Assembly: GCF_029714425.1 (NCBI RefSeq) | Contig: NZ_CP121668.1 | Span: 8,329,501 to 8,393,500 of the forward strand | Origin: Bradyrhizobium sp. CB2312 | GTDB taxonomy: Bacteria > Pseudomonadota > Alphaproteobacteria > Rhizobiales > Xanthobacteraceae | Length of the DNA stretch: 64,000 nucleotides | Reading direction: 5' to 3' | In this document: piece by piece, positions 1-64,000 of the stretch | Position numbering within the stretch: position 1 is the stretch's first letter | Layout of the letters: every line of letters starts with the position of its first letter | Translations under genes and position numbers: made by a program | Notes under the pieces: model-generated | Told to the model about the DNA's origin: nothing | Database searches by the model: none | The model's input: the letters and a program-made list of their open reading frames with translations, nothing else

Positions 1-851
1 TTGAGGAAATCCGAGATTTTGCGGATGCCAGGTCCGCCGTCGGATTCATGCTTGCGCGCGGGCGGAACCGATAGTGCCTGGCAGCAGTCTTCCTGCGGCA
101 GCCGCAACAGGCGGCCGTCGCGCGTCCAGGTGCGATCGAACCGCTCAACTGCGAGCACGCGGCGCCCGGCGAAATCGATCATGCTTGATTTGGCGACCGG
201 CAAGCCGAGTGCGGCAACCAGCTCGAGGCACAGATGCTCGTTTTCAACGCTGCTGGTCATGTCGATTCCGTTCGGCAACTTCCCGATCTGCGGCTTGATG
301 ATGTGCGTAGTTGCGGTCGTGCCATGAGGAACGTACCACTTGTCTTTCCAGTAAAGCAGCGCTGTCTTTTCCTGCGCACCGGCCAGAGAAATACGGAAAT
401 CCTGGTCGGGGCCGATGCCGAGTGGATTGCTGGCAAGATTGCCGAGAATGGCTGCAATCTCCTGATCGCTGGCGGCACGGCCATTAATAGCGCCGGCGGC
501 TCCGGGCGTGGCACCATCGGGCAGGAACTGCAGCGCACCAATGCAGTCGCGGCCGATGGCGGAGAGCAGGCTGTAAGCGTCGGGGCCGTCAGCATGCGCA
601 CGTTCAGCGACGCGTTGGCGAATGTCGTCATTGTCGGGCAGAAGATTGTCAAAGACAGCGACGACTGGATCGCCAATATAACGATCCTCGCGCAGAGGCA
701 GCGACACCGAAACAGGGATGGCATTTTCCCACGCGAGCCACTGCCTATCGTACTGGAAATCGATTGCGCCGCTGCTCTCGCGTCGCAGCCGGCCGACCAG
801 CCGCGTGTTGAGGTAAACATTGAGCGGCGCCCGGGCAGGACGACGCGCCAT
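1..851 (-). CDS. hipA: HipA-type serine/threonine kinase toxin (partial, runs off left edge)
   Basis: The reverse strand from 851 to the window edge is open for 283 codons and reads as the N-terminal two thirds of a HipA kinase. It starts MARRPARAPLNVYLN, carries the family motif SLAGAQEKTALL around residue 150 and the THIIKP block that follows, then NEHLCLELVAALG. HipA toxins phosphorylate glutamyl-tRNA synthetase or related targets and cause growth arrest or persistence; the partner HipB neutralises them. The ATG overlaps the hipB stop (TGATG), so the pair is translationally coupled. The catalytic loop lies beyond the window, so intactness cannot be judged. Plus-strand open frames over this stretch are shadows of this gene. 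Confidence 0.88.
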   Translation of the reverse strand, partial: MARRPARAPLNVYLNTRLVGRLRRESSGAIDFQYDRQWLAWENAIPVSVSLPLREDRYIGDPVVAVFDNLLPDNDDIRQRVAERAHADGPDAYSLLSAIGRDCIGALQFLPDGATPGAAGAINGRAASDQEIAAILGNLASNPLGIGPDQDFRISLAGAQEKTALLYWKDKWYVPHGTTATTHIIKPQIGKLPNGIDMTSSVENEHLCLELVAALGLPVAKSSMIDFAGRRVLAVERFDRTWTRDGRLLRLPQEDCCQALSVPPARKHESDGGPGIRKISDFL

Positions 852-1102
852 CAAAAGAGATCCTCAATCGCTTCAGCCGTTAATTTGGTGCGCGGCCGGA
901 TGACGAGCTCGAGGTCGAGCCCGGCCAGCGCATCCATCAGAATGCGCAGCTGCGTTGCAGGTTCGCCGGCCTCGAGCTTCGAGACTGTCGCTTGACGCGC
1001 ATGCATCTTCTCACCCAGGTCACGCTGGGTAAGCTTCTTCTGCCGCCGGAAGCGTCTGATTCCAGCGCCAACTTGTTGTGGGGTGCGGGCGATCGTATCC
1101 AT
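851..1102 (-). CDS. hipB: HipB-type antitoxin, XRE-family DNA-binding protein
   Basis: The product is 83 aa, MDTIARTPQQVGAGIRRFRR onward. It has a helix-turn-helix of the Cro/C1 type (QKKLTQRDLGEKMHARQATV SKLE) and ends LELVIRPRTKLTAEAIEDLF, as in HipB proteins encoded directly ahead of hipA. The frame is open further upstream, to 1225, but the ATG at 1102 begins the conserved part and places the operator repeats at 1112-1181 immediately upstream rather than inside the gene. HipB would neutralise HipA and autorepress the operon. It overlaps hipA by one base. Confidence 0.85.
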   Translation of the reverse strand: MDTIARTPQQVGAGIRRFRRQKKLTQRDLGEKMHARQATVSKLEAGEPATQLRILMDALAGLDLELVIRPRTKLTAEAIEDLF

Positions 1103-1111
1103 CAAATCACG

Positions 1112-1181
1112 ATACGCGAGTGCGTATATGACGTCAATATGCGCGTTCGCGAATATCCATCGATTATGCGCGTCCGCGTAT
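1112..1181 (-). promoter_or_regulatory. Three phased palindromic operators upstream of hipBA
   Basis: Three 16-bp dyads start at 1112 (ATACGCGAGTGCGTAT), 1139 (ATGCGCGTTCGCGAAT) and 1166 (ATGCGCGTCCGCGTAT). They are spaced exactly 27 bp apart, and the first lies 10 bp before the hipB start codon. HipB proteins bind several dyad operators upstream of their own operon, so these are inferred to be the autoregulation sites. The phasing is direct observation; HipB binding is inference. Confidence 0.7.
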
Positions 1182-1484
1182 TTGGCGAAGTGGCAACGAT
1201 GCGGTCGTATCTCGCGCGCCAGCAACTCCTTGAAAGGGAAGAATTACACAAATAGATTCAAGGGCATGACTTGAGGCCGGATTGTTCCGCATGTAAAGAC
1301 CGGACATAAACTCCGATCCGACTTTTGGAGCCTCGACAGACTGAGCTGGAAAGTTATATTAGAACATACTAAGAACGAATTGATCTTCCGGTTGTATTTT
1401 CGAAACCCACTTTCAATAAGGTTGTCCGGCACATCATGCGTTTAGCGCCGCCATCTCAGGAAGTCGGGCCCAGGAGCCGCGTCA
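1182..1484. other. Intergenic region between hipBA and the Wadjet operon
   Basis: This 303-bp AT-richer stretch between the divergent hipBA and jet operons has no gene I can support. It must hold the jetA promoter, but I cannot point to convincing -35/-10 boxes. The small open frames here have no recognisable content. Confidence 0.5.
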
Positions 1485-3014
1485 TTGACCTTGTTCCGCC
1501 ATTTGCATGACGACGCGTTTTTGGCCTTCTCGCGCGATCACAAGCACCTGTACGCGGCCTGTCTGCTCGACCTCCATGAACGCTTCTTTTCAGGCGCGCC
1601 GTCGTTTCCGACCCCCCAGCAGGTCGTCCATGCCATCTATGACGTCATGCGCGCCAACCCCGCCCTCTGGAATGAGGGCGATGATTTCGGCAGCCTGCCG
1701 GAAATGATCTCCGCGGGACGCCGCCGGATCCGAAAGGCCGACGTCGCGCTCGCTTCCGAGAAGGGCGACAAGGCACTCGGTCTTGCCCGACAACTGTATG
1801 CAAGGCTGCTCGCCTGGGGATGGCTTGAAGAGGAGGAATACGGGCTTCGCGTTACCGTGGACATGGCTATGGGACCGCTGCTCGTGATCCAGCGACTCGC
1901 AAGCCTCAACAAGGATCTCTCGCAGCGATTCGGCGGCTTGATAGTGCAAATCCGCCTCAACCTGGAGGCGGTCGAAAAACTGAGGCCCGAGATCACCGAC
2001 CGCAAGCAGCGCGAAGCCGCGCTCGCCGTCCGCGAGGCGCGCAATCAGGCCGACCAGTTCACGAAGAGCCTGCGTGCCATTCTGGCCGACCTGAAGCGCG
2101 TCCGACGGATCGTCATGGAGTCGAAAACAGTCGCTACCCGGCTGGAAGCCTTTTTCGAGGAGTTCGTCGACCAGCTCCTGCTGAAAGATTTCGAGTCCAT
2201 CCTCACCGTCAACCATCCGTACCGCTTCCGCGACGCCATCGTCGATCTCGCGCGGAGGATCTCCTACACCCCGCAAACCATGCAGGTCCTCGCCGAGGAG
2301 TACACAGCCTCCAGCATGGCAGCCGACGTCGAGGACGGCCGAATGGCCGCGGCCGACGACCTGCTGGCCATCGAAAGCATCTTCGATCAGATCGGCGAGA
2401 TGTTCGATAGGATCGAGGCCTTCCGCAGGCAGCTCGAAGCCCGGGTTCGCAACACCATTAAGTACGCCGAGCGGGGCGGGCAGGGACTCGTCGGCCGGGC
2501 CGGCGACCTGGTGCGGCGCCTGGATGCCCTACTGCGGGACGGCAGACACTACAAGGCGACAATCGAATGGAGCATCGAGCCGCTGCGGTCCCCCTGGTCC
2601 GAGCACCATCAGGCGCCGGCCAGGCAGCCGCGCCGCCCCGTCGAGGCAAGGGAGCTCGCCGAGCCGCCGTCGGACCCGCTGTACGAACTGCGGAAGAAGC
2701 TCCGCCTCGAATATATCGCTCGCATCGCGCCCCGCCCCGAGGATGTCAGACGATTCCTGGAGGGCCAGGTGCCGCCATTTGCGACCAGGGAAGCCCGCTT
2801 CATGGAAATCGATACCGTGGACGACTTTCTCGCCTTCGATTGCGCCCGCCGATATGCGTTGACGGGCGAGATTCCGGCGCACGTCGCGGCCGGGTTCGAT
2901 CTGGAGCCGCGCCCAGACACGCCGCCCCACGACAGCGAATGGCTTCGGTGTGCGAACTTCGTGGTCAGGCGATCCGGCCCCCTCCGGAAAGCAGAGGCAG
3001 CCCGTGCTCAGTGA
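1485..3014 (+). CDS. jetA: Wadjet defence protein JetA (MksF-like kleisin subunit)
   Basis: The product is 509 aa and opens MTLFRHLHDDAFLAFSRDHK. It has the make-up of JetA proteins: a winged-helix-like N-terminal part, a long helical middle (residues 150-260, EAVEKLRPEITDRKQREAAL and similar) and a basic proline-rich linker near residue 380. It heads a four-gene set whose sizes and order match JetA-JetB-JetC-JetD. In the family, JetA is the kleisin bridging the SMC heads of JetC and recruiting JetB. The best start is a TTG preceded by AGGAG about 9 nt upstream; no in-frame ATG fits better. It overlaps jetB by 11 nt, so an operon is likely. Assigned by context and general architecture, not by a hallmark motif. 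Confidence 0.8.
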   Translation: MTLFRHLHDDAFLAFSRDHKHLYAACLLDLHERFFSGAPSFPTPQQVVHAIYDVMRANPALWNEGDDFGSLPEMISAGRRRIRKADVALASEKGDKALGLARQLYARLLAWGWLEEEEYGLRVTVDMAMGPLLVIQRLASLNKDLSQRFGGLIVQIRLNLEAVEKLRPEITDRKQREAALAVREARNQADQFTKSLRAILADLKRVRRIVMESKTVATRLEAFFEEFVDQLLLKDFESILTVNHPYRFRDAIVDLARRISYTPQTMQVLAEEYTASSMAADVEDGRMAAADDLLAIESIFDQIGEMFDRIEAFRRQLEARVRNTIKYAERGGQGLVGRAGDLVRRLDALLRDGRHYKATIEWSIEPLRSPWSEHHQAPARQPRRPVEARELAEPPSDPLYELRKKLRLEYIARIAPRPEDVRRFLEGQVPPFATREARFMEIDTVDDFLAFDCARRYALTGEIPAHVAAGFDLEPRPDTPPHDSEWLRCANFVVRRSGPLRKAEAARAQ

Positions 3015-3642
3015 GTTCGAAAACATCGAGCGCTCCTACGGCGCGGAGAAGGCGGCAGACCTCCGCAAAGCGCTGCACTTCCTGCTGCGGCGGCAGTTCG
3101 TGTTCGCTGGAGATCCCCGGACTGGGACCATCTACAACACGATCATGGACGGCCGCTTTCGCGAGGTGGTCGACGGCTTCTTCGACAGTTGCGGATACAG
3201 CGTCCACCGCGATCCGGAGGCGCAGTGGGCCGGCATCGTCGCCATGGACGAGGACGTGCCGCTGCCCCGAATGAAGCTCGACGAAACCATCGTCATGCTG
3301 GTGCTGGCAGCCTACTGGCAGCAGGAGGTAAACGTCGGAGCGGTCGAGGACCGGGCCGTCGTAGTGGCCACTTTGAACGACCTGTTCGATCGCTACCGCG
3401 AGATGGCGCAACACGGCGGCGGAGGCGCGATCTCGGCCACCCGCTTCCGCGACATCCTGCGCGAGGCCGCCCAACGCAGTTTGGTCGAGATCGGTGATTT
3501 TGACGACGAGCAGCAGGACTGCGAGATCAGGATCCGCCCGATGATCAAGCTGATCAGTGGCGGCGATGCCCTCCAACGGCTTGAGCGCTACGTCCGCAGC
3601 GAGGAGGCACGGTTTCCGCAGCCCGCAGGAGACGAGGCATGA
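3004..3642 (+). CDS. jetB: Wadjet defence protein JetB (MksE-like KITE subunit)
   Basis: The product is 212 aa, MLSEFENIERSYGAEKAADL onward, a DUF4194-type protein. The size and tandem winged-helix character are those of the KITE subunit that pairs with kleisin JetA in the SMC complex. The GTG at 3004 lies inside the end of jetA, and the gene ends in an ATGA overlap with jetC, so all three are translationally coupled. The C-terminal acidic stretch DFDDEQQDCEIRIRPMIKL is typical of the second winged helix. It has no independent enzymatic motif; assignment depends on its position between jetA and the SMC gene. Confidence 0.8.
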   Translation: MLSEFENIERSYGAEKAADLRKALHFLLRRQFVFAGDPRTGTIYNTIMDGRFREVVDGFFDSCGYSVHRDPEAQWAGIVAMDEDVPLPRMKLDETIVMLVLAAYWQQEVNVGAVEDRAVVVATLNDLFDRYREMAQHGGGGAISATRFRDILREAAQRSLVEIGDFDDEQQDCEIRIRPMIKLISGGDALQRLERYVRSEEARFPQPAGDEA

Positions 3643-6600
3643 TGGAGCTACGCCACCTGACCATGGTAAACTGGCACCTGTTCGACGTCGCCGACATCGA
3701 CGTGACAGGACACGTCGGGGTCCTGGGCGAGAACCGGTCCGGCAAATCGACAATCCTCGACATGGCACAGGTCGTTCTCACCGGCGGGAGCCGGCGGTTC
3801 TTGCGCCTGAACGCGGTCGCCGGCGACAGCGGAAAATCGCGCAGCGGCTCGAAGCGCAGCGTCGTCGATTACTGCCTTGGGACCCTCGGCGAAGACCAGC
3901 GCCGTCGCGACGAGGCGCGCACCTACGTGGCGCTAGGCTTCGAAGACAAGGAAGGCGATCGACCGCCGGTCACGATCGGCATGGCGTTTGAGGCGCGCAA
4001 GTCCGACAGCAGGGAGACCGTGCTGGCACTTTTCGTCGCCGTCGGGACCGTTCTGAGCTCCAAGGATTTCATCGAGCAGCGAGGAAAGTCGCAATTCCCG
4101 GCGCAGTGGGATGACGTGCGCGCCCGGATCGTCGCTGCGGTCGGCGAAGGCAACTTCGTCAATCATCGCGACCGGGCCAGCGACTACGTCCGCGAGTACA
4201 TGCGCCATCTTCTGCCGCATTCGCCCTATGGCGAGCAGAACGCCAGCGCGCTGCAGAAATCAATCGTCAACGCGATGACGCTCGACCACAACCAGACGGC
4301 CACGCAGTTCGTGCGGAACTACATCCTCGAGGACAGTCCGATCGGCATCAAAGAGCTGCGCGAGTCGATCCAGACATACCGCAACATCAGCGAAACCATC
4401 CGAAAGATGCGCCTCAGGCTCGAAGCCCTGAGGGCGCTTCGGGGCGTCCTCGGCACACTTGAAGAAGCGCTCGAGACCAAGTTCAGGGAGGAGTGGATCG
4501 CAAAACGCGCGACTTGGCTCGCGGCGCGCGCGACAAACCTGGACTTCAAGACCAAGCGGCGTACCGAGATGGCGCGCCGGGACGCGGCAGCAAAAGAACT
4601 CGATTTCATCGACGACGACGTCAAGGCCATCGATAACGAGATCGAACGCCTCACGGCCGCGATCGCCGAGCACGATGCCAAGACCGGCAGAAAGTCCCTG
4701 CAACAGACCGCAGACGTGGCCGGGCAGGCGGCGCACCGCGCCTCGACGGAGTTCAAGGCCCGCATGGAGAACATCCGTCGCCTGGAGCCGCTACGCGCGA
4801 TGTGCGCGGACGGTTTCGAGGACTTCGTTCCTGCGCTTGAGCGTCTTCTGACCGCCACCGCCGGGGCCGACATCGGGCGCGTCTCCGACGAGCTCTCCGC
4901 GGCCGAGAAGTCCTTCGCGGTAAGCGGCGCGAAATGGCTGCCGAAGATCGACGAAGCGCGTCAAACGATCATCGCGGAGCTTTCCGGGCTCCGAGGCCAC
5001 CGCGACGAGGTGCTCGAACGGATCCGACAGCACGCCGCCGGAGGCGCGCGCGCCTATCTCGGCGATGACACTGAACTCCTCTGCCGCAGGCTGCGGCAGA
5101 GGGGAATGGTCCCGCGCGTGCTCTGCGACATCATCGAAGTCGCCGAACCCGAGTGGGTAGGAGCCGCCGAGGCGCTCCTCGGCCGCGACCGGGAGGCCGT
5201 GTTCGTGGACAGGGCGGATATCAGCGCCGCCACCTCAATCTTCAAGGAAGGTCGCCGCGAGTTTCGCCATGCATCGCTCGTGAGCCTAAACAAGCTCGAG
5301 CAGTTTAGGGCCAAGCCGGAGCGCGGCACTTTCCCCTCGATCTTCCGGAGCCAGGATCCGGACGCTATGGCCTTCATCATGCGCCGCTACGGCAATGTCC
5401 GCCTCGCGGACACGCTCGACCAGTTCAACAGGCCCGGCCGGGCCATCATGAAGGACGGCCTCTACGACGACGGACTCGTCAGGACCCATCGCTGGATCGA
5501 AGCCGCGCAGCACAAGATTGGAAAGGCGGCCCAGGCGAACGCCCTGCGCTCCCTGCAGGATCAGGCCGAGGAACTGGATCGGCTTCAAGCGGAAAAGAGC
5601 AAGGAGACCCAGGCGGCAGAGCAGGCCTTTGCCGCGCTGAAGAACATCTGCGAGGGACGTGACGATCTGAAGGCGTGCGCCGCTGCCTTCGCGGCCGCGC
5701 AGACCGAGATCGCCGAAGCCAAAGCGAGGCTCGAAGCACTCGACGGCGCGGGCGACGGTGGACTTCGCGACAAGAAAAGGGCCCAGCAGAATCTGAAGAA
5801 GAAGAGGCTCGATGAGCAAAAGATCCAGCAGAAGGCGTTCGGCGAGCATGACGGCGAGGTCAGATCGGCGGAGAGGAGGCTCGGAGAGGGCGAGAACGTG
5901 CCCGGCTCCGAGCTCAACCTGCGGGTCGCCCGGTCGATCTATCGCAGGTCCTTCCCGCTCTACTCCGCCGCGAAGGGCAGGATCGTCTACCGCCAGCGCC
6001 TCGATGCTGCAGCCCAGAAGGGCTTTGCGGAGAAGCACCGCGCCATCGCGGACAGGGCGCTGAAGGATGCGGACGCCTCGGACGCAGAGCGCGCCCGCAT
6101 CGAGCGGCGGGTCCGCGAGTTCCTTTACGATTACTTCGACCAGTTCGGGATGAGCTCGCAAGTCGGCGCGGAGAGCGAGCCGCTGCGGGAGGTGAAGCCC
6201 TGGATGGAGCAGCTCATCGCGGATATCGAATCCAACGAGCTCCGCCAGTACGAACGGCAGGCGCGGGAAGCGGCGGAAAAGGCCTCCACCCTACTGCGCG
6301 GCGAGTTCATCAACGCGCTCACGGCCCGGATCGGCAAGATGGAGCGGGAGCTGCAGTCGTTGAACCGCAGTCTCTACGCACATCCCTTCCACAACGAGCG
6401 CTATTCATTCCACCGCACCCAGGTCGTGGAATTCCAGCCGATCCTGAAGATCATCGAGATCGCCAAGACGTCCCCGGAGGCGCTCGATATGCTGTTCCGG
6501 GGCGACGTGCCCGATGACTTTCCGCACAAGGATACGATCGTCGCACTCGAGGCGCTGCTTGAGGACCCCGACAAGGATTTCACCCAGTTCGAGGACTACC

Positions 6601-7073
6601 GCAACTTCTACACTTTCGAGATTCACATGGAGGATGTAGCTACGGGTCGTTCAACCCGCTGGGAGCAGCGGCGCGGCACCGGGTCCGGCGCCGAACAGCA
6701 GGTGCCCATCTACGTCGCCATCGGCGCTTCGCTGGCCGCCGTCTACGGCAGCGCCGAGCGTCGCACGGGCAAGCCCGCCGGCTTCGCCCTCGCGATGTTC
6801 GACGAGGCCTTCTCCAAGATGGACGGCAAGAACCAGCGGCAGATGATGAGCTTCTACAAGAACCTGGGGCTCCAGTTCGTGATCGCGGCGCCGTTCGAGA
6901 AGCGGGTCGCCGTGCTCGAGCACATGGACACCATCGTGGAGGTGGACCGCATCGGCGAACAGTCCAGGGCCACAGTGGTGGAACTGAAAGAGAAGGCCAA
7001 GCGCGAGCTGATGGCCATCGATCCGGACCTGATGTCCGAAGATGAGCTCGCCACCCGTCTGGCCGCCGAGTAG
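3639..7073 (+). CDS. jetC: Wadjet defence protein JetC (MksB-like SMC ATPase)
   Basis: The product is 1144 aa with the layout of an SMC/MukB-type ATPase. The Walker A motif GENRSGKST is at residues 30-38. Two long coiled-coil arms (about 220-420 and 600-850) flank a hinge-like globular part near residue 480-560. The head closes with the signature GTGSGAEQQVPIYVAIGASL and the Walker B motif ALAMFDEAFSKMDGKN. In Wadjet systems JetC extrudes DNA loops with JetA and JetB, senses small circular plasmids and presents them to JetD for cleavage. The start overlaps the jetB stop (ATGA); jetD begins 3 nt after the stop. All ATPase motifs look intact. Confidence 0.92.
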   Translation: MMELRHLTMVNWHLFDVADIDVTGHVGVLGENRSGKSTILDMAQVVLTGGSRRFLRLNAVAGDSGKSRSGSKRSVVDYCLGTLGEDQRRRDEARTYVALGFEDKEGDRPPVTIGMAFEARKSDSRETVLALFVAVGTVLSSKDFIEQRGKSQFPAQWDDVRARIVAAVGEGNFVNHRDRASDYVREYMRHLLPHSPYGEQNASALQKSIVNAMTLDHNQTATQFVRNYILEDSPIGIKELRESIQTYRNISETIRKMRLRLEALRALRGVLGTLEEALETKFREEWIAKRATWLAARATNLDFKTKRRTEMARRDAAAKELDFIDDDVKAIDNEIERLTAAIAEHDAKTGRKSLQQTADVAGQAAHRASTEFKARMENIRRLEPLRAMCADGFEDFVPALERLLTATAGADIGRVSDELSAAEKSFAVSGAKWLPKIDEARQTIIAELSGLRGHRDEVLERIRQHAAGGARAYLGDDTELLCRRLRQRGMVPRVLCDIIEVAEPEWVGAAEALLGRDREAVFVDRADISAATSIFKEGRREFRHASLVSLNKLEQFRAKPERGTFPSIFRSQDPDAMAFIMRRYGNVRLADTLDQFNRPGRAIMKDGLYDDGLVRTHRWIEAAQHKIGKAAQANALRSLQDQAEELDRLQAEKSKETQAAEQAFAALKNICEGRDDLKACAAAFAAAQTEIAEAKARLEALDGAGDGGLRDKKRAQQNLKKKRLDEQKIQQKAFGEHDGEVRSAERRLGEGENVPGSELNLRVARSIYRRSFPLYSAAKGRIVYRQRLDAAAQKGFAEKHRAIADRALKDADASDAERARIERRVREFLYDYFDQFGMSSQVGAESEPLREVKPWMEQLIADIESNELRQYERQAREAAEKASTLLRGEFINALTARIGKMERELQSLNRSLYAHPFHNERYSFHRTQVVEFQPILKIIEIAKTSPEALDMLFRGDVPDDFPHKDTIVALEALLEDPDKDFTQFEDYRNFYTFEIHMEDVATGRSTRWEQRRGTGSGAEQQVPIYVAIGASLAAVYGSAERRTGKPAGFALAMFDEAFSKMDGKNQRQMMSFYKNLGLQFVIAAPFEKRVAVLEHMDTIVEVDRIGEQSRATVVELKEKAKRELMAIDPDLMSEDELATRLAAE

Positions 7074-7075
7074 CT

Positions 7076-8245
7076 ATGGCGCGACGTTTCACGGACGCGA
7101 TCGGCCTGCTGAATGACCTGCTCGATCGCTTCGAGGCCGGGGCCGCAAGCCCAATCGCCCACCCCGACTATGCCGCTTTCTCGTCGGTAGTCGCGGCGGA
7201 CGCTTTCCTGAAGCAGATCAGGAACGCCGAAAGTGCCGGCTCGATCTCCATTGGCTGGGGCCGCGGCGCCAAACGAGACCAAGTGGCGCATGTGCGGTTG
7301 GCCTCAGCGGAGATCTTATACCGATATCTCGGCCGCACGCCGGCGTCGCGCCTCGCGGAGGACGCCGCCGCGCGGCTGGTAGCCGGATTGGCGCTGAACC
7401 AGTCCCTGAAGAACAGCGGCTCTCAAATCGCAGAGGTGTGGGCGCGGGGTAAGACGTGGCATGGATTCGCTTCGTCCGACGTCGACACGCTACGCCACGC
7501 ATTCGTTCTCGCCCACGCGATCCTGGATAACAAGCATCTGGACGTCGACTACAAAACTTTCTCGCGACGTACGGTGGGGCACAGCAAGATACTCGAGCGC
7601 ACCGAGGGTGCCGTGGTCCGGCTTTTGAACGGCTTAATGGACTTTCCGCCTGGCGCCCGCCCCCGCGATGCACTGCGAGCGATCGGACTGGAGCGCTTCG
7701 CGCCGCCGCTGCTGATCGCGGGCAAGATCGACCTGGACGGAGCCGATCTTTCCACGATATCTCCGCATTATCTCGGAATCGCTCCCAAGGAAGCAGATCG
7801 CGTCCGCTTCCGAGAGCCGCCGGCCTACGTTCTGACGATCGAAAACTTCGCAAGCTTCAACCGGCACATCGCCGAGGCAGACCCCGGCCGATTAGGAACG
7901 ACCATGTATGTCGGCGGGTACCCCTCGCTTGCCACCCAGCAGGCGCTGCGGACGATCGCAGGATTAGTGTCCGAACAGACGCCGATCTTTCATTGGTCGG
8001 ACATCGATCCGGACGGCACCTGGATCTTCAACACCATCGAGCGCGCCGTCGATCGACCGATCCGTCCCCACCTCATGAGCGTCGAAGTTGCCGAGCGCTT
8101 GGGACAAGTGCCGTTCAAAAAATCGGCACCCGCTCGATGTCCACCGGACTCCGGTATCGCGGCTCTGGCAGCGTACCTGGCGGAAGATGGAGCCAAGACG
8201 CTCGAGCAGGAAGAACTCGATCCAGTCCTGCCAGAGCTTCATTAG
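7076..8245 (+). CDS. jetD: Wadjet defence protein JetD (MksG-like TOPRIM nuclease)
   Basis: The product is 389 aa. The C-terminal half reads as a TOPRIM-type nuclease: the acidic residue of TIENFASFNRH (E256) and the HWSDIDPDGTWIF motif (D309, D311) match the metal-binding positions of JetD/MksG and topoisomerase VI A. The N-terminal half carries the DUF3322-like arm. JetD is the subunit that cuts plasmid DNA held by the SMC complex. It lies 3 nt after jetC on the same strand and completes the operon. The C-terminus (TLEQEELDPVLPELH) runs directly into decayed sequence, but the frame is not visibly broken. Confidence 0.88.
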   Translation: MARRFTDAIGLLNDLLDRFEAGAASPIAHPDYAAFSSVVAADAFLKQIRNAESAGSISIGWGRGAKRDQVAHVRLASAEILYRYLGRTPASRLAEDAAARLVAGLALNQSLKNSGSQIAEVWARGKTWHGFASSDVDTLRHAFVLAHAILDNKHLDVDYKTFSRRTVGHSKILERTEGAVVRLLNGLMDFPPGARPRDALRAIGLERFAPPLLIAGKIDLDGADLSTISPHYLGIAPKEADRVRFREPPAYVLTIENFASFNRHIAEADPGRLGTTMYVGGYPSLATQQALRTIAGLVSEQTPIFHWSDIDPDGTWIFNTIERAVDRPIRPHLMSVEVAERLGQVPFKKSAPARCPPDSGIAALAAYLAEDGAKTLEQEELDPVLPELH

Positions 8246-8659
8246 AAAATGCGCGCGGATCAACGCGGTGTCGATCCCGATGAGCTTCGTCGGTCGATGA
8301 CCTCCGTCGGCCTTTGTGAACAACACCTGCGTTCCGCAGCGCGAACGCCATGACTAGGGCGGCTCCTTGCCGTACTTCGACAATCCCATTGGCACCACGG
8401 CGACAAGGCCCCGAAGCACCGCCGCTCGCCTCCAGCAGTGAAGAATGGGAATCTCTTATAACCGAGTGTTAATCCGTTGATTCGCCTACGAAAGCCCCAG
8501 CCGATCAACGGTTTGTAGACAATCACCGAAACAAGACCACTAACGTTGGTGCCGTCTCCATAAACGAAGCGGCGATGATCGCATCGCCGATCGACACTTG
8601 ATGTCGTCCTCGGTGGTGATGCCGAGCTCGACCTTAGCCGGGTGCCAACGCCGCTTTAA
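8246..8659. other. Decayed sequence after the Wadjet operon
   Basis: No intact gene is present. On the minus strand, 8250-8345 reads FTKADGGHRPTKLIGIDTAL, which resembles the N-terminal motif of reverse-transcriptase-type proteins (KxDGxxRPI). It is too short and isolated to name. The remainder shows nothing recognisable. Confidence 0.35.
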
Positions 8660-9141
8660 TGCCGGCAAGATGCCCCAGGCCAGCCCGAACAGACATTGTT
8701 GAGCTAGCCGCGCGATGGCTGGTTCGTGGCCGAGCGCAAGCACAATTTGCTCGCCCTGCAGCGGTAAAACCATGATCGGAGCCCACAGAATGATTGCAAA
8801 TCCATAGCCCCATGCGCACTGGGCGCCGTACCAGAGCTCCGTCCGCCGCACCACATGCTTGGGCCGCGAACGGACCTGCCGCCGAGATCACCGGCTGCGA
8901 AGGTCACGCCGACCGACAAGATCATGCCGGCAAGCGCGGCTGCCGCCACTGCCTCAGTGCCGATATGGCCGATCCAGGCTAGATCCGTCGCCATCATCGT
9001 GATCTGTCCGAGCTGCGTGAGCGCGATCGGCGTGGCGAGTGTTGCCGTTGCGGAGAGTTCGTCGGTGAGTTGACGGCCAGCTACCCATTTCGCCAGCCGA
9101 CGAGGCCGCGATGCGGGCGTTTTTTCTGCTGTCTTCCTCAT
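8660..9141 (-). pseudogene. MATE-family multidrug efflux pump, N-terminal remnant (copy 1)
   Basis: The minus strand opens with a good MATE N-terminus: LAKWVAGRQLTDELSATATL, then ATPIALTQLGQITMMATDLA and the helix IGTEAVAAAALAGMILSVGV. It then loses frame near 8880. The continuation is split over two other frames (AAGPFAAQACGA; APIMVLPLQGEQIVLALGHE followed by ARLAQQCLFGLAWGILPAL), and homology stops near 8660. A MATE pump is about 450 aa, so this is a frameshifted, truncated remnant with roughly the first 160 residues. A second, more degraded copy of the same piece lies at 16460-16800, in the same order relative to a tts box. Confidence 0.75.
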
Positions 9142-10746
9142 GAACACGCTGCCCCGGATTGCGCGCTTCAGCTATCCTTTTCCTCGCTGACGCGATCTTA
9201 TCGCTGAGGTCGCGTTCGCATCATCGGCGCCATGGCCAGCGATAGCAATTCTCATAGAACAACGCACCGCTCAAAAATGGTGAGAGCATTCTGGCCGACG
9301 TCCGCAAAATCTTCTCTATATTGCCCGCTGCAATAGTGAGCGCTGCTATCACCGTAGCGGTTGCGGCTTTGGCTGTCTCATTCAAGACGTCGTTTGTTTA
9401 AAAAACCGACAACAGCACCGCCGCCAACTACATGCTGCGGGCAACTGACATCGTTTCTTCATAAAAGCGCTCAAGCGGCATTGGCATGCCAGTTGCTTGA
9501 ATATGTGACGAACCACTTTTGACTATGATGCTCATTCGGCATTCGGTCGAGGTATTCAGATGAAACTTGCTTAATCGGTGGCAGAGGTCTCCTGATGCGC
9601 TTTCCAAACCGTGCGGCTAACTCTGCCATCTTCGGATCGCGCTCCGGTTTGCCGGGCCGGAATCCGATCGTCTTGTAAAGGACTCGCGACGAATGGCGGT
9701 CCTCAACAAGATGGCGTACACCAGGGTAAAGGCGTATACCAGCACGATTGTTTGCGTCACTTTTGGCCGGTGACCCAAGCGCGCGCATCTGCGAGATGCC
9801 GAGCCTGGGTTCGTAGAGCTGCGCGGGCGGCCTTCAATCAGTGCTTTGCAGATGGTCAATGAGCTGATGCAGGACGATTGGGATCTCGATAAAATAGTCA
9901 GGCAACAGGACGAGCTCAAGGTCAAGCTGCTTCGCGCCCAATCGGTTGTCGAGGAATGTAAGGCAGGATTGGCGGATCTGGAGCGGAGGCTTGAGCGTCG
10001 AGCGGTCTCATCATCGATCGATGAGCGCCAGCGCAACCCTGCGGCCAACAGTTCAATACGTAACGCCCGACCGCACAAATCCCGAAGCGTCGATGATTCT
10101 GTTGATCAGAATGCTGGTGTGGCCTTTTCGAGTCGATCATGGGACCGCTGAAAACTGCCGCCGCGCCCATAGCGGCGAAAGGTTTTGTCGCGGAGTTGGT
10201 GAAGATCTCGAGACGCATGGGGTTGCGAGCCCGGCGGGCGAACCGGACAACCGGGTGCGGCCCTGTCGATAGGGTAGGCTTTTTGGCTGATCGCGATGCG
10301 TTGGCCAGGGGATGCGCGCAGAGTAGCACCACATACGTGACGTATCGCCGCGTCTTTGGCTAGAGCCTCCTGTTCCGGGGGCTGTGCACGGAGATGTCCA
10401 GAGTCGAATGTCAAAGCTCGCCACCTTGAGCCAGTTGGGTCGCTTTGTCCGTCTTCAAAGCGTTCAAATTGCCGGTAGACGTGTCTCGAGAGGGGCGCGA
10501 GAGGGCGCGTTCACTGACACGCTGGTCCGCTATGACCGTGGAGCAAGGCATGCGATGACGGGCGGTGCTGACCGCGGAAGCCATGCCTCATCCGGCATCG
10601 CATGGAGGATGATGAGAACTGGCTGACTATGTCCGCAAACGATCCCAATGCACCGAAAGAGGGCAGGTAACGGCAGTCACCCAAGTTCTTGAAACGCCAG
10701 GAAGAGGTTTCCCAGGCGAATGCGATGTGGTGCTGTCCGCGGCCTC
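9142..10746. other. Long stretch without a confident gene
   Basis: This 1.6-kb stretch holds a sigma-54-type promoter sequence (9482-9497) and several short open frames. The best of these, 9846-10151 on the plus strand, encodes a 101-aa product with a coiled-coil-like half (IVRQQDELKVKLLRAQSVVE, then ECKAGLADLERRLERR). It could be a small gene or a remnant; I do not recognise it. Patches at 9170-9230, 9475-9530 and 10610-10690 match the spacer before the second tts-box locus (16880-17420), so at least part of this stretch belongs to a duplicated segment. Confidence 0.5.
9482..9497 (+). promoter_or_regulatory. Sigma-54 -24/-12 promoter sequence (TGGCATG-N4-TTGCT)
   Basis: TGGCATGCCAGTTGCT fits the RpoN consensus TGGCAYG-N4-TTGCW at every key base. 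A TGT-N11-ACA sequence at 9395-9411 sits where a NifA upstream site would be, but its spacing is one base too long for the TGT-N10-ACA rule. No intact gene follows: the next ATG opens only a short frame. It is read as a relic of a nif-type promoter in a duplicated segment. Activity is inference. Confidence 0.5.
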
Positions 10747-10774
10747 GTCAGCTTCTCGAAAGCTTCTCCGAATA
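10747..10774 (+). promoter_or_regulatory. tts box (TtsI-dependent type III regulon promoter)
   Basis: GTCAGCTTCTCGAAAGCT followed by TCTCCGAATA matches the rhizobial tts-box core (GTCAG-TT-TCG-AAGCT). It lies 64 bp before the start codon of the 82-aa gene at 10811. An almost identical box with the same spacing precedes the paralogous gene at 17550. TtsI, the response regulator that binds tts boxes, is not in this window. Confidence 0.85.
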
Positions 10775-10810
10775 GGGACTGGCCCAGTGATCCTTGACGA
10801 GGAAGGTGGC

Positions 10811-11059
10811 ATGGACTCGCACGATTTCGCCATATCCAATGCCGCACCTCCGCTATCGGTCCAGCACGCCGTTCTAGACGATCACCAACCGAACCAAGCG
10901 CGAGAAGATGCCTTTGAGCAACGACTGGATGCGGCGCGCGCGGCCGATTCCGCTGGTCTTGCCCGGCGCCCCGGCCGCAAACCTCCGCCGAATGTGTCGC
11001 GCGCCGATTTTGATTACATTCACGAGATGATGAGCGGTGTCAGTAGCTGTCGCCGTTGA
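10811..11059 (+). CDS. Small tts-box-controlled protein, candidate type III secreted protein (copy 1)
   Basis: The product is 82 aa, MDSHDFAISNAAPPLSVQHA to HEMMSGVSSCRR. The start is an ATG 5 nt after GAGGAAGG, 64 bp downstream of a tts box. It is about 60 percent identical by eye to the gene at 17550-17798. Its order of features (MDSxxF, SN, QH, AFEQRLD, RADxDYIHEM) also matches the first 70 residues of the NopD/Bel2-5-like protein encoded from 37086. The protein is hydrophilic, without a Sec signal or membrane segment, which fits a type III substrate. Function unknown; it could be an orphan secretion module left from a larger effector or a small effector in its own right. Confidence 0.65.
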   Translation: MDSHDFAISNAAPPLSVQHAVLDDHQPNQAREDAFEQRLDAARAADSAGLARRPGRKPPPNVSRADFDYIHEMMSGVSSCRR

Positions 11060-11157
11060 GGCGAGTAATCATGCCGACGAGTTCCAACGTCGCTTTTCGG
11101 TCCATCCAGCTAAAACAAAACGTCGCTTCGGAATTCGGAATCGGCGGCTTAAGTTCT

Positions 11158-12609
11158 TCACGGACGGCGAACTCCGGCCGATGCTCGACTGTTGATTGTT
11201 ACCCACTCATTGTCTCGGCGGCGTTGCACCGAGCAGGGAATGCGCATGGCTTCGCGGTACTTCGCGACCGTGCGGCGGGCAATATCAATGCCCGAGGCGC
11301 GCAAGCGTTCCACGATGGTATCATCCGACAGGATCGCCGAGGGTTCTTCCGAATCGATCAGCTGCTTGATGTGGTGACGCACCGCTTCAGCGGAGTGCGC
11401 CTCGCCGCCGTCGGCCGAGGCGATTGAGGTCGTAAAGAAATATTTCAGCTCGAACGTGCCGCGATTGGTCGCCATGTATTTGTTGGCGGTGACGCGCGAC
11501 ACCGTGGATTCATGCATCTGGATGGCGTCGGCGACCGCCTTCAGATTCAGCGGCCGCAGATGCGCGACGCCATGGGTGAAGAAGCCGTCCTGCTGGCGCA
11601 CGATCTCGGTCGCAACTTTCAGGATGGTGCGGGCGCGCTGATCCAGCGCGCGCACCAGCCAGGTCGCATTCTGGAGTGCGTCGGTCACATAGGACTTGTC
11701 GCCGTCCCTGCCGATCTTCTTCGATAGCTCGGAATAGTAGGTCTGGTTGACAAGCACGCGCGGCAAGGTGTCGCTGTTGAGCTCGACATGCCAGCCGCCG
11801 TCGGGACCCGGGCGGACATAGACGTCGGGCACCATGGTCTGCAAGCGGGCCGAGCCGAACTTCATGCCGGGCTTGGGATTGAGGCGGCGGATCTCGCCGA
11901 TCATGTCGGCGATGTCCTCGTCGTCGACGCCGCAGAGCTTGCGCAAGCTCGCGATGTCGCGCTTGGCCAGCAGATCGAGATGCTCGACCAGGGCCTGCAT
12001 CGCGGGATCGTAGCGGTCGAGCTCGCGGAGCTGGATCGCCAGGCATTCGCTCAAATTGCGCGCGCAGACGCCGGGCGGATCGAATTTTTGCAGCACGGCA
12101 AGAACGTCGTCGACGTCCTTTTGCGATGCGCCAAGACGCTCGGCGGCCTGGCCGAGATCGGGCGGCAGATAGCCGGCCTCGTCGACGAGGTCGATCAGGT
12201 ACTGGCCGATCATGCGCTGCGCCGGCGCGGTGAAGGCGACCGCGAGCTGCTCGGCGAGATTCTCCAACAATGTTGTCTCGGCTGCGACAAAAGCTTCAAG
12301 ATTGTAATCTTCATTACCTGAGGCGCGGCCACCCCATTCGGCATAGGTGGTCGGCGCCGGGACCTGCGCGTTGTACGCGACCGCCTCGGCCGGCTGTTCG
12401 GCGCTGACCTGATCAACCTCAGTCAGGGATTCGATGCCAGTTGCATTGGCACTGGCGCGCTCAAGCAGAGGATTGCGCTCGAGCTCCTCCTCCACGAAGG
12501 CCTTGAGATCGAGATGGGCCAATTGCAGCAGCTTGATCGCCTGCATCAACTGCGGCGACATGATCAATGACTGCGAATGCCGTAACTCTAATCTCTGCGT
12601 GAGCGACAT
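11158..12609 (-). CDS. rpoN: RNA polymerase sigma-54 factor RpoN (rpoN1-type)
   Basis: The product is 483 aa with all sigma-54 parts. The glutamine-rich activator-responsive N-terminus is residues 1-50 (LTQRLELRHSQSLIMSPQLM). The core-binding region is about 110-300. The HTH is LKAVADAIQMHESTVSRVTA, and the RpoN box is ARRTVAKYREAM near residue 455. It directs transcription from -24/-12 promoters with NifA and other activators. Bradyrhizobium has two rpoN genes, and the one in the symbiotic region (rpoN1) is oxygen-controlled through FixK2. The FixK-type box 67 bp upstream (12676-12689) argues that this is rpoN1. After the box the tail reads RIPCSVQRRRDNEWVTINSR and continues to a slightly extended C-terminus. 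Confidence 0.95.
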   Translation of the reverse strand: MSLTQRLELRHSQSLIMSPQLMQAIKLLQLAHLDLKAFVEEELERNPLLERASANATGIESLTEVDQVSAEQPAEAVAYNAQVPAPTTYAEWGGRASGNEDYNLEAFVAAETTLLENLAEQLAVAFTAPAQRMIGQYLIDLVDEAGYLPPDLGQAAERLGASQKDVDDVLAVLQKFDPPGVCARNLSECLAIQLRELDRYDPAMQALVEHLDLLAKRDIASLRKLCGVDDEDIADMIGEIRRLNPKPGMKFGSARLQTMVPDVYVRPGPDGGWHVELNSDTLPRVLVNQTYYSELSKKIGRDGDKSYVTDALQNATWLVRALDQRARTILKVATEIVRQQDGFFTHGVAHLRPLNLKAVADAIQMHESTVSRVTANKYMATNRGTFELKYFFTTSIASADGGEAHSAEAVRHHIKQLIDSEEPSAILSDDTIVERLRASGIDIARRTVAKYREAMRIPCSVQRRRDNEWVTINSRASAGVRRP

Positions 12610-12675
12610 GAAGCGAGAACCAATACTGAAGCTAACCGCGTTTTGCTCATCTACTCAGGAGCTGATCCACGCGCT

Positions 12676-12689
12676 TTGATGCCGCGCAA
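12676..12689 (-). promoter_or_regulatory. FixK/FNR-type box upstream of rpoN
   Basis: TTGATGCCGCGCAA matches the FixK2 half-sites TTG(A/C)-N6-(T/G)CAA exactly and ends 67 bp before the rpoN start codon. From family knowledge, rpoN1 of B. japonicum is induced at low oxygen via FixLJ-FixK2. This gives a direct sequence basis for that in this strain. Confidence 0.7.
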
Positions 12690-13411
12690 AAAGCAGATCC
12701 GAGGTGTGATTCTGGTGCAAATGGCTGGAGGGACGGCAGATCCTATCGAGGCGTCCCTCGGGAGGGCCCATGTGCGCGCCACCACTCGAGAAATAGATAC
12801 TAGCTGGTGGCACTGTGACTCGAGCGCATGGGCTGGCCCAGGCACTTCGGATGACGATAGTCCTGCAGACGGTGAATATCTCTTTATCCTGGCAGTACGG
12901 CAGAGGTCGGTAGATTGCCCCAGAGCGACTAAGATTTGGAAGATGAGCTCGGCACCAGCAAGTTCCGCAGCATATTGTTTCCAATAGCCTTTAAGTCGAC
13001 GAAATTGCCGCACGAGCGAAAGTTGGTGCTGATTCAGTGCGCGGGCCTCGGCGCAGATTACATCAAACCTTGGCGTCGGGTCTCTGACATTGCTTGGGAA
13101 AGCTATTTCAAAAGAGCCTGCGCGCGCGCCCGGCTGACATGAATGAGGCGCAGGCATAGTCCTTGCTCAAGCAACCCGGATGACGTCAATGCGGATCTGC
13201 TGCGAGCCATATCCTTGGTCTGTCGCTTGGCGGGTTCACCCGGCTGGGTCGGCTAAAGAAGAAAGACTTTGGTGCGCACAGTCGTTCAGGCGTTGGCGCC
13301 TCTGTTGAAGACGACAGCCCCGCTAACGCAACAAGCTCAGCGCGAATAGAAACTCAAGCTGCGGAATAAGGCAGCACACCGAACCACTTCACCCAGTACC
13401 GCGAGGCTCCA
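12690..13411. other. Intergenic region without a supported gene
   Basis: A minus-strand frame at 12651-13157 has a short protein-like stretch (ALNQHQLSLVRQFRRLKGYW), but it overlaps the rpoN upstream region and lacks recognisable motifs. I see nothing else. Confidence 0.4.
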
Positions 13412-13771
13412 ATGAATAAAGTTCTCAGGGAGGCCAAGACTGTTCAGCTTGTGTTTCACAACGGTGGCAGCACACCTTTTGAGTTCGTGATGGATTTGTT
13501 ACGGGAAGGGGCCGGCGGGCGTGAGCCTGATGCCCGCGCAGTGACCATTGCCCGACAGGGCAAGGTCTCCTGCGGCCCTTTTGAGCCATCAATCGCAAGG
13601 GTGATTCTCGATAGGGCGCAGGAACGCATCCAGGCTGCGGGACATCCGCTGCAGATCACCAGCGAGCCAGCCGGCGAAACAAAGGCGCCTCATTCGTCGG
13701 AAATGCAATTTAAATGGGCGATCGATGCGCTTAGCGATCTTGTCGGCAGCTTCCCGTCCGCTGCCAGATGA
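13412..13771 (+). CDS. ClpS-like adaptor protein with altered N-degron site
   Basis: The product is 119 aa. Residues 10-86 follow the ClpS fold in order: VQLVFHNGGSTPFEFVMDLL corresponds to the ClpS strand and helix (VxLxNDDYTPMEFVxxVL). GKVSCGPF corresponds to the GKAxCGxY strand, followed by a helix and GHPLQITSEP for the terminal GHPLxCxxE. ClpS delivers N-degron substrates to ClpAP. Here the NDD triad that grips the substrate amino terminus is NGG (residues 17-19), and the histidine before QGK is alanine. The core fold looks kept but the recognition residues do not. The last 30 residues are extra. It stands alone between rpoN and otsA. Either it binds a different ligand or it is inactive. 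Confidence 0.7.
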   Translation: MNKVLREAKTVQLVFHNGGSTPFEFVMDLLREGAGGREPDARAVTIARQGKVSCGPFEPSIARVILDRAQERIQAAGHPLQITSEPAGETKAPHSSEMQFKWAIDALSDLVGSFPSAAR

Positions 13772-14094
13772 CGGGCCTATGCCGGTGAATGCGGTGACCC
13801 ACAGCCAGTTACACCACGCCCAGTGACACGATCTTACGCTTTCGTCAGAAAGACTGTCCCGGCACAATTACGGCCTCGCGGACAAGGTATCGCGAGATTG
13901 CTCTGTCAGGGAGAGCATCAGTGGCAGCCCTACCAGCACCGCTGGATTCAGCGCTGAGCATGGCTGCGTCATTCTCTCAAGCCTGCTTAAGGTCGGACTA
14001 CAAACCTGACGCAGATCGATCAACTGGCGGATCTGTTAGTTTGCGCTAGTTACGCCAAACTCTTGCCGCATCGCCTTGAGATGGGGCTGTTCGT
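13772..14094. other. Intergenic region
   Basis: No gene is supported. A CGTCAGGTTTG motif on the minus strand (13995-14023) resembles half of the MerR-type operators described near nolA, but the spacing of its flanking hexamers is wrong. Confidence 0.4.
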
Positions 14095-14346
14095 ATGTGG
14101 GTGCACAAACGAAGAAAGCGAAATCTCAGACAGTTGCGGCGGGTAGAGCAGATTTGCCGGGCTGAAGCGGCGCGTGCCCACTTGGATCTCGAGCGGAGTG
14201 GGCTAATGAACATCGCAAAAGACTGCCGGCGCGTGGCCGAGGAGATCGAAAAGGCTTTGCAAATGTCGACATTGATCGGGCCGCTTGTGTGGACGTTCGG
14301 TTTTATGGGCTTGGTACTGTTCGTCGCGCTGTATCTTCCATGGTAG
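14095..14346 (+). CDS. Small membrane-anchored hypothetical protein
   Basis: The product is 83 aa. It has a strongly basic N-terminus (MWVHKRRKRNLRQLRRVEQI), a helical middle (CRRVAEEIEKALQM) and one C-terminal transmembrane segment (PLVWTFGFMGLVLFVALYLP). The composition and the clean tail anchor favour a real gene. It is convergent with otsA and overlaps its 3' end by 44 nt. I do not recognise the family. Confidence 0.5.
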   Translation: MWVHKRRKRNLRQLRRVEQICRAEAARAHLDLERSGLMNIAKDCRRVAEEIEKALQMSTLIGPLVWTFGFMGLVLFVALYLPW

Positions 14347-15994
14347 ACCTTGTCGAGCTCTGCAAGTTTGGGGTCGAGGCAGCATCTTGTGAAGCTGGTG
14401 GCGCTGCGAAATCCCAGATTCTGTCCTGTGTATGCTTCAGCGGGACCGCCAACGCCTCAAAAGCCGACTTCACGTCTATGTAGGCAGCTTCCTTTAGGGC
14501 GCCAGCCGCGGGATCGATCTCGTTATAGGCGGTCAGCGCCGCTGCATAATTTTGATAAAGCGGCATTTGGGCCTCGTTGGTCCAGCCCAGACCGAGATGG
14601 TGGAACTGATCAGCGGGAACGTTGATGCGGCTTTTATCCAGCTCTCGGAGGTAGTCGGCCGACCAGTCGTGGATGGTATAGGATTCAATCTTATCCATCA
14701 TCGACCGCCAGCGCTTGACACGCTCCTCCAGCGGCATGTTGGTCGCCTTCGAAATAGCATCTGCCATCTCTTCTGGATTGTTCGGGTCAATCAGAAGCGC
14801 CTCGTCTTCGCCGAAATCTTCAGCCGCTCCCGCAAACTTGGATAGTACGAGAACCCCGGGATCTTTCGGATCTTGGGCCGCGACGTACTCCTTTGCCACG
14901 AGATTCATGCCATCGCGCAGCGGCGTGACGAGACCTACAGGTGCGGCGCGGTAGAGGCGCGCGAGTGCAGCCTGGCTGAACGAATCATTCGTATAGTGGA
15001 TCGGCCTCCGCTCGTCCATGCCGTGCTTAGCATTGACGTGACTAATCGCATTCTCCACGTCCTCCTTGTACTTCTGATATTCGTCAATGTCCGCTCGGGA
15101 GGACGGCGCGATCTGCAGCAACGAGATGCTGCTAGAACTCGCGGCTAGAAGGTGGCCCAACGCCTCGACCCTCTTGTCGATACCCTTCGTGTAATCGAGC
15201 CGGTCTACGCCGATCGCGAACTTGGCGCCTTCGAATTTCTGCAATAATGACGAAAGTGTTTCTTCTTCTGCGGGCGAAAGATCTGCCGCAAGATGCGCCG
15301 CGAACTGCTTGGGATCGATGCCGATCGGGAATTTTTGGAGATGCGTCTGGCCACGTTCCGTTGTCACGATGCCATCCTTGCTTTCCAGCGCGAAATATAC
15401 CTGCAGACAGGCCAGGAAATTGTTGAGATCCCGGTTTGTCTGAAAGCCGAGCAGATCATACTCCAGCATCAGCTTCATAAGCTCGCGATGGTGGGGTACG
15501 CGCTCGATCATATCGGGCGCCGGCCATGGCGTGTGCAGAAAAAAGCCGGCTGGCCGATCGATGCCGAGCCTATGAAGTTCAGCCGCGAGCGGAAGTAAAT
15601 GATAATCATGGACCCAGAATGCGTCACGATCCCGCACGTCGAAGGCGGCTCGCGCTATAAACGCGTTGACATTTCGATAGCTGTCATAATCGCCTTCGGC
15701 ACCCGACATCCGCTGGAGCAGGGAGTGCAATGCAGGCCACAGTGTCGAATTGGAAAAACCTCGATAATAGCCGTGATAGTCTGCCTCTGGCAGGTCTAGC
15801 CTCGCCACGTCGCCTGCACCGGTCTTCACCAGCGGCAAGGGCTGGTCGATCCCATCTCGGCGGGTATCCGAGGAACCCACCCAGAGTGCACCGGAACGTT
15901 CGACGACCGGCTCCAGGCCCGCCGCAAGCCCGCCGGTCTGGGGCTTATCAGGGTCGAACGGGGCAACCCGGTTCGAGATGACGACCAGCTTCAT
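14303..15994 (-). CDS. otsA: Trehalose-6-phosphate synthase (GT20)
   Basis: The product is 563 aa from the ATG at 15994 (MKLVVISNRVAPFDPDKPQT). It transfers glucose from UDP-glucose to glucose-6-phosphate to make trehalose-6-phosphate. Visible GT20 motifs are NRV at the N-terminus, GGLAAGLEPVVERSGALWVG, WVHDYHLLPLA, FFLHTPWPAPDM, the GVDRLDYTKGIDKR block and TPLRDGMNLVAKEYVAAQ. The frame is open upstream to 16195 but that extension has no family character. It is about 90 residues longer than the E. coli enzyme at the C-terminus, ending in a Ser/Thr/Pro-rich tail. No otsB phosphatase gene is adjacent. Trehalose made by OtsA protects rhizobia during desiccation and osmotic stress. Confidence 0.95.
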   Translation of the reverse strand: MKLVVISNRVAPFDPDKPQTGGLAAGLEPVVERSGALWVGSSDTRRDGIDQPLPLVKTGAGDVARLDLPEADYHGYYRGFSNSTLWPALHSLLQRMSGAEGDYDSYRNVNAFIARAAFDVRDRDAFWVHDYHLLPLAAELHRLGIDRPAGFFLHTPWPAPDMIERVPHHRELMKLMLEYDLLGFQTNRDLNNFLACLQVYFALESKDGIVTTERGQTHLQKFPIGIDPKQFAAHLAADLSPAEEETLSSLLQKFEGAKFAIGVDRLDYTKGIDKRVEALGHLLAASSSSISLLQIAPSSRADIDEYQKYKEDVENAISHVNAKHGMDERRPIHYTNDSFSQAALARLYRAAPVGLVTPLRDGMNLVAKEYVAAQDPKDPGVLVLSKFAGAAEDFGEDEALLIDPNNPEEMADAISKATNMPLEERVKRWRSMMDKIESYTIHDWSADYLRELDKSRINVPADQFHHLGLGWTNEAQMPLYQNYAAALTAYNEIDPAAGALKEAAYIDVKSAFEALAVPLKHTQDRIWDFAAPPASQDAASTPNLQSSTRSTMEDTARRTVPSP

Positions 15995-16459
15995 ATCGGG
16001 CTGCTGGTTTACGGTGTGGAGGCCGTCCTCCAGGTCGCTTAAGACAACAGCAGCGGAAGGTTCTGCTCCTTCGTGTTGCCCGTGCTCCAACGGCACCCCG
16101 TCCAGTTGCCTGTCGAAGGCAGTCGGGCCTCCACTTTCATCTCGCTCCGTAGCGCCTGAAGTTGCGGTGTCGACCGTGTCATGGATTCGAACCATCTCGC
16201 AACTCCGTTTGACGATGTTTCCGCTTGATGCATTCGCGGGTCGACCGAGAAGATCTCCACAATGCGAGACTGGCAGGTCCAGCTTTCTGGAAGCTGACCA
16301 ATTTCCGGGTCAGATAGCCGCACAGACGCCGCTCCATGGGCGACGCAAGAGCAGCAGGCGGCCAAGGAACCTGCTGACGAGGCGGATGCGCGGTTTGGTG
16401 AGCTGACGCCGAAATCGATTGGCTGAAAGCAAAACGGTCGGCCTATGATCGTTAGGACT
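15995..16459. other. Region upstream of otsA
   Basis: It contains the open but unconserved extension of the otsA frame (to 16195) and no other recognisable gene. The otsA promoter presumably lies here. Confidence 0.4.
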
Positions 16460-16800
16460 ACCGCAGCCGGCGCGTTTCGTGTTCCTCAACGACGAGAGCA
16501 CGCTCAGATGAAGCGTGCGTCCGCCCGCTAAGCTGATGAGAGCGCCACGCAAGAAGTGCAGGACAAGTATTGTTAAGCCAGACGCACGCACGCGTGTGGC
16601 TCTGGCGGAGCGCAAGCACAACGCGGCCGCGCAGAAGCGGTAAAACCATCATCCGCGTCCCCAGAACAAGTACAACCCATCGACCGTCTTATCCAAGCCT
16701 GTCCCTCATGGCGAGCTGTCCAAGCTACGTGAGTGCGATCGGAGCCGCGAACTTTGAAAATGCGTCTGGTTCGTCGGTGATTTGATGGCCTCCTACCCAT
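16460..16800 (-). pseudogene. MATE-family efflux pump remnant (copy 2)
   Basis: Read on the minus strand with frame changes, this gives LKWVGGHQITDEPDAFSKFA, APIALT-stop-LGQLAMRDRLG and MMVLPLLRGRVVLALRQSHT. These correspond to WVAGRQLTDELSATATLATP, IALTQLGQITMMATDLAWIG and IMVLPLQGEQIVLALGHE of the copy at 8660-9141. In-frame stops and an internal deletion show it is dead. Flanking sequence (16879-16915; 17155-17210) also matches that beside copy 1. Confidence 0.65.
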
Positions 16801-17486
16801 TTTAGCCCTCCCCGGGGGCTGCGATGCCGTGCGTTGGCAGGTATCCATCTCATTTTACCGGCCGCTCAGATTGCACGCGCTTCAGCTATCGAGTCCGATG
16901 CGATCTGCTTGCTGCAATCGCGTTCACTTGATCTCGAACCGCGATGCCGTGCGCAAAATAGTGAGATTATGCTGACCTAAATCGGCAAAAGTCATCTTTT
17001 TCACTGAGTGCTGTCGTAGTGAGCGCTGTTGCGGACGTCGTGGCTGCGACTGTCGCTGTGTTGCTCAAAGGCATCGGTTGTTTCAAACGCAACAATAGGG
17101 CGCCAGCAACTAGGTGGCGCGGGAACGCCTAGGTGGTGTTCTCTACAGCTCAAGTGCATTGGCATGCCGGTTTCTTGAACCTGTGACGACACCACTTGTG
17201 ACCATGATGCTCATGCAGCATCCCAGCCGGGATATGGGACGAACGGCGCGGGCGTCATATCGTGACGCTCCACTACAGCCGCGGCGCTGGGCACGCGACG
17301 GCCGTGGCCGTCGTGGTTGCGGATAAATGGCCTGAACCGGAATCGCATGAATTATGACGAGAACTGGCTGGCTACGTCCCACACAATGTGGCTCGGAGGG
17401 AAGTCGGCAAACAGCAGTCACTTGGCCCGTGTGGCGTCAGACAGAGTATTCCCGGCGAATGTAAGTCCGGCGCCGACCGTAAACTC
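16801..17486. other. Spacer of the second duplicated segment
   Basis: No gene is supported. It holds a NifA-type upstream site and a mutated -24/-12 sequence (listed separately). Several patches match the spacer before the first tts box: the CGCGCTTCAGCTATC patch at about 16879, the TTGGCATGCC patch at 17159 and GAGAACTGGCTG at 17359. Confidence 0.5.
17079..17175 (+). promoter_or_regulatory. NifA upstream site plus mutated -24/-12 element
   Basis: TGT-N10-ACA (TGTTTCAAACGCAACA, 17079-17094) is a perfect NifA binding-site pattern. It lies 65 bp upstream of TGGCATGCCGGTTTCT (17160-17175), which keeps the -24 GG but has TC where the -12 GC should be. The homologous position in copy 1 (9482-9497) keeps the -12 but has a defective upstream site. 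Sigma-54 activity here is unlikely. Confidence 0.45.
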
Positions 17487-17514
17487 GTCAGCTTCTCGAA
17501 AGCTTGTCCGAATA
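17487..17514 (+). promoter_or_regulatory. tts box
   Basis: GTCAGCTTCTCGAAAGCT is identical in its first 18 bases to the box at 10747 and continues TGTCCGAATA. It lies 63 bp before the GTG start of the 82-aa gene at 17550. The GH28 gene starts 740 bp further on, with no obvious promoter of its own, so it may be co-transcribed. Confidence 0.85.
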
Positions 17515-17549
17515 CGGACTGATCAAACTGACCCGAACGAGAGGTTGCT

Positions 17550-17798
17550 GTGGACTCGTACAATTTCAAGACATCCAATGCAGCGCCTGCGCCATCGATG
17601 CAGCATGCCGCTTTGGATGATCAGCAGCCGAATCTAGCTGAACAAGACGCCTTTGAACGGCGACTGGATGAACCGCGTGGCCGATCCCTTGGGCTTGGCC
17701 GACCGCCCGGCCGCAAACCGCCCCGGAATGTGTCTCGCGCGGATCATGATTACATTCATGAGATGGTGCCACGTGTCAGTACTCAGCGAAAACTGTGA
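17550..17798 (+). CDS. Small tts-box-controlled protein, candidate type III secreted protein (copy 2)
   Basis: The product is 82 aa from a GTG preceded by GAGAGG. It runs MDSYNFKTSNAAPAPSMQHA to HEMVPRVSTQRKL. It is a paralogue of the 10811 gene; both share SNAAP, QHA, LDD, QPN, DAFE-RLD, PPGRKPP-like and NVSRAD-DYIHEM blocks. Both keep the same length despite many substitutions, which suggests selection on the protein rather than random decay. The N-terminal pattern is shared with the NopD-like effector gene starting at 37086. Export by the type III system is inferred from the tts box. Confidence 0.62.
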   Translation: MDSYNFKTSNAAPAPSMQHAALDDQQPNLAEQDAFERRLDEPRGRSLGLGRPPGRKPPRNVSRADHDYIHEMVPRVSTQRKL

Positions 17799-18251
17799 AC
17801 GTCAACGGCTGAGAAGTATCTTCGAATGTCTTAGGGCGTTGGGTTTGGCGATCTAACCCGCGCCACATTTGCTGAGCGAGTGTCAGACAGTTCGCTTTAA
17901 TGGCCGAACCGCAGCTACTATGTCGGCTGGGGGGCGGTCCCGTTGTCTTTTGGCTCGAGGCGTCGGCCGAAGGTGGAGGCGACGGAGCGCGCGGATTCCT
18001 TACCGGTCGTGCCTATAATCAATGCGGGCGCATAATTCATGAAGCGCTTCGAGCTCTCGAACCGTCGCACAATGCCCTATCGTTTTAGGCGCACATGCAA
18101 GGTGCTTCTGCACGATCGCAAGGTCGGGACTCCTGCTGCGTCTTACAAATGTCATCTTGCACAGGCCACTGACACGCGGACGGCTCGATCGAGCCAGCAC
18201 TCCAGCAGACGCCACCGGCAGAGATGCACCTGACAAAGCACGAGGAGGTCG
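17799..18251. other. Region between the tts-box gene and the GH28 gene
   Basis: No gene is supported. A weak GTCAG sequence at 17882 does not continue into a tts box. Confidence 0.4.
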
Positions 18252-19547
18252 ATGACAAAGCGTTTTCGCAACCGGGCCCTATTCTCCATACTCGTGTCCA
18301 TGATTGTCTGCCCCGCCGCAAAAGCGCAAGACCGCCGGACTATCGCCGAACCTGTTGCACCTCATACGGTCTGCGATCGCCCTGTGCCTTCCGGCAAGAA
18401 CGATACAGTTAACCTTCAGGACGCCATTGAACATTGTCCCGCTGGAGCTGCAGTCTATCTCGGGCGCGGCGAGTTTCACTCGGGTCCACTCGAGATGAAA
18501 TCGGGCGTGACCTTATGGATCGGACGCGGTGCGGCGCTGATCGCCATCCCCGAACCAGCTGCTTACGACAAGGGCCGGGGACAATGTGGTCGCATCATGG
18601 GTAAGGGCGACGGATGCCGGCCATTCATCAGCTTTTCCAAAACGCGCGGCGGCGGCATCTACGGCGAGGGCATCATCGATGGTCAGGGCGGCGCAATGAT
18701 GGGTGGCGGGGCCGAAACCTGGTGGCAGCTGGCCCGCCGCGCGCAAGCTGAGGGCGGCAACCAGAACGCCCCGCGCTTGATCCAGATCGATCATGCGCAA
18801 GACATCACGTTCTCTGGTATCACCTTGCGCAATGCCCCCAATTTCCATGTCGCGATGAACCGGGTGGAAGGTGCCACTTTCTGGGGCCTCACCATCGATT
18901 CACCGGCGGATGCGCGCAATACCGACGGCATCGACCCCGGCGCGAGCCAGGATGTGACCATCACCCACAGCTACATCCGCACGGGAGACGACAACGTTGC
19001 AATCAAGGCTGGCGACAATGGCTCAAGCAGCCATATCTCCATCCTTGATAATTATTTCGGCTGGGGGCACGGCATGTCAATCGGCAGCGAGGTGAATTCC
19101 GGAGTTAGCGACATACTGGTGCGTGATCTGACGCTGGACGGTACGACGTCTGGCCTGCGCATCAAGAGCGATGTCAGTCGAGGCGGTCTGGTCGAGCGCG
19201 TGACTTATGAGAACGTGTGCCTGAGGGGCAACCGGTGGCCGGTGGCGTTCGATGCAAAATATGATCCGCGCGCACAAGGCACGAGGATCCCGGTCTATCG
19301 GCAGATCGTTCTGCGCCATGTGCGTGGTGACAATGGTGTGCTGCTGATGCGCGGCGTAGACGAGCGCCATGCCCTCGACGTTGCATTGGAGGATGTCCGA
19401 TTTGCCAGTTCCGCGACTTGGCAACTCGAACACGCCAAGGTGACCGCAAGTCCCTCTGACGTATCGCCGCCGCTGCCGGGACGAGCCACAGAACCGCTGC
19501 GCGGATTGGAGGCATGTGCCAGAGCATTCCGCGACGCCTATCGTTAA
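18252..19547 (+). CDS. Exported polygalacturonase (glycoside hydrolase family 28)
   Basis: The product is 431 aa. The start has an ideal AGGAGG 3 nt before the ATG. A Sec-type signal is likely in residues 1-25 (LFSILVSMIVCPAAKA). The GH28 catalytic signatures are all present in order: NTDGID (N223), GDDNVAIK (residues 245-252), GHGMSIGSE near 273 and RIKSD near 303. The enzyme cleaves the polygalacturonan backbone of pectin. I recall a GH28 protein in the symbiotic region of B. japonicum reported as T3SS-linked. Here the nearest tts box is 740 bp upstream behind one small gene. The pectin methylesterase that follows would prepare its substrate. The Sec signal argues against simple type III export. 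Confidence 0.92.
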   Translation: MTKRFRNRALFSILVSMIVCPAAKAQDRRTIAEPVAPHTVCDRPVPSGKNDTVNLQDAIEHCPAGAAVYLGRGEFHSGPLEMKSGVTLWIGRGAALIAIPEPAAYDKGRGQCGRIMGKGDGCRPFISFSKTRGGGIYGEGIIDGQGGAMMGGGAETWWQLARRAQAEGGNQNAPRLIQIDHAQDITFSGITLRNAPNFHVAMNRVEGATFWGLTIDSPADARNTDGIDPGASQDVTITHSYIRTGDDNVAIKAGDNGSSSHISILDNYFGWGHGMSIGSEVNSGVSDILVRDLTLDGTTSGLRIKSDVSRGGLVERVTYENVCLRGNRWPVAFDAKYDPRAQGTRIPVYRQIVLRHVRGDNGVLLMRGVDERHALDVALEDVRFASSATWQLEHAKVTASPSDVSPPLPGRATEPLRGLEACARAFRDAYR

Positions 19548-19804
19548 GTACGACACCCGGCGCCGAACCCGGCCGGTGAGTTCGGCGGCGGCCGCCTAAA
19601 TCGCTGGTCTTGCAGACCTCAGCCTCAGGTCCGGTACTTCGTTGCTGGCCGCCGCCGGGTTTGCAGGACCGCAATTGCGAGAGTCGCGTGGGAAATCTGG
19701 GCTGGCGAGGAAAATGTGTTTGACCATGCATGGCGGCTATCCCCGGCGGTATCTCATATCGACTGCGTCGAACGGGTCGCGAACTCAACGAAGAGTGAGA
19801 TCAC

Positions 19805-20839
19805 ATGCGAATTTTCGTGCCTTCCGCTGCGCTTCTGGCCGGATGTTTCTGCATCCAGGCAGGGTACGCTGAGCCACTATTCGTGTCGCATGCCGAAAAT
19901 GCAGACTATCACTCCGTGCAGCAAGCCATCGACGCGTTGCCGGCGGAAGGCGGAAATGTCCGGATCGCGCCGGGCGTCTATCGCGAGAAGGTCAAAATCT
20001 CCAAATCCGGCATTCATATCGAAGGGACTGGCAGGAAGCCGGAGGATACGATCATTGTGTATGGCGACGGCGCGATCAATGTAGGAGGAACCGGCCGTTC
20101 GGCGACGCTGGATGCCGCTGGCGATGACTTGCGGTTCGAGAATCTGACCATCCAGAACGACTACGCCCTCAATCCGGCCAATCCCCCCTCGCAGGCCGTA
20201 GCATTGTCCGTTACCGGAGACAGGGACCTCGTTACGCGCGTCCGCCTGCTCGGTGCCCAGGACACGCTATTTGCTGGAAAGGGACCAAACGGCAGAATGT
20301 CACGACAATACTTCTCGAACTGCTACATCGAAGGGCATGTCGATTTCATCTTTGGTAACGCCAAGGCCTGGTTCCGGCAATGTGAGTTGCACGGCATCGC
20401 TAATCAAGCGGTCATCTATACCGCTCAGAGCAAGGCAGCGCCGGATGAGGACAGTGGCTATGTTTTTGATCATTGCAGGTTAACTGCCGCCCCTGCTGCG
20501 GGCTATATCGCACTTGGCCGCCCTTGGCGTCCCTACGCCACAGTGGTCTTCTTGTCAGCGAAGATAGATGCCCGCGTGATCGCGGAAGGGTGGCGCGAAT
20601 GGACGCCCGGCAAGACCGATACCTTGAGGACAAGCTACTATGCTGAATACAGATCCGTCGGCGTCGGGGCCAACCCCTCAGCTCGCGAGCCTCACTCCCA
20701 TCAACTGACAGATGGCGAAGCTGCGAGATGGTCGCTGAGCGTGTTCTTCGGAGGCGCCACAGATTGGCTGCCAAAGGGAACCATATCGATGGAAGACAAA
20801 GCAACGGTGACGAGACGACGGCGATCGTCGGATGAATGA
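19805..20839 (+). CDS. Exported pectin methylesterase (carbohydrate esterase family 8)
   Basis: The product is 344 aa with an N-terminal signal (RIFVPSAALLAGCFCIQAGY). Family motifs appear in order: GVYREKV, QAVAL, LGAQDTLFAG, the active-site block GHVDFIFGNAKAWF and LGRPW with the catalytic arginine. It removes methyl esters from pectin, which makes the polymer sensitive to polygalacturonase; the GH28 gene lies 257 bp upstream on the same strand. The pair suggests cell-wall softening during infection. All catalytic motifs look intact. Confidence 0.93.
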   Translation: MRIFVPSAALLAGCFCIQAGYAEPLFVSHAENADYHSVQQAIDALPAEGGNVRIAPGVYREKVKISKSGIHIEGTGRKPEDTIIVYGDGAINVGGTGRSATLDAAGDDLRFENLTIQNDYALNPANPPSQAVALSVTGDRDLVTRVRLLGAQDTLFAGKGPNGRMSRQYFSNCYIEGHVDFIFGNAKAWFRQCELHGIANQAVIYTAQSKAAPDEDSGYVFDHCRLTAAPAAGYIALGRPWRPYATVVFLSAKIDARVIAEGWREWTPGKTDTLRTSYYAEYRSVGVGANPSAREPHSHQLTDGEAARWSLSVFFGGATDWLPKGTISMEDKATVTRRRRSSDE

Positions 20840-21604
20840 CGGGGGAGTGCGGATATGACGGCGGCGTAAGCTGTCACCGACATCGCGCTGGGTACCATAT
20901 TTGTGGACAATCGAAACCTCACCAGACGGTTACTCACGAACAGGAAGACGCGCAACTGCGTGCGATAGCCCAGTGCTTGACGAACGCGATGCACGTGTGG
21001 AGCGCGATCAAGTTCACGATGCATGCCTTGCCTCGCGGCGATCGGCAGAGCCCTTGAGATAGGTCGGTGGCGAGGGGCGCTACAGCGCCTGGCTATGTCA
21101 GAAATGGCCGTGAACACCGCGATCCATCGGCCTCTTGATCGATCATTAATCCGGCGGCACCGAGCGAATAGGCCTGGACGGCTCGCTTCTGCGCCGAAAC
21201 CCTTTCCATGAAGGCGCCGAGTATCCCCGGAAAGGTCTGTTCTCTCGAACAACGGAGGGATCGATCGTGCGCAACTCCTGTTGAGTTTCGAAGGTGGAAC
21301 CGGCGGTAATAGCGACCTAGCCGTCAGGAGTGGAAGGTGCCGTTTGGCGTTTCCACGAGCTCACCGCTGGGCCGATGCAGCCGCCACGTGCGCAGGATCT
21401 TGCCGCATCCCTTTTTCCGGCCCTTCTTCCTGCCCGCTGCGCAGAACAAAACGAACAGGTCATGGTGTCGATTGTCCGCCATGGTCGCCGGAAAGCGTTA
21501 GCCAGGGAAGTCAAACTGCCCGCGTAGCCAGAGCAAAGCTCTGGATGGTTCCGTCCTCCACTTCCGATGCGCCGTTGAGGCCCGCTGAGATGCACGGGCT
21601 AGCT
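20840..21604. other. Intergenic region
   Basis: 765 bp between the pectin methylesterase and the J-domain gene. Open frames here are short and do not resemble proteins I know. Confidence 0.45.
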
Positions 21605-22222
21605 CTAGCGCACCACGGTCTTCAGGTACTGGTAGGCCTTAATGATCTCGACCAGGCGATCCTCCGTGGAGCGGTCGCCGCCATTGGCATCGGGATGGTG
21701 CTGCTTGACCAACGTCTTGTACTTCGCCTTGATCTCGCCGAGCGTCGCATTGGCATTCAGGCCCATCACCTGCAATGCTTTGCCCTCGCCATTGAAAATC
21801 TTACGCGCCTCAGGCTTGGCCTTCGGGCGGTGGCGGGCACCGCCGCGTCCGTTCAGCTCGGCGAGCGTGCAGAGTGTATGCCAGTCGTCCTCGAAATTAA
21901 CAGTGCTGCCGGTCATTTTGTGTGCGCTGATGTTCTCGCCCATCTTCCAGGTCGGACGATGGCCGGTCAGCGCGTCCTTCTGGTAGCGCGCGACCGCTTC
22001 GGCGTCCATCCCCGAGAAGAAATTGTAGGACTGATTGTATTTGCGAACATGCTCGATGCAGAAGTGCCAATAGGCGCGCGCCTTGTCGCGGCCCTTGGGC
22101 GCGGGATGGGTAGCCTTGTTCTGGCAGCCGGGCCATTCGCATAGCGCCGCGGGCTGTCGCTCCTGCGCTTCCTGCTTATTGATGCGAATGGAGTCGAAGA
22201 TTTCGGACGTGTCGATCAACAT
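21605..22222 (-). CDS. J-domain (DnaJ-like) protein
   Basis: The product is 205 aa. The C-terminal 55 residues form a J domain: ALQVMGLNANATLGEIKAKY, then KTLVKQHHPDANGGDRSTED with the HPD tripeptide that stimulates DnaK ATPase. The N-terminal part has a CxxxxC-like pair (LCEWPGCQNKATHPAPKGRD) and an HFCIEHVRKYN block, the layout of a conserved alphaproteobacterial J protein with a C-terminal J domain. It is probably a co-chaperone. It stands alone on the minus strand with a clean ATG. It may be a second copy of a chromosomal gene carried onto the island; this cannot be tested here. Confidence 0.88.
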   Translation of the reverse strand: MLIDTSEIFDSIRINKQEAQERQPAALCEWPGCQNKATHPAPKGRDKARAYWHFCIEHVRKYNQSYNFFSGMDAEAVARYQKDALTGHRPTWKMGENISAHKMTGSTVNFEDDWHTLCTLAELNGRGGARHRPKAKPEARKIFNGEGKALQVMGLNANATLGEIKAKYKTLVKQHHPDANGGDRSTEDRLVEIIKAYQYLKTVVR

Positions 22223-24271
22223 GACCTGGCTCCGTTGGCGCAGCGGCAGTTACAGCGCCGCTTCTATGCTAGAGACTTGGTTCGGACGGCAGGTCGGGTC
22301 TGACTCGGCCTTTGCGTCCAGTCAGTCGCATCATGTAACAGGCACTTCCTAGCAATGGACATGCCAGGACGCGCGAGCTTGGTTCAGACCATCATCTCTT
22401 TGCGATTTCAGATCAGCTCAATCGCAATTTGCTGTCGGGTTCTGCACACGGACGTCTTTAATGGGACCGGTGCGAATATTCTCAAAAATCCAGAAGGGCA
22501 ATGCTCGGCGGTAATCTGCGCAGCGAGGAACGCGAGCGGCGTCTTATTTTGTTTAGAAGCTCGGAAAGTCTTCCGTCTTCTAGCGAAACAGAAAGCGCAA
22601 TGTCGCGATCTGAAGGGAATTCGGCCCCGCTCGTTCACCGATCAATGCAAGTCACAGTACCCGCCCGCCGCTGACAAAGCCCCCTGCTCACCAGCCGACC
22701 CAGCAAAGTCTCGAACGATTCGCACTGTTAGGGCAGGTGGATGCTGGCACTGACACGGCAGCCGGGATTGTAGGAGGTGCGTGGCAAAGCGCTGGTCCAC
22801 GTCCCGGATGCAGCTCTAAATGGCTATGTCGAGGCAACGTTTGCGGGGCGGGTCGGTGCAGCCGGATCCTATAAAACACCAGTTTATCTCCAATTGCCTC
22901 AAAGTACCGTGTGCCGAAGCGTCACCAGCGCGGCGATGTCGCCTTTGGACGACCGTTTTCGAGCCCCTGGCGCTTTTGGCGGCTTGGCGACGACGGGACA
23001 TGCACCGTGAATAAGAAATTGGATCTCGATTATGCCGTCATCGGGTACTGGAATGCATGACCCCAACAAGCGAGATGAAATAATCGTGCCGATCAGTCAG
23101 CGAATATCCGTCCTGAATGATCGGGCAGAAGAGCATTTCAGACATCGTGCATGAGCAAAACCCGCCTGTTGTCGGAGTTGCAGCCCTATGCGCATTCGGC
23201 GCTGCCGGCCCGCAGTGGCGGCGATGGTTTTCGGCAACGCAACTGTATTTGCCCGAAAAGTTGCAGAGCCTGGACCTCACGCTTTTGTAAGAAACAGCTC
23301 TACCAATCTAGAGAGCGACCGCGCTCAAGACGTGAAATTGCAATCGGGCGAGTCCGTCATTAGGTCGACCCCATGATCGGTTCAAACTCTCCTACAGCCT
23401 GCGCACCTCCTCCGCCGCTTTACGGCGACAATCATCGTTGCCGCCGCTAGCCCTGTCCAATAGAAGGTCACCTTGATCCGAGGGCGTCGCGTTTGCGTGT
23501 CGCGCCGTCCGCCCGCATTCTATTTGCAGATCAGTATGTGCGGTGATCCGGCGGTCCCAGAGTAGGAATCCAATAGAAGATGGCGCACTATCGGCCTGCG
23601 AGGCGCTTTCGGCCAGCAACCCGTCAAAACAACTGTTTTGCATCCGGAAAGACCGGTGCGCAGCGATCCCCGGGGATCTTTCCGTCCGTCATGTACAAGT
23701 GCCCCATTGCCTACAAGTCTGCTTGCACCGTCTCATCATCGGATGTCGAAACGCCCAGCTTCCCGCAGTAAGAAGTCATATCGAGAGACATAGGGTTGGA
23801 TGCCGCGCGGTATGCGGCGCGGGCGCCGACCATGAGGGGCAGCCGAGCCGTTGGATCTCGGTCAACTCACTGCCTTCGTCGACTGCCTGTCGGCAACGCA
23901 ATAATTTTTTGCGGGGCCGTCGGTGGCTGGAGTAACCGCTCGAACCCACGTGGTACATGCTCGGAGATACTCCAATGCGTTTTGAGTGCGTTTTGTTGTC
24001 AGCCCACGAGGATTTTCTGCGCAGCTCGGGTGGCGGGCGCGGTAATTCAACGTTCGTGTTGCCAGTGGACCCTGCAATTTAAAAACGAAGTATGGGGTCA
24101 GTCGTTGATGCGCGCAAAGCGGACGACCTGCATTTAAAGAAATTTGTTAACTTCGGCCGACTTACAACCGGAGCGAACACGCAGCCGCTGCGCATGTAGT
24201 CGAGTTATCCGCAGAACCATTCGCATGACTGCGACGCTCGTATTTTTGAGTCACTTTGGTCGAGGTTCAAA
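22223..24271. other. Two-kilobase stretch without a supported gene
   Basis: Only short open frames occur on either strand. One fragment near 23190-23370 (AVAAMVFGNATVFARKVAEP) looks like a degraded exported-protein start but has no proper beginning. The region looks like island debris. Confidence 0.5.
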
Positions 24272-24607
24272 ATGCTCAATGTCGTGAAGTTTCGTCGACC
24301 TGGTGCGCCCATGCGGCGCACTGAGTTAATGCAAACGATGGCGATTGCTAAGCGTGACGCGCCATTAGCTCCGTTCGCAATAGCATGTGATTCCGGTCGA
24401 GGTGCAAATCAGCGGCTCAAAGCCGCCCGCGCCAACGCCAAGCTCACGATCGCGCATGCGATTGCCACGCTGGAGGAGAACCATCGTCAGATACGAGCGC
24501 TCATACATAAGATCGCCGATTCGTCAGCTGGGGCCAGGCTGGAAGCGGATCTCGATCTAATCGAGCGAGAGCTTGCTCTCGCCAAACGGAAATCTGCCAG
24601 CCTTTAG
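24272..24607 (+). CDS. Hypothetical helical protein
   Basis: The product is 111 aa, MLNVVKFRRPGAPMRRTELM onward. The C-terminal 60 residues are predicted strongly helical (AIATLEENHRQIRALIHKIA, then EADLDLIERELALAKRK). The frame, length and amphipathic pattern support a real gene. Function unknown; no membrane segment or signal. Confidence 0.5.
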   Translation: MLNVVKFRRPGAPMRRTELMQTMAIAKRDAPLAPFAIACDSGRGANQRLKAARANAKLTIAHAIATLEENHRQIRALIHKIADSSAGARLEADLDLIERELALAKRKSASL

Positions 24608-24689
24608 AGCTGACGTTCCGCGTTTTACGATGGGATCGCTGAAGTACATTCGAGGTAAGACGACCACCCTTTAGCAGAGAGCCACAACG

Positions 24690-26365
24690 AGTGTTCAAAC
24701 ATCAAAATCACCGGTCGATTGATAGCTGGGTTTGGATCACTTCTTCTGATGTCCGTTGCAATTGTCGGTTACTCGATCCATACCTCCCGGAGCGCGAACG
24801 AATTGTTGGCGACTGTGGTTCGCCAAAAAGACCACGTAGCCGAAGATGAGCATCGAAAAGCAAGTATTTGAAGCTCGGATGCATGTATGGATGGCCTTGG
24901 CAACCGATGATCCGTCGCATTGGGAGAACGCCGCAGACACCTATAGGCGAACATTTGCGCGGCTTGAGGATCTCGCTGCCGACACCAAGGACTTAGGACG
25001 CCGGGTGCGAGTGCTGGATCTCAAAAGAGCTATCGAGGACGATGAAACGAAGGCGCTCGGACTGAAGGAATTTAGAGGGAGAAATAGCGCGCTAGATACG
25101 CCCGCGGCGAGATCGGCCGTAAGTTCCGCACTCGCCGCCGGTGGTCGGGTTGACGAACTCTCAGAGCCGCTCGCGATTGATTACGAGAAGGCTTCGAGAG
25201 CCACTGCGTTAAAGGCGGAAGATGACCTTGGATTGGGTGTGATGATAGCCTTGATCCTTGGCGCTCTCAGTTTGCTGCTGGGTGTCCTCCTCGCGGTGTT
25301 TACCTCGCGCAGCATTAGCAGCCCGATCCGGAATCTGACAGCATCGATGCTCGAGCTGGCCGAGGGCAATTTCGATGTTGTACTCCAAGGCCTTGGTCGC
25401 AAAGACGAAATTGGGGAAATCGCGAATGCGGTCGAAAGGTTCAAGGTGAGGTCGGCCGAGAAGGCGGAGGCGGAACCCAAGCCAAACTTGCTCATGATCG
25501 TATCGCTGCTGAGCAACGAAAGTCCGACATGCGCGGGCTTGCAGATGCGTTCGACGCGGCCATCGGGGAAATTGTCGAAACCGTTTCCTCGGCGTCCACA
25601 GAACTGGAAGCGTCGGCTCGCTCACTGGCAAAGACTGCCGAATCGACACAGCGACTCTCGACCGCTGTAGCGTCGGTCTCCGAACAGGCGTCCGCGAACG
25701 TTCAGTCCGTTGCATCGGCCACAGAAGAAGTGTCGAGTTCCGTAAATGAGATTGGTCGGCAAGTCCAGGAGTCAGCTCGTATTGCCAGTGAAGCCGTTCG
25801 AACAGCCGCGAGCGCTGACAAGCGCGTTCTGTCTCTCTCCGAGGCCGCCGGCAAGGTCGGTGACGTCATCCAATTCATCAACACAATTGCATCTCAAACA
25901 AATCTTCTGGCCTTGAACGCGACAATCGAGGCAGCCCGCGCCGGAGACGCTGGGCGAGGGTTCGCGGTTGTTGCATCAGAAGTCAAAATGTTAGCGGACC
26001 AGACCGCGAAGGCGACCAAGGAGATAAGTGATCAGATTTGTGGAATTCAGTCATCTACCAAGGAATCGGTGGCAAGCATCAAAGAAGTCACTAGCGTTAT
26101 TGGCCGAATCTCAGAAAGTTGCTCGGCCATTGCGTCTGCTGTGGAACAACAAGGCGCTGCAAACCAAGAGATTGCCCGGAATGTGCAGCAGGCGGCAATT
26201 GGTACGACCCAGGTCGCCACAAATATCGCCGAAGTCAATCGAGGTGCGGATGAGACGGGTACCGCGTCAACGCAGGTGCTTTCCGCTGCCAGGTCTCTAG
26301 CTGAGGATAGCGATCGTCTGAAGCTGGAAGTGCAGAGAGTCCTGGCCAGGGTAGCGGAAGCTTAG
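24690..26365 (+). pseudogene. Methyl-accepting chemotaxis protein, frameshifted
   Basis: Three consecutive frames carry one chemoreceptor. The first (24690-24870) has the N-terminal membrane segment NIKITGRLIAGFGSLLLMSV. The second (24846-25480) has the ligand region, TM2 (GVMIALILGALSLLLGVLL) and a HAMP domain ([14 protein letters not shown]). The third (25480-26365) has the signalling hairpin [15 protein letters not shown]. Frame breaks lie near 24850 and near 25475, where AAACTTGCTCATGATCG must be read in another phase to restore [20 protein letters not shown] 279-residue piece from 25529 could still be made, but it lacks membrane anchors and the sensor. Confidence 0.8.
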
Positions 26366-27200
26366 CAAAGCTTTGACGCTTCTGAAGAAGCGCTGCTCCA
26401 GTGCGCAATGTCCCTTTATCCTGGTCGGATGTATTTACCACGCCGACCTCTCGGGGGCGCGACCGACGGACAAGAGCCCCAATAGGGCTTGAGGGCAGCA
26501 GCTGCCGACAATAGGTACTCCATCTCGTGCAAAGCGCCACTTTGCGTGGAATGAGTGCACCTATGAATGGGATGATTGCCGCTTTTCGTCAGGTGTCAAA
26601 GCTAGATGCCGCGGTGGAGCACGTTCGCGGCAGCTCCGAACTTGGTCAAGCGACATCTGTTACTGTACGTCTGATCGCTCCAGCGGCTTCGAGCGAAAGA
26701 AGCCGAACCTGCCGGAATGCGTTCAGGCCGCCATCAGCTCGGCTGCCCTTTCAATACAAGAGCGGCCAATCGATAGGCCTATAAGTCCACTGCGGTTGAT
26801 CTCAGCAAGCAGACTGTCAGCGCGATGTCTTGCCGGAATTCCAACGAGCCGTGCGCCCGCTGTCGCATCCGTCGCCACCGGATCACGAATGAACTCATAC
26901 ATCCTAATAATGAAATGGTCGGCAAGGTCTCGCGAAATCCTCCTCCGACCTCTTGGTGCTTACCGTAGAATCCTTGTGATCAAACTCCAGCTCGCCCAAA
27001 CTATCGCTGTAAGCCAGGCGATCATTACGATCGTGGCAACTCCCCAGGAATCCGATAGGAACTAACTCATTGCCATTTCGCCGCCGTTCGCCTGCATCCA
27101 GGGTAAGAGACAATCAGAGCTGCCCGCCTGCATACACCGGCGAGCTGAGACAACGATCCGGGTTGAGCAGGACCTAGGAGTGACCGGGCCGGAAGCTGCT
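26366..27200. other. Intergenic region
   Basis: 835 bp between the chemoreceptor pseudogene and the NopM remnant; nothing recognisable is seen in any frame. Confidence 0.45.
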
Positions 27201-28177
27201 CTAATACTGCAAAGGCCGCTTCATAGGGTGGCCGTGCTCATCGAGCACCTTATCTCTAAGAGCCCCCTTGATCTCACGGGCGATCTCTTTGCGAACTGCG
27301 GCGCCCAACCCTAGCTTGGCATCCTCGACAAGGTCAGCTTCGACCCCGATCCAACCTTTGTCGGTGAGCTGTTGCTGCAGCCGGCTGTGGAACTCCGTGC
27401 CCATTGCAGCAAGGAGCTGCTCGTGCGCCCTGGTGTGGTCTTCGGGTGCGATGCGACTCACGACGTCGCCCCAGCGCTGCCAGTCCACCGCCAAATAGTC
27501 GGCGAATTCCGCCGCCTCTCGGTTGCGCACGGATGTCTCTGCGCTGTCAACGTCAGCGTCGGTCACACCGGAAACCTCAAGGAAGCGCATCTTCGGGGCG
27601 ACGTGTCGCAGTCCCAGCCGCTCGCGGAGCTTATTTTGATAAGCAAGAGAGACCTCAATGGCGTCGATGTCTTCGACGTTGTTGGCCGAGCCTAGCGCGC
27701 GAACCTTCTCGCGCGCAATTCTGTCAAGCGCGTCCATGCGGAACATGACCCGCCCCAGATCGATGAGATCGGGAAGCCGGGCCTTGTGGTTATAGGCGCC
27801 GTTCTCGACCTCTGCGATGAGGCGTGCGGTCTCCGGTAGATTCGTCAACTGATTGTGGCTGGCGCGGAGAAACTGCAGCAAAGGACGGAGCACCTCCGGC
27901 AGTTCCTGCAACTGATTGTGGCTGAGGTCGAGAAGCTCGAGCTCAGCAGGTAGGACCGCAGGCAGGCTCGTCAGCCGGTTTAAGCTCGCGTCGAGACTCT
28001 GAGCTCGATCGGAAGCTCGGGCAGGGTGGTCAGCTGATTGCCCCTAACGTCAAGACGGCGGAGCGAAGCAGGGAGGTTATCGGGCGGAGTGGTCAACCGA
28101 TTGAAGAGCGGACGTTGGAGAGCGTGCGCTCTTGCTTCGCAGGCAGTTGGACAAAGGCACCGCCGCCACGCGCGGGC
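27201..28177 (-). pseudogene. NopM-like LRR-E3 ubiquitin ligase, internally deleted and interrupted
   Basis: On the minus strand, leucine-rich repeats (LPEVLRPLLQFLRASHNQLT) run without a break into the distal NEL domain (LIDLGRVMFRMDALDRIARE, KMRFLEVSGVTDADVD, LGAAVRKEIAREIKGALRDK). The intact NopM at 31526 has about 120 residues between these points, including the catalytic CEDR cysteine; here they are missing. Upstream repeats continue to about 28177 but with a frame break near 28000, and the 5' end is lost at an IS terminus. This is a dead paralogue of the neighbouring gene. The sequence similarity in the last 200 residues is obvious by eye. Confidence 0.8.
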
Positions 28178-28229
28178 TGAGCTGCTGCCGGTTTGATGGA
28201 CACTGAGCTGCTGCCGGTTTGATGGACAC
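28178..28229 (+). repeat. Tandem duplication of an IS3-family left end
   Basis: The 26-bp sequence TGAGCTGCTGCCGGTTTGAT followed by GGACAC occurs twice, head to tail, at 28178-28203 and 28204-28229. The same sequence is present inverted at 30991-31015 as the right end. Two abutted left ends suggest a deletion between two copies or an aberrant insertion beside an older IS end. Confidence 0.75.
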
Positions 28230-28265
28230 CGAGATTGGGTGTTTTATCAAGCCGGAGGGTTGGTC

Positions 28266-28527
28266 ATGCAGAGACGGAAGTTCAGCCGAGAGTTCAAGAT
28301 CGAAGCGGTCAAGCTTGTCAGGGAGCGCGGGGTGTCGGTGGCGCAAGCCGGCCGCGACCTGGGGGTTCATGAGAACGTCCTGCGCAAATGGGTGAAGGAG
28401 TTCGGCTCTGACCCGGTACAGGCGTTCCCCGGCCACGGGCAGATGAAGCCGGAGCAGCAAGAGATCGAGCGGCTGCGCCGTGAGGTGGCTAAGTTGAAGG
28501 CCGAGCGGGATATCCTAAAAAAACTGT
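28266..28527 (+). pseudogene. IS3-family OrfA transposase (truncated)
   Basis: It encodes MQRRKFSREFKIEAVKLVRE onward with the HTH VSVAQAGRDLGVHENVLRKW and the leucine-zipper end RLRREVAKLKAERDILKK. The normal frameshift run AAAAAAA is present but is followed at once by foreign sequence, so the OrfAB fusion transposase cannot be made. The frame stays open to 28706 with unrelated residues. Confidence 0.85.
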
Positions 28528-28757
28528 CACGGGCCGTTGCCCGCCTGCGCGCGGTAGAAACAGCCCGTGCTATCCTCGTATCTCGGAGGGTAGCGGCCGT
28601 CAGCTTATTGGAGGCACTAGTCCCCGTTAAAAAACGTGGTCCATGGGTGCATGCGAACTTGAGAGTGGTGACGCCGTTCCTGCGGCGATCCCGATTAGGA
28701 AGATGACGATTGGCATAGCCCAGACCCTCCTGCCCACAATCGGATGGAGGATTTGCG

Positions 28758-29330
28758 ATGCCCAAGAGGACGACCGGTGACCGCCCGGAATTGAATCCCG
28801 TCAATGTTGGCGCAGCCGCCATCGACATTGGATCAAAAATACACATGGCAGCGGTCGACCCGATCTGCACCGACACTCCGGTACGTGCGTTCGGCACATT
28901 TACGCAGGACCTGCATGATTTGGCAGACTGGTTCAAAGCCTGCGGCGTGACTAGCGTCGCGATGGAATCCACCGGGGTCTATTGGATCCCAGCCTACGAG
29001 ATTCTCGAGCAGCGCGGGTTCGAGGTCATTTTGGTCAATGCGCGTTACGCCAAGAACGTGCCTGGGCGCAAGACAGACGTCAGCGATGCCGCATGGCTGC
29101 GCCAGCTCCATTCCTATGGTCTGTTGCGCGGGAGCTTCCGCCCTGATGCCGAGATCGCAACCCTGCGGGCTTATCTGCGTCAGCGCGAGCGGCTAGTGGA
29201 ATACGCGGCCGCTCACATCCAGCACATGCAAAAGGCCCTGATGGAGATGAATCTGCAACTTCATCACGTTGTCTCTGACATCACCGGTGCGACCGGGATG
29301 CGGATTATCCGAGCGATTGTCGCGGTCAGG
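28758..29330 (+). pseudogene. IS110-family transposase, N-terminal fragment
   Basis: The frame begins MPKRTTGDRPELNPVNVGAA. It contains the DEDD-type start AAIDIGSKIHMAAVDP, then VAMESTGVYWIPAYEILE and GRKTDVSDAAWLRQLHSYGL, typical of IS110/IS1111 enzymes. It ends abruptly after GATGMRIIRAIVA near 29330, where IS30-type sequence begins. About half the protein is missing, including the transposase_20 domain. Confidence 0.85.
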
Positions 29331-29340
29331 ACGAGCGCCA

Positions 29341-30669
29341 TTGCCATCGCCCGGCCGGCCGTCTGCGGCCGGACGCGATGAACAGAATAGATTTTGGAAG
29401 GCGATTGCCACAGGGCAGAGCAGCGAAGATGCTGCGTTTGAGGCCGGATTATCGCAACCTGTCGGAAGCAGATTGTTCCGAAAGGCAGGCGGCATGCCAC
29501 CAGCGATGTTCAGATCTTCGGCCAAGCCTCTCTCCGGGCGCTACCTTTCATTGGCTGAGCGCGAGGAAATCGCCCTTTTAAAGGTGCAGGGCCATTCCAT
29601 ACGGGAGATTGGGCGCCGCTTGGGGCGGGCCGCTTCGACGGTTTCCCGTGAATTGCGGCGGAACGCGGCCACCCGCGGCGGCGGGTTAGATTATCGAGCA
29701 ACAACTGCCCAATGGCATGCAGACCGATCTGCCCGCCGGCCCAAGCCGACCAAGCTTGCGCCGAACGCAGCCTTGCGCACATATGTGGAGGAGAGACTTG
29801 CCGGCAGTGTTGTGGCCCCGAGCGGAGCTTGTATTGCTGGCCCCACCGTTCGGTGGAACGGCCGCCGGCATGGCCCGCGCAAGGATCGGCGATGGGCCAA
29901 AGCATGGAGCCCTGAGCAGATTGCCCGACGCTTGCCGATCGACTTCCCGGACGACAAGACGATGCGCATCAGCCACGAAGCCATCTATCAGGCTCTCTTC
30001 GTTCAGGGCCGGGGAGTGCTGCGCCGCGAACTGACGGCCTGCTTGCGAACCGGACGCGTGTTGCGCGTGCCCAGGGGGCGCGTACGCAGGCGGGGCAAGG
30101 GCTTTGTCTCGCCGGAGATCATGATCAGTGAGCGCCCCGCTGAAGCGGCCGATCGAGCCGTGCCGGGACATTGGGAGGGAGACCTCATCCTCGGTCTTGG
30201 CAGCTCGGCGATCGGCACGTTGGTCGAACGCACCACGCGCTTCACAATGCTATTGCACCTTCCCCGGTTAGCGGGGCATGGCGAAGCTCCGCGCGCGAAG
30301 AACGGGCCCGCCCTCGCGGGACATGGGGCCGAAGCCGTGCGCGACGCGATCACGCGCACCATCATCACTTTGCCCGAAGAACTACGTCGCACGCTGACTT
30401 GGGATCAAGGAGCCGAAATGGCTCAGCACGACCGCCTAAAGATCGATGTGGGCATCCAAGTCTACTTCTGCGACCCGCAAAGCCCTTGGCAGCGCGGCAC
30501 TAACGAGAACACCAACGGGTTGCTGCGGCAGTACTTTCCGAAAGGTACAGACCTGAGCATCCACAGCGCCGACGAGATATCCGCTGTAGCAGCGGCCCTC
30601 AACGCCCGACCGAGAAAGACACTGGGCTGGAAAACGCCGGCAGAAGCGCTTGACGAATTACTGTCATGA
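29341..30669 (+). CDS. IS30-family transposase
   Basis: About 442 aa from an in-frame TTG; the frame is open further up into IS110 sequence, so the start is uncertain. The N-terminal part has NRFWKAIATGQSSEDAAFEA and the HTH SIREIGRRLGRAASTVSREL. The DDE core is seen as GHWEGDLILGLG, LTWDQGAEMAQHDRLK and WQRGTNENTNGLLRQYFPKG. The catalytic residues look complete, so the protein may be active. An insert between the first and second D (LAGHGEAPRAKNGPALAGHG) is found in some members. The left end of the element is not identifiable, so it may be truncated. Confidence 0.85.
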   Translation: MPSPGRPSAAGRDEQNRFWKAIATGQSSEDAAFEAGLSQPVGSRLFRKAGGMPPAMFRSSAKPLSGRYLSLAEREEIALLKVQGHSIREIGRRLGRAASTVSRELRRNAATRGGGLDYRATTAQWHADRSARRPKPTKLAPNAALRTYVEERLAGSVVAPSGACIAGPTVRWNGRRHGPRKDRRWAKAWSPEQIARRLPIDFPDDKTMRISHEAIYQALFVQGRGVLRRELTACLRTGRVLRVPRGRVRRRGKGFVSPEIMISERPAEAADRAVPGHWEGDLILGLGSSAIGTLVERTTRFTMLLHLPRLAGHGEAPRAKNGPALAGHGAEAVRDAITRTIITLPEELRRTLTWDQGAEMAQHDRLKIDVGIQVYFCDPQSPWQRGTNENTNGLLRQYFPKGTDLSIHSADEISAVAAALNARPRKTLGWKTPAEALDELLS

Positions 30670-30679
30670 GTGAAAACAA

Positions 30680-30985
30680 TTGGTGTTGCGACGACCGTTT
30701 GAATCCGCCCAGTACACCAGCGAACAGTTCCAGCGCCTGATGGCCGATCACGGCATCGTTTGCAGCATGAGCCGCTCCGGCAATGTCTGGGACAACGCGG
30801 CGATGGAGAGCTTCTTCTCCTCGCTGAAAACCGAGCGTACGGCCAACAAGATTTATCGAACCAGAGACGAGGCACGCGCCGATGTGTTCGACTACATCGA
30901 ACGATTTTACAACACGACCCGGAGGCACTCGACCATCGGCTATCTCAGCCCGGTTGAGTTCGAGCGCAAGGTGGGATTAGCTTAA
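30680..30985 (+). pseudogene. IS3-family OrfB integrase, C-terminal fragment
   Basis: It reads QYTSEQFQRLMADHGIVCSM, SRSGNVWDNAAMESFFSSLK and RRHSTIGYLSPVEFERKVGL: the last part of the DDE domain including the glutamate of NAAMESFFSSLK. The first two catalytic aspartates were lost at the insertion point. It belongs to the same element as the orfA at 28266, since the right inverted repeat follows 6 bp after its stop. Confidence 0.85.
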
Positions 30986-31015
30986 CCGGGTGTCCATCAA
31001 ACCGGCAGCAGCTCA

Positions 31016-31525
31016 GGCTTTATACTCGAGCCGCTGCTGAGTGGTTATGCGCGGAAACGCGTCAGTGGAAAATATCTTACGGTCGGGCATCGGCCAATCA
31101 AACTCCTGCACCCAAGGACATGCCAGATTCGTTGCCATCGAGGCCACTTACGGCGACAGTCTGTCAGCTTATCGAAAGCTAAGGTCCTAGAGCATTGTCC
31201 ACCGTGCTGGTAGTTGCCGTTGGTGGCGAGCCAAACGATCTGCGTGTTTTTGCGGCGGCACTCGTCAGCTGATCGACAGGTGGGCGTGCTAACGGCGGAG
31301 GGCTGCCACCGTCGACGCTTCTTCGGACTCATCTGGCCAACGAGATGGCAGGCTGCGGGCGCAGCATCGATCTATTGTCCAGGTTGGGCTCGTATCGGCC
31401 CGTGTCTAAGAGGTGCTGGACGGCAGTCGCGGGCCACGCGCACAGGCCTTCGAATGATCATTTGCTCTGCGGACCTAGCTGCTTCGCGGCATTGGGAAGC
31501 GGAGGTGTACTCGTTAGTTCTGACG
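31016..31525. other. Leader region of the NopM gene
   Basis: It contains the tts box (31163) and a second tts-like sequence (31265). The nopM frame is open back to 31214, but that part has no effector-like sequence and begins inside the promoter region, so it is treated as untranslated. Confidence 0.5.
31163..31180 (+). promoter_or_regulatory. tts box upstream of the NopM-like gene
   Basis: GTCAGCTTATCGAAAGCT matches the tts-box core at all conserved positions. It lies about 360 bp before the chosen nopM start, farther than the 63-65 bp seen at three other loci here. A second degenerate copy (GTCAGCTGATCGACAGGT, 31265-31282) is 102 bp downstream. Confidence 0.82.
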
Positions 31526-33283
31526 ATGGTGAGATTGATGGACACAGGACACGCACAGCGGAGCGCGGCTTCCTCCCCGGACGCATTTGAAGAGGTGGAG
31601 CAGGAAAGCTATCTCGGCGGATTCAATCGTGCCGTCGCGAATTTGGTCGAAACGTTGACAGGGTATCGGACCCCAGCCTCCGCGCGCGCGCAGATCCTGG
31701 ACAATTGGGTTGCCGAAGAGGGGCAGGGCGAAGCCGAGAATAGGCGACAGGGGCGCAGACGAATCAGGAATTCGGATAACACTGGCTCGCGCTCGCTGGA
31801 TTTGTCCTCGCTCTCCCTGACCGCTCTGCCCGCCGCCCTGCCGCCAAGGTTGCGGGAACTGCGCGCCAGGCATAACGAGCTAAGCAGCCTGTCTGCCATG
31901 TTCCCACCCGGTCTCCAGCATCTTCTCATTAGCCATAATCGCTTGACCAGTTTGCCGGACGATCTTCCGGCGACCCTCACTGAGCTGGAGGTCGCTGATA
32001 ACAGCTTGACCAGTCTGCCGGCAAACCTTCCGGCCGGGCTCGAGATCCTGAACGCAAACGACAACCGGCTCATCAGCCTGCCGGACGCTCTCCCGACCGG
32101 GCTCACCGCGCTTGCGGTCAGTGGCAATCAGCTGACCGAACTCCCCGAGTCCCTCCCATCGTGGCTCATTGAACTCAATGCCAGCGGTAATCAATTGGCC
32201 AACCTCCCCGACCCTCTTCCGAGCACGCTGCAATCACTCAATGTCAGCGGTAACCGGCTGACCAGCCTGCCTGAAGGTCTTTTGGATGCTCTTGTGCCGA
32301 ATAATAGCCTCTACTACCCGCATCTGGAGAGCCTCGAATTGGAGGATAACGCGCTGCCGGACGACATCCTCGCTCATCTGGCGGCGGCTGAAGCGCCGCC
32401 GCAGCTTGCGCAGCAATCCCCGCATGAAGCTGCCGCACACTGGCTCGCAGACGAGCCGGCCACGCTGGCCGAATGGCAGCACTTTGCGGATGAGCCCGGC
32501 GCCCAAGACTACGCACAGTTCCTGGAGAAGCTACGAGGCACGGTCAACTACGGCAATGACGAGTTTCGGCAGGCAGTAGCTGATGATCTACGGCACGCGG
32601 CCGCCAATCCGACATTGCGCGAACAGTTCTTTGCGCAGGCTTCCGAGGCCAACACGAGCTGCGAGGATCGCGTCACCTTGCACTGGAATGGTATGCAGAC
32701 CGCGCGCATCAACGCTGACGTCAAGGACGGGGTATATGACGATCGGCTTGGCGATCTGATTCAGCGCGGACGTGTCGCCTTCCGCTTGGAGGCGTTGGAC
32801 GAGATCGCGCGCGACAGGATCAACTCGCTCGCGAGCGGCAACTCGAACGTAGACGACATCGAAGTCTATCTGGCCTATCAACATCGGCTGCGCGAGCCGT
32901 TGGAGCTCAATCATCTCGCCCCTGACATGCGCTTCCTAGAGGTCTCTCACGTCAGCGAGGATGATGCGACGGAAGCGCTCGACCTGGTCCGGGAGCGGGA
33001 AGCAAGCCAGTTCAACGCCTACATGGCAAGCCGCTGGCAACCCTGGGACACGGTGCTGAGGCGCATCGCTCCAGACGAACATGCCGCGATGGGAGACCGG
33101 GTGCGCGACGCCATGGGCGAAGAGTTTCAAATCCGATTGGATCAGCGCCTCGCCGAGTATGGTCTTCGAGGCGATCCGGATGCCGAGCGGGTGCTCGGAG
33201 CCCAAGTCCGAAACGAGATTGCTGGCGAGATCAAAGGCGAGGTCATGCAACGTGTGCTCGCAGAGCGTGGCCTCGAACTATGA
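31526..33283 (+). CDS. nopM: NopM/IpaH-type LRR E3 ubiquitin ligase, type III effector
   Basis: The product is 585 aa from ATG 31526 (another ATG at 31538). Residues 88-258 form about eight leucine-rich repeats of the IpaH/SspH type (LPDDLPATLTELEVADNSLT and similar). The NEL ubiquitin-ligase domain follows, with the catalytic cysteine C379 in TSCEDRVTLHWNGMQ and the conserved end VRNEIAGEIKGEVMQRVLAE. NopM is injected into plant cells and ubiquitinates host proteins, affecting nodulation positively or negatively by host. It is preceded by a tts box and lies beside a broken paralogue. All key residues appear present, so it is probably functional. The exact start is uncertain because there is no clear ribosome site. 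Confidence 0.92.
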   Translation: MVRLMDTGHAQRSAASSPDAFEEVEQESYLGGFNRAVANLVETLTGYRTPASARAQILDNWVAEEGQGEAENRRQGRRRIRNSDNTGSRSLDLSSLSLTALPAALPPRLRELRARHNELSSLSAMFPPGLQHLLISHNRLTSLPDDLPATLTELEVADNSLTSLPANLPAGLEILNANDNRLISLPDALPTGLTALAVSGNQLTELPESLPSWLIELNASGNQLANLPDPLPSTLQSLNVSGNRLTSLPEGLLDALVPNNSLYYPHLESLELEDNALPDDILAHLAAAEAPPQLAQQSPHEAAAHWLADEPATLAEWQHFADEPGAQDYAQFLEKLRGTVNYGNDEFRQAVADDLRHAAANPTLREQFFAQASEANTSCEDRVTLHWNGMQTARINADVKDGVYDDRLGDLIQRGRVAFRLEALDEIARDRINSLASGNSNVDDIEVYLAYQHRLREPLELNHLAPDMRFLEVSHVSEDDATEALDLVREREASQFNAYMASRWQPWDTVLRRIAPDEHAAMGDRVRDAMGEEFQIRLDQRLAEYGLRGDPDAERVLGAQVRNEIAGEIKGEVMQRVLAERGLEL

Positions 33284-33734
33284 GGCTCCCAAACCGCCGC
33301 AGCGATATCTATTATTGCTCCGCGGCGGTACCTAAACATCGATCGTGAAGGCTCGGCCATCGCTGCCAAGGTGCTTTTGCGCTTTGGCAATGCGCTCCCG
33401 TCGATCAGGGTCTTTCGGTCTTGCCGAGTGACGAAAATTCCCGCGTGCCAGGCGAGGGCGTATCTACGTCCAGTCGAACGCGCTTCGTGACGAGAGATTC
33501 TCGGTCGAAAAGTTCGAGGAGTCCAAGGCGCGCAGCGGTGAAATCATCGGTTGCCGAGGCGCTGCCGCAGCCTTCGGCGCACGATCGATAGGCGATCCAT
33601 TGTTGCGCCCGCCGAGGAATTTCGTCAGCTCGAACTGGCCGGCGAAGAGGTGCGGCAAAACTGGAGCGATGCCGTCCCTGGTCAGGCGAGTGCCGATCCT
33701 AGGCGAGCCTCGCGCCCAGCAGTATCCTGATCTC
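33284..33734. other. Intergenic region
   Basis: A short protein-like stretch (GRIYVQSNALRDERFSVEKF, plus strand near 33450) has no start and no known relative; no gene is supported. Confidence 0.4.
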
Positions 33735-33751
33735 GTCAGTTTTTCGAAAAC
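33735..33751 (+). promoter_or_regulatory. Degenerate tts box before a broken effector gene
   Basis: GTCAGTTTTTCGAAAAC keeps GTCAG, TT and TCGAAA but has lost the AGCT half. It lies 117 bp before the ATG at 33852 that opens an effector-like frame. Confidence 0.55.
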
Positions 33752-33851
33752 AACAATCGAGAATCTGACTCTTGCGGAACGAGCTGCTATTTGGCCGTAA
33801 TCCAGACCGTACGGATTGCTGCAGGGTCCACGCAAACATGAGGAGAGCAGG

Positions 33852-34690
33852 ATGGATCCGGTTGACCCATTCTTCCATTCAGGAGCCTGGATGCGAGAGT
33901 ACGCCGGCCCTTCAGGGGCGATGTGGGCAGCGAGCGGGCAACCCAAGCGAGCAGGGTGACTTTGAAGGGCGGCTGCAGGACTTGAATCTCGATCCGTCTG
34001 ATGAAAGCAAGTCGGTTTCGCCTGAGCGGCCTCCCGCAGGAGGTGGTCGAACAGTCCGGCGGGACGATTTCGGCGGTTCGATGCGGGTGCAGCCGCACTC
34101 CGCTTTCAGGGAGAGTGCGCTAGTCGGCGCGCGACGGAGCGTAGACATTCCCAGCTTCCAGCTTCCCACTTCGACGCAAGTGCCGCAGTCTAGTTTGCGA
34201 GATGATTTGTTCAGCAGCGCACGTTACAGCTTTACGGGCGCAGAGTCTGCCGTCTCGGCCAAGAGCGGAAAATGCCGCGGATTATGGTCGCGCTTCAAGT
34301 CGGGAATCGGCAGGCCCTTGGCGGAAAGTCGTCGCGCGACGCGGTCCAACCTGACGTCTCTTCGACGAATGTACGAATTGATTATGCAAGGCAGCCGGGC
34401 CGGACGCGCGGGGTCAATTCGGCCGATGAGGAGCTCATTGAAGATTTCAGAAACAAGGCGGCGGGTAATCTCAGCGACGGCACCATCAAGAATGCGGCAG
34501 CCGATTTGCGCCATTTGAGCGCGCGCCTGGCTCAGTCAGTTTTCTCAAGCGGCAACCTCTCCACTGTCCGTACATCAGGCCCGAGCCTGGCTCGAAAGGT
34601 TGCGAGGCGACAGTCTCTTAAGCGAGCGCGGCGTGAACCCGATTGAATCATACGACCGGGTACGTGCGCTGCAAGATCCGCATGTGAGAC
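33852..34690 (+). pseudogene. NopD/Bel2-5-like type III effector remnant (frameshifted)
   Basis: From ATG 33852 (AGGAGAG upstream) the sequence reads MDPVDPFFHSGAWMREYAGP. It then changes frame and continues NPSEQGDFEGRLQDLNLDP, the same DFExxLxxLxL pattern as in the other tts-box proteins. A third frame gives DEELIEDFRNKAAGNLSDGT then IKNAAADLRHLSARLAQ. This matches the DRDLIDKAIAQYVDQKNPQP, NTVKLYTQALRRLANDLRA block of the gene at 37086. A fourth gives SVHQARAWLERLRGDSLLSE. At least three frameshifts make it non-functional. No SUMO-protease (C48) domain remains. Confidence 0.65.
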
Positions 34691-35069
34691 AACATCTGGC
34701 AGCTGTCAAATTGCATGACGACGGCCTCTTGGTACCATCACGTTTACTGGTACGGCATAGGGAAGAACGAGCACGCTTGTTTCCAGAATTCGCCCATTGT
34801 CGCTGCGAACAGCCAGATCCGGAGGCGCTAAGTCCGGAACCAGTGGCAAAACACGAATCCCGACAGAACCAAATCACGAGAGCAGGCGGCCACAACGAGG
34901 AGGGAGGCTGTTCCGGTTGCCGTTCTGAGTCTTGATGTTCGGGACAGGCTGCCCATGATCGCCAGAGTTGAGGCGACATCGGTCCGTCAAAGCCAGGAAG
35001 ACCAGCGTCGTCCAGGGCTATCTCGCACCACAACCGCTAATCGATCACCCATCGCAGAAGGGCCTGCCA
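34691..35069. other. Intergenic region between effector and virion-like remnants
   Basis: The plus-strand frame 34600-34935 stays open but loses protein-like character after about 34780. Nothing is recognised. Confidence 0.4.
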
Positions 35070-35240
35070 ATGAGAGAACCCGCCTCTACTCGGTACAACA
35101 ACCCCGATGCCATGTGGGGCGGATCGATCCTCGCTAAGAAATGGGGCGCAAGCAAATGGTTGGCCTCAACGATGGCTCGGCGGGGCAATAACGTCGCGGT
35201 ATTCCCGACGGTCGCTCATGAGAACTCTGCTCCGCGCCGA
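35070..35240 (+). pseudogene. Fragment resembling a phage/virion-type structural protein start
   Basis: MREPASTRYNNPDAMWGGSI, LAKKWGAS and, after a local frame slip, GNNVAVFPT match a pattern I know from small proteins annotated as structural protein P5 or virion-like (TRYNNPGAMWG, KKWG, GQGNxIAVFPT). Homology stops near 35240, where effector sequence from the minus strand begins. The middle (WLASTMARR) is out of phase with the expected LNDGxGQ. It is a truncated remnant; the family name is from memory. Confidence 0.45.
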
Positions 35241-35300
35241 AAGGCGATGTGCCCTTGCCTGAAAGCGGACATCTCGCCCTTCCTAAAGCTCGTCTGGTTA

Positions 35301-37086
35301 TTAATCATCGAGCAGTCGCCGAAGCTCCTCTGGAGAAAATTGCTCTGGCCCGAAAGTAAATTCTTCTGGATCAATGGAAACAGGAGGAGCGAAGTGATCA
35401 TCCCGGAGTCCGTGAAGCGCGTCGTGCAAGTTCTTTTCCAGTTGCCGCAGCTCCTCTGGAGGGACGGAGACGGACGAGCCGCTGGGTTGATCACCGAGAT
35501 GATCCAGTACTCGCCGAAGATCTGCCTGAGGGAGCTGCTCCGAATCGGATGCGACTTGCTCCTGGATGAAAGCCGAGGTGGCGGGTTGATCATCTCGCCC
35601 CCCGGTAAGCTCCTGTGCGTCTTCATCATCGAGCAGTCGCCAAACCTCCGCTGGAGAGAACTGGTCTAGATAGATAGACTCTTCTGGATCAAAGGGAAAC
35701 GAGGGATCAGGGGGATCCTCCGATTGCTGGTGAAGCTCGTCACGCAACTCCTTTTCCAGCTGCTGAAGGTCCTCTGAAGGCAGGGAAATTGGCGAGGGGA
35801 TAGCTTGGTCATCAAGATGGTCGCGCAGGCCCCGAAGCTGCTCCTGAGGAAGCTGCTCTGGATCGACCGCAACCTGTCCTTCGAGGAGAGCCGATGGGAC
35901 AGGTTGATTGTTGTGTCCTTCCTGATGCTCCTCTTGCCGACTAGCTCCGTACTGCGGAGCGGCGCTGTCGATGCGTGTCGATTCTGTCAGTAAAACGGTT
36001 TCGGGATTGATGAGCGCCGCGTTCTGAGGGGCGGGATTGAGTTTAGCGCGAGTGCGCCCTGGACGCACGATGGGCACGACACCCCCCCGTCGACCGAAAG
36101 GTCCGCAGATGCTCCAATGCTTTAACGAGTCTGTTGCTTTTAGAGGCACCGCTGAACTCGCGCACGTCACTGCCATCGCTCAGCGATTTGCCGTCTAGCC
36201 GAGCAACAATGCTTGGTTTGTTTTTTGCGAAGAGCCAACGGCTATAGCCAATAAGAGAACCTGCATGCTGCTTCGCCGTAACGGCGGCCGTCCCGCCCTC
36301 AATAAGCGCCTCCTCAAGCCGGAAGATATCGGCAGCATCCTCGGGATGAAGAGGCCGCTTGTCCCACTGCCCCCGGATTATGACGCCGGTTGAGGCGACC
36401 GGCATTGCTCGGCCACTTCCTCATGAAGCGGCGCTTGCGCTCGGTTTCCGATATACCAGAACCTCTTCCAGATCGTTCAGCGTCCTGTGTCTCTTCGCTG
36501 GTCTCGATTGAGCCGTGTCATGTTCATGATTGATGGGGACCTCCTCGCTTGCCAGGAGATTGCTCCGGGCACGTGGATCCATCGCATCGTCCTGGGATCG
36601 CGGGCCATGGTTGGAGGCGTCTTTCGCGGAGGGGAGCGTGCGCGGTCGCCCGCGAGAAACCAAATGATCGGAATCATGAGACGCACGAAGGACGCTTACA
36701 CCTGTCTTCATGAGGGCGTCATTGGGAAAGTAAGTATCTAGATGATTAACCAGGGACTGGTGGTCCCTTAGATCAATCGTTTGGCCACGGGCGCGGAGAT
36801 CATTCGCCAGTCGGCGAAGTGCCTGAGTATAAAGCTTGACCGTGTTCGGTTGTGGGTTCTTCTGATCCACATATTGAGCAATCGCCTTGTCGATAAGGTC
36901 CCGGTCTTCTGTAGATAGATGGGGATAGGAGCCTCGACCGCCGACGGAAGCGGGTTCGGTCAGCCTTGCCTCAGCCAAGTGCTGCTCAAAGCCTCCGGCC
37001 TGGCTCGTCTTCGGCTCTTGCGAGACGTCGTGCTGCACCTGCGACCAAGCTGGCACGTTAGAAGGGTCAAAAGTTTGGGAGTCCAC
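35301..37086 (-). pseudogene. NopD/Bel2-5-like type III effector, frameshifted and lacking its C-terminal protease domain
   Basis: From GTG 37086, 65 bp after a tts box, the first frame (221 codons) gives MDSQTFDPSNVPAWSQVQHD and then a phage-integrase-like helical block (LIDKAIAQYVDQKNPQPNTV, KLYTQALRRLANDLRARGQT). The second frame (36405-36043) has RPLHPEDAADIFRLEEALIE and YSRWLFAKNKPSIVARLDGK. The third (from about 36110) carries an acidic tandem repeat. These blocks occur in that order in Bradyrhizobium NopD/Bel2-5-type effectors, which end in a C48 SUMO-protease domain; none is present here. The last frame stops at GAT GAT TAA where the first repeat has GAT GAT GAA, so a nonsense change ended it before the protease part was lost. 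Translated pieces, such as the 221-aa N-terminus, may still be made. Confidence 0.7.
35304..35906 (-). repeat. Tandem 106-codon acidic repeat in the effector remnant
   Basis: Two units, 35906-35589 and 35588-35304, share QEQLRGLRDHLDDQ/QADLRRVLDHLGDQ, LPSEDLQQLEKELRDELH/VPPEELRQLEKNLHDALH and DQFSPAEVWRLLDDE/EQFSPEELRRLLDD. The period is 318 bp. Traces of a third unit (GACGAGCTT then GGGCGAGAT) persist below 35300 behind the stop codons. Confidence 0.8.
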
Positions 37087-37130
37087 GCTAGGCTCACTCC
37101 AGGATCACCTGAACAGGTCTACCTAGTTCG

Positions 37131-37151
37131 GCAAGCTTTCGAGAACCTGAC
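37131..37151 (-). promoter_or_regulatory. tts box (minus strand) for the NopD-like gene
   Basis: Read on the minus strand: GTCAGGTTCTCGAAAGCT followed by TGC. It matches the tts core and lies 45-65 bp upstream of the GTG at 37086, the same distance as in the two 82-aa gene loci. Confidence 0.8.
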
Positions 37152-37393
37152 TTGGCTATGGTTCCGCGGCGAAGAGTTATTCGGGGTGGCCAACCTCGGA
37201 AATGACGGATCAGGCTCTCCTGAACAATCCGCCTCACTCTCCCTGGGATCCCACGACATCTTTCGTCCATACGCTCTTACAGTGGGGCACCCTTAGATCC
37301 CAACGGGCTCGTCTGGCGCCGGTCCCTCCAACAAGATCGCAAAGCTCAAGTCCCATGCGGCTCGAGAAGGCGGCAAAATGGCACTTGCGATGG

Positions 37394-38983
37394 TCAGAAG
37401 AATATTAACGTAGATACCAACAGATTGAGCGCGTGTTCCGTTTGGGGCGTGTGCGTGATGCTTGTGGGGTTATGAATGTATGATAATCCAACGCCTGCAT
37501 ATATTCCCGGAGCAAGACGGGCGGTATATGTTCCGGTGATTGCCGTGGTATCACGATGCGCAAGCTGGCCTTTAGCCAGGGCAGCGTCCACCGCAAATTT
37601 GCTCCAGCTCGTCTTGCTAGCAACGAGTGCAATCAGATCACTGGGCCGGCTATCAAAGGGGCCTTTTGCATAAAGACGAAGCTCGCAATATTGGCTAATC
37701 CTGTTGAGGTCAGGCGGAGCTCCCATGATGGAGAAGCCGCCATAGATGCCGCGAGACGGCAACCCAAGGGGGTCGCTCTGCCAGAGCTGCCTGTCTGCAG
37801 CGATGTAGTGAAAATGATTCCCAGTCTCCCTTTGTTGCTTGGGGTCCGCCAAATTCGTGTAGCGGCTACTGTTCAAACCAACGCCCGCCCGCAGCCACGT
37901 GTCGGGTACGCCGGGAGCCGACTTGCTCTTGTAGCCGGCTTCGTCAACGAGAAGGATGCCTGCATTGGCCGTGCTCCAGTTCAGGCCGGTGGGATTCTCG
38001 ATTATGTGGGAATAGGCACCATCTGGACTGATTGAGCGCTGGACGGAAACCTTGTTGTACAAGCGATCGTCAAAATTGTACTTCAAGTTGACCGCCGGCG
38101 TCGGCGCAGCATTGGTGCTCATCCCTGCCTGGAACAAGGCAGACATGTTCGATCCTGTAATCCCTCCGAACAATGTGCCGGTGAACTCATTTTGGTTTCT
38201 GAGGTAGCCAAGCTTGAGTTCTAGCGTCCTGTCGAAGAAAGTCTGGTAGTAGGCGAGCGTATTGATTCCTACTCGATCTGGTCCCGGGCGATCCCACGTC
38301 CAGTATTGCTGCTCGGCTCCTACGACAATCTGTCCGTCGGCAATGCCAAACCGGCTGAGATCGTAGGTAACGATCATGAGGGTTACCGACGCGAAGGTCG
38401 GATTCTGGCCCATATAGAGCTGGTTTGCGATAGTGCTTCTGGCCGCATTCGGCAGCTGGTTGTTTACAAAGCTGTTGTGTGTCCAGCCGATGTAGCCGAT
38501 GCCGACATCTGCCAGCGCCGATTTAACGCCGTTCTTGTCCTGATCAATCGTGTCCGCAGGGCCAGGTATGTTGAACCATAACCCTTTTTCACGCAGCTTG
38601 TCGTATCTTTCGAAGGGATCGATCGTCTGTTGCGGTCTCGTCTGAGCACCCCTGCCCGCATTGCCGCGCTTCTCAAAAGGCATTCCGAGACCTGCTGCTG
38701 GAGCCGAGGCAGAAGCGCGGATTTCCTGACGGATCAGGTCGATCGGGAGCCTTGCGGCCCGATTGGGGGTCTTTCCTCTTTTGCTGGCCTGATCCACGGA
38801 GTGGTTAGTCGGATCAAGTCCGCTAGCGGTTTGTGCCAGTACGGAATTGCCGACGAGACAAGCCGCTAGCGAGAGCGCGATAACAAGCCAAAATTGCTTT
38901 CCCCTGGATCGCAAATTGAACGAAAGTGCTGCCGTAGCCGAGTTTTTCCGAGGTGAACTCGTCGCAAGTAGGCAACCGCGCAT
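37394..38983 (-). CDS. OprB-type carbohydrate-selective outer-membrane porin
   Basis: The product is 529 aa from ATG 38983 (MRGCLLATSSPRKNSATAAL). A signal segment is FWLVIALSLAACLVGNSVLA. From residue 140 the sequence has OprB character: ERYDKLREKGLWFNIPGPAD, ADVGIGYIGWTHNSFVNNQL, EQQYWTWDRPGPDRVGINTL, RTLELKLGYLRNQNEFTG and a final aromatic strand ending LLVSTLIFF, as usual for beta barrels. It should allow sugar or other solute uptake across the outer membrane. The frame is open to 39592, but the extra 200 codons lack conserved character and would hide the signal peptide. It is isolated, with no transporter genes beside it. Confidence 0.85.
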   Translation of the reverse strand: MRGCLLATSSPRKNSATAALSFNLRSRGKQFWLVIALSLAACLVGNSVLAQTASGLDPTNHSVDQASKRGKTPNRAARLPIDLIRQEIRASASAPAAGLGMPFEKRGNAGRGAQTRPQQTIDPFERYDKLREKGLWFNIPGPADTIDQDKNGVKSALADVGIGYIGWTHNSFVNNQLPNAARSTIANQLYMGQNPTFASVTLMIVTYDLSRFGIADGQIVVGAEQQYWTWDRPGPDRVGINTLAYYQTFFDRTLELKLGYLRNQNEFTGTLFGGITGSNMSALFQAGMSTNAAPTPAVNLKYNFDDRLYNKVSVQRSISPDGAYSHIIENPTGLNWSTANAGILLVDEAGYKSKSAPGVPDTWLRAGVGLNSSRYTNLADPKQQRETGNHFHYIAADRQLWQSDPLGLPSRGIYGGFSIMGAPPDLNRISQYCELRLYAKGPFDSRPSDLIALVASKTSWSKFAVDAALAKGQLAHRDTTAITGTYTARLAPGIYAGVGLSYIHNPTSITHTPQTEHALNLLVSTLIFF

Positions 38984-40104
38984 GGCGTACTTCGGGTCAA
39001 TGTGTGCCGGCGATGAATAGATTGAACTGCGGCCTGATTGGCCAGAGTGAGCTCCCGGCGTTTGCGCGTCCGAGGGCGAGGGGGAGCCAGAACACGATCT
39101 ATCCGAAGAGGACCACTGAGGTTTCCTGAACCTCTCACCCCGTGGCACGACGATGATCTGGTCCGAAACTTTGCTGGTGCATAACGCCGGTGCGCCGAGG
39201 GCCAAAGCAGGGCGCTGGCTCGGCAAATGCTCACGACGAGCGTGCGGGGGCTCGCTGTCCTGGCCAATAAAACATTGCGAATGTCCGCCCTGCTCACTGT
39301 GAGTCTGGCGGTGTCGCGCGTCTGCATCGAAGGCGGCTTTCGGGACGAAGCGGCAGCGACCGGCAAGCAAGGCTCTCCGTGCAAGAAGCTTGGATTCACG
39401 AAGGGCTTTAGCGGTATCGTTCTCAGCGAAACACAAGACAATAGCCAGGCTTGAACTTGCTCGCGCGCCAACCTCACCACAACATCCATAGTGATGGCCT
39501 AAGAGACCGGAGGAATCATCTATCGAGCAGCTTTGGCGAGTATCGGCAAATAGTTGCTGGCTGCCATGAGCGCGGCACAACCCGTCCTGCATCCGAATCC
39601 TTGACGTACGCGGCGTTCGTTGGTCACCCTTGCCACGAGCCCGTCATCTCGAACAATCTGCCGAAATTGGTAGTTGACCAGGTACAGTGCTTGCCGTTCC
39701 AATCGGCCATTGCCGCTTGGCCGATCAGCCGTGGCCGCCCCGGATGAGGTTGCTGCTCCGGCAAGAGGGGCTCCATCGAACACTCTGCAGGAATGAGTGG
39801 ACGGTTTGCATTCCTGCCGCGAGTAAGAAAATCGCCAAGGTTCTCCTGAATGGCGAGAAACGGCTGCGCCATCGCCGGCGAAGATGAGCACCGTTGCTCG
39901 TGGCGACGCTATCATGGAGGACGCGCGCAAATTGTCGCGTTGCGTTCCTCAAGAAGCAGCGTTTCATAGGAGCAGGGTGGCCGATCGGGAAGATCGGCAA
40001 GATGGAGTTATTGTCGACGCTCGCAGCTCCTGGAGCGCGTGAGCATCGCAGCCTATCGCGTCGACGAAACAAGCCTGCTGGAATAGGATCTTGAGCGAGG
40101 GACA
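38984..40104. other. Upstream region of the porin
   Basis: Open frames on both strands (for example 38866-39489 and 39725-40165, minus) have no recognisable motif and mutually overlap. I see no supported gene in this 1.1 kb. Confidence 0.45.
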
Positions 40105-40611
40105 ATGGACTTGATGGATCAAGCGGCCGCTTCAGACTTGAGGCCGCTTTTGCGCGGGCCGTCAAGACGGATCCTCCCGGTTTTGGTGCTCCCGCTTGTC
40201 CTCGTTGGCTCGTGTGCCGCTGGCGCCTGGCTTTGGGCTAACCTTGAAGCCTTTGTCGAGACGCCGGAAGCTTCAACGATGAGCCTGTCACTGGAGGACA
40301 GGGCATCCTTGTTTGAGATAAAGTGGGCACAGCAGAAAACCGGAGATGAGATCGCAGTACTCAACAGCCGGATCGACGCTCAGCGGGATGACCTCAAAGG
40401 GATCCTGGATCAGATCACCATTCTGGCTTCGCGGATCGATTCGCTGCAGAGTTTAACACCTGTTCCTTCTGCTGCTTCCGAGCCTCCTTTGTCGCCAGCC
40501 CGGGCTGCTTCGAGCGTCGCCAGGAAACGCTTCGGGCGATCCAAACCAGAGGGACCTGTTTCCGTCGGAGGCGCGCCAGTGATCGCCGCACCAAAGACAG
40601 CCGAGCCTTGA
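40105..40611 (+). CDS. Hypothetical single-pass membrane protein with coiled coil
   Basis: The product is 168 aa. The start ATG follows GAGCGAGGG. One transmembrane helix lies at residues 25-47 (LPVLVLPLVLVGSCAAGAWL). A periplasmic coiled coil follows (FEIKWAQQKTGDEIAVLNSR, DAQRDDLKGILDQITILASR), then a Pro/Ala/Ser-rich tail. It resembles membrane-anchored coiled-coil proteins of unknown function in rhizobia. No neighbour suggests a role. Confidence 0.7.
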   Translation: MDLMDQAAASDLRPLLRGPSRRILPVLVLPLVLVGSCAAGAWLWANLEAFVETPEASTMSLSLEDRASLFEIKWAQQKTGDEIAVLNSRIDAQRDDLKGILDQITILASRIDSLQSLTPVPSAASEPPLSPARAASSVARKRFGRSKPEGPVSVGGAPVIAAPKTAEP

Positions 40612-40648
40612 GGTCTGAGACGCTGCAGGCGCGGTCGAGTCTCCAACT

Positions 40649-40822
40649 GTGCTCGATGAGGTGGCCCGTAGGTTCGCAAAGCTGCCTCCGGCCGTAAAAT
40701 ACACGGAGCTTGTGCGGGCGCCGTCGTCTCCAGCGGCATGTAGTGAGGCCGTCACTGTCATCGAGAGCACTCCAGGGCGGGTGGTGCAGAGCACTTTCCG
40801 CATGATCGAGCCGTGGCCCTGA
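40649..40822 (+). CDS. Possible small protein downstream of the coiled-coil gene
   Basis: A GTG-initiated 57-codon frame reads MLDEVARRFAKLPPAVKYTE, then LVRAPSSPAACSEAVTVIES and STFRMIEPWP. The composition is protein-like and it starts 37 bp after the preceding gene on the same strand. No ribosome site or known family is visible; it may be the displaced end of a longer ancestral gene. Confidence 0.3.
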   Translation: MLDEVARRFAKLPPAVKYTELVRAPSSPAACSEAVTVIESTPGRVVQSTFRMIEPWP

Positions 40823-40986
40823 AGCGCATTTCCTTTAAATCAGCTCTCTTCCAATCAGCCTCGCCAGTTTTGAGATCATATCTGAAAGGTCGTGTCATCA
40901 CACCAATCTGGCGTGCCTGCCCGATGGCTTCTTCGGATCGCCCCCGCGAAGAGCTTAGAGGTCTGGGATCTGCTCACATGCGTGGC

Positions 40987-42324
40987 TTAGTTAATAGGGA
41001 TGCGGTCGAGATAAGTGTCGAACGCGGCAGCAACAGCGCGAACGACAAACCGGTGCTCCTGCTTGACCCGAATAAATCCCTTTTCAATGTCTACTACCCC
41101 ATCTTCTGCAAGCATTCCCAGGCGGTCGGCCGAACCGAGAAGAGGAATCGGATCAAATCGGTGAGCAGCACAGATCGCTGGCACGTCGGCCTGCAAATCG
41201 CACATCAGACGCTCGATGATTGCGGCGCGGATGCGATCTTCGGTGGTGAGACAGTAGCCTTTTGAGGTTGCCAGGCGGCCGGCCTGAATGTGTTGGTGAT
41301 AGGAAGCGGTTGCGATCTCGTTCTGCACGTAACCGTCGCGCAGACGGCCGATGGCTGACGGACCCAAGCCGATTACGGTTTTGCAGGTATCAGCCGAATA
41401 GCCCAGAGAGTTGCGGCGCAGCCGACCAGCTTTCTGGGCCAGCGCGAGCTCGTCATTGGGCAGGGCGAAATGGTCGAGCCCGATCTGGCGGTAGCCGGCC
41501 GAGACCAGCGTATCTGCAATAGCCGCGGCTTGCTCAGCGCGGGCGACATTATCCGGCAGCGCCGTCTCATCGATCTGGCGCTGACGTTTCATATAGGAGG
41601 GGACGTGAGCATAGCCGAAAACCGCAAGCCGGTCTGGCCGCATGGCTAGAGCCGTCCGCGCGGAGTCAACGCAGGACCGCACCGTCTGATGCGGCAGTCC
41701 GAAGAGAAGGTCGAAATTGATGCGCCTTATCCCATGCTGGCGAAGCCTTTCGACGACAGAAGCCGTCTGTACCTCGCTCTGGACTCGGTTGACCGCTCTT
41801 TGGACTACGGGGTCGAAGCTTTGCACGCCTATGCTCGCGCGGTTGATCCCCGCCGCTTGTAACATTTCGACCATCTCGGCCGTGACCCCACGCGGATCGA
41901 TTTCTATGGCGATGGTAGCTGATTTACTGAACGCAAAGCAGCGGCGCAGGAGTTCCATCAAGGCGAGAAAATCGCTCGGTGCAATGGTGGTCGGCGTCCC
42001 GCCGCCGAAATGCACGTCGCGCACCGGCAGAGCGCGAGGCACTTGCTCTGCGACCAAGCGTATCTCGTCCCGCACTGCTGCCAAGTAATTGCGGACCGGT
42101 CGCTCACCGCGCGTGAGGCTTGTAGGAAAACCGCAATACCAACAGATAGAGCGACAGAACGGAACGTGGATGTAGAGCGATACGGGCTCGTCGGGAGGCA
42201 GCCGCCTCAGCCATGTCTCAGAAGTCTTGGCACCGACCATCGCGGAGAAATCCGGTACGGTTGGATAGATGGTGTACCAAGGCAGGCGAGCATCGCAATA
42301 CTTGTTTAGAAGGGAGGTCTGCAA
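40987..42324 (-). CDS. hemN: HemN-type coproporphyrinogen III dehydrogenase (hemN1-like)
   Basis: The product is 445 aa, the usual HemN length. It is a radical SAM enzyme: YIHVPFCRSICWYCGFPTSL carries the CxxxCxxC cluster ligands, HFGGGTPT is the SAM-binding GGGTP motif and the IEIDPR and NRASIGVQSFD blocks follow. It converts coproporphyrinogen III to protoporphyrinogen IX without oxygen, for heme synthesis in microaerobic nodules. Classical HemN has CxxxCxxCxC; here the last cysteine is phenylalanine. Bradyrhizobium has two hemN genes, and I recall that only hemN2 is needed. By position on the nod side of the island this is hemN1-like. A FixK-type box lies 58 bp upstream. Confidence 0.92.
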   Translation of the reverse strand: MQTSLLNKYCDARLPWYTIYPTVPDFSAMVGAKTSETWLRRLPPDEPVSLYIHVPFCRSICWYCGFPTSLTRGERPVRNYLAAVRDEIRLVAEQVPRALPVRDVHFGGGTPTTIAPSDFLALMELLRRCFAFSKSATIAIEIDPRGVTAEMVEMLQAAGINRASIGVQSFDPVVQRAVNRVQSEVQTASVVERLRQHGIRRINFDLLFGLPHQTVRSCVDSARTALAMRPDRLAVFGYAHVPSYMKRQRQIDETALPDNVARAEQAAAIADTLVSAGYRQIGLDHFALPNDELALAQKAGRLRRNSLGYSADTCKTVIGLGPSAIGRLRDGYVQNEIATASYHQHIQAGRLATSKGYCLTTEDRIRAAIIERLMCDLQADVPAICAAHRFDPIPLLGSADRLGMLAEDGVVDIEKGFIRVKQEHRFVVRAVAAAFDTYLDRIPIN

Positions 42325-42381
42325 GATTTAACTTTCCCATGCTCAACAGCATGAAGCTGACCGATGCCCTCAATTGTGTCT

Positions 42382-42395
42382 TTGCGTTATGTCAA
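42382..42395 (-). promoter_or_regulatory. FixK/FNR-type box upstream of hemN
   Basis: TTGCGTTATGTCAA fits TTG(A/C)-N6-(T/G)CAA and ends 58 bp before the hemN ATG. It predicts low-oxygen induction by FixK2, as known for hemN genes of B. japonicum. Confidence 0.65.
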
Positions 42396-43627
42396 ACGTA
42401 GTGGTTTCTGAGATCTGGTCCCGTTTTCGATGTTACTGCCAACGCGGCTTAGGGGGCAGAGCAAGGAGTGAGAGCCGCTCGTTGGCGATTATTTGGACGT
42501 TTAGGTATGAATTCTCTCGTCCGAGCACGGTTGAAGCGGCTAGAGAGCCGGCGCGAGCGATCAATCGCTCATCCGAGGGCACGCCGGTGCGCATCCGCTG
42601 ACGGCCCGTCATTTTTGCGACAACACAGGGACTTGTAGGTCTCACCAAGAGCAGCTCGGCTTCTCGATCTTCAAACCGGTTTTAAAGCAAAGCCGATTGG
42701 TTGCTCACAGAGTTCGACGGATGCCTCCGTCAAAGGCCGGCGTGACACAAAAGATAAGTTGCTTGCTAGATGAGAGCGCGAGGAGCGCAATAGCACAAAA
42801 CCTGACGCAACGTGCGATTCAAAGTCCTTTAGCGCGGCCGACGATAGCCATTCTTAATCTCTAGTATCGAACGCATAAGCCTCAATTCCGCCACGCTGGT
42901 TGTCTCATTGCCACAAGCATCATCACGGATGTACTGATGGTGTTGGGGCGACCCCAGCGCACTTTCAGCCCCCCGGCGAAGTGCGTCGGGGCGCCTTGGT
43001 TCGGCGGCATCGTCGCTGTCTAATGCAGCTCACCAACTCACAACGACTTTGGACGTCCGCTGATGGCAAGCGAATCCCGGCCAGATGCAATCGGACGAGA
43101 CACAATCTGCAATAGTTTCTATTCTGCTTCAAACTGGGTTGTTTTCTTTTTACATCGGCTTTGGAGCTATCGATCCCTGCCAGATCGCGCATATCTATTC
43201 CGTTAGCCTCCATTGGCGTCGTATCGATGCGATGCACCTGCAGCTCTCAGCTTCACATAGACCGCCTGGTCAGGTTTCGACCGACCCGTCACTGTGTTCT
43301 GATGCTGCGAGCTGGGGCTGCCATGCAGGAGCCGACTACGCTTCATACCGCTCGCGCGCCGTGCCGACATTGACCCTCCCGGCAACTGGAAAGCGCGAAC
43401 GGGATGTGACTAGGTACGGACCGCTCGGCTCATGACGATCAGCTGGGATGCACGAGGTGATCCGCCCCATCGCCGCTCGATCCGACAGCTTTTCGTCTTC
43501 GCGTTGGCGGCTTTCAGAGTTAGTCAAGGCACGCGGACAGACATAAGCTGCCGCCTTCATCATGTTGCACCCCGATCTCACCGTGCTGGATCTCCTGCCG
43601 ATCCACGAAAGATGGGAGTTGAGACTT
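42396..43627. other. Region upstream of hemN
   Basis: It contains a MerR-type operator/promoter (42792-42822) directed leftwards. A 71-codon minus-strand frame (42433-42648) downstream of it is a weak gene candidate. Nothing else is recognised. Confidence 0.4.
42792..42822 (-). promoter_or_regulatory. MerR-type (NolA-like) promoter with 19-bp spacer, upstream of hemN region
   Basis: On the minus strand TTGAAT, a 19-bp spacer containing GCGTCAGGTT and the hexamer TGTGCT form the layout used by MerR-family activators. The spacer is closely related to that of the nolA promoter at 55226-55256. It points towards hemN, 470 bp away, over a possible small frame at 42433-42648. Confidence 0.55.
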
Positions 43628-44344
43628 TCAAGCGAGAACCAATTGGATGCCGGCAACGAGCATAACGGCAACAAGGATAAATCTGATGCCCGCGGGGTTC
43701 AGGCAGTTCAGGCTGACTATCGTTCCAGCGACCGCACCCGCCAGCGCGAAGATAGCGTAAAGAACCAAATCCGGAGAGGGAAATTGGCCGCTGAAAAGAG
43801 CTCCGACGAATCCGACTGTGGAATTGGCCAGAATAAAAGGGGGTGATAACGCGACGGTCTGCTTCGGTGATGCCCAATTCAGTGTGATGAGCGTCGGCGC
43901 GAGGAACACTCCACCACCCACGCCGGTCAGACCGGAAACCAGGCCAAGGGCCGCGCCAATGCTCACGATTGCCGTGAGCGGAGTTTCACAAACACGATCA
44001 GCCGCGCGTCCCCGCTGCATGATCATCACGGCGCTCGCCAGAAGAAGAACGAGCCCGGTCAGCGTCTTATACATGTGGTCATCGAGCGCAATCAAGCCGC
44101 CGGCAAGCGACGCTGGCACGGACGAAAAGAGAAGCGGGCGCAGGATGGCCCAGTCAACGACCTTGTTGCGGTTGAAGAGCCACGTAGAATAAGCCGCGAC
44201 GACAATGTTGAGACCAAGTGCCGTCGGGCGCATCTCTGTCGATGACATACCAAAAAATGCCATTAGCGAGAGGAATGCAGTGCCACCAGCCTGGCCAACG
44301 CTCGCATAGAGCAGTGAGATGATCGCGATGAGCAGACAAGCCAT
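43628..44344 (-). CDS. TSUP-family (TauE/SafE-like) membrane permease
   Basis: The product is 238 aa, nearly all membrane helices. It has the two inverted family repeats: LLYASVGQAGGTAFLSLMAF at the N-terminus and GLVSGLTGVGGGVFLAPTLI in the second half. Both contain the G-x-GGG-type signature of the sulfite exporter TauE/SafE family, which moves sulfite, sulfoacetate or related anions. Substrate cannot be inferred. It is the short form, with 7-8 predicted helices. No neighbouring sulfur genes are present. Confidence 0.88.
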   Translation of the reverse strand: MACLLIAIISLLYASVGQAGGTAFLSLMAFFGMSSTEMRPTALGLNIVVAAYSTWLFNRNKVVDWAILRPLLFSSVPASLAGGLIALDDHMYKTLTGLVLLLASAVMIMQRGRAADRVCETPLTAIVSIGAALGLVSGLTGVGGGVFLAPTLITLNWASPKQTVALSPPFILANSTVGFVGALFSGQFPSPDLVLYAIFALAGAVAGTIVSLNCLNPAGIRFILVAVMLVAGIQLVLA

Positions 44345-45350
44345 GCTTCACCGATCTTGGCGACGATCTTCGCCTTTTTTCACCGAGCCCATCATGAGTC
44401 GCGCAATCAGGTGCGGCCTGACTGTTTTTGCTTGGGGACGGATCGACCCCCGCTTCGCCGGAATAGCTGGCAAAGGTCCAGTCAGTTCAAGTTCCTTTAG
44501 CGAGTGCCATGTTTGGACCGTCCAATCAATTGCCGTACTTGGTACTTGACTGGCGGGAATAGGACTGTGTTGCGCCCTGAGGAAGCAGCACTCGACGGGC
44601 CGCCGAGGTGAGCTGCATTTCTTGCTGTAACTCACCTCGTGTCGCGTCTCGCGACGTGCTGTCGGCTTTCCGCATGTCATGAATGCTTCGACGGACCTAC
44701 GTCGCGCCAACCATGCGCGTTCGAAGCTCTTTCTGGTCTGTTTTTGTGAAATCAGCAGTTGGTATGACACTTGCTGGTCTGGCGCGGGTCGTCTCCCTGC
44801 TGGAGAAGCGCATGCAAAATGTCTTCCGCATCAAGCAGATCTCGCGGTTACGAGTATCTATCGTTGCGCCGTTAAGGTGGTCCCTTTCTGCACGTTTGGT
44901 ACGTTTGCGCCAGGCCTGCCGGACGGATTCGATGAGACGGCGCACAATGATGCGGGGAGTATGGCTTCTGCCTCGACTGTTCCGTGTTGCTCATCGATCC
45001 CGTGCCCGGCGCCGTCGCACGGAGAAGAATCGGCGAACGGTTAGCGATGGCAATTCGCAAGATTGGGAAAAGACATGAATCTCGTATTGTTCGTCCCCAA
45101 GCAAAGAATGGATGCTCACAGGACGCTCCTCGCGTCCCGCGCCGCCAAGCCCCTCGAGCTTAGCCGTATCGCGCAGATCAGAGCCCAGGATCTCGTCGTG
45201 CTCGGCCTCGAGACAAACCAAAGCGTCGTTCGGCTGCGTTCTCTCGCCATGCACGCTCAACAGAGCCGAACCTCTGGCCGGCGGAGCTGTTTGGAAGCTC
45301 AGTCCGGGACCCGCGGACCATCGGGGCCGCCATGATCAAACGGGACACTG
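44345..45350. other. Intergenic region
   Basis: About 1 kb with overlapping short frames on both strands and no recognisable product. Confidence 0.45.
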
Positions 45351-45584
45351 TTGGTTGGTATCGATGGCATCATCCTTCAACACGGATCGCGGGCGATGAT
45401 TTCCGACCTGGCCAGTGCGTTATCGGCAAGCTGGACCGATCACTTCAGCTCAGCCTCGGAGACAGGGATGATGGCGCTATATCTGGTGGTTTTTGATGCG
45501 ATCCTGCCGGCGCATTCGGCGGGGGCGCAACGAATTCGTCCAATGGCGTCCAGCATAGCGCGAGCGCTCAGACTGGACGAATAA
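45351..45584 (+). CDS. Small hypothetical protein upstream of the LuxR gene
   Basis: A TTG-initiated frame of 77 aa, MVGIDGIILQHGSRAMISDL to SSIARALRLDE. The composition is protein-like with a hydrophobic middle (GMMALYLVVFDAILPAH). It ends 105 bp before the preferred LuxR start on the same strand. No family is recognised and the start is weak. Confidence 0.35.
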   Translation: MVGIDGIILQHGSRAMISDLASALSASWTDHFSSASETGMMALYLVVFDAILPAHSAGAQRIRPMASSIARALRLDE

Positions 45585-45689
45585 ACTAACCCTCGAGTTC
45601 AGCTCATGGACTGGAATTTGGCTCGGCCTGAAGCAAGCGCAATCGAACACGATGAAGGGGAGGTTGATCGTCGTACTGAAGCGTCCAGC

Positions 45690-46415
45690 ATGGACCTCTT
45701 TAGCTTCACCGAATGCGCTAACCAGACTCATTCACTCAGAGCACTATTCGAGCTTCTTGTAGGCTGTGCCACGAGGGAAGGCTTCAGTGAAGTTGCATAC
45801 GGCGCTCTCAACTTCGTTGAGCCACTTCGGCTGGCGGAGTATCCGCCCCCGACTGTGGCTGTGAAGTGGCCGCCAGACTGGTGCGACCGATACTTCAAGC
45901 GCAAGTACCATACTATCGATCCGGTGGTCCGGCGTACGCCGATGCTTTCGCGGCCGTTCTTGTGGGATCAACTCGCCGACGACTACCAGCTTCAACCGGA
46001 CGAAAGACGCGTACTTGACGAGGCGAGAGAGGCGGGGCTGAAGCATGGCATGAGCGTCCCGTTGTTTGGCCCGTTGGGTCGGATATCTGTGGTGTCGTTT
46101 GCATCTGCGTTCGATGATGCTGATCCTCAGGATCGCATCGGGCATCTCAACGCGCTGGCTTGGCAGTTTCACACCGCCTATGGCGACATCGCTCGTCCCT
46201 GCGATAATGGTTGCGACAGAAAAGTTGCACTGTCGCCGCGGGAGACCAGTTGCATGCGGTGGGTGGCAGAGGGGAAGTCGTCATGGGAAATTGGGAAGAT
46301 CCTGGGAATCAGTGTTAATACAGTCAACTTTCATGTCAAGAACGCAATGCGAAAGCTGGGGGCAGCCAGCCGGATTCAAGCGCTGGTTGTGGCGGTTCGC
46401 CTAAATGTTCTTTGA
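45690..46415 (+). CDS. LuxR-family regulator with autoinducer-binding-like domain
   Basis: The product is 241 aa from ATG 45690 (MDLFSFTECANQTHSLRALF); the frame allows a start at 45606 adding 28 unconserved residues. The N-terminal domain keeps positions of acyl-homoserine-lactone receptors (WCDRYFKRKYHTIDPVVRRT, PFLWDQL, GLKHGMSVPLFGP). The C-terminal GerE-type HTH is LSPRETSCMRWVAEGKSSWE, then IGKILGISVNTVNFHVKNAM. No luxI-type synthase lies in the window, so it is a candidate solo receptor. Targets and ligand are unknown. Confidence 0.88.
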   Translation: MDLFSFTECANQTHSLRALFELLVGCATREGFSEVAYGALNFVEPLRLAEYPPPTVAVKWPPDWCDRYFKRKYHTIDPVVRRTPMLSRPFLWDQLADDYQLQPDERRVLDEAREAGLKHGMSVPLFGPLGRISVVSFASAFDDADPQDRIGHLNALAWQFHTAYGDIARPCDNGCDRKVALSPRETSCMRWVAEGKSSWEIGKILGISVNTVNFHVKNAMRKLGAASRIQALVVAVRLNVL

Positions 46416-46712
46416 ATTTGAGAACGGGACACTAGCAGCCAAATCGTGGGCTTCCAGCTTCTGACATAGTGCATGGCACCTTCGGCGAGCTCGCCACACG
46501 CCTTAGAGCAAGTCCGTTATCTCACGCTGCGTGAGGTTGTGGGACTGTCACGAGAGCGATGAATTCTCGAATCGACTGACCTGTTCCTCCAGTGTGTTGG
46601 CGGCTTCTCGGCCACACTCCAACTGGCCTCTGGATTCCATTACTCAGACGAGCGCGCACCTGGTGCTTCGGAACTGATTGGGGCCGGCAGGGTGAGGAGC
46701 AGCTGAGGAAAG
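46416..46712. other. Intergenic region with a short dyad
   Basis: No gene is supported. A perfect 7-1-7 dyad CTCACGCTGCGTGAG at 46521-46535 is followed by GTTGTGGG. It resembles the right half of the NolA-type operators but lacks a matching -35. Confidence 0.4.
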
Positions 46713-46735
46713 AACCCCGACCGGGGGTCGGGGTT
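46713..46735 (-). terminator. Hairpin terminator of the outer-membrane protein gene
   Basis: AACCCCGACC pairs perfectly with GGTCGGGGTT across a GGG loop. It lies 28 bp past the stop codon of the minus-strand gene that ends at 46763. On that strand it is followed by TCTTTCCTC rather than a clean T-run. Confidence 0.7.
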
Positions 46736-46762
46736 CCGATTCACGCGACCGCGTGGAGGTCT

Positions 46763-47488
46763 CTATTTGGCAAAGGGCGAGCCAAACTTATAATTGAGTC
46801 GCGCCGTGATGAGATCGACATCCTGGTGCACGCGATCCGCGCCAAGAGCCGCTGGGAAGCTTATGTTACTGCGTTGCATGAACAAGTGGTTATACTCGAC
46901 GCCAGCTGACCAGTTTGGCGTGAAGCTGACTTCGGCACCGGCGCCCAGCACGCCACCCCAACGCACGTCATTGTTTTTGCCAATCTCGGCGCCAGTAGCC
47001 ACCGAGTTGACGTGATAGATGTTGCTCGTCACCGCAGCGCCGCCCTTGCCATAAAGGAGCACGGCATTGAACGCGTATCCGATATGGCCCGTGAGTAGAC
47101 CGAATGCATCTGTCGTGGTGCCAACGGTGTCTGCCGGGAACGCGGTGCTGACATTGGAACCGTTGAAGTCGGCCCAGTTGCCCTGACCTTCGATGCCGTA
47201 GACCATGTTGAAGATTTGCCAACGATAACCAATCTGGCCGCCAATGGTCCCACCAGTCGAATTATGGCAGCCCTCGGGGGTAACACCATTGAAATCCCAG
47301 CAGTTGCGGCTCGTTCCCCAGCCACCATTGACGCCGATATAGTAACCAGACCAATCGATGATCGGGGCTGCGGCTGGCAGTGGTACCGCCTTAACCTTGG
47401 CAGGTTGCCCCGCCAAGTCGGTGCCGAATGAGGGAGCGGCGGCACCGAGTGCGCCGATGCTTGCAGTCAGAATGAGAATCTTTTTCAT
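46763..47488 (-). CDS. Omp25/Omp31-type outer-membrane beta-barrel protein
   Basis: The product is 241 aa from ATG 47488, with GAAAGGAAAC upstream. The signal peptide is MKKILILTASIGALGAAAPS. Then comes a proline/alanine linker (KVKAVPLPAAAPIIDWSGYY), typical of rhizobial small porin-like proteins. Beta-barrel strands follow (GTIGGQIGYRWQIFNMVYGI, FGLLTGHIGYAFNAVLLYGK) and a terminal strand LITARLNYKF with the usual C-terminal aromatic. The frame is open to 47806 without conserved content. It likely stabilises the outer membrane; a symbiotic role is not evident. Confidence 0.88.
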   Translation of the reverse strand: MKKILILTASIGALGAAAPSFGTDLAGQPAKVKAVPLPAAAPIIDWSGYYIGVNGGWGTSRNCWDFNGVTPEGCHNSTGGTIGGQIGYRWQIFNMVYGIEGQGNWADFNGSNVSTAFPADTVGTTTDAFGLLTGHIGYAFNAVLLYGKGGAAVTSNIYHVNSVATGAEIGKNNDVRWGGVLGAGAEVSFTPNWSAGVEYNHLFMQRSNISFPAALGADRVHQDVDLITARLNYKFGSPFAK

Positions 47489-48156
47489 TCGAGTGTCGTT
47501 TCCTTTCGGTGCCCCCCGGCGCCGTGCGTTTAACAATATGAACGCGAATTGCTGTAACTTCCGCACAACATGTCTTCGAAAGAAACGGGTCCAATCGTAC
47601 GCCGCGTCAGATTGTGGAGCGCGCAACTTGCCATGCACTGCCTCGACCGAAATGCTGGGGCCGGGACACTGGTCGCTTGGCGCAGATGATTCTTTGAATA
47701 CGATCCGTTCATGATGGCTGTGACGGGACGCAGTGCTACGAGCTGTTTGGCTCTCTCTTTCGCTGACTTGCGACAAAGCCAGGCTGCGCCAACACGTCCC
47801 GGGCATGCTCGTTCAGAGAGTTCGGCAAATGAAGACTGCTGATCCAGAACGCGTCTCTTGCGATCAGGCTCACTTCCCGGCAGGAGGATCGTGCTGCCGC
47901 TTGCAATCGTGAGTGATACGGCGATGATCGATCGCAGGCTTGGACCGCTCTGGCTCAGGACCTATCGCAAGTTTAGCACGATGTTCCTCAACCTCGACCT
48001 CGATCGACGGGTGTCAAGGAGCCGATGCGGCTGCTTGACGAGGCTCTTGCTTGAACTTGCGGGACCTCGTGCCGAGCCAAAACTCAGGAGAGGAAACGGT
48101 ATGGCTCTTCCTGGCGCCAGCGAATATTAGGGCGGCTGTCCCGGCTCGTCGCCGAC
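47489..48156. other. Intergenic region
   Basis: No gene is supported. Just before its end, AGGAGAGG precedes an ATG at 48102 opening only nine codons. Confidence 0.4.
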
Positions 48157-48288
48157 ATGCACTGGATTCTAGGTGGCTGGTCTGGGGTCACCATAATAGT
48201 CGTCGCGAACGTGCTCCTCTTCAACGGGCTGAACATGACTGGAGGGGAAGCTCCACCACGCTCTGCCCCGGTGTTTTCCGCCGCATAA
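48157..48288 (+). CDS. Possible 43-aa single-pass membrane peptide
   Basis: MHWILGGWSGVTIIVVANVL followed by LFNGLNMTGG and a short polar tail gives one good transmembrane helix. The frame is open upstream (GRLSRLVADMHW) without a clear start. No ribosome site is visible. Listed because the hydrophobic pattern is unlikely for random sequence of this GC content. Confidence 0.3.
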   Translation: MHWILGGWSGVTIIVVANVLLFNGLNMTGGEAPPRSAPVFSAA

Positions 48289-48342
48289 GGTCCCCAAGAC
48301 CCTCAACAAGCCAAGCTTATGTGGCAGTACGGGTTCAGGCGC

Positions 48343-48570
48343 CTATTGCTCGGTCGACCGCGCCAGCTCAGCCCGCAAGTTGCGTATCGCCTCGTTCGCC
48401 AGATTCAACGTATTCCGTTCGCCCTTCTTTATCGAAGACTCAAGGAAAGTGCACAACCGGCTATGGAGGACCGTCTTGCGATTATGCGCCAGCAACGGAT
48501 CCTTCTCAACAAAGCGCCAGGCTTTATCAAATGCGACGCTCACGATAGCATCTTGCATCTGCTGATCCAT
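48343..48570 (-). CDS. Small conserved-looking hypothetical protein
   Basis: The product is 75 aa. MDQQMQDAIVSVAFDKAWRF, VEKDPLLAHNRKTVLHSRLC and NLANEAIRNLRAELARSTEQ read like a genuine small helical protein. I recall similar short Bradyrhizobium proteins with AFDKAWRFVERDP and LANxAIxxLR. Function unknown. Confidence 0.55.
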   Translation of the reverse strand: MDQQMQDAIVSVAFDKAWRFVEKDPLLAHNRKTVLHSRLCTFLESSIKKGERNTLNLANEAIRNLRAELARSTEQ

Positions 48571-49260
48571 CTCAACACTCCACGCCGTCCTGATACAAGG
48601 AAGTACCTTCGCAAAAGCAAACCGAGCGTCTGTGGCTTGTCCCAGCTAGTAAGACATCAGAGCCGCAGCACGCTCGGACATCGAGCTGCTCTCGATGTTC
48701 AATGAATTTACAGATGTTTGTTGAAGTTCCGATGACCCGGCGTGTCGGATTGCCAGGCGCATTCGAATAATTCTGAAGCGGCTGAAACGAGCTCGCGCTG
48801 TTCGCGCGGCTTCGTTGCCGAAGTGCTCTTGTTGCTCGGTATCGGTCGATAATTGAGGCTCTTCTTCCTGCAATCGGAAGACCGGGCCATGCCAATCACG
48901 AGTACGGCCGAACATCGATGCAAATGGATCGTTCCCCTCCTTTCCCAGTCTCTAGCTAAGACGCGTTCATCGAAGCGTGTGGCGTTTTCCGGCCACTGCT
49001 TGTTTGCTTTCTGACATGTGTCCGCGGGGCGTCGTTCTTTGCTCGACCCTTCGCGACCTCCTGCTCTGGGTGCGGGCTACCGCTTTTGAGCGTGGTGGCG
49101 AACAGTTGTGATTCGGAAAGGCCAGCTGAACCGGCTCGCTTACGGGACGGTAGCCCATAAACACCGAGTCGCCGATCCCTGGCGTACGACCGTCGCTGTC
49201 AGCCCAGCGATAAACGTTCAATAAAAGCGGCATCAACCACAGAGAAACCCAAATGAAATC
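48571..49260. other. Intergenic region
   Basis: Short frames only; nothing recognisable. Confidence 0.4.
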
Positions 49261-49638
49261 TCAGTCTACTGTTGCACGTGACAGAATTAGTTTCGCGATC
49301 TTCATTTGATTAGCGGGAGTTCGGAGCACTTCGGGTAATGCCGCCACGGCCTGATCGAAAAGGCGTCCCAAAATTTGAAGGTCTTCTGGGTAGTAAACGC
49401 CACGGTCTCGCGAGAGTCGCGTCGTTTGCTGGTCGCGGGCGGGGTCCCCGGTTTTGGCATCCCCGAGCTGCCCGAGCTCCAGTTCCGCCATGATCATTTG
49501 GTTTGTCAGGGCATTTAGCAGTCGGACCGCTTCGAGCTCGTTGCCTTCTTCGCGTACGAGGGCGGCCACGAGGTCGAGTTGCAGGTCGATGCGATCCTCG
49601 AGGTCCTCTGAGCGTGAATTGGAAGGGTCAAGTTCCAC
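49261..49638 (-). CDS. Hypothetical protein, paralogue of the 55333 gene
   Basis: The product is 125 aa. The acidic N-terminal half is helical (LEDRIDLQLDLVAALVREEG, NELEAVRLLNALTNQMIMAE). The C-terminal 47 residues, GVYYPEDLQILGRLFDQAVA, ALPEVLRTPANQMKIAKLIL and SRATVD, match the C-terminal part of the gene at 55333-55563 at about half of positions. The shared block may be a small domain of island proteins. Function unknown. Confidence 0.7.
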   Translation of the reverse strand: MELDPSNSRSEDLEDRIDLQLDLVAALVREEGNELEAVRLLNALTNQMIMAELELGQLGDAKTGDPARDQQTTRLSRDRGVYYPEDLQILGRLFDQAVAALPEVLRTPANQMKIAKLILSRATVD

Positions 49639-51104
49639 GGTGTTTGCTCCGGTTAGTTAAATGCAGGAAGTAGGCTGAGTAAGGGTTGTGTCGTGCTTTC
49701 CCGGCCGCGAGACCGCAGACGCGGCGAATGAACGAATGGCTGCTGCACAAGCCAAGGTGCGCACGCGCGGTCGCCGAAGGGAGAGGGTTGCAGGCATGTG
49801 CCACGAAGAGAGCGCAAAGGCGGAATCGACCAGAGAACGCTGTGAACTGTCCTGTGATTCGACCATTGAGCCGATCCAGCGCCTCGACGGTCGCAGTACC
49901 TCCAGCCGGCGGGGACGCCGCGATGACGGCAAGTCGAGAATTGCGGCTCGAACTGCTGCACGATTGCTTGTCGCCTGACCTAGCAATCCAGACGTAACCG
50001 GAGGCCTTGCCAGGCAGAGTGCCACAAAGTGCGTTCGGCGCTGGACGAAGCTGTTGCTGAAGGCGCGCCGTCAGCTGCTCCAGACCGGTCTGGTCATCAT
50101 GCCAGACGTTTATGGCCCAGCTCATGCAGGCAACCCAGAATTAACCCGCTTCACATGTCTGCGGTTTCTCTCTGCATTCGTTGACAGGCGATGCCTGGCC
50201 CGGCGAGGGGGCGGATCGGCTCCTGGAAGGGGGGCGCGATAAGAGACAAGACCGGCAGATCGCGTCCACCCCTCGTTGCGGTGGCGATGTAAGGATTGCA
50301 GAGAAGGGATAACCGCGCCGGGGTATGGTCGAAGAGGGCCGGCGCATAGAATGAGATAGGGTAGCGTCAGTCTGTAGGAAATGGGTGCGGGAGCCGCCCG
50401 TCGACGAAGAAAGAGGACGCGCGCAGAGTGAGAATCCACGATCACACGACTTGTAGGGGTGGGCAGTAAGATCGCGAGGCTGGTCGCATCACACCGATCG
50501 ACATCAGTGCCTCGTCCTGGCCGGAGAATAGCGTGGTCAGATAGCCAACTGCACTGCTTTGTTTGGAGGCCGCAACGGCGTCGGATCGTCGGCGCTGCCC
50601 GCCTGGTCAGGGAAAAAAGTGCAGCCTGCACCGGTTTAGCGGACGGTTCGCCTGCCCCAATTCTATGCAGCGCACGCATTTGCCTTGGCCAAGCAGTGTG
50701 CGTGAGAGTCGATCTTCCTGGAGGGCCTTAGTATGATTGCAAAGGAGGAGGCGCCAGCGCGACAGATTACGCGCCAGACGTTGCGATTAGCGATCTGACC
50801 GCATTTACGCCGCTCGTGCGTCGATGCCAAAGATTGATGGCTGTCGTTGGCGAAGCAGCCACGAGAACCTTGAAGCGCCCTGCGACTATGCTGAAAGTAA
50901 AATGGGTTCATTTCTCAAACGACATCCGTGGAATGTGCTTTCCGGAAACCGGCGATCGACTTATGGGTATTTGGCTGAAATTGGTAAAATCGAAAGTGTC
51001 GATGGGATGCATCCAGTTCGTGGATCGCGGACGGGCGTAATCTCACCTCTTACATCGAAAGCGGGTCAGTTAGTTGTTTCCTGCCGGCTTGGTGCAGTGA
51101 GCTT
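49639..51104. other. Intergenic region
   Basis: 1.5 kb with overlapping arginine-rich frames on both strands, typical of non-coding GC-rich sequence. I see no gene. Confidence 0.5.
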
Positions 51105-51257
51105 ATGGGCCTCTTAGACGAGCTTGCTGATTCGTTGATGACCGGCGGCCTAGAAGGGTCACAGCAGCGAGCGCAGGCGAATACCTCTAAATTGGACTCC
51201 AGATCTCACGAAGGTGAGAGAAACTCCTCGATCCCCATAAGGAAGGGAGGGTCATAG
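51105..51257 (+). pseudogene. YidB/DUF937-like N-terminal fragment
   Basis: MGLLDELADSLMTGGLEGSQ, then QRAQANTSK, closely follows the start of YidB-family proteins (MGLLDxLxGSLMGG), but the frame stops after 50 codons where the family runs to about 130-150 residues. Probably a truncated copy. A 73-codon frame at 51306-51527 (MSPEQSRVFIEKVRVIKADE) downstream is a weak gene candidate. Confidence 0.4.
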
Positions 51258-51577
51258 AGTCTCGTCCGGACTGTCCGAGCAGCTCCGGCCTCCCGCAGAT
51301 GCAGGATGAGCCCTGAGCAATCGCGGGTCTTCATTGAAAAGGTCCGCGTGATCAAAGCGGACGAAGAGCGTTCGGCCGCGGATAAGTTGATAAAGCGGTT
51401 CGCAGACAACTTAGCCAAAGCTGTCCCCAAAATAGGAACGCGAGGCGGTCAGATATCGCCGCCATTGAGGCTGACGGTCGCCTTGCCCCGGGCAACGACA
51501 ACCAATATGGCAACCAGCCTCGGATAACTTCAGTGCGTCGGTATACTTACCACGCATATGATCCCCCAACGCAGTCA

Positions 51578-52609
51578 TTATCCGCCGAAGCTACCGAGAA
51601 TTTCAGTTTTAATTGCAGTTGCGGTGTACACGGAAATCTCCAGCGGTAGGTTTCCGAATGCAAGCTGGCAAAGCAAGTAGTTGGCACCCGCCACTTCCAT
51701 CTGCTGGAGAAGGACCTGTCGGACGGAAGCCGGCGTTCCAACGACGCACAATTCGTTCTCAAGTGCTGCATCGAAGGTCAGCGGAAGGGCGGGCGGTGTC
51801 GGAATGGCGTTAAGCTCGTAAAGAAACTTAAAGCTCTCCAGCCATCGGCGATACGCAGTTTCGGCCGCCGCATGAGCGTCCTGATCAGACTTCGCAATCA
51901 CGACCATGCGGGCCAGCCCGAGAAGTGGCTCGCGGCCGTGTGCGGCTGTGTTGTGGGGTCGATGGGAACGGTAGGCGTCCGTAACGTTCCGGACAGCGCA
52001 GGCGGGGCCTATGCACGCCAGATTGGCGCCATTTGCCGCGGCCCACTGCGCCGACTCTGCCCGATTGCTTGCGATCCAGATGGGCGGAGATGGACGTTGA
52101 TGGGACCTCAACGCCAAGGGTACGTCGCTCAACTCGAAGTGGTCTCCCTGATAAGATAGCGTGTGTCCCTTCAGCGCAATATTCAAGATTTCACTGGCTT
52201 CCGCATAACGACTTGGTGCAGCGTCTGCACTGATGCCGAAATAGCCCCATTCAATCGGCTGGGAACCGCGGCCTATCCCGACCTCGAGCCTGCCGCCGCT
52301 CAATTGGTCAAGCATGCAGATCTCTTCGAATGCGCGCAATGGATGATAAAGGTTGAGCAACAGTACGAGCGGACCGAGCCGTAATCGCCGGGTGCGCTGC
52401 GCGACACTTGATAGGAACAGGTGCGGCGAGGGCCCTCTGCCATGAGGTGTGCAGTGATGTTCGGCCAGGTGATAAGCGAAGAATCCGAGCGAGTCGCAGA
52501 CCTCGATCAGCTTGAGACGATCTTCATATTGTCGTGCGGCATCTTGGCCGTCGTCATCCAAATGGTCGAAAATGCCACACCTTAGTCTTGAAGAAAGGCC
52601 ACTCTTCAC
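51578..52609 (-). CDS. Luciferase-like flavin-dependent monooxygenase
   Basis: The product is 343 aa from a GTG at 52609. It is a TIM-barrel enzyme of the bacterial luciferase superfamily: LKLIEVCDSLGFFAYHLAEH contains the EHH motif, followed by LGPLVLLLNLYHPLRAFEEI, LDQLSGGRLEVGIGRG and PPIWIASNRAESAQWAAANG. Such enzymes use reduced FMN and oxygen on varied organic substrates. The substrate cannot be inferred. It lies ahead of nolA on the minus strand, next to a periplasmic binding protein gene, with 475 bp between them, so co-transcription is uncertain. Confidence 0.9.
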   Translation of the reverse strand: MKSGLSSRLRCGIFDHLDDDGQDAARQYEDRLKLIEVCDSLGFFAYHLAEHHCTPHGRGPSPHLFLSSVAQRTRRLRLGPLVLLLNLYHPLRAFEEICMLDQLSGGRLEVGIGRGSQPIEWGYFGISADAAPSRYAEASEILNIALKGHTLSYQGDHFELSDVPLALRSHQRPSPPIWIASNRAESAQWAAANGANLACIGPACAVRNVTDAYRSHRPHNTAAHGREPLLGLARMVVIAKSDQDAHAAAETAYRRWLESFKFLYELNAIPTPPALPLTFDAALENELCVVGTPASVRQVLLQQMEVAGANYLLCQLAFGNLPLEISVYTATAIKTEILGSFGG

Positions 52610-53084
52610 TCGATCAATCTCCGATTACGGTCAGATGGCGGGTCCTGGTTGCTTCGTGCCTTTGCGCTCAAAGGGGTCTCGTTCGTCGTTTGACCGGTCA
52701 GGCCGTTTTTTCTTTGAGTGCGTGGATCTGGGCTTGCACCATGTGAGCGGGTGACGAGAATGCGAAATGCTGTCGCCGCGCCGTTGATAGACGTCCGCGA
52801 ACCGCCTCCAAAAGCGAGTTATGCTTGACCAGAAGCATCGTTACTCGCTTCAGAGGTCCTGTGCCTCGCGAGTCAGATCAGCCCGGCACGGCTACTATTT
52901 ATCTATCATTGGACGTAGCGTCTCCGTCAGGGCGACGTCGGGTAGCTCTGCAAGCGCTGCAACGAACGCGAAAAACGCTCCAAAGGCTGCAAGTATGAGA
53001 GAGCTTGCGAGTATCGCTTCTCCGACCTGAGCGCGTCTCATTGTCCGTGTCGCTTTGGCTTCGGGGAGATGGCGATAACGCCAA
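52610..53084. other. Intergenic region
   Basis: A minus-strand frame (52895-53185) contains a hydrophobic segment (LASSLILAAFGAFFAFVAAL) that could be the relic of a small membrane protein. No start fits and it overlaps the end of the next gene. Confidence 0.4.
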
Positions 53085-54194
53085 TCAGTTCTGCTCGACA
53101 GTTTCAACACGGCCCTCTCGCCAACGGTAAACCAGAAAGCCAGGAGCCGCATTGTCTCCCTTTCTATCGAACCGGACTGGGCCAATCACGGTATCGGTCG
53201 GCCGTGAACGAAGTGCGCTAGCTACGCGCGCAGCATTCAAAGAACCGGTCCGGTTCACCGCCTCTGCCCATGCTTGCACGGCCGCATAGGCGTAAAGCGT
53301 GTAGCCTTCAGCGGACAGGTTGGAAGCTTTGAGTGCGGCCACCACGCCGGCCGCATTGGCATTCCTGGCGGGGTCCGGCATGAAGGTAAACAACGTGCCA
53401 TTTCCGGCGCTGCCTGTAATGGCCCAGAATTCAGAGGTCATCAAAGGATCGTTCGCCATGACCATAAGTTCCGCTCTTGCTTCTGACGCCTGGCGTACAA
53501 ACAATCCGATTTCGGTATGATAACCGCCGATATAGGCGACACGCACCCGTTCCTTCTTCATCCTTGAGACCAGCGCTCTGTAATCCTTTTCACCGGCTAC
53601 ATAGCTTTGCCGAATGACTTGTTCACCGAATCTCCGAAGCTGTGCTTCAACGACGTCGGCGATACCCTTGCCTGCGGTGCTCTTGTCGTCGAGCACTGCG
53701 ATCTTGTGGTTAGGGAAGGTCCGGTGAATATACTCTGCGGCAACGATGCCCTGTTGGTCGTCGCGGCCGCAGATCCGAAAGACGGTGTCAAGGCCCCGTT
53801 CTGTTAGCTGAGGATTTGACGAGCCAGGTGACACCTGAATGATGCCTGCTTCGGCGTAGATCTCGGAGGCCGGGATCGACGCAGAAGAACAAAAATGGCC
53901 AACGACCAACCGGACCCGCTCTGTTGTGAGCTTATTCGCGACCGCGACAGCTTGCTTCGGGTCGCACGCGTCGTCGGCGACAGTCAATATCACCTTGGTA
54001 TCGAGAAGTAGACCAGAAGCGTTCAACGCCTCGACTGCCGCAGCTGCACCATCGCGCATTTGTGCGCCGAACGCAGCGCTGCTTCCGCTCATTGGGCCAG
54101 CCACGGCAATATTGACGTCGGAGCCGCGCGCAACAGAGGCGAGGGCGCAGAAGAGAAGCGCGACACTCGCAGCAGGCGCACAACGATTTAACAT
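53085..54194 (-). CDS. Branched-chain amino-acid-type ABC transporter substrate-binding protein (LivK-like)
   Basis: The product is 369 aa from ATG 54194, with a signal peptide (AASVALLFCALASVARGSD). It has the type I periplasmic-binding fold: VNIAVAGPMSGSSAAFGAQM, GAAAAVEALNASGLLL, VADDACDPKQAVAVANKLTT, VVGHFCSSASIPASEIYAEA and KIAVLDDKSTAGKGIADVVE. It would bind an amino acid or amide in the periplasm. No permease or ATPase genes are adjacent, so it is an orphan. A NolA-like MerR-type promoter lies about 120 bp upstream (54317-54347). Confidence 0.92.
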   Translation of the reverse strand: MLNRCAPAASVALLFCALASVARGSDVNIAVAGPMSGSSAAFGAQMRDGAAAAVEALNASGLLLDTKVILTVADDACDPKQAVAVANKLTTERVRLVVGHFCSSASIPASEIYAEAGIIQVSPGSSNPQLTERGLDTVFRICGRDDQQGIVAAEYIHRTFPNHKIAVLDDKSTAGKGIADVVEAQLRRFGEQVIRQSYVAGEKDYRALVSRMKKERVRVAYIGGYHTEIGLFVRQASEARAELMVMANDPLMTSEFWAITGSAGNGTLFTFMPDPARNANAAGVVAALKASNLSAEGYTLYAYAAVQAWAEAVNRTGSLNAARVASALRSRPTDTVIGPVRFDRKGDNAAPGFLVYRWREGRVETVEQN

Positions 54195-54316
54195 TGTAAA
54201 GCTCCCAATGTTCACCTGAAGTCTAACCGCCGGCAGCTGTGATCAGACGTGTCTACACGTTGAGATTGTCTGTCAAAGCGAAGCTTGCGTTGGTCGCCAG
54301 ATTGCGACCACGGTAG

Positions 54317-54347
54317 AACTTACAATTTGACGTTAGGTGCGTTTCAA
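54317..54347 (-). promoter_or_regulatory. MerR-type (NolA-like) promoter with 19-bp spacer, upstream of the LivK-like gene
   Basis: On the minus strand TTGAAA and TAAGTT are separated by exactly 19 bp, and the spacer (CGCACCTAACGTCAAATTG) matches the nolA promoter spacer at most dyad positions. Transcription would start near 54310, giving a leader of about 115 nt to the LivK-like gene. Confidence 0.6.
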
Positions 54348-54497
54348 GGCCGTTTTTTTTGAGCCACGACGGTGCATCAGGGAGCGCGGATTGACGGGGT
54401 CACGACGACTGTCCGGTTTAGTCCATAAAACTGTTGGCCCGCATCAGAGCCGACGAGCGCCTATCGGCAATGCCGTGCGGAGCCGGCCAGGAGGACG

Positions 54498-55220
54498 TCA
54501 GTACGGCTGATCCTCCAACCCGCCAAGGGCCAAATCGAGATATTGCATGAGGCAGGGATCCCAACCAGCCAGACTACGGGGGGCGCTTAATCGTGCAAGT
54601 ACCTTCAGGATCATCGAAACGCGTGAATCGGCGCCAGCGATTTCGCCGATCAGCAAGCGTGCTGCAACTGCGACAGCCTTTGCCCGCTCGCCGCAAGGAT
54701 GCTCGCCTCGATCCATACAATCACGCAGGTCGTCGCGGATCCGCCGCCACCGCTCCTCGCGATCTGCAGCTAACTTGCAGGTGCATCGGGACGTCTGATT
54801 ATGCGTCTCGACCCGCGACATGGCATTGAGGGTGGCAGGCAGCTCATCCACACTTACCTGGATATCACTGTCGATGGTCATGTTGCGCAAGCGATCTCGC
54901 AGCAGAGTTGCTCGAGCGACTTGAAGTTCTATCCGTTCTAAATGTTTGCGCAGAAGATCGGTAAGTGAGGTCGTGCCCTCCATAGCTTTACGGATCTCGA
55001 CAAGGGAGAAGCCAAGCTCACGTAGCGCTCGAATTTGGTGAACCCGTTGCACACTTTCGCGGTCGTACATCCGGTGGCCGCCGTCAGTACGCTCTGAAGC
55101 TGCTAGGAGCCCGGTGTGTTCATAATGATGCAGCGTGCGTACCGTTACTCCGGTCGCCTCTGCAAGTTCGCCAATGCGCCATCGACGCCTTCGTGGTGTA
55201 GCTTTGCTCATGTTGTTCAT
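54498..55220 (-). CDS. nolA: NolA, MerR-family nodulation regulator
   Basis: The product is 240 aa. The N-terminal MerR HTH is WRIGELAEATGVTVRTLHHY, then HTGLLAASERTDGGHRMYDR and the coiled-coil linker LRELGFSLVEIRKAMEG. The C-terminal part is a TipAS-like effector domain. In B. japonicum, NolA governs host-genotype-specific nodulation and, with NodD2, represses nod genes at high cell density. Three polypeptides from alternative in-frame starts are reported there; here internal methionines are at 51, 80, 114 and 134. The start at 55220 is only 5 bp from a putative -10 (55226-55231), so the first form may be translated from a leaderless or nearly leaderless mRNA, or begin at the second ATG (55211). 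Confidence 0.95.
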   Translation of the reverse strand: MNNMSKATPRRRRWRIGELAEATGVTVRTLHHYEHTGLLAASERTDGGHRMYDRESVQRVHQIRALRELGFSLVEIRKAMEGTTSLTDLLRKHLERIELQVARATLLRDRLRNMTIDSDIQVSVDELPATLNAMSRVETHNQTSRCTCKLAADREERWRRIRDDLRDCMDRGEHPCGERAKAVAVAARLLIGEIAGADSRVSMILKVLARLSAPRSLAGWDPCLMQYLDLALGGLEDQPY

Positions 55221-55225
55221 TTCAA

Positions 55226-55256
55226 AGCCTACAACCTGACGTCACGTGTGATTCAA
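55226..55256 (-). promoter_or_regulatory. MerR-type (NolA) autoregulatory promoter with 19-bp spacer
   Basis: On the minus strand TTGAAT (55256-55251) and TAGGCT (55231-55226) are separated by 19 bp. The spacer CACACGTGACGTCAGGTTG contains an imperfect dyad (AATCACACGT / ACGTCAGGTT) centred between the boxes. This is the hallmark of promoters distorted by MerR-family activators. Position directly before nolA indicates autoregulation. Confidence 0.72.
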
Positions 55257-55332
55257 GCTATTTCAAAGCTCTAGCTGGATCGTCTTCCATTCCAGCGACG
55301 AGACTGGTGACTATCCTCAGAATGGCGTGGGA

Positions 55333-55563
55333 TCAACCCTGAGGGGAAATGGTGATCAACAAGTTCGTCAGGCATGCCAGTTGAGCCTCGCCAGCCGCTG
55401 TACGCTCCAGGATGAGTTTGGCGATTGCTGTGCGATTTTCCGGACTTCGCATCGATGGGGGTAGCGCGGCGATCGCACTATCATAAAGGCGTCCCAGGGC
55501 GGAAAGCTCTTCCGGATCGAATACGCCGCTGCATTGCTCCAAGTTCAGCTCCTTGTTTGTCAT
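55333..55563 (-). CDS. Small hypothetical protein, paralogue of the 49261 gene
   Basis: The product is 76 aa from ATG 55563 (MTNKELNLEQCSGVFDPEEL). The frame is open to 56052, but only the last part has a relative: GVFDPEELSALGRLYDSAIA, ALPPSMRSPENRTAIAKLIL matches the C-terminus of the protein encoded at 49261-49638. The longer frame could also be a fusion. No ribosome site is obvious. Function unknown. Confidence 0.6.
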   Translation of the reverse strand: MTNKELNLEQCSGVFDPEELSALGRLYDSAIAALPPSMRSPENRTAIAKLILERTAAGEAQLACLTNLLITISPQG

Positions 55564-56109
55564 TGCGTCATGGCAGCGCACGTCGTCAAGACGTTTGGCT
55601 GCGATAGGGCCAAAAGAAGTCAGACCCGCGGCGCGGAGCGACGAAGATGCGATGTACTCCCATGTGATGCGACAGGGCAACATGCCTGCGCGAGGCTTGC
55701 CTCGACGCCGCAAGAGATCGTGGTCATGTGCATGATCGATGACCATCACGCGCACGGTGCGTGATGGTACGGCTTCCGAAGAAGCACAAGCGTCTCCGCT
55801 CTTCGGGAGCCACTGCTGATTCGGAGAGTTGACGAGGGCAGCCCAGCGCCGCTTCTGCTGTATCGACAGCAGGTGCGCCAGGCGGCCGGGTGCAACGTAC
55901 GCCCCTATCTTTAAAACCAGGCCAACACTGACCCGCCGCTCGCACGTCGAGCCTATTGCCAACGTGCGGAAGACGTACACATCGTCGTCATGATAGCCGT
56001 CTGTTGCGATGATCTTTATAGAGCGACCATGAATTCGAGCGAGGCGAGCCAAACTGTATGCGTTGAGACATTCGTTGGGATATGAGGCTCGCAGATCCTG
56101 CGAACGTCC
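55564..56109. other. Region between the small gene and nodD2
   Basis: It holds the upstream extension of the previous frame (to 56052), which contains no known domain. Nothing else is seen. Confidence 0.4.
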
Positions 56110-57102
56110 TTACGACAACGGCGAGGCAGATCGTGCGAAATCCCCGGCAGAATGAGCTCGTTCCGAAGTGCAGATCATGGAGGCTTCTTGCCCAGTTGCC
56201 ATGCGGGTAGCTTCCTGCAACAATATCTCTCGCATCCACAGGCTTTCCGGGTCGCTATTGTGAAGGACGGGCCATTGAACCGCCTCAGTGAAGGCGGGAA
56301 ATGGCTGCGGGAGCTCCGCAATGCGAAGGGGCATTGTTCTTTGGAAATGCTTTACGAGCCCTAATGGCATCGTCCCTATGCGGTTGGTGCCCACCAGCAG
56401 GGGCGGGATCATGCTGAAGCTCTGCACGAGAATGTCGATGCGCCGATTGAGACCTAAATCGAGTAAAAGGGATTCTTCGACCGGCGTCTGGCGCGCGCCT
56501 TTGACCTTAACCGCAACGTGGCCCATCGACATATACCGATCAAATGTAAGCCCCCGTAGTAGTTGGCTGTTCGTGGAGCAGCCTACGCAGACGAGTCTCT
56601 CCTCGAATAGGGGCGCCCTGGGGTGCGCGCCGGACATGAATAATTCCGGCAAGATAACAAAATCGACTTCGCCGCGGCGGAGAAGCTCATCGTGCTCATC
56701 GGTGAGCGCGACCAGTTCGAAGCTGACGGCCGGTGCTTCTCGCGCGACGCGCTCCACGACATTTCGGAAGAATACGACTGTTATAAAATCAGAAAGGCCG
56801 ATCCTGAATCGCCGGTTCGATCGAGCTGGATCGAACATGTCCCGCGCGATAATTGAAAGATCGATGTGCGTTAGAGCCTCGCGTACAGGGGCTGCGAGTC
56901 CTTCCGCGCGTGAGGTCGGGACAAGTTCCCGCCCCCTCATCCCAAACAGCTCGTCACGGAAGTAGGATCGCAGCCGGGCAACGGCTGCGCTCATGGCCGG
57001 TTGACTAAGATTAATCTTGCGGGCCGCTGCGCTGAGGTTGCGCTCGGTCATTAGAGCATCCAGCGCGACGAGAAGATTTAGATCCAGACCTTTGAAACGC
57101 AT
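56110..57102 (-). CDS. nodD2: NodD2, LysR-family nodulation regulator
   Basis: The product is 330 aa. The LysR HTH at residues 20-45 reads [20 protein letters not shown]. The effector domain (residues 90-300) is collinear with NodD1 downstream: [40 protein letters not shown]. In Bradyrhizobium NodD2 represses nod genes and its expression depends on NolA. A NolA-like promoter lies about 350 bp upstream (57450-57480). The last 20 residues ([20 protein letters not shown]) extend beyond NodD1. Compared with NodD1, an alanine is inserted or displaced in [13 protein letters not shown]. Confidence 0.95.
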
Positions 57103-57733
57103 GTCTTCTTATCCGGCACGAACGTAATTGGGCGCATACACCAAGCGATGACGGCTGCGTCTGGAGAGGTCCTTGGCTCGCACGAACGGACATCGTTTCC
57201 ATCCTACGACCGCGAAAAAGACGCTCGTGCAATGATCGCAACAATGGAGAGCAAGGCGGTAGGCCGGCCAGCAGCGGCCGGAAGCCGTCAGGAGTCCCAA
57301 AGGTGATCGGTGTCGCCGGTTCCGGCGACCCACGCGACAGGACCCGGCCGGTTGGTTAATGGCAGATCAACCCAATGTCCGGCCAGTGCCGTGAGTTCGC
57401 CAAAGCGTCCAGTCGAGAGCCGCCTAGCGCAGCTTTCATCACGGCGGTCAACCTACAACCTGACGCAGTGTGTGGTTCAAGCGATTTTATGCGACAGGCC
57501 AAACATTATTGCACTGGAGGAGGCGTGTTGTGCCGCGATAGTGCCGGGCGTCGCCTGTTTGCGGTGCAAGCGCCTCATCTGCGAGGTCACCACGCTCGAC
57601 TCGGCAAGTCTTCGCAGCCGATCGCCCGTCGCTGGCAGCTTGGCCTCAGAGACGTTGAAGTGACGAAAGCGGCCGAGTAGGTCGAAGGATTGTTAGCGTA
57701 TTTGGAACATGCCGAGAGTGGCTTACGGTGAGC
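57103..57733. other. nodD2 upstream region / nodD1-nodD2 spacer
   Basis: No gene is supported. It contains the putative NolA-type promoter reading towards nodD2. Confidence 0.5.
57450..57480 (-). promoter_or_regulatory. MerR-type (NolA-like) promoter with 19-bp spacer, upstream of nodD2
   Basis: On the minus strand TTGAAC (57480-57475) and TAGGTT (57455-57450) are separated by 19 bp. The spacer CACACACTGCGTCAGGTTG differs from the nolA spacer at only four positions. It is directed towards nodD2, 348 bp away, with no gene between. It offers a direct mechanism for the known NolA dependence of nodD2. Confidence 0.7.
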
Positions 57734-58678
57734 CTAGCAGCGCCTGCGAGTTGGAGGCTCCTGATGCCCAGATGCCATGTTGGATGCTTCCTCCAACAAT
57801 ATCCGCCGCATCCAAATGCTCGCCGGATCGGTATTGTGGAACGCAGGCCACTGCACAGCCTCGGTGAACGTGGGCAGGGCGAGCGGCGGTTCGACGATCC
57901 GCAGTGGCATCCGCTTTTCGAAGTGTTTGGCGAGTCGCAAGGGCATTGTGCCGATACGGCCTGTGTCTAACAATATCGGCGGAATCAGGCTAAAGCCCTG
58001 CACAACGATCTCAATGCGTCTCTTGACGCCGTGCTCAAGCAAGAACCACTCTTCGATGTTTGGTCTGAGCGCCCGTCCGAACTTCGCCGTAACGTGCCCC
58101 ATCGAAATGTATTTCTCGAATGTCAGCTGCCGCGATAGCTGCTTGTTCTCGCGGCATCCGACGCATACGAGGGTCTCGTCAAACAGCATCGCCTTAGGAT
58201 GCGCGCTCGACATGAACAGCTCCGGCAGAATGAGAAAATCCACCTCGCCCCGGCGGAGCAGCTCATCGGGTTCGTCGGAAAATGGCAGCAATTCGAAGCG
58301 CACCGCGGGAGCTTCCTGTGCAATACGGTCCACAATTTTGCGAAGAAAGACGATCGTCATGAAATCGGAGAGGATGAACCTGAAGCGTCGGCTCGACTGA
58401 GTAGGGTCGAACGCGTCCCGCGATATGATCGAGAGTTGGATATGCAGCAGGGCTTCGCGCACCGGACCTGCAAGCGCCTCCGCGCCTGGTGTCAGGACGA
58501 GCTCGCGACCTCGCATGGTGAACAGTTCATCGCGGAAATAGGTGCGCAGCCGCGCGATCGCAGCGCTCATAGCGGGCTGGCTCAGGTGAATTTTGCGCGC
58601 CGCCGCTGTGAGGTTGCGCTCCGTCATCAGAGCGTCGAGCGCAACGAGAAGGTTTAGATCAAGTCCCTTGAACCGCAT
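57734..58678 (-). CDS. nodD1: NodD1, flavonoid-responsive LysR-family activator
   Basis: The product is 314 aa. The N-terminal HTH is [20 protein letters not shown]. The ligand domain includes [40 protein letters not shown] and [20 protein letters not shown]. NodD1 binds the nod box and, with isoflavones such as genistein, activates nodYABCSU. It is divergent from that operon; its start lies 12 bp from the nod box, so it probably also reads its own promoter there. The length is as usual for NodD. Confidence 0.97.
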
Positions 58679-58689
58679 GTTGTAAGTCT

Positions 58690-58736
58690 ATCCATCGTGT
58701 GGATGTGTTCCATCGGAACAATCGATTTTACCAAAT
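58690..58736 (+). promoter_or_regulatory. nod box
   Basis: The 47-bp element runs from ATCCATCGTGTGGATG through CATCGGAACAATCGATTTTA to CCAAAT. It contains both NodD dyads (ATC-N9-GAT pattern) and the conserved 3' end. It faces the nod operon and lies between divergent nodD1 and nodY/K. NodD1 binding here is well established for the family. Confidence 0.96.
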
Positions 58737-59129
58737 TGCTGGACGTTGGATAGCAAACATCAGTTTGCAAAAGTAATCAGGCATACCACGATGGCTGCTG
58801 CTCGCTCACGCTGGCTCAGAGAAAAGCTCCTGGATGTGCGAGCAGCCGGCGCATCCGCTTCGAGGGCGGCCATGGGCGCGCCGTGCGAGCCGCGTCGCTT
58901 CGTCTCGATGCGAAGGTCGCTCGATAGAGACGCCAGGCAGATCTCCGTAAACCTTGGTATGCGTGTTTCATCCGTTTCCATATTGCAGGTTTACCCGCGT
59001 ACACTTGAGAGCGCGTTCAGCCGCGTTCTAGTGTCGGGAAATAGCGGCAGGCGCAGATTGCGGATGCCCAGTCATTCAGGCAGCTCTCCAAATGGCTCGC
59101 CTGTCCATCGCATTCAGGGCGCGTCGAAG
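58737..59129. other. Leader of the nod operon
   Basis: The nodY/K frame is open back to 58746 (TTG) with an ATG at 58791. This part is arginine/serine-rich and lacks protein-like character, and the transcript start is expected about 25 bp after the nod box. It is treated as mostly untranslated. Confidence 0.45.
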
Positions 59130-59471
59130 ATGTATAAGAACCAGTGTGATCTGATGCCACTCGGCTGCGCCATCGATGAGGCGCCGCGCATCGAAGGCCT
59201 GCCCGCAGACCTCAAAACGTCTCCAGAGATGTTAGACGAGGCCGAAAAGCTCCGTGGTGCAGATAGGATCTGGCTAGTCCAATCGCCTCACCGGCATCTT
59301 CCGGCCTATCTCGCGCAGGGCATTGGCCGGATGACGAGCGCGAGCCATGAGATCGCTTCGTCGCGAGCGAAGGCGCCTGGCGCGGTGCAGGCGAGGAGTG
59401 CCGCGCTCCGAGGGGCATCGCAGCGCATTTCAGTATTGATCAGCGGTTCGGCGACTAGCGAATTCGCGTGA
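59130..59471 (+). CDS. NodY/NodK-like protein of the nod operon
   Basis: It is the first gene after the nod box and the position of nodY (B. japonicum) or nodK (B. elkanii). The start is uncertain: ATG 59130 gives 113 aa ([20 protein letters not shown]), ATG 59064 gives 135 aa and ATG 58791 gives 226 aa. I chose 59130 because AGGG stands at a fitting distance and the sequence looks protein-like from there. The stop overlaps an in-frame GTG before nodA. NodY/K has no known biochemical role. I cannot tell which of the two this is. Confidence 0.6.
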
Positions 59472-59512
59472 CCATCTCCGCTCATAATTCCACTGGCGCA
59501 AGGAAGCCCGCC

Positions 59513-60145
59513 ATGAACATTGCCGCATCCCGGACTGCGGGAGCCCCTACTGCGCGCGCTCAAGTGCAGTGGAGCCTCCGCTGGGAAAGCGAACTGCGGC
59601 TCGCTGATCATGCGGAGCTCGCCGAGTTCTTCCGCAAAAGTTACGGGCCGACTGGTGCGTTCAATGCGCAGCCATTTGAGGGCAACCGAAGTTGGGCCGG
59701 TGCAAGACCTGAGGTCCGCGTAATCGGTTACGACGCGCGCGGGATAGCTGCTCACATCGGGCTACTACGCCGTTTCATTAATGTTGGTGGGGTCGATCTT
59801 CTCGTTGGCGAACTGGGGTTATATGCGGTGCGCCCGGATCTTGAAGGCCTGGGAATTAGCCAGGCAATGCGCGTGATGTATCCCATGCTGCAGCAGCTTG
59901 GGATTCCATTCGGCTTTGGCACGGTTCGGCCCGCGCTTGAGAAACATATGACCCGACTGGTCGAAAGGCAGGGGCTCGCCACCCTCATATCTGGCATTCG
60001 CGTCCGCTCCACGCATCCGGATGTCTATCCCAATTTGTCGCCGATCCGCATCGAAGACGTGATCGTGGTGGTTTTTCCGGTTGGACGCTCGATAAGCGAG
60101 TGGCCGGCCGGGACCATCATCGATCGGAACGGGCCCGAGTTATGA
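59513..60145 (+). CDS. nodA: NodA, Nod-factor N-acyltransferase
   Basis: The product is 210 aa from ATG 59513, with AGGAAG upstream; a GTG at 59468 overlapping the nodY/K stop would add 15 residues. It transfers a fatty acyl chain to the free amino group of the chitooligosaccharide made by NodC and NodB. Family blocks are [78 protein letters not shown] and [20 protein letters not shown]. It overlaps nodB by 4 nt (ATGA). Length matches Bradyrhizobium NodA. Confidence 0.97.
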
Positions 60146-60801
60146 AAGAGCTTTTCCCCCTATCTGCTGTCCGTTGTGACTACGCTGACGTGAGTGGAAG
60201 TCGCCCCGTGTATTTGACCTTTGATGATGGGCCAAATCCATTTTGCACGCCAGAGGTGCTCGATGTGCTGGCGCAACATCGGACTCCGGCGACGTTCTTC
60301 GTGATCGGCACGTACGTGGCCGAACAACCTGAACTCGTTCGACGAATGATCGCGGAAGGGCACGAGGTTGCAAACCACACGATGACGCATCCGGATCTAT
60401 CCAGATGCGGACCAGCGGAGGTACGCGATGAAGTTCTGGCGGCGAGCGAGGCGATCCGTTCGGCGTGCCCGCAGGCCTCACTCAGGCACATGCGAGCACC
60501 TTACGGCATGTGGACACAAGAGGTGCTCGCTGTATCAGCGAGCGCTGGTCTCACAGCTGTGCACTGGTCTGTCGATCCGAGAGATTGGTCCCGCCCTGGG
60601 GTTGATAGAATTGTAAATTCAGTACTGGCGAGCGTTCGCCCGGGTGCAATTGTGCTCCTGCACGACGGATATCCTCCTGATGAGGAGCGACCGTGCACTG
60701 ATGCCACGCTGCGAGATCAGACCACCATCGCGCTGTCACATCTGATCCCGGCGCTACAACGGCGCGGGTTTGTAATCCGTCCACTCCCTCAAATTCACTG
60801 A
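60142..60801 (+). CDS. nodB: NodB, chitooligosaccharide deacetylase
   Basis: The product is 219 aa from ATG 60142 overlapping the nodA stop. It is a CE4 deacetylase that removes the acetyl group from the non-reducing terminal GlcNAc. Motifs: TFDDG (residues 26-30), the metal histidines in [10 protein letters not shown] (H79, H83), RAPYG (118-122) and the histidine loop LLHDGYPP (H174). All catalytic residues are present. Confidence 0.97.
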
Positions 60802-60817
60802 AAAAAACAGACACCCT

Positions 60818-62197
60818 ATGGACCTGCTCGCTACAACAAGCGCTGTCGCTGTTTCGTCTTATGCGCTGCTCTCGACGATCTACAAGAGCGCGCAAGCGCT
60901 TTATGCCCAACCGACGACGAACCTCCCATCGCGGCAGGACAACCTGGGACGATCGGAGCCGGTCCTTCCCAGTGTAGACGTCATCGTACCGTGCTTCAAC
61001 GAGGATCCAATCACGCTCGCCCAATGTCTGGAGTCACTTGCGAGTCAAGACTACACCGGAAAGCTACAGGTGTATGTGGTAGATGACGGATCTTCAAATC
61101 GCGACGTTGTCGCGCCTGTACACAAAATCTATGCGAACGATCCGAGGTTCAGCGTCATCTTGCTGGCAAACAACGTTGGAAAGCGCAAGGCGCAGATCGC
61201 CGCAATACGCAACTCATCCGGTGACTTGGTCCTCAACGTCGATTCGGATACGATACTTGCCGCTGACGTTGTCACGAAGCTTGTATTGAAGATGCACGAC
61301 CCGGAAGTCGGCGCGGCCATGGGTCAGTTGATAGCGAGCAACCGCAGCCAAACCTGGCTGACCAGGTTGATCGATATGGAATACTGGTTGGCATGCAACG
61401 AGGAGCGCGCGGCGCAGGCGCGTTTCGGTGCCGTCATGTGCTGCTGCGGCCCATGTGCCATGTATCGTCGCTCCGCGCTCGCCTTGCTTCTCGATCAATA
61501 CGAAGCCCAATTCTTTCGTGGGAAGCCGAGCGATTTCGGCGAGGATCGCCATCTAACGATCCTCATGCTCAAGGCGGGATTTCGAACGGAATACGTCTCG
61601 GACGCGATCGCAGCAACAGTCGTCCCGGACAGCCTTGGGCCATATCTACGCCAGCAACTCCGCTGGGCGCGCAGTACCTTCCGGGACACGTTCCTTGCAT
61701 TACGCCTGCTGCCAGAACTCGATGGCTATCTGACGCTAGACGTTGTCGGGCAAAATCTCGGCCCGTTGCTTCTCGCCCTGTCATCACTGGCTGCGCTCGC
61801 ACAGCTCCTAATCGCCGGTTCTGTACCCTGGTGGACGGGATTGACGCTTGCAGCAATGACAATGGTCCGCTGCAGTGTGGCGGCCCTTCGTGCTCGCGAA
61901 CTGCGGTTTCTCGGCTTCGCGCTCCACACACCGATCAATATCTTTCTCTTACTTCCTTTGAAGGCCTATGCGCTTTGTACCTTGAGCAACAGCGATTGGC
62001 TATCGCGCAAGGTCGCCAATGTGCCGGCCGAAGGGGAAAAGCAGTCTGTCATCCTGCACCCGAACGCTGAACCAAGTGCTGCAAGTAAATGGGGAATGTC
62101 TGGAATAATTCATAAGGCGGGGCTTTCGAGCCCTGAATCGAGCCTGACGGCAACGAAGAGTGTTTGCGGTTGCGATCGTTCGACCGCCTGCAAGTAG
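60818..62197 (+). CDS. nodC: NodC, chitooligosaccharide synthase (GT2)
   Basis: The product is 459 aa. It is a processive N-acetylglucosaminyltransferase in the inner membrane that builds the Nod-factor backbone. Motifs: VDVIVPCFNEDP, VVDDGSS, LNVDSDT, GPCAMYRRSAL, FGEDRHLTILML and the QQLRWARSTF processivity motif. One N-terminal and three C-terminal membrane segments are predicted (LGPLLLALSSLAALAQLLIA and others). The C-terminal tail beyond residue 400 is unconserved. It starts 16 nt after nodB. Confidence 0.97.
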   Translation: MDLLATTSAVAVSSYALLSTIYKSAQALYAQPTTNLPSRQDNLGRSEPVLPSVDVIVPCFNEDPITLAQCLESLASQDYTGKLQVYVVDDGSSNRDVVAPVHKIYANDPRFSVILLANNVGKRKAQIAAIRNSSGDLVLNVDSDTILAADVVTKLVLKMHDPEVGAAMGQLIASNRSQTWLTRLIDMEYWLACNEERAAQARFGAVMCCCGPCAMYRRSALALLLDQYEAQFFRGKPSDFGEDRHLTILMLKAGFRTEYVSDAIAATVVPDSLGPYLRQQLRWARSTFRDTFLALRLLPELDGYLTLDVVGQNLGPLLLALSSLAALAQLLIAGSVPWWTGLTLAAMTMVRCSVAALRARELRFLGFALHTPINIFLLLPLKAYALCTLSNSDWLSRKVANVPAEGEKQSVILHPNAEPSAASKWGMSGIIHKAGLSSPESSLTATKSVCGCDRSTACK

Positions 62198-62208
62198 GTG
62201 ATAGGCTC

Positions 62209-62838
62209 ATGATCCCGGACGCAAACCATCAGCTATTAGAGCGAGAGTTGTCTGCCGACGATCCATGGCGCCTCGACAGTAGTTCCTTCGAGCAGGAGCG
62301 ATACGCGCAAATGCTCCGGATGTCGCGTTGCAATGGAGACGTTGCGTGTGCCCTCGAAGTGGGATGTGCAGCCGGTGCATTCACCGGCATGCTGGCGCCG
62401 CTATGCGAACGGCTCACTGTGGTCGATGTCATGCCGCAGGCCATCGAGCGAGCGCGACGACGGACCAGGAAGTGGTCGCATATCACGTGGGTGACCTCCG
62501 ACATCCAGCGGTTCTCGACCATCGAGCGGTTCGATTTGATTGTCGTGGCCGAAGTTCTTTACTACCTCAAGGACATTGTTGAGATGCACGCGGCTATCCG
62601 CAACCTAGTGAGTATGCTTGCGCCAAATGGAGCTCTGATTTTCGGGTCCGCACGTGATGCCGCATGTCAACGATGGGGCCATGCTGCTGGTGCCGAAACG
62701 GTGATCGCTCTCTTCAACGAGAGCCTATCGGAGATCGAGCGTCTGCATTGCCACACCGAGTCGGTCAACGAAGACTGCTTGATCGTCCGGTTCCGGAAGC
62801 CGGGTCATTCGTCAGAACAATCAAACGTCGGCCACTAG
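62209..62838 (+). CDS. nodS: NodS, Nod-factor N-methyltransferase
   Basis: The product is 209 aa from ATG 62209 (MIPDANHQLLERELSADDPW); the frame is open a further 45 nt into the end of nodC. It is a SAM-dependent methyltransferase: motif I ALEVGCAAGAFTGMLAPL, then LTVVDVMPQAIERARRRT and FDLIVVAEVLYYLKDI. It methylates the deacetylated amino group before NodA acylation. It starts 12 nt after nodC. Confidence 0.96.
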   Translation: MIPDANHQLLERELSADDPWRLDSSSFEQERYAQMLRMSRCNGDVACALEVGCAAGAFTGMLAPLCERLTVVDVMPQAIERARRRTRKWSHITWVTSDIQRFSTIERFDLIVVAEVLYYLKDIVEMHAAIRNLVSMLAPNGALIFGSARDAACQRWGHAAGAETVIALFNESLSEIERLHCHTESVNEDCLIVRFRKPGHSSEQSNVGH

Positions 62839-62851
62839 ACCAGGGGATCGT

Positions 62852-64000
62852 ATGCGCATCTGCGGCATCAAGTTAACACATGACGGGGCAATTGCTGTCG
62901 TCGAGGACGGGCGGCTTGTCTTTTGCACCGAGCAAGAGAAGCGCGGCAACAGTCCACGCTATCAATCCGTCGAGAATCTCGATGCAGTCGTGCTCGCCTT
63001 GGCGGAGCATGGCCTGGATCCGCGGGATATCGATCAGTTCGTCATCGACGGCTGGGATGGGGAGATTGAGTCGCAGTTCCAGGTCCTAAGTGGCGCTGTG
63101 CCGATCGCGCTGAAAGGGGCGCCGTATGTCGAGCGCCATGCTGAGGGCCTTCTTGATTCCGTCGACGGCTTTGGCCTGATCCTCGGAGGCAAGGTGTTTC
63201 CATATAAGAGCTACCCGCACGTTACGGGCCACGTCGCGTCAGCATATAGCACCAGTCCCTTTGCCAGCGCGGGAAAACCCGCGTTCTGTCTGGTATGGGA
63301 TGGCTGCATCTTTCCGCGCCTTTACTATGTGGAACCCGGGGGGGCACGGTTCATCGCATCCCTGTTTCCGATGATCGGCCATGCCTATGCTGCCGCGGGC
63401 CTTCACTTCGGCCCATACAGGCAGCCAAACCGCTCCAGTTGGGATTTAGGCATCGCCGGCAAGCTGATGGCTTACATCGCGCTTGGTTCTATCGACGAAA
63501 GCATTGTGGCAGTGTTTCAGGAGCTCTATGAAAAGCGCTTCGCCGCTGACACGGAGCAGGCTCGTTGCTACCGCGCTGACATCAACAATGCAGAATCGTC
63601 GCTTGCAGCTGTGCACGACTTCTTCGAGGCAAGCGCATTGCGCCTGACGGCCAAGCGAGCGGAGGACGTCCTTGCGTCGTTTCATGTGTTCGTGGAACGT
63701 CTTCTTGTCAAGGAAATGGCGGTGGTTTTGCTGCGATACTCGTCGCTTCCGGGAGCGCGAAATCTATGTATCGCCGGAGGTTGCGGTCTCAATATCAAAT
63801 GGAACAGCGCGCTTCGTGCGGCGGGATTGTTCGATGATGTTTGGGTGCCGCCGTTTCCGAATGACAGCGGCTCGGCAATCGGCGCTGCTTGCGGCGCGAT
63901 GGCAGCGCAAAATGGCTTCGGGCCATTGGAATGGTCAGTCTACAGTGGTCCGGCCCTGCAGGACAGCCAGCTTCCGCCGGATTGGGAGGCGGCGCCATGC
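62852..64000 (+). CDS. nodU: NodU, Nod-factor carbamoyltransferase (partial, runs off right edge)
   Basis: The frame from ATG 62852 is open for 383 codons to the window end. It starts MRICGIKLTHDGAIAVVEDG as in NodU/CmcH-type O-carbamoyltransferases. It has the YPHVTGHVASAYSTSPF block with metal-binding histidines, LVWDGC, GIAGKLMAYIALG and LCIAGGCGLNIKWNSAL with DSGSAIGAACGA. It adds a 6-O-carbamoyl group on the non-reducing end of the Nod factor. It follows nodS by 13 nt. About 180 C-terminal residues lie outside the window. Confidence 0.96.
   Translation, partial: MRICGIKLTHDGAIAVVEDGRLVFCTEQEKRGNSPRYQSVENLDAVVLALAEHGLDPRDIDQFVIDGWDGEIESQFQVLSGAVPIALKGAPYVERHAEGLLDSVDGFGLILGGKVFPYKSYPHVTGHVASAYSTSPFASAGKPAFCLVWDGCIFPRLYYVEPGGARFIASLFPMIGHAYAAAGLHFGPYRQPNRSSWDLGIAGKLMAYIALGSIDESIVAVFQELYEKRFAADTEQARCYRADINNAESSLAAVHDFFEASALRLTAKRAEDVLASFHVFVERLLVKEMAVVLLRYSSLPGARNLCIAGGCGLNIKWNSALRAAGLFDDVWVPPFPNDSGSAIGAACGAMAAQNGFGPLEWSVYSGPALQDSQLPPDWEAAPC

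Follow-up and report, generated by a model that had tools for sequence, protein, structure and literature searches.

Whether NolA, the MerR-type regulator encoded beside nodD2 in Bradyrhizobium, acts through a defined DNA site bears on the control of nodD2. According to a 2017 genome analysis, the model of that control presupposes a putative NolA binding site ahead of nodD2, which the screening in that study failed to find (PMC5596368). No published NolA operator was found in the literature searched, outside which lie the original NolA papers and most subscription papers, and in a genome-wide start-site study the name nodD2 is absent and nolA is confined to the reference list (PMC4842269). A 64,000-nucleotide stretch of the Bradyrhizobium sp. 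CB2312 genome, hereafter the window, was analysed in this respect after a first-pass annotation had proposed that four minus-strand sequences, near nolA, nodD2, a LivK-like gene and hemN, are promoters worked by NolA. All four were located where that annotation had placed them. Gene order around nodD2 agrees with the published description (PMC5596368), and the features concerned are as follows.

54498..55220, minus strand: nolA, MerR-family regulator, 240 aa
56110..57102, minus strand: nodD2, LysR-type regulator, 330 aa; the name is based on its resemblance to adjacent nodD1 and on the gene order
53085..54215, minus strand: LivK-like substrate-binding protein (Peripla_BP_6; NF011933 below its cut-off)
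51578..52609, minus strand: LLM-type oxidoreductase, orthologue of X268_RS37710 (58.5% identity over 340 aa)
40987..42324, minus strand: hemN-like oxygen-independent coproporphyrinogen oxidase (TIGR00538, above cut-off)
55226..55256, minus strand: predicted NolA-type operator/promoter of nolA, TTGAAT-N19-TAGGCT, 43.8 bits
57450..57480, minus strand: predicted NolA-type operator/promoter of nodD2, TTGAAC-N19-TAGGTT, 40.4 bits, about 350 nt upstream of the nodD2 ATG
54317..54347, minus strand: predicted NolA-type operator/promoter of the LivK-like gene, TTGAAA, 19-bp spacer, TAAGTT, 34.9 bits
42792..42822, minus strand: NolA-type site of the hemN region, TTGAAT, 19-bp spacer, TGTGCT (weak -10), 39.0 bits, the site being in the matrix training set; it precedes the adopted hemN start by about 470 nt
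47590..47620, plus strand: weaker dyad match with no good -35/-10, 31.8 bits
46515..46545, plus strand: weakest dyad match, lacking TTGAA, 22.1 bits, equal to the top score reached by random sequence

The four minus-strand sites share the layout TTGAAN-N19-TANNNT, with a poorer -10 at hemN, and the spacer measures exactly 19 bp in each, as had been claimed. The further description of a TAGGYT-like -10 holds for nolA and nodD2 but not for LivK or hemN, and the common wording given for the end of the spacer does not extend to LivK (CGTCAAATTG) or hemN (CGTCAGGTTT). The suspected partial dyad was recovered as an imperfect inverted repeat centred at site position 14, inside the spacer. At nolA the site ends 5 nt ahead of the first ATG, so that a leaderless or nearly leaderless transcript is predicted, while the LivK site probably also serves as promoter of the LLM oxidoreductase gene behind the LivK-like gene. 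The two plus-strand matches had not been listed by the first-pass annotation; that at 47590-47620 is oriented opposite to an outer-membrane-type protein gene, whose putative start (47488, minus strand) it precedes by about 100 nt. In 39 of 67 nolA loci one or more matches reaching 14 bits occur on the corresponding strand anywhere in the 3 kb downstream of nolA.

Chance resemblance was assessed in the window and across the 9.78 Mb genome. At up to 3 mismatches, a strict pattern matched the window twice, at nolA and nodD2, against 0.01 matches expected from shuffled windows, and did not reach the LivK and hemN sites. Genome-wide, at the same tolerance, 9 matches were obtained with the first pattern and 13 with the refined one, with none for the reversed version of either. 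All 13 have the 19-bp spacer and are confined to 0.66 Mb (8.034-8.696 Mb); the predicted set is larger than the four sites first proposed. They score 29.4 to 43.8 bits (six being in the matrix training set), against 22.05 bits for the best 31-mer when 20 Mb were generated at random with dinucleotide frequencies matching those of the window. Because sites from this analysis went into refining both the patterns and the main matrix, their own scores are partly circular; the first-pattern scan of the genome and a matrix built from nolA sites alone are less so. The nolA-only matrix gave 208 matches of at least 20 bits in the 67 loci, a figure that includes the 67 nolA sites, whereas five column-permuted versions gave none at that threshold in the same loci. 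It also finds the nodD2 and LivK sites in other species, its second-best match falling at the nodD2 place in 45 loci, at the LivK place in 14 and elsewhere in 8.

Conservation at orthologous promoters, the check which the first-pass annotation had set, bore the proposal out. The site precedes nolA in 67 of 67 loci and occurs at the nodD2 place in 65, with information contents of 1.81 bits per column at nolA (flanks 0.79 and 1.12; 58 distinct full-length rows out of 67 loci) and 1.60 at the nodD2 place (flanks 0.43 and 0.36). The LivK site, found in 63 of the 67 loci, carries 1.57 bits per column against 0.34 and 0.29 in its flanks. A nodD-type gene follows the nodD2-place site at 155-364 nt in 55 of the 67 loci, while ten keep the site with no nodD gene behind it; there the site is weaker (mean 26.3 versus 35.9 bits; Mann-Whitney P 1e-4, relatedness uncorrected), as expected if it serves nodD2. 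The succession of site and LLM gene recurs in 51 of the 67 loci, and a site stands before hemN in at least four genomes (G000, G001, G003 and G008). Eighty site regions were fetched from ten genomes among the first ones listed, three from G079 and one from G114 coming from another listing.

The geometry is equally constant. When gaps giving spacers of 16 to 23 were allowed, the spacer was 19 in 227 of 227 half-site pairs from the 67 loci, orthologous sites being counted repeatedly. Dyad complementarity over 199 distinct sites of at least 29 bits averaged 0.63 at centre 14, compared with 0.42 at the next best centre and a median of 0.27 over centres. Both features that characterise MerR-type promoters, 19-20 bp between -35 and -10 and an inverted repeat within the spacer, are therefore present, and the sites resemble merT, copA, bmr and mta in their 19-bp spacer, operator dyad within it and autoregulation; they differ in a markedly asymmetric dyad and a poor, TAGGCT-like -10. 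The dyad centre is shifted about 2 bp towards the -35 box, as in copA and merT. Spacers of 19-20 bp holding the operator are described for MerR promoters generally (PMC9909328). The published nolA promoter (TTGAAT-N16-TTGTAGGCT) fits the window's nolA site exactly; the study that described it took it for a standard sigma-70 promoter and reported that nodD2 has no such cis-element ahead of it (PMC5596368).

The protein itself carries an N-terminal MerR winged helix-turn-helix and a coiled coil, as required of the family. TipA-class regulators (TipAL/TipAS, Mta, SkgA) are among its closest solved relatives by sequence, and 2vz4, 1r8d and 7cla are among the closest to its predicted fold, in an alignment that tests mainly residues 10-133. 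TipAS was matched at E 0.01 by 24 of 41 aligned family members, the window NolA falling below that level; these 41 proteins were chosen from 120 listed of 474 matches, to which the NolA proteins of the window and of genome G622 were added. NolA and the TipA class also have in common that both are reported to yield several proteins from in-frame starts, two from two start codons for tipA (PMC7762955) and three from in-frame ATGs for NolA (PMC5596368). NolA departs from that class in that no antibiotic ligand was found for it in the literature searched and its likely targets are symbiosis-island genes.

The occurrence of the sites among genomes bears on whether NolA is the protein that uses them, or whether they are promoters of another island-borne regulator, such as a different MerR protein or a special sigma factor, with nolA merely one of its targets. 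Among 265 genomes of the genus, 129 have both NolA (E 1e-40) and a site, none has NolA without a site, 11 have a site without such a NolA and 125 have neither; the 129 carry 6 to 28 pattern matches each. A looser NolA search, confined to the 11 exceptions, showed that eight of them encode a more divergent NolA, each time with a site immediately ahead of the gene. The remaining three, which have sites and no recognisable NolA, favour another regulator: G037 and G133 have NodA and one site each (up to 2 mismatches), and G079, without NodA or a close NolA, has six sites and one reversed-pattern match at 3 mismatches, its best MerR protein (E 5e-14) having no site upstream. NodA, moreover, occurs in all but one of the 140 genomes with sites (139) and is absent from every site-free genome of the genus set, so that co-occurrence is confounded with the nod genes and, within the genus, does not by itself distinguish NolA from other genes of the island.

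Two results are free of this confounding. Outside the genus, two of 363 genomes of the order match the pattern at up to 2 mismatches, and one of these, G622, is the only one of the 363 in which a NolA homologue is found at E 1e-18 (53% identity); its single site, a perfect dyad with 10-bp arms, adjoins its single homologue, lying 31 nt upstream of the gene. This outside case is a single one, as no further NolA homologues were found in the genus (14 genomes) or family (20 genomes) of G622. The second result comes from Bradyrhizobium guangxiense, in which RNA-seq of a nolA deletion showed only 11 changed genes, the LLM gene X268_RS37710 being differentially expressed (PMC9927474). That genome has six sites at up to 3 mismatches, and X268_RS37710 is the second gene of the pair behind a 32.1-bit site at 678893-678923 of p53363; its orthologue in the window is the LLM gene behind the LivK site.

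The same dataset contains evidence on the other side. Of the four responsive genes named in the text consulted (PMC9927474), only the LLM gene has a predicted site ahead of it. The other three, nopP, virK and the transposase X268_RS35990, fall in the stretch 290000-339900, where no match exceeds 13.3 bits. X268_RS35990 was placed next to virK by tag order, its own coordinates not being listed, and its identity with the transposase behind a strong site at 647985 was rejected because the locus tags differ (X268_RS37600 versus X268_RS35990). With two nolA-responsive loci lacking sites, some NolA effects appear to be indirect or to pass through another element. In favour of the reading, GST-NolA gave no gel shift at nopP (PMC9927474), which is without a site. 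Against it, hemN1 in one microarray study rose with nolA in USDA 110 (1.8 and 1.7) but did not fall with nolA in SFJ4-24 (PMC4070659).

A site of operator type precedes the regulator gene at all 67 nolA loci, in the eight genomes with a distant NolA and in G622, and this position directly upstream of every nolA examined, the eight distant ones included, is one of the grounds for assigning the sites to NolA. In the CB2312 genome a single protein besides NolA itself resembles NolA at E 1e-5 or better (6e-6). Together with the adjoining site and homologue of G622, the MerR-type geometry and dyad and the responsive LLM gene behind a site, this makes control by a different island regulator unlikely, the three genomes without NolA and the two site-free responsive loci notwithstanding.

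A smaller probability still, very low in our estimation, attaches to the sites being tts boxes of the type III secretion regulator TtsI. The right half of the element, CGTCAGGTTGTAGG, does resemble the published B. japonicum tts consensus tcGTCAGcTtntcGacAGctagnccnnntA (PMC3009519), the two kinds of site share GTCAG-TT-T, and both are present in the same region. However, 136 NolA-type site occurrences score at most 32 of 45 on the tts consensus (median 24), a level that background also attains (across the window and the 67 loci, 2882 matches score at least 27). The best tts-like boxes in the window, by contrast, reach 35-43 against the tts consensus but only -4 to -26 bits with the NolA matrix, and one L074 box 39 and 10.3 bits, respectively. 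The tts box, furthermore, has no counterpart to the left half TTGAAYC-ACG or to the dyad, and no regulation of ttsI by NolA was seen in CCBAU53363 (PMC9927474). The tts-box identity was consequently rejected on the failed consensus match and the separation of best-box scores. Functionless relics of duplicated upstream regions, easily imagined with nolA, nodD2 and LivK lying so close together, are extremely improbable, since the 13 sites of the genome are 73% identical pairwise on average while their flanks share only chance similarity (mean 26-28%, maximum 43%), the nodD2-place and LivK sites persist amid diverged flanks, and the former weakens where nodD2 has been lost.

We accordingly consider it very probable, from sequence comparison, that the 31-bp element is the NolA operator-promoter, of the MerR/TipA class, heading a regulon. 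The first-pass reading is in this respect upheld by the sites upstream of every nolA examined, by the confounded co-occurrence in the genus, by G622 and by the LLM gene of B. guangxiense. Counted against it were the poor hemN -10, the gaps of about 350 and 470 nt that separate the nodD2 and hemN sites from the assumed starts of their genes, and the ten loci that keep a nodD2-place site, though a weaker one, with no nodD gene following. Direct binding, DNA distortion, ligand activation, transcription starts and the direction of regulation are what we infer from this. A NolA dimer would bind the imperfect dyad (half-site approximately AAYCNSACGY, centre at position 14) within the 19-bp spacer, whose excess length would hold the TTGAA and TANNNT boxes out of register for sigma-70 RNA polymerase; a ligand may activate NolA through its helical C-terminal domain, and activated NolA would kink the DNA and align the two boxes, as other MerR proteins do. 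NolA would in this way turn on its own gene, nodD2, the LivK-(HisC)-LLM locus, probably hemN and about nine further symbiosis-island promoters.

More broadly, and with moderate confidence, NolA may be seen as a TipA-class, ligand-gated MerR switch recruited by symbiosis, directly commanding some 6-28 island promoters in nearly all nodulating Bradyrhizobium. Metal or drug sensors of the MerR family usually have one or two targets, unlike NolA with its apparent 6-28 sites per genome. Its targets would comprise nolA, nodD2, LivK-HisC-LLM, hemN, rhizobitoxine-type rtxA-like, trpD- and biotin-carboxylase-like genes, a response regulator and small secreted cysteine-pair proteins, and a subset of the transcripts would have another element in common, some 55 nt past the promoter. 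This downstream element was counted over 104 distinct sites having 100 nt or more upstream. When 20 loci bearing sites were scanned against Rfam for a known RNA at its position, only two matches came out, both below the gathering scores of their families.

The candidate NolA site provides a precise, testable sequence for the control of nodD2, and renders NolA targets directly testable. If USDA 110 shares the site with its 19-bp spacer, this would explain why no ordinary sigma-70 promoter was seen at its nodD2. If the reading is true, NolA would pass from a regulator of two known genes to the likely head of a genus-wide symbiosis regulon.

A 31-bp element consisting of TTGAA, a 19-bp spacer enclosing an imperfect dyad and a -10 box (TANNNT) is very probably the operator of NolA, the MerR-family nodulation regulator encoded at 54498-55220 (minus strand). 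The window represents a region of symbiosis genes in a 9.78 Mb genome assembled as one contig. The four sites reported there by the first-pass annotation were all recovered at exactly the positions it gave, sharing TTGAA and the 19-bp spacer, and a matrix scan of the window added two weaker matches:

42792-42822, minus strand: site in the hemN region
54317-54347, minus strand: site before the LivK-like gene
55226-55256, minus strand: site before nolA
57450-57480, minus strand: site before nodD2
46515, plus strand: weaker match
47590, plus strand: weaker match

The -10 described as TAGGYT-like stood as a TA-type box at three sites but not at hemN (TGTGCT), and the proposed near-identity applied to nolA and nodD2 over most of the 31 bp, whereas LivK and hemN are looser. 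A strict pattern matched the window twice (nolA, nodD2), against 0.01 matches expected. In the accessible text of PMC5596368 the nolA promoter is printed as TTGAAT-N16-TTGTAGGCT and taken as an ordinary sigma-70 promoter, a sequence that fits the window nolA site. Our literature search for a NolA box, operator or regulon returned no operator sequence, although one may be mentioned in the original subscription papers.

Conservation at orthologous promoters was assessed in 67 Bradyrhizobium loci obtained by searching for NolA. The site lay just upstream of nolA in all 67, its columns averaging 1.81 bits versus 0.79 in the upstream and 1.12 in the partly coding downstream flank. A matrix built from 18 distinct nolA sites and scanned over the same loci gave 208 matches of at least 20 bits, counting the 67 nolA sites themselves, and five column-permuted versions gave none at that threshold; in 45 loci its second-best match marked the nodD2 place, which is 1.6-3.4 kb upstream of nolA's own site, in 14 it marked the LivK place, and in eight it fell elsewhere. 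With the combined matrix at 15 bits or more, the nodD2 place was occupied in 65/67 loci (averaging 1.60 bits per column against 0.43 and 0.36 in the flanks) and the LivK place in 63/67 (1.57 against 0.34 and 0.29), the site values being somewhat inflated by selection of the best score per stretch. Upstream of nolA, three loci (L064, L068, L069) carry a second strong site at a distance of about 550 bp from the first, scoring 45-52 bits with the nolA matrix.

With spacers of 16 to 23 bp allowed, 227/227 good half-site pairs in these loci were separated by 19 bp. The partial dyad noted earlier was borne out by self-complementarity, which is highest at centre 14 (0.63, compared with 0.42 for the runner-up centre and a median of 0.27), from which half-sites of about AAYCNSACGY extend. 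MerR-controlled promoters typically have a 19-20 bp spacer holding the operator, according to the available part of a review (PMC9909328), and the NolA-type sites resemble them in both the 19-bp spacer and the dyad inside it.

Across the complete CB2312 genome, a first pattern gave nine matches and a refined one 13, the reversed pattern giving none in either case. All 13 sites fall within 8,033,790-8,696,459, i.e., 0.66 Mb of 9.78 Mb, a clustering with a probability of order 1e-14 under random placement. They score 29.4-43.8 bits with the main matrix, in whose training set six of the 13 were included, and the best 31-mer in 20 Mb of random sequence of the window's dinucleotide composition reached 22.05 bits. 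Descent from one duplicated region was ruled out because the sites are on average 73% identical and their flanks only 26-28%. One of the 13 has an ATG 6 nt behind it (5 nt at nolA):

C1:8033790-8033820 (locus L005): NolA-type site followed, after about 560 nt, by an aminotransferase open frame, presumably of the rtxA type of rhizobitoxine synthesis

As to the regulator, the refined pattern (up to 2 mismatches) occurred in 140 of 265 genomes of the genus, the reversed pattern in none. NolA at E 1e-40 or better was present in 129, all with sites, and 125 had neither; among the 11 other site-bearing genomes, to which a looser search was confined, eight encode a more distant NolA whose gene is immediately preceded by a site, leaving G037, G079 and G133. 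Co-occurrence in the genus does not by itself single out NolA, since NodA, found in 139 genomes, all site-bearing, tracks the sites equally well. Of 377 genomes surveyed in the order, 363 lie outside the genus, and two of these matched: G445 (2 mismatches), which looks like chance, and G622 (1 mismatch), which alone among the 363 encodes a NolA homologue at the E 1e-18 threshold (actual 2e-64, 53%). The G622 site, with two perfect 10-bp arms (AACCTCACGT-G-ACGTGAGGTT), lies 31 nt upstream of that homologue's gene, which is followed by one judged by eye to be alpha/beta hydrolase-like. At E 1e-5 the CB2312 genome encodes a single further NolA-like protein.

G079 carries six sites on contigs C23 and C72 (L081, L092, L102, L207-L209) without NodA or a close NolA, perhaps reflecting an island in decay or a regulator that has diverged. 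NolA itself looks like a TipA-class regulator; its relatives carry TipAS, and its predicted C-terminal domain resembles the AlbA drug-binding domain. Myxobacteria also have NolA homologues.

In 55/67 loci the nodD2-place site is followed, after 155-364 nt (median 341), by a nodD-type gene. Two loci (L075, L076) have no site there, and ten (L054-L059, L061, L062, L066, L067) have the site with no nodD gene found behind it. In these ten the mean score is 26.3 bits versus 35.9 (nolA-only matrix; Mann-Whitney P 1e-4, a test that overstates independence as they probably form one lineage). Weakening after nodD2 loss would represent the relaxed conservation that a nodD2 promoter should show, and the ten sites a putative natural record of promoter decay. 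TTGAA is broken in some of them. The available text of PMC5596368 reports no conserved NolA element from screening upstream of nodD2.

The LivK site can be compared with a published nolA deletion of B. guangxiense CCBAU53363 (Shang and others), in which RNA sequencing showed altered expression of 11 genes, lower in 10 cases; those named in the accessible part are nopP, virK, X268_RS37710 (LLM oxidoreductase) and X268_RS35990 (transposase) (PMC9927474). The comparison covers these four of the 11, with the direction of change stated for nopP and virK. On the symbiotic plasmid (NZ_CP022220.1), X268_RS37710 sits 37 bp behind X268_RS37715 (histidinol-phosphate transaminase), and 314 nt before this pair there is a 32.1-bit site; nolA has a 31.3-bit site. 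No site precedes nopP or virK (the top score over roughly 600 nt before them is about -11 bits), and the stretch 290000-339900, holding both and, by tag order, the transposase, contains none (best 13.3 bits). In that study GST-NolA produced no gel shift with nopP (PMC9927474). Of the three named loci, X268_RS37710 is explained directly, nopP is negative in both scan and gel shift, and virK-transposase is unexplained. As that genome holds six sites (up to 3 mismatches allowed), it is unlikely that one of them coincides with a named locus by chance.

X268_RS37710 has its orthologue in the window LLM gene at 51578-52609 (58.5% over 340 aa), which follows the LivK-like gene and so lies behind the 54317 site. 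Gene order in the 67 loci, some of which end early, was site-LivK-LLM in 23, site-LivK-HisC-LLM in 20, site-HisC-LLM in eight, site-LivK only in ten, site alone in two and no site in four. Given this orthology and order, the LivK site is the counterpart of that before the nolA-responsive pair in B. guangxiense. LivK and LLM, about 475 bp apart in the window, would form one transcript.

Eighty further site regions were fetched from ten genomes, and one representative of each gene recurring behind the sites was checked against Pfam, some also against NCBIfam:

13 sites: small secreted proteins with paired cysteines, no family
11 sites: OmpR-type response regulator
8 sites: TrpD-like
7 sites: AMP-binding acyl-CoA synthetase
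6 sites: long repeat protein, no family
5 sites: class-V aminotransferase fused to a Cys/Met-metabolism domain, which we take to resemble rtxA of rhizobitoxine synthesis
5 sites: biotin carboxylase
4 sites: hemN
4 sites: nuclease, then a gene informally labelled carbonic-anhydrase-like

Targets are less certain at many distal sites, which are separated from the next recognised gene by several hundred bases. Many distal sites are followed, at a nearly fixed distance and before unlike genes, by a second conserved element (about AATTGCGAATGTCTCAAA), lying 29-60 nt downstream in L207, L144, L158, L162, L133, L201, L136, L149, L146, L208 and others. At 13/18 letters or more it was downstream of 29/104 distinct sites and upstream of 0/104, a partly circular count, as sequences of this kind supplied the consensus and the sites include orthologous ones. 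The four window sites lack this element, which is found occasionally elsewhere in nolA loci; it matched no Rfam family at threshold and may represent a leader RNA or another binding site.

Other regulatory features were observed in the window, including five tts-box-like sequences (TtsI, type III secretion) scoring 35-43 out of 45 on the published consensus:

10745-10774, plus strand: tts-box-like
17485-17514, plus strand: tts-box-like
31161-31190, plus strand: tts-box-like
31262-31291, plus strand: tts-box-like
37124-37153, minus strand: tts-box-like
45606-46412: LuxR-family regulator gene close to nolA, resembling autoinducer-binding ones at scores below cut-offs

The last is notable in light of the connection of NolA and NodD2 with quorum regulation described in the available part of PMC5596368.

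The initial observation is thus confirmed and its interpretation supported, with a regulon larger than first proposed (13 sites in the genome versus four). Within it, nodD2 and LivK-LLM are predicted, with good though slightly lower confidence than the operator itself, to be direct NolA targets, and hemN is a reasonable candidate.
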